This document shows, piece after piece, positions 1-36,102 of a DNA stretch of 36,102 nucleotides. Made by a program: the position numbers and the translations under genes. The notes under the pieces were generated by a model. The model did no database searches and was not told the origin of the DNA. It was given only the letters and a program-made list of their open reading frames with translations. The stretch comes from an uncultured Oscillospiraceae bacterium (lineage in GTDB: Bacteria; Bacillota; Clostridia; Oscillospirales; Oscillospiraceae): the NCBI GenBank assembly GCA_944386855.1, contig CALXCR010000006.1, forward strand, positions 1 to 36,102, given 5' to 3'. How positions within the stretch are numbered: the first letter of the stretch is position 1; every line of letters starts with the position of its first letter.

Positions 1-1238
1 GGCCGGATTATCTGCTCCGCGATCTGCCCGGCGCGCTCGCGTTCGTACTCGCCCGGCGTCGCCGAGACGTATATCACCTGATTTATATGCTCGTTGAACT
101 CGTCGAAATTGAGCGGGCGGTTGTCAAACGCGCTCGGAAGCCGGAAACCGTATTTTACAAGCGTCTCTTTCCTCGCGCGGTCGCCGGCGTACATCCCGCG
201 CACCTGCGGCAGCGTTACATGGCTCTCGTCTATGAACATGAGGAAATCCTTCGGGAAATAATCGAGCAGCGTCATCGGCGCAGATCCCGGCGCGCGCCCT
301 GCGATAACTCGCGAATAATTCTCTATGCCGGTGCAGTACCCAAGCTCGCGTATCATCTCCATGTCGTACATCGTGCGCTGGTGTATGCGCTGTGCCTCCA
401 AAAACATGTCGTGATCCTTAAAATACTTTTCACGCTCGTCAAGCTCCGCCTGTATGTCGCGCAGCGCGCGCTCGAGCTTGTCTTTCGACGTGACGTAGTG
501 CGACGCGGGATATATCGCGACGTGCGACAGATTCCTGACCGGCACGCCCGTGACGACCTGTATCTCGCTTATCCTGTCTATCTCATCGCCGAAAAACTCG
601 ACCCTTATCGCGTGGTCCTTTGAATAGGCGGGGTATATCTCCACCGTATCGCCGCGGACGCGGAACGTGTTGCGCTCGAACGCGATGTCGTTGCGCTCGT
701 ACCGTATCTCGACGAGCTTTTTCAGCAGCTCGTCGCGGTCGCGCTCCTGCCCCGTTCTGAGCGATACAACCATGTTGGCGTAATCTATCGGGTCGCCGAG
801 ACCGTATATGCACGACACCGACGAGACGACGATGACATCGCGCCGCTCAAACAGCGCGCTCGTCGCCGAGTGGCGCAGCCGCTCTATCTCGTCGTTTACA
901 GCCGAATCCTTTTCAATATATGTGTCCGTGTGCGGGATATACGCCTCAGGCTGGTAGTAGTCGTAGTAGGAGACAAAGTATTCGACGGCATTTTCCGGGA
1001 AAAACTCCTTAAATTCCGCGCACAGCTGCGCGGCAAGCGTTTTATTGTGCGCGAGCACGAGCGTAGGGCGGTTTATGCGCTCTATCACGTTTGCCATCGT
1101 AAACGTCTTGCCCGATCCCGTAACGCCGAGCAGGACCTGCTCGTCAATGCCGTTTTCTACGCCGAAAACGAGCTTATCTATCGCCTGCGGCTGGTCGCCG
1201 AACGGCTTGTACGGCGAATGAAGCTTAAACTTGTCCAA
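1..1238 (-). CDS. uvrB: UvrABC system protein B, 5' part (runs off the window)
   Basis: UvrB is the damage-verifying helicase-like subunit of nucleotide excision repair; it is loaded on DNA by UvrA and then recruits UvrC. The reverse-strand translation opens with [20 protein letters not shown], followed by Walker A ([14 protein letters not shown]), the beta-hairpin region [31 protein letters not shown], and the DESHVTLPQ motif. It leaves the window around EQIIRP, so the second helicase domain and the UvrC-binding tail are outside. About 412 of the usual 650-680 residues are present. I chose a TTG start at 1238 because AGGAGGG lies 8 bases upstream and the first residues match the family N-terminus. 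uvrA is not beside it but about 10 kb away on the other strand. I see no Firmicutes-type LexA box (CGAAC-N4-GTTCG) upstream. Confidence 0.96.
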
Positions 1239-1319
1239 TGCGCACACCCTCCTTTCACGCCGACGACGGCATTTACGCCTTTTTGTCCGTCTATTCCGCA
1301 ACGGTATCGCACGGCGTTC

Positions 1320-1344
1320 GCGGCGTGGCGATACGCCACGCCGC
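1320..1344. repeat. perfect 11-bp hairpin in the uvrB-MATE intergenic gap
   Basis: The arms at 1320-1330 and 1334-1344 are exact reverse complements with a 3-base loop. No T-run follows on either strand, so it is not a standard terminator. The rest of the 1239-1752 gap shows no convincing gene. Short open frames there lack a ribosome-binding site and have no recognisable protein. Confidence 0.6.
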
Positions 1345-1651
1345 CGTTCTGCGCATAACATCCATTTTAACATATATCAGTATACCAAACGCCGCCGGTT
1401 TTTACAATACGCGCGGCAGCTTTTGCGCCGTGGCGGAGATGTCGAAACCCGTCGAAAAGCAGCCGATTTTGCCGCTTTTTAAAAAACTCCGCCTAATGTC
1501 GCCGCATCTCGCCGTCGCCCGCCGGTACTCAGCCGGCAATACCGGATCATATAGAAGGCCGGCGGACGTCCATCCGGCTTTAAAACTGCGTTTTACAATG
1601 TGGTAAAAAACAGGCCTAAAATTATGTATAATATGCACAACCGTGTAGCTA

Positions 1652-1679
1652 TTGCAAAATTGTAAAAATGGTATATAAT
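1652..1679 (+). promoter_or_regulatory. sigma-A promoter of the first MATE gene
   Basis: TTGCAA at 1652-1657 and TATAAT at 1674-1679 are separated by 16 bases in an A+T-rich stretch about 70 bases before the start codon. A second TATAAT at 1627-1632 has no good -35 partner. Confidence 0.7.
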
Positions 1680-1752
1680 CTGACATAGTGTAATTTTATC
1701 GTTGTGCCGGTTTGATAATCGGTAGTTATCGATAGTTAAGAAGGGTGTTGTG

Positions 1753-3261
1753 ATGGCTAACGATTCAAAGCTCAGAAAAACAAGTCTTGACGACCTGCCC
1801 GCCGGGTCGAACGATCAAGTCTACGAGAAGGACAAAAGAGGGCGGGCGGTGCTTCCTGCGGGGCTCACCGGACGTGACATCTACGGGGACGTTATAAGGA
1901 TAGCGTGGCCGTCGTTTTTAGAGCTGATGCTCACGCAGCTTACGAGCATGGCGGATCAGATAATGGTCGGCCAGCTTCCCGGGCAGCTCGGCGTAACGGC
2001 GTTATCTGCTGTAGGACTTTCCGCGCAGCCCAAGTTTTTGCTGATGACGATGATCCAGGCGCTCAATGTCGGTGCGACGGCGATGGTCGCGCGCTTCCGC
2101 GGTCAGGGGAATCAGGAAAAGGCAAACGCCGTTTTCAGGCAGGGTATTATAATAAGCCTTATTATCTCGGCGATATCGATGATACTCGGCCTTGTGTTCG
2201 ATGCACAGCTTATACGCTTTATAGCCGGCTCGGGCATATCCGACGAGACTTTCCAGCTCGGCCGCGAGTATTTCCGTATCCAGATGTACGGCTTTGTCCC
2301 GCTTGCGCTGACATTTACATGTACGGCCGTCCTGCGCGGCATAGGCGACACGAAAACGCCGATGTACTACAACATCATCGCAAACGTTACAAACCTCATA
2401 TTCAACTACTTCATGATCTACGGCAAATTCGGCTTCCCGGCGCTCGGCGTTACGGGCGCGTCTATCGCGACGGTCATCGGCCAGATGGTCGCGTTCTTCA
2501 TCGCGCTGTACGTTGTCGTAAGCAAAAAAAGATATGTCTACATAACCTTCGGAAAAGGCATGCTTAAATTCGACCGCGACATAATGTATGACGTCGTCGT
2601 TATAGGACTGCCGTCGATGATTGAACAGCTTTTCATGCGCGCCGGCAACATCATCTTCACAAGGACGGTCACGGGGCTCGGCGACACGCCGTACGCGACT
2701 CACCTTGTATGTATGAATATACAGTCGATGAGCTTTATGATAGGGCAGGCGTTTGCAAATGCGTCGACGACGCTTGTCGGGCAGAGTCTCGGCAAAAAGC
2801 GCTACGACATGGCCGAGATATTCATGCGCTATACGCGCCATATCGGCATGGCGGTGTCCGTCGTCGTCGGACTCGGAATGTTCTTCTTCGGGCGGAACAT
2901 CGTCTGGCTGTATAATCAGACGCCGGAGATCGTCAATATGGGCGGCCAGATACTTATGCTCATGGCGTTCCTGCAGCCGCTCCAGTCGTCGCAGTTTATC
3001 ATCGCGGGCGGTCTGCGCGGCGCCGGCGACACGAAGTACACCGCGATGGTCATCCTTATCACCGTGCTTATAGTCAGAGCGTCATTTGCAGTCGTCATGG
3101 TAAATTTCCTCAACTGGGGACTTTGGGGCGCTTGGATCGCGCTCGCGTGCGACCAGGCTCTGCGCTCACTTCTCATCCTCCTGCGCTACAACTCAGGAAA
3201 GTGGAAGAATATCCGTCTCAGAGGCGACAGCTCCGACGTCGACCTTGCAGACAGCATATAA
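1753..3261 (+). CDS. MATE family efflux transporter
   Basis: This is an integral membrane transporter of the MATE (multidrug and toxic compound extrusion) family, expected to export organic cations or drugs against Na+ or H+ influx. The 502-residue product has a hydrophilic N-terminus of about 45 residues and then roughly 12 hydrophobic segments in two similar halves. Family phrases are visible in both halves: MADQIMVGQLPG near residue 70, AVLRGIGDTKTPMYYN near 200, and AGGLRGAGDTKYTAMV near 420. The ATG at 1753 is preferred over the GTG three bases earlier because AAGGG sits 7 bases upstream. It is followed by a strong GC hairpin. The substrate cannot be told from sequence. Confidence 0.93.
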   Translation: MANDSKLRKTSLDDLPAGSNDQVYEKDKRGRAVLPAGLTGRDIYGDVIRIAWPSFLELMLTQLTSMADQIMVGQLPGQLGVTALSAVGLSAQPKFLLMTMIQALNVGATAMVARFRGQGNQEKANAVFRQGIIISLIISAISMILGLVFDAQLIRFIAGSGISDETFQLGREYFRIQMYGFVPLALTFTCTAVLRGIGDTKTPMYYNIIANVTNLIFNYFMIYGKFGFPALGVTGASIATVIGQMVAFFIALYVVVSKKRYVYITFGKGMLKFDRDIMYDVVVIGLPSMIEQLFMRAGNIIFTRTVTGLGDTPYATHLVCMNIQSMSFMIGQAFANASTTLVGQSLGKKRYDMAEIFMRYTRHIGMAVSVVVGLGMFFFGRNIVWLYNQTPEIVNMGGQILMLMAFLQPLQSSQFIIAGGLRGAGDTKYTAMVILITVLIVRASFAVVMVNFLNWGLWGAWIALACDQALRSLLILLRYNSGKWKNIRLRGDSSDVDLADSI

Positions 3262-3276
3262 CCACGTCACAGATGT

Positions 3277-3307
3277 CCCCCGCCTATATAGGCGGGGGCT
3301 TCTTTCC
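3277..3307 (+). terminator. terminator after the first MATE gene
   Basis: CCCCCGCC at 3277-3284 pairs with GGCGGGGG at 3291-3298 around a TATATA loop. A pyrimidine tract (CTTCTTT) follows. It lies 16 bases after the stop codon. Confidence 0.75.
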
Positions 3308-3725
3308 GCCCTTTCGGCGGGAGTTATAATCGCCTTGTTTCGCGCAAACAATTCTGTTTGTGCGATTTTCTTTGCATCGCGCTTCTGCGCACTCGCTCTT
3401 TCGTCTAAACGCAAGTGTTTAGACGAGTTTTTGCTGTCCCCCTGCGCGCACCCGCTAAGCTCGCACACTTGCGGGACTATTTGTATTTTTTGGCCGGTAC
3501 ACGCAACGGCCTTATCGATAAAACGTAAACGTTTTATCGATATTTTTCGCTCAAACAATCCTGTTTGAGCGAATTTCTGCATCGCGCCGCCGCGCACCCG
3601 CTTTGCTTGCACGCTTGCGCGATGATAATTGTTTTCCGTACGGACATGTGCCGGACGGAAAATGGATTTAAATTTTTTTGCCCCTTGCGGGGCAAATTCT
3701 GCGAAGCTGCGGCCTGCGCAAAAAA
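3308..3725. repeat. dense run of dissimilar hairpins, no gene
   Basis: This gap contains at least six successive inverted repeats with unrelated stems. Visible arm pairs include CGCAAACA/TGTTTGTGCG near 3342-3363, TCGTCTAAAC/GTTTAGACGA near 3400-3425, ATCGATAAAACG/CGTTTTATCGAT near 3515-3542, CGCTCAAACA/TGTTTGAGCG near 3549-3572, TTTTCCGT/ACGGAAAA near 3633-3662, and GCCCC/GGGGC near 3680-3693. Several are followed by T-runs on one strand. No open frame here has a ribosome-binding site or a recognisable protein. The composition matches the hairpin-rich gaps elsewhere in the window. Confidence 0.75.
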
Positions 3726-3752
3726 TTTGGGAGGACAAAATGTCCTCCCAAA
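3720..3752 (-). terminator. intrinsic terminator of the P-type ATPase gene
   Basis: An 11-bp perfect stem (3726-3736 with 3742-3752, 5-base loop) is followed on the minus strand by a T-run (TTTTTT). It is placed about 30 bases after the stop codon of the ATPase gene. Confidence 0.85.
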
Positions 3753-3780
3753 TATCGTCTTATAATCGCTGCCGTGGCTT

Positions 3781-6429
3781 TTAAGCCGCCGGTTTTGCGA
3801 CTGCGCGCTGTATTGCCTTTACAATCTCGACTATCGGGATAACCAGGATCGAGAGGCCGAGCGCGATGAGATACTCGTTCCAGTCGATCGGAGTGAAGCC
3901 GAAAGCGGCCGCGATAACGGGAACTTCAAGCACTACAGTCGTCAGGACAAGGCTTCCGAGCATTGCCGCCCAGAGTATCTTGTTATGGCTGTGGAGCGAG
4001 AAGATGCTTCCGCGCTGGCTGCGCATGTTGAAGCTGTGGAATATCTCGCACATGCTCATCGTGAGGAACGCCATCGTCATGCCGTCGTCGGAGATGCCCT
4101 GCGGCATTGAGAAATGGCCGACCTCGATGCAGTGGCCGATGATATACGACGCGAGCGTGATTATTGTGACCAGGACGCCCTGATATGCGGCAGCGAAGCC
4201 GAGGCCGCCGGCGAAGATGCCGGCTGTCGATTTGCGCGGCGGACGGTGCATCGTATTCGGCTCAGCCGGCTCCATTCCGAGAGCGAGAGCCGGGAAGCAG
4301 TCCGTAATCAGGTTGATAAACAGCAGGTGTACGGGATTTAACAGCGTGAAGCCCAAAAGCGTCGCCGTGAATACGCCGAGAACCTCGCTCATGTTGGAAC
4401 CGAGCAGGAACTGGATGGCTTTGCGGATATTGTCGTAAATGCGGCGTCCCTCGTCGACGGCGTTTACTATCGTCGCGAAGTTGTCGTCGGCGAGAACCAT
4501 GTCGGCGACGTTTTTTGTAACGTCCGTGCCGGTGATGCCCATACCGACGCCGATGTCGGCGGCTTTTATGGAGGGTGCGTCGTTTACGCCGTCGCCCGTC
4601 ATCGCGGTGATGCAGTTATTGCTCTTCCATGCGTTTACTATGCGCACCTTATGCTCCGGCTGAACGCGGGCGTATACGCTGTAACGCTTTACAAATTCGC
4701 CGATCTGATCGTCGGGTATGCTGTCGAGCTCCGAGCCGGTTATAGCCTCATCGGCCGACTCGATTATGCCGAGGTCGCGCGCAATGGCAACGGCGGTGTC
4801 CTTATGGTCGCCTGTTATCATTATCGGGCGGATGCCGGCTTCACGGCACTCGTTGATAGCGTCCTTAACTTCCGGACGGATCGGGTCGATCATACCGGTA
4901 AGGCCTATAAAGCAGAGATCCTGCTCGAGGAAATCGGGCTTGTTGCTCTCGGGGCGCGCGCTCCAATGGCGCTGTGCCGCCGCGAGAACGCGGAGCGCCT
5001 TGTCGGCCATCGCCTTGTTGTCGGCGAGTATCTTCTCGCGCATTTCTTCGGTCATCGGGCGAATCTCGCCGCCGTCAAGATACGACGTGCAGCGCTTTAA
5101 GATCTCGTCAGGCGCGCCCTTTGTATACTGTACGAACGCATCTCCCACCGCGTGTATCGTGCTCATCATCTTGCGCCCTGAATCGAACGGAGCTTCGTCC
5201 ACGCGCGGGTATTTCTCTTCAAGCGAGGGTTTCGGCAGTCCCTCTGCCGCGGCAAATGCGACGAGCGCCGCCTCTGTCGGCTCGCCCTCTGCTTTGCCCT
5301 CTGCGTTTAATATAGCGTCGCTGCACAGCGCCATGGCAGTGGCGAGTGTGGCGGTGTCGCCCGTGTGTTCGACGACGGTCATTTTATTAAGTGTAAGCGT
5401 GCCCGTTTTATCGGAGCATATTACCTGCGTACAGCCGAGCGTCTCGACCGCGGTAAGGCGGCGGATAACGGCGTTTCTGTGCGACATGTTCGTAACACCG
5501 ATGGAAAGCACGACGGTGACGACGGTCGCAAGTCCCTCGGGGATCGCGGCTACGGCGAGCGATACCGCGACCATGAAGGTCGAAAGAACGCTGTCAAGCG
5601 AGTAGTCGTTTGCGACTACGAGGTCGAAAATGAATATGAAAACGCATATGCCGAGAACAAGCTTCGAAAGCGTCTTGCCCAGTTCGTTCAGCCTGCGCTG
5701 AAGCGGGGTCTGCTCTTCCTCGGTGTTTGCGAGCGCGCCCGCGATCTTGCCCATCTCGGTATCCATACCGGTGCGGGTGATAAGCGCGCGTCCGCGTCCG
5801 TAGACGACGGTCGAGCCCATGTAGCACATGTTCTTCCTGTCGCCGAGCGGTATTTCGTCCTGTCCGCCGGCAAGACCTAGAACCTCGACTACCTTGTCTA
5901 CAGGGACGCTCTCTCCCGTGAGGGCCGCCTCTTCGATCTTAAGGCTCGCGCTCTCAAGGATTCGTCCGTCCGCCGGGACGCTGTCGCCGGCCTCCAGGAT
6001 AACTATGTCGCCCGGGACGAGCTCGTCGCTGTGAAGCGTCTTCTGCTGTCCGTCGCGTATTACCCGGCACGTCGCGGCCGTCATCGTCTGAAGCGCCTCG
6101 ATCGCGGCCTCCGCCTTGCTCTCCTGAACGACGCCGAGTATGGCGTTGAGCAGGACAACGGCGAGGATTATGATGACCTCCGTCAGGCTCTCGCCGGACA
6201 TTATGCTCGTCACCGCGGAAACGGCGGCGGCACACATAAGGATGATCAGCATCGGGTCTTTCAGCTGCTCAAAGAAGCGCTGTAAAAGCGTCGGCTTTTC
6301 GGCATCTTTAAGCTTGTTCGGCCCGTACTTTTCCCTGCGCGCGGCAGCCTCGGCGCTGGTCAGCCCCGAGAGGCTTGTCCCTAACGAGTCAAGCAGCTCC
6401 TGGGCGGTACTGGTGTACTCTTGTTTCAT
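3781..6429 (-). CDS. calcium-type cation-translocating P-type ATPase
   Basis: This is a P2-type ATPase that pumps a cation, most likely Ca2+, out of the cytoplasm using ATP. The 882-residue length suits the PacL/YloB/SERCA-like family. The order is: N-terminal cation-ATPase domain (residues 1-70), first two membrane helices (about 60-100), actuator domain with TGES at 171-174, PEGL in helix M4 (297-300), phosphorylation motif DKTGTLT with Asp340, then TGDHKDTA and TGDGVNDAP of the hinge, and six C-terminal membrane helices. PEGL in M4 fits Ca2+ rather than heavy-metal pumps, which carry CPx there. The ATG at 6429 has AGAGGAG upstream. It appears monocistronic, with its own promoter and terminator. 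Confidence 0.93.
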   Translation of the reverse strand: MKQEYTSTAQELLDSLGTSLSGLTSAEAAARREKYGPNKLKDAEKPTLLQRFFEQLKDPMLIILMCAAAVSAVTSIMSGESLTEVIIILAVVLLNAILGVVQESKAEAAIEALQTMTAATCRVIRDGQQKTLHSDELVPGDIVILEAGDSVPADGRILESASLKIEEAALTGESVPVDKVVEVLGLAGGQDEIPLGDRKNMCYMGSTVVYGRGRALITRTGMDTEMGKIAGALANTEEEQTPLQRRLNELGKTLSKLVLGICVFIFIFDLVVANDYSLDSVLSTFMVAVSLAVAAIPEGLATVVTVVLSIGVTNMSHRNAVIRRLTAVETLGCTQVICSDKTGTLTLNKMTVVEHTGDTATLATAMALCSDAILNAEGKAEGEPTEAALVAFAAAEGLPKPSLEEKYPRVDEAPFDSGRKMMSTIHAVGDAFVQYTKGAPDEILKRCTSYLDGGEIRPMTEEMREKILADNKAMADKALRVLAAAQRHWSARPESNKPDFLEQDLCFIGLTGMIDPIRPEVKDAINECREAGIRPIMITGDHKDTAVAIARDLGIIESADEAITGSELDSIPDDQIGEFVKRYSVYARVQPEHKVRIVNAWKSNNCITAMTGDGVNDAPSIKAADIGVGMGITGTDVTKNVADMVLADDNFATIVNAVDEGRRIYDNIRKAIQFLLGSNMSEVLGVFTATLLGFTLLNPVHLLFINLITDCFPALALGMEPAEPNTMHRPPRKSTAGIFAGGLGFAAAYQGVLVTIITLASYIIGHCIEVGHFSMPQGISDDGMTMAFLTMSMCEIFHSFNMRSQRGSIFSLHSHNKILWAAMLGSLVLTTVVLEVPVIAAAFGFTPIDWNEYLIALGLSILVIPIVEIVKAIQRAVAKPAA

Positions 6430-6628
6430 TAAATTGTTCTCCTCTCTGTGTACGCGTTTGCTTATGCTCTTTTCGGCAAGCCGTGCGCCGCCGTGATCCG
6501 GCTTTTTCCCGCTGCCTCGGGAGACGAACCGATCTCAAAAGCGCCGCACAACACACGTTTTTAATATGTATTTAATATGTGCGAAACACACGGCGATAAA
6601 CCCATTTTCAATTTGCGTATCAGGAAAA

Positions 6629-6657
6629 ATTTTATCATCGCACTACTGTAAATTCAA
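6629..6657 (-). promoter_or_regulatory. sigma-A promoter of the P-type ATPase gene
   Basis: Read on the minus strand, TTGAAT (6657-6652) and TAAAAT (6634-6629) are 17 bases apart. The leader to the start codon would be about 190 bases; I see no recognisable riboswitch in it. Confidence 0.65.
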
Positions 6658-6708
6658 GTTAAATCTATGTGAAATCACGGTAAAATTCGTACAGGATACC
6701 GTCTGACA

Positions 6709-6758
6709 ACAAAAGCAGGCACATGAAGCCGGTGTATATACCGGCTTCATGTGCCTGC
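6709..6758 (-). terminator. terminator of murA, 19-bp perfect stem
   Basis: Arms 6715-6733 and 6740-6758 are perfect complements around a 6-base loop. TTTTGTTGT follows on the minus strand. A smaller hairpin (TCACGCG/CGCGTGA, 6767-6782) lies between it and the murA stop. Confidence 0.85.
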
Positions 6759-6782
6759 CATGCGGCTCACGCGTCCGCGTGA

Positions 6783-8087
6783 CTATCCTATATTCCTCGC
6801 ACTGCGCGATATCTTCGGCGCGTCGTAAACATACTCGATATCGGCGCCGACGTTTCTGAGCTTTTCAACAATATCCTCGTAGCCGCGCTCGATATATTCG
6901 ATGCCCGATATCTCCGTGACGCCGTGTGCGCACAGCCCTGCTATGACCATCGCAGCCCCGGCGCGCAGATCGTGCGCCTGAACGGGTGCGCCGATAAGCT
7001 TCGGCACGCCCTCTATAATGGCGATGCGGCCGTCGACCTGGACGCTCGCGCCCATTTTGACGAGCTCGTCCATATAGCGGTATCTGTTCTCCCACACGCC
7101 CTCCGTCACCGTGCTCGTCCCGTCGGCGAGGCAGAGTACGGTTGCAAGCTGCGGTTGCATATCCGTCGGAAATCCCGGGTACGGGAGCGTTTTAAGGCGT
7201 GTTTTTCTTATTTTGCCGGTTCTGCGGACGAGGACGGAATCCTCTCTGTTTTCGATCTCAACGCCCATATCCTCAAGCTTGCCCGTTATGCAGTCGAGGT
7301 GCTTTGGGATGACGTTTTTTATAAGGACCTCGCCGCCCGTTCCCGCGACCGCCGCGAGATACGTCCCCGCCTCTATCTGATCGGGGATTATCGAGTAAAA
7401 CCCGCCGCCGAGCTTTTCCTTGCCGCGGATCTTTATGACATTGGTGCCCGCGCCGCGTATATCGGCGCCGATCGAGTTCAAAAAGTTTGCCAAATCGACG
7501 ATGTGCGGTTCTTTCGCGACGTTTTCGATAACCGTCGTCCCGTCGGCCATAGCGCCGGCGAGCATGAGGTTTATCGTAGCGCCGACCGATACGACGTCGA
7601 GGTAAATATCGGCGCCCTTTAAGCGCCCGCCGGGCGCTTTCGCCTTTATGACGCCGTTGTTTACGATCCTGATCTCCGCGCCCATCGCGCGGAATCCCTT
7701 TAGATGCTGATCTATCGGACGCACTCCGCCGAAATTGCAGCCGCCGGGCATGGCGACCTCCGCCTCTCCGAAGCGGCCGAGGAGAGCGCCGAGCAGATAG
7801 TACGACGCGCGTATTTTTCTCATCGCGTCGAACGTGGCGCGCGGTATTTTTATGCCGGAGCAGTCAATATCCATCGTATGCCTGTTCACCGTTTTTATAT
7901 CCGCGCCGAGCTCGTCCAATATGTCGAGGAACATAGTAACGTCCGATATCTGCGGGATGTTTTCGATACGGCAGACGCCGCCGCTCATTATGGCGGCGGG
8001 GATTATAGCGACGGCGGCGTTTTTCGCACCGCTTATCTCTATCTCTCCGTAAAGCGGCCGAGCGCCCCTTATCCTGTATTTCGCCAA
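6783..8087 (-). CDS. murA: UDP-N-acetylglucosamine 1-carboxyvinyltransferase
   Basis: MurA transfers enolpyruvate from PEP to UDP-GlcNAc, the first committed step of peptidoglycan synthesis in the cytoplasm, and is the fosfomycin target. The EPSP-synthase-like fold is clear: SGAKNA near the N-terminus, and PGGCNFGGVRPIDQH with the active-site Cys at about residue 117, so the protein should be fosfomycin-sensitive. An upstream GTG at 8096 almost touches the AGAGGG ribosome-binding site. The in-frame TTG at 8087 is 8 bases from it and gives AKYRIRGARPLYGEI, which fits the family, so I chose TTG. The gene ends in TAG just before its terminator. It has its own promoter. Firmicutes often carry two MurA paralogues; which one this is cannot be decided here. 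Confidence 0.95.
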   Translation of the reverse strand: MAKYRIRGARPLYGEIEISGAKNAAVAIIPAAIMSGGVCRIENIPQISDVTMFLDILDELGADIKTVNRHTMDIDCSGIKIPRATFDAMRKIRASYYLLGALLGRFGEAEVAMPGGCNFGGVRPIDQHLKGFRAMGAEIRIVNNGVIKAKAPGGRLKGADIYLDVVSVGATINLMLAGAMADGTTVIENVAKEPHIVDLANFLNSIGADIRGAGTNVIKIRGKEKLGGGFYSIIPDQIEAGTYLAAVAGTGGEVLIKNVIPKHLDCITGKLEDMGVEIENREDSVLVRRTGKIRKTRLKTLPYPGFPTDMQPQLATVLCLADGTSTVTEGVWENRYRYMDELVKMGASVQVDGRIAIIEGVPKLIGAPVQAHDLRAGAAMVIAGLCAHGVTEISGIEYIERGYEDIVEKLRNVGADIEYVYDAPKISRSARNIG

Positions 8088-8194
8088 AAGCTTCACCCTC
8101 TAAAAAGTCTGTTGTATATGTCCGCGCCAAATGTCCGCGGACGAAGAGTCTATTTTAATTATGCCCTATTATGCCATTTTAAACAAATCGGTTT

Positions 8195-8223
8195 ATTATA
8201 CCAGACTTTTACTGTTATTGCAA
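8195..8223 (-). promoter_or_regulatory. strong promoter of murA
   Basis: On the minus strand, TTGCAA (8223-8218), a 17-base spacer, and TATAAT (8200-8195) preceded by TGG form a near-consensus promoter about 110 bases before the start codon. Confidence 0.8.
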
Positions 8224-8250
8224 CCGTTTTACTCCCGCCGGACGCCGAAA

Positions 8251-8269
8251 GCCCCGCCGCTCGCGGGGC
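8251..8269 (-). terminator. probable terminator of the mazG-hup-rqcP operon
   Basis: GCCCCGC/GCGGGGC arms surround a 5-base loop about 20 bases after the rqcP stop. The trailing T tract on the minus strand is short (CTTTCGG), so termination may be leaky. Confidence 0.5.
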
Positions 8270-8287
8270 AAAGCCGGCCGGTTGGAG

Positions 8288-8530
8288 CTAAACGATCTCC
8301 CTGTACATGCTGCCGGCAGAATCTTTCGTGGCGTGCTCCGTGACCTCAAGTACCTCTACCTTGACGGTTCTCTGCCCGAATCTGATCTCAATGATATCGC
8401 CCGCCTTGACGTCGTAAGACGCCTTGGCCGGGCGACCGTTTACCGTTATCTGCTGGTTATCGCACGCCTCATTTGCCACAGTGCGCCTTTTTATAAGGCG
8501 CGACACCTTGAGGTATTTGTCCAGCCTCAT
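8288..8530 (-). CDS. rqcP: S4-domain ribosome-quality-control protein RqcP (YabO)
   Basis: This 80-residue S4 RNA-binding protein starts MRLDKYLKVSRLIKRRTVAN and carries NGRPAKASYDVKAGD, close to Bacillus RqcP/YabO as I remember it. In Bacillus, RqcP binds stalled 50S-peptidyl-tRNA complexes and works with RqcH to add alanine tails to incomplete peptides. Its ATG overlaps the stop of the HU gene by one base (TAATG), indicating translational coupling. The order mazG-hup-rqcP matches the conserved Firmicutes neighbourhood. The spore genes yabP and yabQ, and divIC, which usually follow, are absent; murA comes next. The stop is TAG. Confidence 0.92.
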   Translation of the reverse strand: MRLDKYLKVSRLIKRRTVANEACDNQQITVNGRPAKASYDVKAGDIIEIRFGQRTVKVEVLEVTEHATKDSAGSMYREIV

Positions 8531-8805
8531 TACTTATCGACAGCTTCCTTGAGCGTCTTTGCCGCCTTAAACTGCGGTACTTTCGCGGCGGGAACCGTAA
8601 TCGGCATCTTCGTTCTCGGATTTATGGCCGTTCTTTCGGCGCGCTCTTTGACGTCAAAAGAGCCGAAACCGGATATCTGTACCTTTTCGCCGTTTACAAG
8701 CGACGCTTCAATCGTTTCAAAAACCGTCGAAACGACCGTCTCGCTCTGCTTTTTCGTAAGCCCTGTCTTTTCAGCTACCGTTGTGATGAGTTCTTTCTTG
8801 TTCAT
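8530..8805 (-). CDS. hup: HU family DNA-binding protein
   Basis: This 91-residue histone-like protein binds and bends DNA as a dimer and helps compact the nucleoid. MNKKELITTVAEKTGLTKKQ forms the helical dimer part. FGSFDVKERAERTAINPRTK contains the HU signature and the start of the DNA-clasping arm, with the Pro that intercalates at kinks (INPRT). The length is standard. GGAGG lies 6-7 bases before the ATG. It sits between mazG and rqcP, 42 bases after mazG and overlapping rqcP by one base. Confidence 0.96.
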   Translation of the reverse strand: MNKKELITTVAEKTGLTKKQSETVVSTVFETIEASLVNGEKVQISGFGSFDVKERAERTAINPRTKMPITVPAAKVPQFKAAKTLKEAVDK

Positions 8806-8847
8806 GATCTTCCTCCAAAAATATACTTTGTTTTATCTGGTGCGAAT

Positions 8848-9552
8848 TTATATTTTGCCGGATCGCTCCGCCGACGCAAATTTGTCTAAAAATTCATCGC
8901 ACGCGTCGGTCAGCGCTTCCTCCGGGTCTAATCCGGATAATCTCGCGGCGTTCACCGCCTCAAAAAGCAGCGTTTTCACTGCCTTTTCCGCGTCGCCGCC
9001 GTTTTCAAGCTCTTTTGCGGCCTCTTTTATCTTTAAAAGCGCGTCCGCCGTATCTCCGACGGGGAATCCCGCTTTTGCGGCTTTTTTCTGGAGCTTTTCG
9101 GCGCGCCATGTGCCGGGAAGCGACCGCGCCACCGCCCTAAGCTCATCCGTTTTTGTCGTGAAGTGCTTTTCCTTCTTCTTGACGTCGTCCCACATCTCGA
9201 GCACCTCGCCGGAAGTGCCGAGCGTTGCGTCCGCGAATATGTGCGGGTGACGGAATATCATCTTGCGGCACTCTTCGTCAGCCGCGTCGTCTATCGTAAA
9301 ATTGCCGGCGTCCGTCTCTATACCGGCGTGGAACACTACCTGCAAAAGCACGTCGCCGAGTTCCTCTTTAAGATGTTCCGGGTCTTTTTCGTCGATCGCC
9401 TCCGCGACCTCGTAAGCCTCCTCGAGAAAATTGCGGCGGATGCTCTCGTGCGTCTGTTCCCTGTCCCACGGGCAGCCGCCCTCTCCGCGCAGCAGCGCGA
9501 CAAGTTCTACAAGATCCGAGACGTTGTATTTATCTTTTATCTCAAACGCCAT
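8848..9552 (-). CDS. mazG: MazG nucleoside triphosphate pyrophosphohydrolase
   Basis: MazG hydrolyses (d)NTPs to monophosphates and pyrophosphate and is thought to remove damaged nucleotides. At 234 residues it resembles the E. coli-type enzyme, with two MazG modules. The first holds the metal-binding EExxE (residues 44-48) and ExxD (64-67) motifs. The second half (KLQKKAAKAGF onward) is the second module. Bacillus YabN carries an extra N-terminal methylase-like domain, which is missing here. It is the second gene of the spoVB-like-mazG-hup-rqcP cluster, about 160 bases downstream of the flippase gene. Confidence 0.93.
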   Translation of the reverse strand: MAFEIKDKYNVSDLVELVALLRGEGGCPWDREQTHESIRRNFLEEAYEVAEAIDEKDPEHLKEELGDVLLQVVFHAGIETDAGNFTIDDAADEECRKMIFRHPHIFADATLGTSGEVLEMWDDVKKKEKHFTTKTDELRAVARSLPGTWRAEKLQKKAAKAGFPVGDTADALLKIKEAAKELENGGDAEKAVKTLLFEAVNAARLSGLDPEEALTDACDEFLDKFASAERSGKI

Positions 9553-9713
9553 GCATCTGACCGCCTTTCCAAATCTCTATCGGGCCGCCCGGCTTATCCG
9601 CGGCCGTGTGACTCCCGCCGTATCATCCTGCGGGCTGCGATATATCCGCACCGGGCGCAGTTTAACCTGTTAAATCCCGCTTTCGGCGGTTTCCGGCGCG
9701 GCGCGGGAAGGCT

Positions 9714-11348
9714 TTAATGCTTTCCGGCGCGGCGGACGTGAAGCAGACGCCCTATCTTGTCGCCCTTCGGGATGAGTTCCATATCCTTTGTTGTGACAGT
9801 TCCCGTCACTATTATCATTATACCGTATATTACCACAGCTATACCTATTGATGCAACCATATATATTGCGGTCGCAAATCTTTCCGTACCCAAGAGGGCG
9901 CTTCCGGCGCGTGAAATCAGCCCGTACGACGCCCACGCGGCCGCTCCCATGATGATCGTGCATATCGCCGGCATGATAAAACTCTTTAAAAAGCTCGGCT
10001 TCTGCCTGACCTTTCTGTTTATGAAAATAAGGTTCAGCGCCGTTATGAACGTATAGCAGCACAACGTGCCTATAGGCGCGCCCGTGATGCCGATGTTAGG
10101 ATTGCCTACGAGCACCCAGTTTACGATGATCTTTACAGCACCGCCGAGCGGCAGCGTCACGAGTGCGAGCCTTTCATTTCCGTTTGCCTGAAGTATCGCG
10201 TTCGTTATCAGGTATGTGCAGACGAAATACGACGCGATGCCGAGATACATGAGAAGCCGCGGCCCGTTTTCGTTCGAGTCGGGGAAAAGCACCGTAAATA
10301 TCGGATACGCCAGCACCGAAAGTCCGACTCCCGCCGGGAGCGCAAGCATGTTAGTCACCTTCAGGGACGATTCCATGACCGTCTTTGCCTCTCTGCTGTC
10401 GCGGCGCGCAAGCGCACCGGCTATCGCGGGAACTACGGCGACCGTTATCGGCGTTATGAACGCCGCCGGCAGGTTGAAAAGCGAGAGCCCCTTTGAATAC
10501 ACTCCGTACAGCACCTTTGCCGTCTCAAAATCAAATCCCGCGCCGGACTGAAGCCGCTGCAGAACAAGGCGCGTGTCGATAAGCGTGATAATTGTCATAA
10601 CGCTCGAGGCGAGCGTCACGGGGATGCCGATCGTGAGGATCTGTTTAACGGTAGCTCTTCTGCCGTCGGCCTTATCCCTCGGGTTCGACGGGTATTTCAT
10701 CCTGCGGTCAAGCGACGATTTGTACCACATCATGACGGGGATGGACAGGAAAATGCCGATCGTAACGCCCGTTATCGCGCCGGCGGATACGGTCGCGGAG
10801 TCAGCCCCGCGGGAAAGCAGCACCCACGCTATCGCAAGGCCGATGACGAGCTTGCACACAACCTCTATGATCTGAGACACAGCCGTCGGCGTCATATACG
10901 AGTGTCCCTGCGCATACCCGCGGTATACCGACACGATACATATGAAGAGCACCGCCGGAGCCAGCACCTGTATGCCGAGCGGTATCTCCGGATCGCCCAT
11001 CATATTGGCGAGCTGCTGCGGAAACAGCAGCATAAGCAGCGTACCGGCAAGGCCTACCGGCACAAATGTCGCAAGCCCCATCGAGAACAGACGCTTTACC
11101 TGCGCCGTCCTGCCGGTTGCGCGCGCCGACGATATAAGGCGCGACAGCGCAACGGGTATGCCCGCCGTAGATATCGTCAGCAGCAGGTTGTATATCGTAT
11201 ATGTGACCTGAAAATGCGTTGTCCCCTCGTCTCCGAGGAGGTTGTACAGCGGAATTTTGTAGAAAAATCCTACGACCTTTACTATCGCAACGGTCGCCGC
11301 GAGAAGGGCCGCACCGCCCAGATAGCTCTGCTTTACTTTTTCACTCAT
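9714..11348 (-). CDS. SpoVB/MurJ-like polysaccharide biosynthesis flippase (YabM-type)
   Basis: This 544-residue membrane protein of the MOP superfamily (COG2244 type) is predicted to flip a lipid-linked cell-envelope precursor across the membrane. About 14 hydrophobic helices can be counted, starting at GGAALLAATVAIVKVVGFFYKIPL. The phrases FYKIPLYNLLGDEG, TAGIPVALSRLIS and YRGYAQG are typical of the SpoVB/YabM/MurJ group. It heads the conserved spoVB-like-mazG-hup-rqcP cluster, matching Bacillus yabM-yabN-yabO. AGGAGGT lies about 6 bases before the ATG. Whether it is the main lipid II flippase or a sporulation paralogue cannot be read from sequence. Confidence 0.88.
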   Translation of the reverse strand: MSEKVKQSYLGGAALLAATVAIVKVVGFFYKIPLYNLLGDEGTTHFQVTYTIYNLLLTISTAGIPVALSRLISSARATGRTAQVKRLFSMGLATFVPVGLAGTLLMLLFPQQLANMMGDPEIPLGIQVLAPAVLFICIVSVYRGYAQGHSYMTPTAVSQIIEVVCKLVIGLAIAWVLLSRGADSATVSAGAITGVTIGIFLSIPVMMWYKSSLDRRMKYPSNPRDKADGRRATVKQILTIGIPVTLASSVMTIITLIDTRLVLQRLQSGAGFDFETAKVLYGVYSKGLSLFNLPAAFITPITVAVVPAIAGALARRDSREAKTVMESSLKVTNMLALPAGVGLSVLAYPIFTVLFPDSNENGPRLLMYLGIASYFVCTYLITNAILQANGNERLALVTLPLGGAVKIIVNWVLVGNPNIGITGAPIGTLCCYTFITALNLIFINRKVRQKPSFLKSFIMPAICTIIMGAAAWASYGLISRAGSALLGTERFATAIYMVASIGIAVVIYGIMIIVTGTVTTKDMELIPKGDKIGRLLHVRRAGKH

Positions 11349-11511
11349 GCGGCACCTCCTGCGTGTTGTAACCGTTTGGAATTTTACACCAACATCTGCG
11401 GAAAATCAAGGAAATTGACATACTTTTTGCTCCTTACGACCATGTGTTTACAATTTATTTACCATTGCGCGCCGGTTTTTTAACTCTCTACTTGTACCGT
11501 ATTGCATAATA

Positions 11512-11540
11512 TTGAATTTTATGCCGCCGCGGGGTATAAT
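11512..11540 (+). promoter_or_regulatory. sigma-A promoter reading toward uvrA
   Basis: TTGAAT (11512-11517) and TATAAT (11535-11540) have a 17-base spacer. If it drives uvrA, the untranslated leader is about 380 bases and includes the hairpin cluster that follows. Confidence 0.65.
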
Positions 11541-11574
11541 AAACTGATATTCGCGATTTTTCGTCGCCCTGAGT

Positions 11575-11907
11575 GCGCGACACCTATTCGCCCGCCGTGC
11601 GGGCATCACGTCGCCGCTTAGGCGGCATCGCTTTTTGCGCCCGTTACACAGGCGGTGTTTATTTGCGCTTGCAGCGCGAGGGCTTGCCGCCTATTCCATA
11701 GGCGGGGTTTGCCGCGCCGTAGCGGCGCGGCAAAAAGGCTGCCGAGCGGCGGAAAAGAGTACCCTCTATGAGGGGGTAAAAAAGGTGTCGCCGGAACGGC
11801 GACGTAATGCCTGCAGGGCGCGCGCACCGGGCGCTGACGCTGCGAAAATATATTTTTGCGGCTTCGTAAGGATAAAAACGCAAACCGAACGAAGTGTTTG
11901 TGTTTTT
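11575..11907. repeat. hairpin-mosaic repeat cluster upstream of uvrA
   Basis: Back-to-back inverted repeats include CCGCCGTGCGG near 11590, CGCCGC/GCGGC near 11612-11625, GCGCCG/CGGCGC near 11716-11730, and GTCGCC/GGCGAC at 11788-11804. The last belongs to a module (11778-11809) that recurs at 19173-19204 in opposite orientation and at 24742-24774. The final hairpin (arms 11874-11885 and 11896-11907) ends in a T-run only about 10 bases before the uvrA ribosome-binding site and is nearly identical to one at 24598-24631. No gene is visible. Confidence 0.75.
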
Positions 11908-11927
11908 AAGATAAAGGAGAAATCAAT

Positions 11928-14756
11928 ATGCACGACAACATCCACATCAAGGGAGCGAGGGTAAACAACCTCAAAAACATCGAGCTTACGATACCGCGCG
12001 ACAAGCTCGTCGTTTTCACCGGCCTTTCCGGCAGCGGCAAATCCTCGCTCGCGTTCGACACGATATACGCGGAGGGGCAGAGGCGGTACGTCGAGTCGCT
12101 GTCCTCGTACGCGCGGCAGTTTCTCGGCCAGATGGAAAAGCCGGACGTAGATTACATCGAGGGTCTGTCGCCGGCCATCTCGATCGATCAGAAGACGACG
12201 AGCAAAAACCCGCGCTCCACCGTCGGCACGGTGACCGAGATATACGACTACCTGCGCCTTTTATGGGCGAGGATCGGCATTCCGCACTGTCCGCACTGCG
12301 GCAGGGAGATACGCCAGCAGACGATAGACCAGATAACCGACCAGGTCATGGCGCTTCCCGAGGGGACGAGAATCCAGATACTCGCGCCGGTCATCCGCGG
12401 CAGAAAGGGCGAGCACGCCAAAATTTTCGAGGACGCAAAAAAATCCGGATATGTGCGCGTCCGCGCCGACGGCATAACGTACGACCTGTCGGAGGAGATA
12501 AAGCTCGACAAAAACAAAAAGCACAACATCGAAGTTGTCGTCGACCGCCTCGTCATCCGCGAAAACATCGCCCACAGGCTCACCGACTCGATAGAAACGG
12601 CGTCTGCCCTCGCCGGCGGGATAATAATCATCGACATCGTCGGAGAGGACAGGGAGCTCAAATTTTCGCAGAATTACGCCTGCGAGGACTGCGGCTTTTC
12701 GATGGAGGAGCTGACGCCGCGAATGTTCTCGTTCAACGCGCCATACGGCGCGTGCCCGACGTGTACGGGGCTGGGCATGCAGCTTAGGGTCGATCCGGAC
12801 GTCATAATACCGAACAAGGGACTGTCCATTATAGAGGGCGCTATATCGGCCTCCGGCTGGGGCAACATAAAAAATGACAGCATCGCGAAAATGTATTACG
12901 AGGCTCTGGCGAAAAAATACAAATTCAAGCTCAACACGCCGATACGCGACCTCCCGCCGGGAGTTTTGGACATTTTGCTCTACGGCACGAACGGCGAGCC
13001 GATCACCCTCAGATACGAGGGAAACGGCGGACGGGCGAGCACGATGACGCGCCCGTTCGAGGGGATAGTCAACAATCTCGAGCGCCGCTACAGGGAGACG
13101 CAGAGCATCGGAATGCGGTGGGAGCTTGAGCAGTACATGACGGAGCACGAGTGCCCTGACTGCCACGGCAGACGCCTTAAGGACGAGATACTGTCCGTCA
13201 CCGTCGGCGGGATAAACATAATGCAGCTGTGCGACATGCCGATAACGGGCGCGCTCGACTTCATAAGCTCGCTCTCCCTGACGGAGACGGAGCAGATGAT
13301 CGGCGCGAATATCATAAAAGAGATCAAAACGCGGCTCGGTTTTTTGAAAAACGTGGGCCTTTCCTATCTCACGCTGTCGCGCGCGTCCGGTACGCTGTCC
13401 GGCGGCGAGGCGCAGAGGATAAGGCTCGCCACGCAGATAGGCTCATCGCTCATGGGCGTTCTGTATATACTGGACGAGCCGTCTATCGGCCTTCACCAGC
13501 GCGACAACAGAAAGCTGCTCGACGCGCTTTTGTCCCTGCGCGACCTCGGAAACACGCTTATCGTCGTCGAGCACGACGAGGAGACGATACTCGAGGCCGA
13601 CTACGTCGTGGATATCGGCCCGGGCGCGGGAGTACACGGCGGCGAGGTCGTGTACACGGGGCCGGTCTCCGGCATACTCGGCTGCGGGGAATCGATAACC
13701 GGGCAGTACTTGAGCGGCCGCAAAAAAATACCCGTGCCGGAGAAGAGAAGAGACGGCAACGGAAAGACGCTCACAATATACGGCGCGGCGGAAAACAATC
13801 TGAAAGACGTAAACGTGACCCTCCCGCTCGGCAAATTCATATGCGTCACGGGCGTGTCCGGCAGCGGCAAGTCGTCGCTCGTAAACGAGGTGCTTTACAA
13901 GGCGCTGGCCGCAGAATTAAACCGCGCGAAGATCCACGCCGGCCGGTACGGCCGTATGGAGGGGATCGAAAACCTCGACAAGGTCATATGTATAGACCAG
14001 TCGCCCATAGGGCGCACTCCGCGATCTAACCCCGCGACGTACACCGGCGTTTTCGGCGATATACGGGAGCTTTTCGCCTCCACGCCCGACGCTAAATCCC
14101 GCGGGTACACGGCGAGCCGTTTTTCTTTCAACGTCCGCGGCGGACGGTGCGAGGCGTGCTCCGGCGACGGGCTTTTGAAAATCGAGATGCACTTTCTGCC
14201 GGATATTTACGTCCCGTGCGAGGTCTGCAAGGGACACCGCTACAACCGCGAGACGCTCGAGGTCAAATACAAGGGCAAGAGTATTTACGACGTGCTTGAG
14301 ATGACGGTCGCGGAGGCGCTGGAGTTTTTTGAAAACCACCCGAAGATCATGCAGAAGCTTCAGACGCTGTCCGACGTCGGGCTCGGCTATGTAAAGCTGG
14401 GGCAGAACTCGACGACGCTCTCCGGTGGCGAGGCGCAGAGGGTAAAGCTCGCGACAGAGCTGTCAAAGCGCAGCACGGGCAACACGCTGTACGTCCTCGA
14501 CGAGCCGACGACAGGACTGCACACGGCCGACGTACACAAGCTGATCGACGTGTTAAACCGACTGACCGACGCCGGCAACACAGTGCTCGTCATCGAGCAC
14601 AACCTCGACGTTATAAAGACCGCCGACCATATCATCGACTTAGGTCCTGAGGGCGGCGACGGCGGCGGCGAGATAGTGTTCGAGGGCACTCCGGAGGAGT
14701 GCGCCGCGTGCGAGCGGAGCTTTACGGGCCAGTTCTTGGCAAAAACACTGAAATAA
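11928..14756 (+). CDS. uvrA: UvrABC system protein A, excision-repair ATPase
   Basis: UvrA finds bulky DNA lesions as a dimer and loads UvrB in nucleotide excision repair. The 942-residue length is standard for this tandem ABC ATPase. Visible in order: Walker [11 protein letters not shown] (31-40), the UvrB-binding region with CPHC near 121, a zinc module [11 protein letters not shown]...CPTC (about 250-280), CPDC near 407, ABC signature LSGGEAQRI near 490, second Walker [10 protein letters not shown] near 642, zinc module CEACSGDG...CEVCKG (about 742-765), and second LSGGEAQRV near 830. Both ATPase sites look intact. AAGGAG lies 9 bases before the ATG. The gene stands alone, bracketed by two similar hairpins. 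Many bacteria keep uvrB and uvrA adjacent; here they are split and on opposite strands. Confidence 0.97.
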
Positions 14757-14776
14757 AAAGATTTTTGTCTCATATC

Positions 14777-14812
14777 AAAAACGCAAACCGAACAAAAGGT
14801 TTGCGTTTTTTT
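14777..14812 (+). terminator. intrinsic terminator of uvrA
   Basis: A 13-bp perfect stem (14777-14789 with 14798-14810), 8-base loop, runs into a T tract of seven. Its first 17 bases are identical to those of the hairpin at 11874-11890, just upstream of uvrA. Confidence 0.9.
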
Positions 14813-14856
14813 GTTGCCTGCCGCCTGACAACAAAATCCCCACGCGAACAGGTAAA

Positions 14857-14912
14857 ATGATGCGAAAAATCTGCATAAATGATGCAGTTATGATGCAGCT
14901 CCATATTATACT
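14857..14912 (+). promoter_or_regulatory. promoter with helically phased direct repeats before the lipoprotein gene
   Basis: ATGATGC occurs at 14857-14863, 14879-14885 and 14890-14896, and the last two extend to ATGATGCAG. Start-to-start distances are 22 and 11 bases, two turns and one turn of the helix. They sit directly upstream of a -10 (TATACT, 14907-14912) where no good -35 is present. This arrangement suits an activator binding in tandem, for example an OmpR-type response regulator. The regulator is unknown. Confidence 0.55.
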
Positions 14913-14939
14913 TAAGAAAAAATACAAGGAGGACATCAT

Positions 14940-16421
14940 ATGGATAGGAAAAAACTTATTTCCGCGATACTTTGTGTAATGCTTGTCACCTCCCTGTTTT
15001 CGGGCTGTCAGGCTGCGCCGGATACCGCCGTTGTAGCGGGAAAAAACGACGGTGTGTTCGAGTCCGCCTTAAACAGCAGCGCAGAACCGGTAGAGGGAGC
15101 AAACACGGAGGCTTTTTCATATACAGATAAATTCACCAGTACGGACGGAAAGATTGAATTTAACATAGACGTGTCGGACATCAAATACAGCGGAAACCCG
15201 ATGCCGGTCATACAGGTGACGCCGGAGGAGATAACGCCGGAGCTCGCGAAGCGAGTAGCCGAGACGCTGTACGGAGAGGACACGACTTTTTACGAGTACT
15301 CCGAAGTGGGGACGAAAAGTGAGATAGAAAATGAAATAGTAAGATGGACTCTTTTCTCGTCGTATGATTATATTTATGATGAATATAAAGACTCGCCACT
15401 GAGTCCTGAGGAGATAGAAGAGGCCATACAAATAGAAATGGAGGCAAATAAAAGGATTCTCGAGGAATATAAGGAGTTGTACGAGACTGCGAGTGAGACG
15501 GAGGAACAAGAGGAATGTTTGTGGACATTTTTCCCTTCGTCTCACTATGAGCCTTTTTCTGATGAAAATAAAACTAAGAAAATAAGAGCACTTTTAGAGA
15601 TTAATGGGGTGTCGATAAATTATAATGTGTCAAACCGAATGGAAGACGACTACAGGATACAGATGATAATGTCGTTTATCCACAGTCCTGATTATACGAC
15701 CGATACGATGAGAGAGGCTTTTGCAAACAGCGGATGGTTCGTGCAGGAGAAGCCGGACGCGGAGACGGTCGAAAATATCCGCATACAGGCGGAAGAGATG
15801 ATAGAGAAGATGGACATCGGTGAGTGGGTGATAACGGGCTGTGAGGCGTCATATAGCGGCTATTACGGAGGCTATGTCATATATGTCGGCGTCGCTCCGG
15901 TTTATGATGGGGTCATGGTAACGCCGCAGACACAGCTCAGTAACCTTAAAAGCGAAGAAGAATACGCGTCAAATTATTATTATGAAACGCTCGGATTCAC
16001 GATGGCGGCCGACGGAACTGTTATTGATTTCAGCTATATGGGCCCGCTTGAGGTGGTGGAAGTGATAAACGCCAGTACCGCTGTTATGCCATTTGACGAA
16101 CTGATGGAGAGGGTAAAAACGCAGATGTCTATGGACGATATCGGTATGTATCAGATGTTTAATCCCGGCGATGTGCCGGAATCGCAGGTGACTGACAGGG
16201 TAGAGGTTGACATAACGTCGATGGAGTTTGGACTGTCAAGGACGAAGATCAGGGATAATCCGGACGATTTTTACCTTGTACCGTCTGTGACGCTGAGAGG
16301 AGATTATACGCTGTATAATTCGTCCGGCGATATGATAGAAACGGGTATGGAGGGAGTCGAGCAGACGCTTTTGGTTCTCAACCTGGTAGACGGAAGTGTG
16401 ATACACTACGACCAACAGTGA
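14940..16421 (+). CDS. putative surface lipoprotein of unknown function
   Basis: I recognise the overall type, a Clostridial lipoprotein of about 500 residues possibly of the DUF6034 kind, but not a function. The 493-residue product begins with a lipoprotein signal: MDRKK, hydrophobic LISAILCVMLVTSLF, then SGCQ, with Cys23 as the likely lipidated residue. The mature protein is acidic and Tyr-rich and contains a helical, charged insert (about residues 155-190). No transmembrane segment follows the signal. AAGGAGG lies 7 bases before the ATG. The middle of the gene is clearly more A+T-rich than its neighbours, with many AAA and ATA codons, which hints at later acquisition or relaxed constraint. 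It has its own promoter with direct repeats, suggesting regulated expression. Confidence 0.85.
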   Translation: MDRKKLISAILCVMLVTSLFSGCQAAPDTAVVAGKNDGVFESALNSSAEPVEGANTEAFSYTDKFTSTDGKIEFNIDVSDIKYSGNPMPVIQVTPEEITPELAKRVAETLYGEDTTFYEYSEVGTKSEIENEIVRWTLFSSYDYIYDEYKDSPLSPEEIEEAIQIEMEANKRILEEYKELYETASETEEQEECLWTFFPSSHYEPFSDENKTKKIRALLEINGVSINYNVSNRMEDDYRIQMIMSFIHSPDYTTDTMREAFANSGWFVQEKPDAETVENIRIQAEEMIEKMDIGEWVITGCEASYSGYYGGYVIYVGVAPVYDGVMVTPQTQLSNLKSEEEYASNYYYETLGFTMAADGTVIDFSYMGPLEVVEVINASTAVMPFDELMERVKTQMSMDDIGMYQMFNPGDVPESQVTDRVEVDITSMEFGLSRTKIRDNPDDFYLVPSVTLRGDYTLYNSSGDMIETGMEGVEQTLLVLNLVDGSVIHYDQQ

Positions 16422-16440
16422 TGGTTTTTTGCGGCCAAAC

Positions 16441-16471
16441 GGCATTTGCCGCGCCAAAAGCGGCAAATGCC
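16441..16471. terminator. possible bidirectional terminator between convergent genes
   Basis: A 12-bp perfect stem (16441-16452 with 16460-16471) with a 7-base loop lies between the convergent lipoprotein gene and the sigma-like operon. The T tracts are weak on both sides, so efficiency is uncertain. Confidence 0.55.
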
Positions 16472-16477
16472 CGCCCA

Positions 16478-16753
16478 TTACCGTCTTTCTATCACCGCAC
16501 ACACACGATCGTCGATGCGCTGCCGCGCACGCTTAAGCGTCCGCGACACAGTAGGTACGCTCACTCCGCGCAGTTTTGCTATCTGCGGCATGCTCATACG
16601 CCGTGCATAGTACATTATGAATGTCTCGCGCTGCTTTTCGGTGAGCGACTGCCGTATCGCAAGTATAATTTCGCGCTCTACCGCCTCGCGGCAGCCTCTG
16701 TCCTTCAGCGCGCGGCGGTTTGCCGCGCCCATCTCAAATTGAAAACCGTCCAT
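16478..16753 (-). CDS. sigma-70 region 4-like helix-turn-helix protein
   Basis: This is a 91-residue protein made almost wholly of a sigma-70 region 4-like domain. LTEKQRETFIMYYARRMSMP is followed by QIAKLRGVSVPTVSRTLKRA, a helix-turn-helix that in sigma factors contacts the -35 element. Region 2, needed for -10 recognition and core binding, is absent, so it is more likely a regulator or phage-type sigma-like factor than a full sigma factor. I chose the ATG at 16753, seven bases after AAGGAG; an in-frame ATG six codons earlier overlaps that site. It overlaps the preceding gene by 20 bases, so the three small genes are translationally coupled. Its targets are unknown. Confidence 0.75.
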   Translation of the reverse strand: MDGFQFEMGAANRRALKDRGCREAVEREIILAIRQSLTEKQRETFIMYYARRMSMPQIAKLRGVSVPTVSRTLKRARQRIDDRVCAVIERR

Positions 16754-16967
16754 TTCTGTACTCCTTGTCATAATATCTCTCCATAACGCACGCCGCCTCG
16801 TTCACATACCGGCGCATGCGCTTTAGCTGTATAATGCGGCGGCGAAGCCTGAGTTTTTCCGTCTCGGACATCCTCTCGCCATCGAGCATTGCGGAGAGCT
16901 CCTCTATCCGCCCGAGCAGCATCCGTCCGCTCTGCCTGTATTCCGCCGCAAGTTCAGTAAGTTTCAT
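16734..16967 (-). CDS. small charged helical protein of unknown function
   Basis: This 77-residue protein has no function I recognise. It is rich in Glu, Arg, Leu and Met with no hydrophobic segment; MKLTELAAEYRQSGRMLLGR and the following EELSAMLDGERMSETEKLRL look like two amphipathic helices that could form a coiled coil. AGGAGG lies 8 bases before the ATG. It overlaps the upstream zinc-binding gene by 14 bases and the downstream sigma-like gene by 20, so it probably works with them. Similar small proteins beside sigma-like factors occur in phage-derived or conjugative modules, but no integrase or transposase is present here. Confidence 0.7.
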   Translation of the reverse strand: MKLTELAAEYRQSGRMLLGRIEELSAMLDGERMSETEKLRLRRRIIQLKRMRRYVNEAACVMERYYDKEYRNGRFSI

Positions 16968-17193
16968 ATGTATTTCCTCCTCGTTTTAATCTTTCGCCCT
17001 TTAACGCGTCGGACGCAAAATACCGCTCGGCAAAATCGCCTAGACATTCATGGCAGACGATCCGCCCGTCTATCAGGTAGACCGTCTCCTCGCCGTACAC
17101 CTCTCCGCCGCACTCGCAGCAGTAAGCGCACGGCGGGTATTGCTGTCTGTCGCGGCCCGGTGTTTTTCGGTGTCTTTTCGGTGTGTATCTCAT
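16954..17193 (-). CDS. small zinc-ribbon-like protein
   Basis: This 79-residue basic protein has a likely zinc site. CCECGGEVYGEE is followed about 20 residues later by CHECLGDF, giving two CxxC knuckles. The N-terminus (MRYTPKRHRKTPGRDRQQ) is strongly positive. I do not recognise a family. It is the first gene of a minus-strand trio with 14- and 20-base overlaps. GGAGG lies 13 bases before the ATG, longer than ideal. Together with the sigma-like protein this suggests a small regulatory cassette. It starts about 240 bases from the tRNA-Thr gene on the opposite strand. Confidence 0.65.
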   Translation of the reverse strand: MRYTPKRHRKTPGRDRQQYPPCAYCCECGGEVYGEETVYLIDGRIVCHECLGDFAERYFASDALKGERLKRGGNTYETY

Positions 17194-17382
17194 AATGCCG
17201 GTTTTTCCTCCTTTCGACGCCGTGCTTTTGGGCGTACACTTTCTGTCCCCGTTTTCGCAGCTTAAGGCCTGTCTTGAGCCCGTATTTGGGCTTTTACTGT
17301 GATATTCGCCTGTTTACAGCCCGCTTTTGCGCCCGCAATGGGCATGCCGGCGTCAAATTTTTAAAAAATTTCAAATTCGCCG

Positions 17383-17411
17383 TTGACAAACTGCCGCGCT
17401 TTTGCTAAGAT
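17383..17411 (+). promoter_or_regulatory. strong promoter of the tRNA operon
   Basis: Consensus TTGACA (17383-17388), a 17-base spacer, and TAAGAT (17406-17411) lie 23 bases before tRNA-Thr. Confidence 0.85.
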
Positions 17412-17433
17412 AGACAGGCTGATATTTCGATGT

Positions 17434-17509
17434 GCTGGTGTAGCTCAGCCGGTAGAGCAGCTGATTTGTAATCAGCAGGTCGGGGGTTCGAATCCGTCCA
17501 CCAGCTCCA
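17434..17509 (+). tRNA. tRNA-Thr (anticodon TGT)
   Basis: The acceptor stem GCTGGTG (17434-17440) pairs with CACCAGC (17499-17505). The D arm contains AGCTCAGCCGGTAGAGC, the anticodon stem-loop is CTGATTTGTAATCAG giving anticodon TGT, and the T loop has GGTTCGAATCC. The CCA end is encoded (17507-17509). Confidence 0.97.
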
Positions 17510-17549
17510 CTTTTCACCTGTGCCGCACCGGTTAGTTATATTTGAATAC

Positions 17550-17634
17550 GGAGGAGTTCCCGAGTGGCCAAAGGGGGCAGACTGTAAATCTGTTGTCAGT
17601 GACTTCGGTGGTTCGAATCCACCCTCCTCCACCA
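17550..17634 (+). tRNA. tRNA-Tyr (anticodon GTA)
   Basis: The acceptor GGAGGAG (17550-17556) pairs with CTCCTCC (17624-17630). The anticodon arm CAGACTGTAAATCTG gives GTA. The long variable arm (class II) and T loop GGTTCGAATCC are clear, and CCA is encoded. At 85 nt it is a normal bacterial tRNA-Tyr, 40 bases after tRNA-Thr and presumably cotranscribed. Confidence 0.97.
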
Positions 17635-17637
17635 CGT

Positions 17638-17673
17638 CGCCGCAAGCTTCATATCGCTTGCGGCGGCTTTTTT
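17638..17673 (+). terminator. terminator of the tRNA operon
   Basis: A 10-bp stem (17638-17647 with 17656-17665) with loop TTCATATC is followed by GC and TTTTTT. It is also the first part of a dispersed module whose other copies lie near 19.0, 24.7 and 26.5 kb. Confidence 0.88.
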
Positions 17674-18165
17674 GTTAAAGCCGCCGGTGCGCTCATTCCG
17701 CTGCGTCTCCTCTCAAAACTGCAACCGCTTCGCTTTGTTGCAGTTTTGTTTTTTGCGGCGTACCGCCGCTATCCTTTTTTATCCGCCCGCTTCCTTGCCC
17801 CTCCTCTTCCGCAAAAAGTCACGCTTGCTGCGGCTGTTCGCTTGTAAACGCGCTCTGGGCGTCTCCGCGGCGCTGCCAACTTTTTTGCGGGTTCGAGTCT
17901 ATTTTAAAATTTTACTCAGGTATCTCTTTTGCTACCTCTTGACATGTCGGAACGAATTATGCTCGTTCCGACTTATTTTTTTGCCTGCCGAGCCATTGCG
18001 TCGCCGCGTAGGCGACATCTTTGCGCCCCTTGCGTGGGTGGGGACTTGCCACGCCCATGGCGCGGGGTATTGTTACCGTTTCTTTTGGGCGCGCAAAAGA
18101 AATGGGTGTAATATCCCGCGCTGTAAGCGCGGAAAAAATCGCCTGTGAAACAGGCAAAAGCGCTC
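17674..18165. repeat. hairpin-mosaic repeat cluster between tRNA-Tyr and the AIM24 gene
   Basis: No gene is visible. Recognisable modules are: GCGCTCATTCCGCTGCGTCT plus a hairpin of AAAACTGCAACC type (to about 17750, shared with 19084-19150), GTCGCC/GGCGAC near 18000-18016, a TTTCTTTTG/CAAAAGAAA hairpin at 18079-18102 ending in the 19-base word AAAAGAAATGGGTGTAATA (18095-18113), CCGCGC/GCGCGG near 18115-18132, and GCCTGT/ACAGGC at 18141-18155. The 19-base word recurs exactly on the minus strand at 26380-26398. Confidence 0.75.
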
Positions 18166-18194
18166 TTGCAACGCCGCTTCCGGTCTGATACAAT
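18166..18194 (+). promoter_or_regulatory. sigma-A promoter of the AIM24-family gene
   Basis: TTGCAA (18166-18171) and TACAAT (18189-18194) have an exact 17-base spacer. The leader to the start codon is about 125 bases. Confidence 0.75.
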
Positions 18195-18326
18195 AGTTCC
18201 GGGAGAAAAAGCGCGGACGATGTTCTATTAAGCACATTCTGCGTAAAGCCGTGCAAAACCATTATTGAAAACTCCGCTATACGGCGGAGATATATCAAAA
18301 CCCATTTCTTAAAAGGAGGAAACAAT

Positions 18327-19010
18327 ATGCAATACCGTATCGAGGGAGATACCCTGCCCGTCGTGATCTGCCAGCTTTCCGGCGGCGAGAGCATGATAAC
18401 AGAGGGCGGCTCCATGGCGTGGATGTCTCCGAACATGAAGATGGAGACAACGACAAACGGCGGCATCGGCAAGGCCATCGGCCGGCTGTTTTCAGGCGAA
18501 AAACTGTTTCAGAACGTCTACACCGCAATGGGCGGTGAGGGCATGATCGCGTTCGCGTCAAGCTTTCCCGGCTCTATCAAGGCGTTCAATATCGCCCCGG
18601 GTCAGGACATGATATTCCAGAAAAAGTCGTTTCTGGCGAGCGAGAGCACTGTAAGTCTGTCCGTCCACTTCAATAAGAAGCTCGGTTCGGGCCTCTTCGG
18701 CGGAGAGGGCTTTATACTCCAGCGCGTCAGCGGCAGCGGCGTCGCATTTGCCGAATTTGACGGCCACGTCATCGAGTACGAACTCGCTCCTGGCCAGCAG
18801 ATCGTTATAGACACAGGCCACCTTGCCGCGATGACTCCCGGCTGTCAGATCGATATCCAGACAGTACCCGGCGTCAAAAATATACTGTTCGGCGGTGAGG
18901 GCATTTTCAACACTGTTATCACCGGTCCGGGCAAAGTCTGGCTTCAGACGATGCCGATAGCAAACGTCGCCGGCGTTTTAAGCCCGTATATCGTTACGAA
19001 CAATAACTGA
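18327..19010 (+). CDS. AIM24/TIGR00266 family protein
   Basis: This 227-residue soluble protein belongs to the AIM24 (TIGR00266-like) family, which is widespread in bacteria and related to a mitochondrial biogenesis protein; its biochemical role in bacteria is not established. The glycine-rich beta-repeat pattern is visible: GGESMITEGGSMAWMSPNMK, then GGEGMIAFASSFPGSI, LASESTVSLSVHF, GEGFILQRVSGSGVAFAEF, and GPGKVWLQTMP near the C-terminus. No signal peptide or membrane segment is present. AAGGAGG lies 7 bases before the ATG. It has its own promoter and no close partner gene. Confidence 0.92.
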   Translation: MQYRIEGDTLPVVICQLSGGESMITEGGSMAWMSPNMKMETTTNGGIGKAIGRLFSGEKLFQNVYTAMGGEGMIAFASSFPGSIKAFNIAPGQDMIFQKKSFLASESTVSLSVHFNKKLGSGLFGGEGFILQRVSGSGVAFAEFDGHVIEYELAPGQQIVIDTGHLAAMTPGCQIDIQTVPGVKNILFGGEGIFNTVITGPGKVWLQTMPIANVAGVLSPYIVTNNN

Positions 19011-19014
19011 TAAC

Positions 19015-19210
19015 TCCGGCTCACAAGCGCAGCGCGCCGTCGTCGGCGCAAGCTCCATACGCTTGTTTTGCCGCGTGGCGGCAAAAGTGCGCTCATTCCG
19101 CTACGCCTCCTCTCAAAACTGCAACCGCTTACGCTGGGTTGCAGTTTTGTTTTTTGCGGCGTCCCGCCGCACCATTACGTCGCCGCATAGGCGACACCTT
19201 TTTTGCGCCC
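19015..19210. repeat. hairpin-mosaic repeat cluster after the AIM24 gene
   Basis: One copy of the large dispersed module (19039-19150) is followed by the GTCGCC/GGCGAC module (19173-19204, minus orientation). Compared with the copy at 17636-17750 the conserved linkers agree almost base for base, while the embedded hairpin stems differ. It probably also terminates the AIM24 transcript. No gene is visible. Confidence 0.72.
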
Positions 19211-19211
19211 C

Positions 19212-19240
19212 TTGCGCTCCTGTAGATAATCTGATATCAT
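19212..19240 (+). promoter_or_regulatory. possible promoter of the second MATE gene
   Basis: TTGCGC (19212-19217), a 17-base spacer and TATCAT (19235-19240) lie about 80 bases before the start codon. Confidence 0.5.
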
Positions 19241-19320
19241 GGGCTTTGCGCCGGTCTGCACGAGACTGCAGCCGGCGCAAATTTAAACAAACCCGGCGTA
19301 TATGTGAAAGGAGCTGCGAT

Positions 19321-20709
19321 ATGCTGAAAAAATTTATCGGCGATCGTGAATTTTATCGCCGTACGCTTGCCGTCACCATACCGATAATAGCCCAGAACGG
19401 CATAACACAGTTTGTAAACCTGCTCGACAATATAATGGTCGGACAGGTCGGAACGCAGGCGATGACGGGAGTCGCTATCGTAAACCAGCTTTTTTATGTA
19501 TTCAACCTGTGCATTTTCGGCGCCGTGTCGGGCGCGGGGATATTCGGCGCGCAGTTTTTCGGCCGATCGGACCACGACGGGCTTCGCTATGTTTTCCGCT
19601 TCAAGCTCATCATCGCGGGGATAATATGCGCTATAGGGATATCATCGTTTCTCGCGTTTGACGATGCGCTCATATCCCTGTTTTTACGCGGCGAGGGAAG
19701 CGCCGAGGACATAGCCGCCGCGCTTGGCTACGGCAAGGAGTACCTCGCCATAATGTGTATCGGGCTTGTGCCGTTCGCCGCCGTACAGGTATATTCCGGC
19801 ACGCTGCGCGAAACCGGTCAGACCGTCGTTCCGATGAAAGCGGGCATCGCCGCCGTTTTAACTAACCTCATCGGCAACTACATACTCATATTCGGCAAAT
19901 TCGGCGCTCCCGCTCTCGGCGCTGCCGGCGCGGCTATCGCCACCGTCGCCTCGCGGTTTGTGGAATTTGGCGTTATCGCCGTGTGGACGCACAGGCACAA
20001 GGATATAAACAAATTCATCGCCGGCGCGTACAAAAGCCTGTACATCCCGGGCGACCTGTGCCGCCGCATCATCGTAAAGGGTACTCCCATCCTCGCAAAC
20101 GAGGCGCTCTGGTCGGCCGGTATGTCCGTGCTGACGCAGTGTTACTCCGTCCGCGGGTTTGAGGTCGTCTCCGCGATAAACATCTCGTCGACGATATCGA
20201 ACCTGTTCGCAATAGTGACAATGGCGCTCGGCTCATCCATCTCGATAATAGTCGGCCAGGCGCTCGGCACGGGCGATATGGAGCGGGCGCGCGACACCGA
20301 CAACAAGCTGATCGCCTTTTCGCTCGTGTGCAGCTCCGCCTGCGCGGTGCTTATGGTGTTTGCCTCGCCGTTTATCGCCGGCGCGTACAACGTGACCGAC
20401 GGCGTAAAAACGCTCGCGACCGATTTTCTTATCATCGCCTCGATAAATATGCCGATGCGCTCATTCTGCAACTCGTGCTACTTTACGCTGCGCTCCGGCG
20501 GCAAAACGCTCATCACCTTCCTTTTCGACAGCGTATCGATATGGACGCTGTCGGTGCCGCTGGCATACTGCCTTGCGCACTTTACGTCTATGGACATCGT
20601 GATGCTGTACCTGTGCTGCAACCTGATCGACCTTGTAAAATGCGCCATCGGCTACGTCATGGTAAAGCGCGGCAAGTGGCTGCACAATCTCGTCGCGGCG
20701 GAAGCATAA
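19321..20709 (+). CDS. MATE family efflux transporter (second)
   Basis: This 462-residue membrane protein of the MATE family has about 12 hydrophobic helices in two halves. Typical phrases are NLLDNIMVGQVGTQAMTGVA near residue 38, GAVSGAGIFGAQFFG near 68, and YSGTLRETGQTVVPMKAGI near 160. It is clearly divergent from the first MATE protein, so the two are not a recent duplication. The open frame extends upstream, but I chose ATG 19321 because AAAGGAG lies 7 bases before it and the upstream part is hairpin-repeat DNA. It is monocistronic, with a hairpin terminator after it. The substrate is unknown. Confidence 0.92.
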   Translation: MLKKFIGDREFYRRTLAVTIPIIAQNGITQFVNLLDNIMVGQVGTQAMTGVAIVNQLFYVFNLCIFGAVSGAGIFGAQFFGRSDHDGLRYVFRFKLIIAGIICAIGISSFLAFDDALISLFLRGEGSAEDIAAALGYGKEYLAIMCIGLVPFAAVQVYSGTLRETGQTVVPMKAGIAAVLTNLIGNYILIFGKFGAPALGAAGAAIATVASRFVEFGVIAVWTHRHKDINKFIAGAYKSLYIPGDLCRRIIVKGTPILANEALWSAGMSVLTQCYSVRGFEVVSAINISSTISNLFAIVTMALGSSISIIVGQALGTGDMERARDTDNKLIAFSLVCSSACAVLMVFASPFIAGAYNVTDGVKTLATDFLIIASINMPMRSFCNSCYFTLRSGGKTLITFLFDSVSIWTLSVPLAYCLAHFTSMDIVMLYLCCNLIDLVKCAIGYVMVKRGKWLHNLVAAEA

Positions 20710-20720
20710 CCCCCGCATCG

Positions 20721-20749
20721 TCGGAATCACCGTATGTGATTCGATTTTT
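20721..20749 (+). terminator. terminator of the second MATE gene
   Basis: GAATCAC (20724-20730) pairs with GTGATTC (20736-20742) over a CGTAT loop, then GATTTTTC. It lies 15 bases after the stop. Confidence 0.75.
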
Positions 20750-20847
20750 CTACGTTGCATCGTAGCTCCTGAGTCTAATAATATACCCTGTGTAATAGTT
20801 TGTCAACAGTTTCGTGCAATTTTTCTATTATGCAGGGTATGTTGCTG

Positions 20848-20897
20848 TTTACATAAGCTCTGTTGTATGGTATAATATCCGTAAAACGGATATTATA
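20848..20897 (+). promoter_or_regulatory. promoter covered by a 12-bp palindrome, likely operator of the S24 repressor
   Basis: TTTACA (20848-20853), a 17-base spacer ending in TGG, and TATAAT (20871-20876) make a good promoter. The -10 is the first half of a perfect 12-bp palindrome (arms 20871-20882 and 20886-20897, 3-base AAA centre) extending over the likely start site. The 13-base word GGTATAATATCCG (20869-20881) recurs at 20980-20992, nearer the repressor gene, and a third GGTATAAT lies on the minus strand at 20953-20960. Autorepression by the following gene is my inference. Confidence 0.55.
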
Positions 20898-21143
20898 TTT
20901 CGATTCAAGTCCTTTTTCTCGCCGCTTGCGCGGCAACCGAAAAAGACGACGATTATACCATTCCGGCGTTGCCGTCACGGTATAATATCCGCATAATAGA
21001 TAGTATGCCTGCCAATGAAGTCGTTTTTCACATCCGTACGGGCATGGAGGGCAAAAAACCGGCGTCCATGCCGCCGCGGGCGGTATGACATACATGCAAA
21101 TCCGTACAATAAAATTCTGTATTTAACATGGAGGAGGGGGCTT

Positions 21144-21893
21144 ATGCTGTTTACGGAAAAGCTTGACGCGCTGATGGCGGAGCGCGGTATAACACGCGGA
21201 AAGCTTGCCGCCGCCACCGGCATACCGTACAACACGATAGTCGGTTTCTATGCCAAGGGGTATAAAAATATAAAGCTTTCAACGCTGCGCCGCATTTCCG
21301 AGTATTTCGGCGTGTCTATCGACGTACTTGCGGATGACGACGCGCCGCTGCACGGCACTGAGGAGGTCTCGCCCGCCTTTCCGGAAAAAAAATATTCCGC
21401 CCTGTCGGAAAAAGAGCGGAATTTTGTAAACGATATGATCGACGGACTCCTGGATCTGCGCGATGACGGCGCGGAGGAGGAAAAAGAGCCCGTCTATATA
21501 CGCGAGTACGTCACGCCTGCGGCGGCCGGGTATGCCTCGCCTGCCGAGGGGGAGGATTACGTCCTGATCCCGCGCGGGGACGACGTGCCTGCGGCGGCCG
21601 ATTTCGCCGTGCGCATTTCCGGCGACAGCATGGAGCCGTATATCGCAGACAGATCGCGCGTCTATGTCTCGCGCACTACCGAGCTCACCGACGGCGACGT
21701 CGGCATCTTCTTCGTCGACGGCGATATGAAGTGCAAGCAGTACTGCGAGGACACGTTTGGAAATATATATCTGTTTTCGCTCAACCGCGAGAGGAGCGAC
21801 GCCGATATGGCGATTTTCGCCTCAAGCGGGATAACCGTTTTCTGCTTCGGCAAGGTACTTTTAAAAAAGCGCCCGCCGCTGCCGAAAAGCTGA
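21144..21893 (+). CDS. XRE-family repressor with S24 (LexA/CI-like) self-cleavage domain
   Basis: This 249-residue repressor has an N-terminal XRE helix-turn-helix (residues 5-62: ITRGKLAAATGIPYNTIVGF) and a C-terminal S24 peptidase domain. The nucleophile lies in SGDSMEPYI (Ser162). A Lys in MKCKQY (Lys198, or less likely Lys196) fits the general base. PAAAGY around 125-130 offers an Ala-Gly bond (128-129) in the position of LexA/CI cleavage sites. The parts needed for RecA-stimulated self-cleavage are therefore present, so it may respond to DNA damage. I chose ATG 21144, 4-10 bases after GGAGGAGGGGG, rather than earlier in-frame codons. It stands upstream of recD2, 162 bases away. It is not canonical LexA, whose N-terminal domain is a winged helix. 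Confidence 0.88.
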   Translation: MLFTEKLDALMAERGITRGKLAAATGIPYNTIVGFYAKGYKNIKLSTLRRISEYFGVSIDVLADDDAPLHGTEEVSPAFPEKKYSALSEKERNFVNDMIDGLLDLRDDGAEEEKEPVYIREYVTPAAAGYASPAEGEDYVLIPRGDDVPAAADFAVRISGDSMEPYIADRSRVYVSRTTELTDGDVGIFFVDGDMKCKQYCEDTFGNIYLFSLNRERSDADMAIFASSGITVFCFGKVLLKKRPPLPKS

Positions 21894-21896
21894 TTT

Positions 21897-22010
21897 TGCC
21901 GCCGAAACGGCGACACTGTTTTACGCCCCTATAAGGGGCGAGGATTTACCGCGCTGTAAGCGCGATAATTGCCCACTGAGTGGGCGGCAAACAACACGCT
22001 GGGCGAAAAC
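21897..22010. repeat. four short hairpins between the repressor gene and recD2
   Basis: Successive inverted repeats are CGCCG/CGGCG near 21900-21914, CGCCCC/GGGGCG (21924-21940), CGCGCT/AGCGCG near 21950-21964 and GCCCAC/GTGGGC (21971-21985). Loops are 3-5 bases and there are no clear T-runs. Any readthrough from the repressor gene into recD2 would cross them. Confidence 0.6.
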
Positions 22011-22055
22011 CCGGCGGCATTCGGCCGCAAAAAAACGGGAGGGAGGATCTCCGAT

Positions 22056-24269
22056 TTGCCTTCAGACACGACGGAATATATTGAAATAACAGGCTCTATC
22101 ACGGCCGTCATATACGCAAACGACGATAACGGGTACACCGTTTTGCGCCTTCGCGAGGCGTTGACCGGCGAGGAGATAACGGTCGTCGGCTGTATACCCG
22201 GCGCGACGGACGGCGAGACGCTGACCGTGACGGGAGTATGGACGACGCACCCGTCGTACGGCGAGCAGTTCCGCGCGCAGACCGCCGTAAGGCAGCTTCC
22301 GACCGAGCGGAGCGACATTTTTGCGTATCTGGCCTCCGGCGTTATAAAAGGCGTTGGTGCGGCGACGGCGTCGCTTATCGTCGGCAAATTCGGCGCGGAA
22401 GCTCTCTCCGTTATCGCCGACGAGCCCGAAAAGCTCGCCGAGATACGCGGCATAAGCCCTCAAAAGGCCCGCGCTATCGGCGCGGACTTTCGCAAAACCT
22501 CCGCCATGCGTGCGCTTATGGAGTTTTTGACGGCGCACGGGCTTAAAACGTCGCTCGCCGTGCGGCTTTACGGCACATACGGCGACATGGCCATCGACTT
22601 GATCCACGATAACCCCTATCTTATAACGCGGGAGCAGTTCGGCGCGGATTTTTACGAGGCGGACGCACTTGCGCTGAGCCTTGGATATTCAAGCGACTCT
22701 CCGCAGAGGGTGGAGGCCGCCGTTTTGTTCGAGCTGCGACACAACCTGACAAACGGGCACACGTTTTTGCCGGCGGAAAAGCTCGTCGCAGCGACTTGTC
22801 AGCTTATCGGCATGGAGTCGGACGCGGTTGAGACCGCGCTGCGTGTTTTGACTGAAAACGGCCACATCGTCCGCGAGACGGTCGCAAACTGCGACGCGTG
22901 CTATCTCGAGGGCATACACCGCGCGGAGAGCTATTCGGCGGAGAGACTTCTTCAAATGGCGTCGATACCGGCATCGTCTGCGCGCGACATAGAAAAGACG
23001 ATAGACGATATAGAGCGCGAATCGGAGCTTGAGTACGCCGAATTACAGCGCGAGGCGATACGCCTTGCCGCACAAAGCCGCGTCATGGTGCTGACAGGCG
23101 GCCCGGGAACGGGCAAAACGACGGCGGTGCGCGCTATCCTCGCCGTTTTCGACAAGCTTAAGCTCAATACGGAGCTCTGCGCCCCAACCGGCCGCGCCGC
23201 AAAACGCATGAGCGAGCTCACCGGGCGCGAGGCTCAGACGATACACCGTCTGCTCGGCGCGGGATTTTCCGAGGACAAGACCGAGGTGCTGTTCCGCCAC
23301 GACGAAAACGAGCCGCTCGACATCGGCGCGCTTATCGTGGACGAGTCGTCCATGATAGATATCCAGCTCATGCACGCGCTATTGTCGGCGCTTAAGCCGA
23401 CGTGCAGGCTGATCCTCGTGGGAGACTCAGACCAGCTCCCGCCCGTTGGGCCGGGAAACCCTTTTTCCGACATCATAAGGAGCGGTGCGATCCCCGCCGT
23501 GCGCCTTACGGAGATATTCCGTCAGGCAAAGGAGAGCGGCATCGTCCGCGCCGCACACGAAATAAACGGCGGCACACTGCCTGATTTTTCCGTAAAATAC
23601 GGCGATATGTTTTTTTTAAACAGAAGCTCGCGCCAAAAAACGGCGGAGACGATAGTCGAGCTTGTATCAGAGCGGCTGCCGAAAAACATGGGTATCCACC
23701 CGTCGCAGATACAGGTGCTCTCCCCGCAGAAAAAGTACGAATCCGGCACGTTTAATTTAAACCTGCTGCTTCAGGCGGCGGTAAACCCCGCCTCGCCGGA
23801 CAAACATGAGGTCGACCGCGTGGGCTTTACATTCCGCGAGGGAGACCGCGTCATGCAGGTGCGCAACAATTACGATATGATGTGGCGCTCTCCCGACGGG
23901 GCTGACGCGGGCACGGGCGTCTTTAACGGCGATATCGGGACGATCACCGGGATCGACTTAAAGCGTGAGCTTGTGACGGTCGATTTTGAGGACAGGATCG
24001 CCGACTACTCGTTTGACAGCCTGACGGAGCTTGAGCCGGCATACGCCATGACGGTACATAAATCGCAGGGCAGCGAATACCGCGCCGTCATACTGTCGGT
24101 CACAAATGCCGCGCCGTCACTTATGACGCGAAGCGTCCTGTATACGGCCGTTACAAGAGCGAGAGAGCTTCTCATTATCGTGGGTGACCGTACCGCCGTC
24201 GCCGCCATGGTAAATAACGACCGCCGGCAGAAGAGGTACTCTGGCCTTAAAACGCGGCTTTCAAAATGA
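22056..24269 (+). CDS. recD2: ATP-dependent RecD-like DNA helicase RecD2
   Basis: RecD2 is a 5'-3' superfamily 1B helicase that works without RecBC in Firmicutes and protects against DNA damage and fork problems. The 737-residue length fits. Visible: an N-terminal OB-like region, helix-hairpin-helix-like segments (GVIKGVGAATASLIV, AEIRGISPQKARAIG), Walker A TGGPGTGKTT near residue 347, motif Ia CAPTGRAAKRM, Walker B IVDESSMID, motif III LVGDSDQLPPVGPG, motif IV RLTEIFRQA, motif V MTVHKSQGSEY and motif VI YTAVTRARELL. I chose a TTG start at 22056, nine bases after GGAGG. Longer in-frame starts reach into hairpin DNA. It lies downstream of an S24 repressor with self-cleavage features, suggesting damage control, which is inference. 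Confidence 0.94.
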   Translation: MPSDTTEYIEITGSITAVIYANDDNGYTVLRLREALTGEEITVVGCIPGATDGETLTVTGVWTTHPSYGEQFRAQTAVRQLPTERSDIFAYLASGVIKGVGAATASLIVGKFGAEALSVIADEPEKLAEIRGISPQKARAIGADFRKTSAMRALMEFLTAHGLKTSLAVRLYGTYGDMAIDLIHDNPYLITREQFGADFYEADALALSLGYSSDSPQRVEAAVLFELRHNLTNGHTFLPAEKLVAATCQLIGMESDAVETALRVLTENGHIVRETVANCDACYLEGIHRAESYSAERLLQMASIPASSARDIEKTIDDIERESELEYAELQREAIRLAAQSRVMVLTGGPGTGKTTAVRAILAVFDKLKLNTELCAPTGRAAKRMSELTGREAQTIHRLLGAGFSEDKTEVLFRHDENEPLDIGALIVDESSMIDIQLMHALLSALKPTCRLILVGDSDQLPPVGPGNPFSDIIRSGAIPAVRLTEIFRQAKESGIVRAAHEINGGTLPDFSVKYGDMFFLNRSSRQKTAETIVELVSERLPKNMGIHPSQIQVLSPQKKYESGTFNLNLLLQAAVNPASPDKHEVDRVGFTFREGDRVMQVRNNYDMMWRSPDGADAGTGVFNGDIGTITGIDLKRELVTVDFEDRIADYSFDSLTELEPAYAMTVHKSQGSEYRAVILSVTNAAPSLMTRSVLYTAVTRARELLIIVGDRTAVAAMVNNDRRQKRYSGLKTRLSK

Positions 24270-24790
24270 GGATTTTGCCGCCGCCCAAGGTGCGGGGTAT
24301 TTTGTTGCGCAAGGCGCAACTGTCGCGAGTGCGATCTCTTTTTTCGCCCCATGCATGGGCGATTTGCCACCGCCAAGCGGCGGTTTTGCGACTATTTCTT
24401 TTACATATGCAAAAGAAATGGTCGCCCTAAAGAAAACATAGCAAAGGGGAGTATACCCCTTTGCAAACCCCCGCACTTCGTGCGCCTAATTACGACATGG
24501 ACAAAGCCACATAAGACAGATTTTACGGGCGACGATAGGCTGCGCCGTAGCTTCACGGCCATATCTGCAACCATGTATGTGCGTAGCAGGCAGAAACAAA
24601 AACACAAACACTCCGTTCGGTTTGTGTTTTTGAGAGGAGACACAGCGGAATGAGCGCTCTTTTGCCCCAAAGGGCAAAACAAGCGATATGGAGCTTGTGT
24701 CGACGAGAGCGCGGCAACCCCTCGCCTGCGGAGCAGGCGACAAAAAACGTTGTCGCCTGAGCGGCGACGTAATGCCCGCTCGGCTGGCAA
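24270..24790. repeat. large hairpin-mosaic repeat cluster left of mreB
   Basis: No gene is visible. Modules in order: GTTGCGC/GCGCAAC at 24304-24320; a TTTCTTTT/AAAAGAAA hairpin at 24388-24420; AAAGAAAACATAGCAA with a GGGG..CCCC hairpin at 24429-24468; a roughly 95-base element at 24496-24590 (ATGGACAAAGCC ... ATGTATGTGCGTAG); a 34-base hairpin at 24598-24631 nearly identical to 11874-11907; the large module to 24705; GCCTGC/GCAGGC near 24723-24738; and the GTCGCC/GGCGAC module at 24742-24774. Several recur inverted to the right of mreB. Confidence 0.75.
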
Positions 24791-24859
24791 AATTTCGCGG
24801 GATATTTAAAATTTTGATAATTTTTCCATCCGGCACTGTTACAAAACGCGTTAATCGGA

Positions 24860-25026
24860 TATAATAAAACCATATACAGGAAAAAACGGCCTTTTTGCGC
24901 ACCTCGCAGGGGAGTTTCCCCGCGTGGGATATAAAACGGCGCGCAGGCGGTCATCACATACGGCGGCGACGCCCGCATCGGGCGGTCTTGGCCTTTCGCC
25001 GCCGGGCAGTTTTTTTGTCTTTTTCG
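24860..25026 (+). promoter_or_regulatory. possible promoter and structured leader ending in a terminator-like hairpin upstream of mreB
   Basis: A TATAAT (24860-24865) lacks a strong -35. About 100 bases on, nested GC stems (CGGCGGCGA with TCGCCGCCG, enclosing CGCCCG/CGGGCG) span roughly 24961-25003, followed shortly by TTTTTTT near 25012-25018. The word TTTCGCCGCC recurs immediately afterwards as TTTCGCCGCCCGG. This could be a short transcript of about 150 nt or an attenuator in the mreB leader. It matches no RNA family I know; I looked for SRP RNA, 6S-like and c-di-GMP patterns and saw none. Confidence 0.35.
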
Positions 25027-25212
25027 CCGCCCGGCCATAAGAGCACTGTACCATAAGCGGCGCGGACATACCGAAACTGCATTGAAAATTTAGTTTATAC
25101 CGCTCGCCGCATTTTGACTGCGGCAACCGCGGCACATGCAGCGTATCTCCATCAGCCGCAGGGAGATACGCGGTCTCGATACACTATCCGGCGGCAGAAT
25201 GGAGATACTACT

Positions 25213-26247
25213 ATGATTTTTGGGCGCGATATAGGTATAGATCTCGGCACGGCGACCGTTATAGTCTGTGTAAAGGGCAAAGGTGTTGTGACGAGAGAGC
25301 CGTCTGTCGTCGCGATGGACCGAAACACCGGCAGAGTACTTAAAGTAGGTATGGCGGCGCAGCGCATGATGGGCAGAACTCCCGGCAATATCGCCGCGAT
25401 ACGCCCCATGCATGACGGCGTCATATGCGACTATGAGATGACACAGCGCATGCTGAGAGAGCTTGTGCGCAAAGTCACGTCGTTTTCGCTGTTCAAGCCG
25501 CGCATCGTCATATCCGTACCGTCCGGCATAACCGAGGTAGAAGAGCGGGCCGTCATCGACGCGGGCATACAGGCCGGCGCGAGGAAAGTGTACCTAATAG
25601 AAGAGGCCGTAGCCGCCGCTCTCGGCGCGGGGCTTGATATATCGCAGGCGGAGGGCAACATGGTAGTTGACATCGGCGCCGGCACGACGGATGTCGCCGT
25701 CATAAGCTTATCGGGCGTCGTGCAGGCCGAGTCTATAAAGGTCGCCGGCGACTCGTTTGACGATGCGATCGTGAAATACATCCGCAAAAAACACAACGTG
25801 CTTATCGGCCGCTCTACGGCGGAGGATCTCAAAAAGACTATCGGCTGCGTTTTCCCGCGCGCGGAGGAGACCGTCGTCGAGGTGAAGGGCAGATGCCTTA
25901 TGACGGGGCTTCCGAAAATGGTGTCGATCAACTCCACCGAGATGATCGAGGCGTTTGACGAGGTGTCGCAGCGCATCCTCGACGCGATACATTCGGTGCT
26001 CGAAAACACGCCGCCGGAGCTTGTCGCCGATATATCCGACAACGGCATCGTCCTTACGGGCGGCGGGAGCCAGATTTTCGGTCTTGACCGCCTTGTGGAG
26101 AGCAGTACAAACATAAAAACGATGCTCTCCGACGACGCGGAACTCTGCGTGGCGTACGGCATCAACAAGTCGCTCGAATGGATAAACGATATGCAGGACG
26201 GCACGATAAATTTAAACCGCCGGCAGCAGCTCGCCGGACAAATGTGA
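25213..26247 (+). CDS. mreB: MreB/Mbl-type rod-shape actin homologue
   Basis: This 344-residue bacterial actin polymerises on the inner membrane face and guides lateral cell-wall synthesis. Nucleotide-pocket motifs are clear: phosphate-1 GIDLGTATVIV (8-18), SVPSGITEVEERAV (101-114), EEAVAAALGAGLD (130-142), phosphate-2 VVDIGAGTTDVAVIS (151-165), and adenosine motif LTGGGSQIFGLD in the last quarter. I chose ATG 25213, 8 bases after GGAG; the frame stays open upstream but that part does not resemble MreB. No mreC or mreD follows, so it is a solitary paralogue, as Mbl is in many Firmicutes. It is bracketed by hairpin clusters. Confidence 0.94.
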   Translation: MIFGRDIGIDLGTATVIVCVKGKGVVTREPSVVAMDRNTGRVLKVGMAAQRMMGRTPGNIAAIRPMHDGVICDYEMTQRMLRELVRKVTSFSLFKPRIVISVPSGITEVEERAVIDAGIQAGARKVYLIEEAVAAALGAGLDISQAEGNMVVDIGAGTTDVAVISLSGVVQAESIKVAGDSFDDAIVKYIRKKHNVLIGRSTAEDLKKTIGCVFPRAEETVVEVKGRCLMTGLPKMVSINSTEMIEAFDEVSQRILDAIHSVLENTPPELVADISDNGIVLTGGGSQIFGLDRLVESSTNIKTMLSDDAELCVAYGINKSLEWINDMQDGTINLNRRQQLAGQM

Positions 26248-26254
26248 CATCTTT

Positions 26255-26281
26255 TGCCGCGCAAAGCGCGGCATCCTTTTT
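26255..26281 (+). terminator. intrinsic terminator of mreB
   Basis: TGCCGCGC (26255-26262) pairs with GCGCGGCA (26266-26273) over an AAA loop, then TCCTTTTTG. Confidence 0.85.
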
Positions 26282-27033
26282 GCGCTCTCACGGGGGCATC
26301 GTGTCGCGCACTGCGGGCGACGCTTTTTTTGTCGCCTGTTCCACAGGCAGTGGTTTATTGCGCCGCCACGGCGCAGGGGTATTACACCCATTTCTTTTAC
26401 AAAATTACAACCCAGCGAAGCGGTTGTAATTTTGGGAGGAGACGCAGCGGAAAGAGCGCACTTTTGCCCTAAAGGGCAAAACAAGCGATATGGAGCTTGA
26501 GTCGACGAAAACGGTTGTCCCCAAAGAAAAAGGCAGCGAGGGGAAATCCCCTCGCAACCCCTAACGCCCGCTGTGGATACATTGTGTTGACTTGTTATTG
26601 CTCTCTACGCACATACATGGCTGCGGGTAAGACCGTGAAGCTATAATGCGCATCACTCATCGCCCGTGCAATACTGCTTCTGAGGCTTTGTCCATGACAT
26701 ACCAAGGTGCACGAAGCCTCGTCGTCGCGGACTTTGCTTTGTTCGCATCGAGCTAAAGCTCAATGCTCACCCGCTTTGTCGCTCCTCCTCTTCAAATCAA
26801 ACCCACTTCGTTGGGCTTTGATTTGATTTCTATATATAGCAAAAGGGGGGGTATCCCCCCTTGCTATGTTTTCTTTGGGTGTACCCGTTTCTTTGACATA
26901 TATCAAAGAAATGGGTACATAAACCCCCGCCGCTTGGCGGCGGAAAATAGTTGCGCTTCGCGTAACAATATTCCCGCGCCATCGGCGCGTAAAAACTCGC
27001 CTGTGGAACAGGCGGAACGCCCGCACTGCGGGC
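26282..27033. repeat. large hairpin-mosaic repeat cluster right of mreB
   Basis: No gene is visible in 750 bases. Modules: GCCTGT/ACAGGC near 26335-26349; the 19-base word AAAAGAAATGGGTGTAATA on the minus strand (26380-26398); the large module (26400-26508); a GGGG..CCCC module with CCAAAGAAAA (26519-26571); the 95-base element inverted (26601-26696); a TCAAATCAAA/TTTGATTTGA hairpin (about 26794-26826); TAGCAA with GGGG..CCCC (26837-26870) and AAAGAAAACATAGCAA on the minus strand; a TTTCTTTGA/TCAAAGAAA hairpin at 26888-26914; and short hairpins CCGCC/GGCGG, GCGCC/GGCGC and GCCTGT/ACAGGC to 27015. Confidence 0.75.
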
Positions 27034-27067
27034 AAAAAAGCACGATCACAAAAGTGACCGTGCTTTT
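27034..27067 (-). terminator. intrinsic terminator after rnhA
   Basis: On the minus strand GCACGGTCAC pairs with GTGATCGTGC (one G-T pair) over a TTTT loop and runs into TTTTTT. It lies 3 bases after the rnhA stop and probably ends the gyrB-gyrA-rnhA transcript. Confidence 0.88.
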
Positions 27068-27069
27068 CA

Positions 27070-27507
27070 TCATTTTATAAACTTTCTGCTCTCGGCGACG
27101 GCGAGCTTGTCACAGCGGTTGTTAAACTCGTTCTCCGCGTGGCCTTTTACCCAGACAAACGTGACCTCGTGACGCTCCAAAAGCGGCAAAAGCGCCTGCC
27201 AGAGCTCGATATTTTTAACCATGCCTGTCTTCCGCTTCCAGCCGGCTTTTACCCACGACCTCAGCCATCCCTTGTTTATCGCGTCGCAGACGTATTTCGA
27301 GTCGGTGTACAGCGTGACCCTGCACGGCTGATTCAGCGCGCCGAGCGCCGATATGACGCCCATAAGCTCCATGCGGTTGTTCGTCGTCGCGGCTTCCCCG
27401 CCGGAGAGCTCCGCCGTTTTGCCGCCATACATCAGTATCGCGCCCCAGCCGCCCGGACCAGGATTTCCTGAGCACGCCCCGTCGGTGTATATAGTGACCT
27501 CTTTCAT
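27070..27507 (-). CDS. rnhA: ribonuclease HI
   Basis: RNase HI cuts the RNA strand of RNA-DNA hybrids, clearing R-loops and primers. The 145-residue length is typical. The four catalytic acidic residues are visible: Asp9 ([14 protein letters not shown]), Glu47 (NRMELMG), Asp69 (LYTDSKYV) and Asp133 (NRCDKLA), plus His123 in [11 protein letters not shown]. It starts 5 bases after the gyrA stop, so it is surely cotranscribed with gyrase. That pairing makes sense, because gyrase-driven supercoiling and R-loop removal are linked, though the functional link is inference. A strong terminator follows. Confidence 0.97.
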
Positions 27508-27512
27508 GCGGC

Positions 27513-30119
27513 TTACTCACCGACGCCGGCATCTTCCGCCGTTTCTGATGTCTCGGCAGCACCTATCGTATCGGCATCATCTGCGAGAGCAAGCTCCGCG
27601 CCGACGTTTTCGGCATTCTCTGTCTCTTCTTCTGCCTCGTCCTGCTCGGTGCGCGCTATGGATATGACCCTGTGGCCTTCCGATACCTTCATCAGGCGGA
27701 CGCCCTGCGTCGCCCTGCCGTAAAGGCTTATGTCACTCGCCGCCATGCGGATTATCGTACCGTCATCGGATATTATCATGACGTCGTCGTTATCGTCGAC
27801 GACCTTTACCGCCGCGACCTTGCCCGTGCGGTCCGTTATATGGTAGTTTTTAACGCCGAGACCGCCGCGGTTCTGCGCCGTGCCCTCGCCGTCAGCGCCG
27901 CCGCGCAGATAGTCCTTTATCTCCGTCCGCTTGCCGTATCCGTTTTCGGTCACGGTGAGCAGTGCGCCGCCCTCACGGGCACGCGCAGCGCCGACACAGT
28001 AGTCGCCCTCGCGCAGTTTTATGCCGCGCACACCTGCTGCCTCGCGCCCCATCGGGCGAACGTCGCTCTCGTTGAAGCATATGGCCATGCCGTCGTGCGT
28101 CGCGATGATTATTTTATCGCTGCCGTCGGTCTCGCGGACGGAGATCAGCTCATCCCCCTCCTCAAGCCGCAGTGCGCGTATGCCGGAGCGCCTTATGTTT
28201 TTGAGCGCCGCCATGCTCATGCGCTTGACCGTGCCGAATTTCGTCACCATGACGAGGTATATGTCGGCCGAATACTCGCGCATGTGTATCATCGCGGTGA
28301 CTCTCTCGCCGCGCTCTATCGGCAGTATGTTTACTATGTTCGTCCCCTTGGCGGATCTGCCTGCCTCCGGTATCTGATACCCCTTTTTGCGGTAGCATCT
28401 CCCGTAATTCGTGAAAAAGATGATGTGATCGTGCGTCGACGCGGTAAACAGCGTCTCGACGAAGTCCTCCTCGCGCGTCGTCATCGCGGTGATGCCGCGG
28501 CCGCCGCGCTTCTGCGCGCGGTAGGTGTTCGCCGGAAGGCGCTTTATATACCCCGCGTTTGTGAGCGTGTAGACGCAGTCCTCCTCCTCGATAAGATCCT
28601 CAACGTCGATCTCGTCCTCAACATCCTGTATCTCGGTGAGCCGCTCGTCCCCGTATTTGTCGCGGATCTCGATAAGCTCGTCTTTCAAAACGCCCTTGAT
28701 CTTCTCGGGGTCTGCGAGAAGCTCCTTATAATACGCGATCTTCTCCTCAAGCTCCTTATACTCGTTTTCAAGCCGCTCGCGGTTTAGTCCCTGCAGCGCG
28801 ATAAGGCGCATATCGCATATCGCCTGCGCCTGCACATCGGACAGCCCGAAGCGGTCCATAAGGTTCTGCTTTGCGTTGTCGTAGCTTGAGCGGATGATTC
28901 TTATGACCTCATCGATATTGTCCTGCGCGATGAGAAGTCCTTCGAGAAGGTGCGCCCTCTCCTGCGCTTTTCTGAGGTCGTATCTCGTCCGTCTTTCGAT
29001 GATCTCCTCCTGAAACGCGAGGTACTCGTCGATTATATGGCGCAGAGACAGTATTTTCGGCTGTTTCTGGTTGTTTACGAGCGCGAGCATGTTTATCGAA
29101 AAGCTCGTCTGAAGCTGCGTCTGCTTAAGAAGCTGGTTCAATACGACCTGCGGGTTCGCGTCGCGCTTAAGCTCGATAACGATGCGCATGCCGGTCCTGT
29201 CGGACTCGTCGCGCAGATCCGATATGCCCTCTATCCGCTTTGAGTGGACGTGGTCCGATATCGCGGCGATGAGCATCCTCTTGTTCACCTGATACGGAAG
29301 CTCCGTAACGATTATCCTCGTGCGGTCCTTAGAGAATTCCTCAAACTCCGTCCGTGCGCGGACGACTATTTTGCCCCTGCCGGTGGCGTAGGCCTGTCTT
29401 ATGCCGGCCCTGCCCATGATTATGCCCCTCGTCGGGAAATCGGGGCCGCTCACATGCTCCAAAAGATCCGACAGCGTCGCCTCCGGGTTATCGAGCACAC
29501 ATATGCACGCGTTTATTACCTCCGTTAGATTGTGCGGCGGGATATTCGTCGCCATGCCGACGGCAATGCCGGACGAGCCGTTGACTAAAAGATTCGGAAA
29601 CCGCGACGGCAGTACGAGCGGCTCTTTTCTCGACTCGTCAAAGTTCGGCAGAAAATCGACCGTCTCTTTTTCGATATCGCGCAGCATCTCAGCCGCGATT
29701 TTCGACATTCTCGCCTCGGTGTACCTGTAGGCCGCCGGGGGATCGCCGTCGACGGAGCCGAAGTTTCCGTGTCCGTCGATGAGCATATAGCGCATGGAGA
29801 AATCCTGCGCAAGACGCACGAGCGCGTCGTAAACAGACGAGTCGCCGTGCGGATGGTATCTGCCCAATACGTCGCCGACTGCGGTGGCGCATTTTTTAAA
29901 CGGCTTGTCGTGCGTCAGTCCGTCCTCGTACATCGCGTACAGTATCCTGCGGTGGACGGGCTTCAGTCCGTCGCGCACATCGGGCAGAGCGCGCCCGACG
30001 ATGACGCTCATCGCGTACTCGATGTAGCTCGTCTTCATCTCGCTGACAAGCTCCGAGTTTTCTATATGCTGGTCGGGGAACGCGATATCCTCCGGCTTAT
30101 AGTCCTTGTGTTTAGCCAT
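27513..30119 (-). CDS. gyrA: DNA gyrase subunit A
   Basis: GyrA is the DNA-cleaving and rejoining subunit of gyrase, forming A2B2 with GyrB to add negative supercoils. The 868-residue product starts with the winged-helix breakage domain: [16 protein letters not shown], then [10 protein letters not shown], and the catalytic Tyr in YRYTEARM (Tyr133). The C-terminal beta-pinwheel carries a GyrA box, QKRGGRGI near 536, marking gyrase rather than topoisomerase IV. The quinolone-determining positions are Ser94 and Asp98 (E. coli 83 and 87), the usual susceptible residues. The acidic C-terminal tail is typical. AAGGAGG lies 9 bases before the ATG and gyrB ends 14 bases upstream. Confidence 0.97.
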
Positions 30120-30133
30120 ATCCGTTTGCCTCC

Positions 30134-31420
<1,287 letters not shown>

Positions 31421-32065
31421 CTAGCGCTTATCCTCTGTCTTTATCAGAAGCCCCGCGTTTAAAAACGCCTGCTCGCGCATTCTCGTAAACAGCGTCTCGT
31501 AATTATACTCCGTGTCCTCGAACATCTCGGGATCAGGCATGAACGTGACGACGGTGCCCGTCTTGTCGGTATCGCCTACGACGGTCATCTCCTGCGTTAT
31601 ATCGCCGCGCGAAAAACGCATTTCGTATATGCTGCCGTTTTTGTGCACCTGGACGGTGAGCCACTCCGACAGCGCGTTTACGACGGACGCCCCGACGCCG
31701 TGCAGTCCTCCTGACACCTTGTATCCGCCGCCGCCGAACTTGCCGCCGGCGTGGAGTACGGTGAAAACGACCTCAAGAGCCGATTTTCCGGTCTGTTCCT
31801 GTATATCGACGGGGATACCGCGCCCGTTGTCCGTCACCGTGACGCTCCCGTCGGGGTTTATCGTGACCGTTATCTCCGTGCAGTACCCGGCGAGCGCCTC
31901 GTCTATCGCGTTGTCGACTATTTCGTACACGAGATGGTGCAGGCCCGACGACGACGTGGAGCCGATGTACATACCCGGCCTCTTGCGCACCGCTTCAAGC
32001 CCCTCAAGCACCTGAATCTGCGACGCGTCGTATTCCTGCGTTACCTTTTCGTTCAATTCTGACAT
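31421..32065 (-). CDS. gyrB: DNA gyrase subunit B, 5' part (ATPase domain) ending at an in-frame TAG
   Basis: These 214 residues are the GHKL ATPase domain that powers gyrase: [10 protein letters not shown] (48-57, Asn52 for Mg-ATP), DNGRGIPVD (79-87), and [14 protein letters not shown] (119-132). The N-terminal arm [17 protein letters not shown] is present. The frame stops at TAG right after LLIKTEDKR, the border between ATPase and transducer domains. Bacillus GyrB, as I remember it, reads EDKREGQ here, so the stop replaces a Glu codon (GAG to TAG, one base). CAGGAGAG lies upstream of the ATG, 48 bases after the remB stop. Because GyrB is essential, a sequencing error, recent mutation or readthrough must be considered. 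Confidence 0.92.
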
Positions 32066-32113
32066 ATTACTCTACACTCTCCTGAAAAAATCTCGATCCT
32101 CGTGATCCCGGAT

Positions 32114-32371
32114 CTATATCCACCCCGACTCGTTTCTCTTTAAAAGCGTCGACGTATTGAGCTGCGAAAGATACACCGTGACCGTGCCGCAGTCCTCACA
32201 GACGACGAACGACTTCGGTATATCGCCGGAGACGTCGACGATACCGCCGGATTTCTCCGCGCGGCTTAAAAATTCGCGCGTTATATACGACTGTGTCGTG
32301 TTGTCGGCGTCGAATATCCCTATTACCGCCGATTTAGGCACGACGGTGTCCTGTCCCAAATGAAGATACAT
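32114..32371 (-). CDS. remB: DUF370 / RemB (YaaB) extracellular matrix regulatory protein
   Basis: This 85-residue protein begins MYLHLGQDTVVPKSAVIGIF and contains ITREFL near 30 and KSFVVCEDCGTVTVYLS near 53, the DUF370 pattern of RemB/YaaB. Its position between recF and gyrB is exactly that of Bacillus yaaB. The paralogue RemA is a ring-forming DNA-binding activator of matrix genes; RemB's own role is less clear. GGGAG lies about 8 bases before the ATG. Immediately upstream stands a 390-bp non-coding stretch filled with 10-bp repeats, which could be a binding region for this protein or for Spo0A. Confidence 0.93.
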   Translation of the reverse strand: MYLHLGQDTVVPKSAVIGIFDADNTTQSYITREFLSRAEKSGGIVDVSGDIPKSFVVCEDCGTVTVYLSQLNTSTLLKRNESGWI

Positions 32372-32420
32372 TTTTTTTGCTCCCGTTATACTTCCGTAAT
32401 CGTACGCACTGCCCGGCCCA

Positions 32421-32590
32421 CTTTTTCGCCGTTTTTCGAGACTTTCCGCCTTTTTCCGCCGCTCTTCGACCTTGTACGACGGTTTCCGACGCCATTTGCC
32501 TTTTTATGACAGTTTTCGACACGCTTTGACACACACCGCTCGTTTCCGACAATGTCTTACCGCTTTCGACATTTTACGGCTTTTTCCGTG
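32421..32590. repeat. phased array 1: 17 degenerate 10-bp units with Spo0A-box-like core
   Basis: Every tenth base lines up. In units 32421-30 to 32581-90 the consensus is three variable bases, TTT, then CGAC at positions 7-10. Position 8 is G in 16 of 17 units, positions 7-8 are CG in 13, and position 10 is C in 14. Reading across unit borders the core is TTCGACA (TGTCGAA on the minus strand), the Spo0A-box consensus; exact copies are at 32515-32521 and 32565-32571. Units are too degenerate and too short for a CRISPR or a coding repeat. It lies in the gap between recF and remB. Confidence 0.85.
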
Positions 32591-32646
32591 TCGTTTAAAC
32601 AAAGCGGTGCGCGGCATAGATCATCTGCGCCGGCTAAAAGCGCGCC

Positions 32647-32805
32647 TTTTCGACATGTTCCGACACACCCCGACGGTTTCCGTGCCGCTTAGACATATTG
32701 CAGCATTCTTCGGCGCGTTTCGAGTTTTTACGACGTTTTACGGCAAAGCGTATCTCTTTTCGACGGCGTTTGACTTTTTATGTCTGCGTTCGGCATTATT
32801 CGACA
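32647..32805. repeat. phased array 2: 16 degenerate 10-bp units reaching into the recF 3' end
   Basis: The same core recurs with CGAC starting at 32651, 32661, 32671 and so on every 10 bases to 32801, a phase shift of 4 relative to array 1 after a 56-bp break. The second base is G in 14 of 16 units and the fourth is C in 14. Exact TTCGACA is at 32649-32655 and 32799-32805; the latter overlaps the last recF codons. The interruption (32591-32646) holds GTTTAAAC and no clear units. Confidence 0.82.
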
Positions 32806-33902
32806 ATTTGCCCGGCCGCAATCCGCATGACCGTGCCGCCGGTGCGCGCGGCGATGTTGTCGTCCTCACAGCAGGTTATAAACACCTGCCCGCCGCGTAT
32901 TTTATTCAAAACAAAGCTCTGCCGGCTTTTGTCAAGCTCCGACAGAACATCGTCGAGAAGCAGTATCGGATATTCGTTTCGCTCCGCGAAGTGGAGCTCG
33001 CGCTCGGCGAGCTTAAGCGACAGCGCCGCGGTCCTCGCCTGCCCCTGGGATGCAAAGCTTTTTGCCGGCGCGCCGTTTATATCTATCTCAAGGTCGTCCT
33101 TGTGCGCGCCCGTAAGGCACGAGCCGGAGGCAAGCTCCGCCCCGTAATGCTCCGCCTGATGGCGCTCTATAAGCGCGCAAAGTTCCGCCGCCGGCCTTTT
33201 CGGATCGTCTATCGTGCTGACGGTTTTGTATTTTATGCCGAGCTTTTCCGCCCCGCCGGAAAATTCCGCGTGTATCGACGACGCATATTTCGACAGGTTT
33301 TCCGCAAACCACGCCCTGTACCGTATAAGCTCCGCCGACAGCCGCGCGAGATGCGCATTGTACTCGTCGAGCATCAGAAGAAGCGACGGCTTCTCCCGGT
33401 GGTCGCGCAGTATTCTCAGCTTTCCGTCGTACGTCCTGCGGTACTGTGACAAGAGGGCCGCGTATCTAGGCCGAAGCTGTGAAAGGCACATGTCCATAAG
33501 ACGCCGCCTGACGGCCGCGCCGTCTTTGACTATCGAGAGGTCGTCCGGCGAAAACAAAACGCATGCCGCCTTGCCCGAAAGCTCCGCCACGGTGCGCTTT
33601 CTGACGCCGTTTACCGATATTCTCTTGCCCCTGCCGCGCAGTATGCCGATCTCTATCTTCTGCCGGCGTCCCTCGGCTTCTATCACGGCCGCTATCCGCG
33701 CCATGTCGGAGTTTAGATTTATAACGTCCCTGTCCGACCTCGCGCGGAAAGACCTGCCCGCCGCGAGATAGTACACGGCTTCCAAAAGATTCGTCTTTCC
33801 CTGCGCGTTGTCGCCCGTTATGACGTTCACACCCGCGTCGAAGGCGGCGTGAAGCTGCGAATAATTTCTGAATCCCTCTAAATTAAGGCTTACTACGTTC
33901 AT
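32796..33902 (-). CDS. recF: DNA replication and repair protein RecF
   Basis: RecF is an SMC-like ATPase that, with RecO and RecR, loads RecA at single-strand gaps. The 368-residue length is standard. Walker A is [14 protein letters not shown] (30-43), followed by [16 protein letters not shown]. The signature region [16 protein letters not shown] and Walker [14 protein letters not shown] lie in the C-terminal third. The ATG overlaps the stop of yaaA (ATGA), so the two are translationally coupled. The stop lies inside a 10-bp repeat array: the last codons (VE, stop) spell a TGTCGAA box. Confidence 0.96.
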
Positions 33903-34177
33903 TTGTCCACCGGCGGGGAACTCTCTCCGCCCGCCTTTTTGACCGTTATCAAAACGCCGCGGTACTCCGCCGTATCCCCCGGGTACAGCTTTTTGCCGCG
34001 CAGAGCGCAGACCTCGCCGTTTACCTTTACAAGGCCGCCCTGTACGGCGGCTTTCGCTTCGCCGCCCGTCTCGCAGACTCCCGCAAACTTCAAAAGCGCG
34101 TCGAGCTTTATAAAATCACTCAAAATCTCGGCCGTCTCCTCGCGGCGCTTTATCTTTACTTTAAGCTTAACCTTCAT
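33899..34177 (-). CDS. yaaA: S4-domain RNA-binding protein YaaA (RlbA)
   Basis: This 92-residue protein sits between dnaN and recF, the position of Bacillus yaaA (rlbA), which encodes an S4 RNA-binding protein linked to ribosome function. The S4 core is [20 protein letters not shown] followed by [20 protein letters not shown]. An extra basic, beta-like N-terminus ([15 protein letters not shown]) and a short C-terminal tail surround it. The ATG overlaps the end of dnaN by 11 bases and the stop overlaps recF by 4, so all three are coupled. Confidence 0.9.
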
Positions 34178-35285
34178 TTTTCAGCCTCACCGGCAGCACC
34201 ATATAGAGGAAGTTGCCCTCTCCGCTCTCCGGCTTTATAAGGCACGGAGACACGCCGCTTGAAAGCTCCAGCCGCACCGTATCCGCCGGAGCGGCGCGCA
34301 GGGCGTCGAGTATATACTTGTTATTAAAGCCGATCTCAAGCCCTTCTCCGTCGCCCTGTACGGGACATTCGTCGTTAGCCCGTCCAAGCGGCGTCGTGGC
34401 GGCTACTTTCAGCTTTCCGTCCTCGAATCTGAATCTGACGGGGCTTTTCACCCTGTCGCTTATGATGAGCGACACGCGGTCTACCGACGTGATTATATCG
34501 CGCTTTTCCGCGGTTATCGTATATTTGCATGTCTGCGGAAGCGCGTTTCTGTAATTTAAAAACTCTCCCTCGAGCCTGCGCGTCACGAGCGTCGTCGTGC
34601 CGATCGTAAATGTTATATGTTTCGAACCCACCGTGACCTTCACGTCGTCGCTGTCGGAGTCGGACAGTATGCGCTCGGCCTCGTTCAACGCAACCCCGGG
34701 TACTACAAACGTCTTTATGTTCGTCTCGTCGAGGCTTATCTTCTCTTTTCTCAGCGCGAGGCGATATCCGTCTATCGCGACGACGGTGAGTTCCCCGTTT
34801 TCCACCTCGAACAGCGCGCCCGTATGTATCGGCCTCGCCTCGTTATCGCTGACGGCGAAAATCGTCTGCGATATCATCTCTTTCATCGTCTTTTCCGGCA
34901 GGTATATCGAGTTGTCGTAGTCGACCGACGGCAGATCGGGATAATCGTCGGCCGATATGCCGATTATGTCGAAACGGCTCATACCGCACGTTATGTTCAC
35001 CGCCATGTTGTCATCCGTCTCGATGTTTACGACGTCGTCGGGCAGCTTTCTTATAATCTCGCCGAAAAGGCGCGAGTTTATAACGATGCTTCCCGTCTCC
35101 GCCGTGTCGGACGGCAGTGCCGTCTTTATGCCCGTCTTAAGGTCAAAGCCGGTTATGAAGACCTTGTCCGGCATTGCCTCTATAAGAAGCCCTTCAAGCG
35201 ACGGTATGACGCTTTTTGTGGCGGCCGTTCTCATGGCTGTCGATATGGCCGATTGCAGGAGTGATTTTTCACATGAAAATTTCAC
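34167..35285 (-). CDS. dnaN: DNA polymerase III subunit beta (sliding clamp)
   Basis: The beta clamp forms a ring dimer that tethers the replicative polymerase to DNA. The 372-residue product has three clamp domains: [20 protein letters not shown] opens domain 1 and [20 protein letters not shown] lies in domain 2. It ends in [14 protein letters not shown], which fits the family C-terminus (usually YLIMPVRL). The start is GTG at 35285 with GGGAGG nine bases upstream. It follows dnaA after a 265-bp spacer that carries oriC. Confidence 0.97.
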
Positions 35286-35299
35286 TTTTGTTTACCTCC

Positions 35300-35545
35300 C
35301 GGATAAGAATACGAAAGAAATTTTTTCTGTATAAAAAGAAATATAAAGAAATATATATTATATTTTTTCAGTAGACGTAGTAGTAGACTATGGAAATGTG
35401 GAAAAACGGCAAAAACAGCGTAAACAGGCTGATTTTGTCAAAGAAAATAATGTGGGAAAAATAGTCCTTTTTTTCCGCGTTTTTCACACCGAAAATTTTA
35501 TCACATAAAACACACAGAATTTATCAGAATTTGTGGAAAAGTGAA
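35300..35545 (-). other. oriC: oriC: DnaA boxes, DnaA-trios and A+T-rich unwinding region between dnaA and dnaN
   Basis: On the minus strand TTTTCCACA (fits TTWTNCACA) occurs at 35540-35532 and 35405-35397, with a near match TTTCCCACA at 35459-35451. A plus-strand TTTTTCACA lies at 35480-35488. About 10 bases after the box at 35397 comes a 3-base ladder, CTACTACTACGTCTACTG (35386-35369), resembling the DnaA-trio of the Bacillus basal unwinding system. An A+T-rich tract (about 35310-35368, with ATATATAT words) follows. The order box, trio, A+T tract fits the strand-opening site. A further origin segment upstream of dnaA would be outside the window. Confidence 0.85.
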
Positions 35546-35550
35546 GATGT

Positions 35551-36102
35551 TCAGTTTTTGGAGTTGATATTTGCCGTTATATCGCGTATTATCTCGGAAA
35601 GCTCCGAAGATTTCGGCAGCATATCCTCGATCTTTGATATGGAGGACATGACCGTCGTGTGGTCGCGCGAGAATATCTCGCCGATATCTATAAGCGGAAG
35701 ATTTGTTATCGTGCGTATGAGATACATCGATATCTGCCGCGGCAGTACGATCTTTTTCGTCTGCGACCTGCCTTTGAGCTCTTCCGGCGTCAGCGAGTAG
35801 AACTTTGCCGTCTCCTCGATGATGACCTCCGGCGTGGGGATATATTCTGTCTTTTCGCGGAACATGTCCTTTATGATCTTCGACACGGTCGTGACGGTGA
35901 GCGGCTCGTCCATTATGTCGTTGTACGCCTTTACCTTTTTGACGGCGCCCTCTATCTGGCGGACGTTTGACGTCATGTTTTCCGCTATATACTGCACTAT
36001 ATCCTCCGGCAGGACTATGCCGAGCTGCATCGCCTTGTTGTTTATGATAGCGACGCGCGTCTCATAATCCGGCGGCTGTATATCGGCGATAAGGCCGGAT
36101 TC
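35551..36102 (-). CDS. dnaA: chromosomal replication initiator DnaA, C-terminal part (runs off the window)
   Basis: DnaA binds oriC and melts it to start replication. The visible 183 residues begin in the AAA+ domain (GLIADIQPPDYETRVAI), pass through sensor 2 (NVRQIEGAVKKV, with its Arg), and end in domain IV. The box-recognition motif reads IGEIFSRDHTTVMSSISKIE, where the usual GRDHTTV has Ser in place of Gly. The 5' part of the gene lies outside the window. The stop is TGA. Confidence 0.97.
   Translation of the reverse strand, partial: ESGLIADIQPPDYETRVAIINNKAMQLGIVLPEDIVQYIAENMTSNVRQIEGAVKKVKAYNDIMDEPLTVTTVSKIIKDMFREKTEYIPTPEVIIEETAKFYSLTPEELKGRSQTKKIVLPRQISMYLIRTITNLPLIDIGEIFSRDHTTVMSSISKIEDMLPKSSELSEIIRDITANINSKN

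Follow-up and report, generated by a model that had tools for sequence, protein, structure and literature searches.

HdiR-like XRE-S24 regulators combine an XRE HTH domain with an S24 domain, and the N-terminus of HdiR is itself of the XRE type. In the O_R region of phage lambda, the repressor promoter and a divergent promoter are arranged with three operators, which lie closer together than 31–42 bp. Regulators of SOS-like responses other than LexA are already known, namely HdiR, IrvR and FddR. Parts of the HdiR literature describe a LexA-like S24 regulator of Lactococcus lactis and streptococci that controls several SOS genes in a host lacking LexA, depends on RecA, and carries degrons embedded at its autocleavage site (PMC1592510, PMC5742171). 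In IrvR of Streptococcus mutans the catalytic residues are 36 positions apart (S224/K260), and cleavage of an Ala/Gly bond exposes a C-degron; passages of the same article describe cleavage without RecA and repression of the adjacent irvA (PMC7101444). FddR of Francisella is presented as a co-opted phage repressor that is autoregulated, has a palindromic operator in its promoter and is accompanied by a divergent transcription unit (PMC13148647). Among the matches listed in a search of the open-access literature, none dealt with the repressor described below, with a repressor-recD2 pair or with any self-cleaving repressor from gut Oscillospiraceae.

The window analysed here is a stretch of 36,102 nt from an uncultured Oscillospiraceae bacterium (contig CALXCR010000006.1). 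It carries a gene for a repressor of this general type, with the following features.

21144–21893, + strand: XRE-S24 (LexA/CI/HdiR-like) repressor, 249 aa, identified by domain profiles, alignment and predicted fold
21525–21530, + strand: codons of Ala128-Gly129, the predicted self-cleavage bond (computed positions; invariant in 26/26 sequences)
21627–21629, + strand: codon of Ser162, the predicted nucleophile (computed position; invariant in the alignment)
21735–21737, + strand: codon of Lys198, the predicted general base (computed position; invariant in the alignment)

The ATG of the repressor is preceded by GGAGG. Pfam detects Peptidase_S24 (PF00717, 1.8e-14; 53.9 bits, above the curated cut-off of 23.3) together with HTH_26 (2.6e-9) and HTH_3 (6.5e-7), so that both domains of an HdiR-like XRE-S24 regulator are present and the XRE DNA-binding domain proposed by an earlier, sequence-only reading is borne out. 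The same reading had named Ser162, Lys198 and the Ala128-Gly129 bond, and these lie where it placed them, with a Ser-Lys spacing of 36. T124, P125, A126, A127, A128, G129, S162 and K198 are all invariant among 26 aligned repressor sequences (that of the window, and others 39–69% identical to it), and the dyad and cleavage-bond residues are therefore not a chance pattern. The score against the canonical LexA model TIGR00498 (24.1 bits) is well below the cut-off of 110.95, PADLOC returned only a weak match (capH, 1.8e-6), and a sequence search of solved structures gave no match at E ≤ 0.001.

In an AlphaFold2 model of the repressor (pLDDT 85.8, pTM 0.52), residues 118–241 match LexA (3jsp_B; Z 14.5, rmsd 2.1, 113 aligned), followed by lambda CI and UmuD, and the N-terminus resembles the HTH of SinR and of the 434 repressor; Foldseek concurs with these fold matches. 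The C-terminal part is predicted from the model to have the LexA/UmuD catalytic fold. Model confidence is low in the cleavage loop (block means 67 and 60, residues 132–135 below 50) and in the linker at residues 71–80 (49). The protein resembles canonical LexA in catalytic fold and residues but differs from it at the N-terminus, which is of the HTH_26/HTH_3 type. With IrvR, as described in parts of PMC7101444, it shares the S24 domain, the Ser-Lys spacing of 36 and an Ala-Gly cleavage bond, the last being a prediction in the present case. By analogy, the repressor is most likely a damage-responsive autorepressor akin to HdiR, IrvR or FddR, and it would very probably cleave itself after DNA damage. 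The proposal of an SOS-like repressor made by the sequence-only reading can thus be kept in part, as a LexA/CI-type and probably damage-responsive protein at the level of sequence, but not as a switch for recD2 (see below).

Upstream of the repressor gene are three imperfect palindromes of about 16 bp, with a half-site near HTAC[CG], and a pair of promoter sequences that face each other; the divergent one is of the sigma-70 type and points away from the repressor gene.

20750–20765, no strand assigned: putative operator O1, CTACGTTGCATCGTAG, just beyond the expected start of the divergent transcript
20778–20806, - strand: divergent promoter, TTGACA-17-TATTAT, 11/12, facing the repressor promoter and firing toward the 3' end of a MATE gene
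20783–20798, no strand assigned: putative operator O2, ATACCCTGTGTAATAG, within the -10/-35 spacer of the divergent promoter
20825–20840, no strand assigned: putative operator O3, CTATTATGCAGGGTAT, between the two -35 boxes
20848–20876, + strand: repressor promoter, TTTACA-17-TATAAT, 11/12, with its -10 inside a repeat element

The control region of the repressor thus contains palindromic operator-like sites, as judged from sequence, and these are the three best such sites in the window and fit the divergent promoter. The operators were first chosen by eye; when whole loci were then scanned leave-one-out, 23 of the 27 ranked among the top three sites and all 27 among the top six. The O1 scores are low in L038 (4.0) and L042 (5.8), and another site scored as high as an operator in L036 (14.9), L119 (15.0), L116 (14.5) and L040 (13.8). 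The array and divergent-promoter layout is kept in nine of ten close loci, window included, and the promoter scores 11/12 in 9/10 of the close group. In each of the nine loci with the array, O1 and O2 are 31–33 bp apart and O2 and O3 41–42 bp apart, or approximately three and four helical turns; in the close orthologue L039, an O3-like site is present alone and the divergent promoter is missing. A divergent promoter of at least 10/12 occurs in 36 of the 55 distinct regions examined upstream of orthologues and more distant relatives, compared with 3.0 expected from dinucleotide shuffles. None was found in 24 control regions upstream of recD2 or recA, a weak control since these lie partly inside operons.

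From this arrangement, the repressor most likely controls its own two-way promoter through the candidate operators O1–O3, and its own control region is a better target than recD2. A promoter pair with three operators is also found in lambda, whose CI protein is among the fold matches to the model; the window operators are more widely spaced than those of lambda O_R (31–42 bp), and in the close group the divergent side showed no cro-like gene. HdiR, in the parts of PMC1592510 consulted here, has several target genes and an ATCAG-type operator, and differs from the window repressor, for which only its own control region was identified as a target. As far as the available sections of PMC13148647 describe it, FddR is the closest in logic, controlling itself and a divergent unit, but its operator (GTG-N11-CAC) differs from those described here, and it has a conserved divergent gene where the window repressor has a conserved divergent promoter and no conserved gene was found.

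Downstream of the repressor lies recD2, and the two genes, the gap between them and the usual neighbours of recD2 in related genomes are as follows.

11928–14756, + strand: uvrA, the usual upstream neighbour of recD2 in relatives (NF001503, 1559.7 bits against a cut-off of 1147)
21894–22055, + strand: gap between the repressor gene and recD2, 162 nt, with strong tandem hairpins (z -4.2)
22056–24269, + strand: recD2 (SF1B helicase), 737 aa from the TTG at 22056 (TIGR01448)
25210–26247, + strand: mreB, the usual downstream neighbour of recD2 in relatives (profile matches and gene-order comparison)

The product of recD2 is a clear equivalog match to TIGR01448 (817.6 bits, cut-off 500), and PADLOC gave helicase-type matches. 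For the start of recD2, TTG 22056, with GGGAGGGAGG upstream, is preferable to 21969, and this choice sets the gap at 162 nt. The observation that recD2 follows the repressor on the same strand therefore holds, and it led to the suggestion that the repressor is an SOS-like switch for the helicase, transcription from its autoregulated promoter running on into recD2. The common strand, the short gap and the lack of any promoter-like site found within 21894–22055 are compatible with such an arrangement. However, the gap contains the strong hairpins noted above and two weak terminator-like matches (21896–21913 and 22038–22052), and the eight operator-like sites with the highest scores in the window all lie outside this gap.

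Gene order in relatives also argues against this switch. RecD2 was not detected (tblastn, E ≤ 1e-8) in any of 48 fetched regions around repressor orthologues and paralogues, which span 3.4–17 kb (13 are shorter than 10 kb) and include two paralogues from the same genome as the window and some distant or partial matches, nor in 30 further repressor loci from titled genome records, several on the same contigs as the 48. The side downstream of the repressor is missing from the fetched regions of L036 and L042, and recD2 of these two genomes was located elsewhere, by uvrB and mreB. RecD2 itself is present in 19 of 20 genomes searched. The reverse search, starting from recD2 loci, is the stronger test of linkage, and a repressor within 1.5 kb of recD2 was found in none of the 18 loci of relatives (the genome of the window being excluded). 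The 1.5-kb flanks in these relatives instead contain uvrA or uvrB (15), a comF-like gene (15) and mreB (16), as well as a small membrane-like ORF that matched no family (14/18); the two loci without mreB (L237 and L238) end at contig ends. The usual order is recD2 after uvrA or uvrB, followed by comF-like and mreB. In the window, the end of uvrA (14756) and the start of recD2 (22056) are 7.3 kb apart, and the interval holds a DUF6034 gene, an AIM24 gene, the MATE gene and the repressor gene. The lack of linkage in relatives, together with this 7.3-kb interval, points to an insertion or rearrangement at this site, and the adjacency is best read as specific to the lineage, with no conserved control circuit; the genus of the window is represented by one genome only in the comparison set. 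The conserved linkage that the sequence-only reading had proposed as a check was thus not found in any genome examined, and we regard its helicase switch as unlikely. Adjacency to recD2 in a single genome should not be taken as evidence of a repair circuit.

The repressor matches 20 phage records, most of the annotated ones called CI-like repressors; the best of these matches (41%) carries no annotation. Viral contigs encode relatives of up to 42% over the full length. Contractile-tail genes lie beside the orthologues in G118, G023 and G025 and near that in G054, and likewise beside or near a relative on one viral contig. An origin from a phage or phage-like element is likely. The earlier remark that the repressor is followed by recD2 rather than by phage genes is accurate for the window, but not for these four orthologues. 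A related alternative is that the protein serves a resident prophage or phage-like element as its immunity repressor, acting in trans, in keeping with the neighbouring contractile-tail genes and with the higher frequency of a contractile element in genomes that carry the repressor (21/41 versus 31/109, p 0.012). The latter association may be phylogenetic, the genome of the window has no match to the baseplate J of this element at E ≤ 1e-20, and the two best operator-like sites in 19 element regions (in G024 and G140) are inside coding sequence, and we consider a role in immunity to be quite unlikely.

Taken jointly, the data are best explained by an orphan, phage-derived XRE-S24 autorepressor that is cleaved upon DNA damage, acts at three operators, and came to lie next to recD2 by rearrangement, a reading to which we assign a probability of roughly 0.7. 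Its computed part comprises the domains, residues, predicted fold, operator-like array, promoter pair and absence of linkage in the genomes examined, and from these we infer cleavage, RecA dependence, operator occupancy and degradation. Repressor dimers would bind O1–O3, spaced by about three and four helical turns, and would shut the strong divergent promoter, whose spacer contains O2 and whose start is closely followed by O1; repressor bound at O3 would tune the repressor's own promoter. After DNA damage, RecA filaments would stimulate cleavage of Ala128-Gly129 by Ser162/Lys198, and the DNA-binding half, with TPAAA as its new end, would be lost or degraded, opening both promoters. This end could serve as a C-terminal degron, by analogy with IrvR and HdiR as described in parts of PMC7101444 and PMC5742171. 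The same genome encodes RecA (549.7 bits), and RecA-independent cleavage, as in IrvR, is a possible variant. A predicted self-cleaving repressor found across many Oscillospiraceae genera, with a conserved two-way promoter, offers a handle on the damage responses of this family.

No LexA above the curated cut-off was found in the genome of the window (a MAG, 94% complete), and such a LexA is present in 87 of 150 family genomes. It is rarer in carriers of the repressor (19/41) than in non-carriers (68/109), a weak difference (Fisher p 0.095) between sets of incomplete MAGs. Carriers are the 41 genomes with a best repressor match of at least 131 bits, four of them partial and the genome of the window included; the non-carrier side includes G093, G094 and G129 (111–121 bits, 35–38% identity) and all weaker matches. 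These figures raise the idea that this lineage uses the repressor in place of LexA for general SOS regulation. That is very improbable, as three of the closest relatives (G021, G024 and G119) carry both proteins and the recA regions of six genomes contain no operator-like site (the best score, 8.5, is away from the recA start). A genome search with the strict pattern MTAYNNTGCANNRTAK at up to one mismatch returned 85 sites; the reversed pattern returned 46. Seven sites were exact: O1, O3, one at window position 35987, and four others whose context was inspected and showed no convincing target. The pattern misses O2, so a wider repressor regulon is possible.

On the divergent side, an ORF of 115–548 aa on the repressor strand ends 3–117 nt before O1 in seven of the nine array-bearing close loci, and the divergent promoter would therefore fire into the 3' end of this ORF, which in the window is the MATE gene. 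In L040 and L116 no ORF of at least 90 aa was found on the repressor strand before O1. Among eight close loci (the window and L036–L042), only the window has a minus-strand ORF with a Shine-Dalgarno-like sequence; it is 99 aa long and antisense to MATE, and it is doubtful that it is a real gene. No minus-strand ORF of 40 aa starts nearby in L116 or L119, and a search of the close group revealed no conserved divergent gene or small ORF. The divergent ORFs of distant orthologues vary, and were labelled by sequence reading as ArsR-like, small Cys-rich and Cro-like HTH. A tentative and rather unlikely interpretation is that the repressor, O1–O3 and the divergent promoter form a portable damage-inducible promoter cassette, in which selection keeps the promoter and the flanking genes change between genera. 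Were this so, a neighbouring gene, or an antisense or short RNA, would come under damage control; the product in the window would then be an RNA antisense to the 3' end of the MATE exporter gene.

The contractile element that stands next to some orthologues of the repressor has the order TerS-TerL-portal-protease-capsid-sheath-tube-LysM-hub-gp25-baseplate J-Gp48/DUF2313. For the genes found, this order is kept in all 19 fetched regions within the reach of each, and the tube was not detected in L189. TerL, capsid and Gp48 are above the Pfam cut-offs and the portal is below, the identities of the sheath, hub and baseplate rest on PHROGs, and TerS and protease are guesses from position, having no Pfam match. 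One syntenic copy scoring above 250 bits with the baseplate model is present in each of 52 of the 150 family genomes. GTA-like DNA packaging has been reported in Oscillospiraceae, where the operons, according to parts of that article, are podovirus-like and from Faecalibacterium (Nat Commun 2026, PMC12946183). The contractile element may represent a gene transfer agent or a PBSX-like element.

The -10 of the repressor promoter is covered by a repeat found elsewhere in the same genome.

20866–21006, + strand: copy of a dispersed repeat of about 140 bp with palindromic ends

The distance from the start of O3 to the start codon is 319 nt in the window, compared with 81–97 nt in eight relatives, and the position of the repeat copy at the -10 implies a transcript leader of about 260 nt, which is folded (z -2.6). 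A perfect palindrome at 20871–20897 was considered as an operator and rejected as part of the dispersed repeat; it has 34 sites in the genome at up to three mismatches, and the reversed-pattern control has 0. The repeat gave 28 BLAST pieces in the same genome, itself included, several of which occur in pairs 110–115 bp apart.

A phage-like gene set, in some cases beside or near an orthologue of the repressor, recurs in other genomes:

L189-L207, L043-L045, L060 and L239 (fetched loci from other genomes): syntenic contractile phage-like element, ~13 kb.

This contractile element extends from a TerS-like gene through Gp48/DUF2313, and one high-scoring copy each is present in 52 of the 150 family genomes. 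Housekeeping genes were judged by eye to adjoin it in several cases, and by-eye inspection of the L189 copy alone recognised neither an integrase nor a repressor within it. It may represent a gene transfer agent or be PBSX-like.

gdhA is placed between the repressor and the contractile element in G054 (L045:2670-4970), adjoins the repressor in the G066 region (L047), where tail genes are absent, and in G003 a gdhA-like gene (L195:13398-14744) was seen by eye to adjoin the element. Next to the latter gene is an ORF (L195:14837-15079) resembling a small ORF with the motif CPEHPxIxxxLxxG that lies upstream of, and divergent from, the repressor in L043 and L044 (one genus).

The genome carrying the window contains the following:

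L077:7982-10968 (contig C55): second XRE-S24 repressor; next on the same strand comes the gene of a Y-family polymerase (IMS, IMS_C).
C140:3139-4785 (L076): S24-type match immediately 5' of a UmuC-like polymerase gene.
Window 20866-21006: dispersed ~140-bp repeat with palindromic ends (28 BLAST pieces in this genome).

As a possible SOS-like repair unit of this genome, the L077 repressor-polymerase pair is a stronger candidate than the window's repressor-recD2 pair, for which the sequence-only reading had considered an SOS-like switch plausible. The C140 match scored 59.2 bits against the LexA model, under the cut-off.

Within the window, recD2 is flanked by short GC-rich hairpins at 21894-22055, where folding is much stronger than in shuffles (z -4.2), and at 24270-24400, where they were recognised by eye alone. 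The palindromic ends of the repeat read ATAATATCCG-N5-CGGATATTAT; several copies have two palindromes, 110-115 bp apart, and some show a tandem arrangement.
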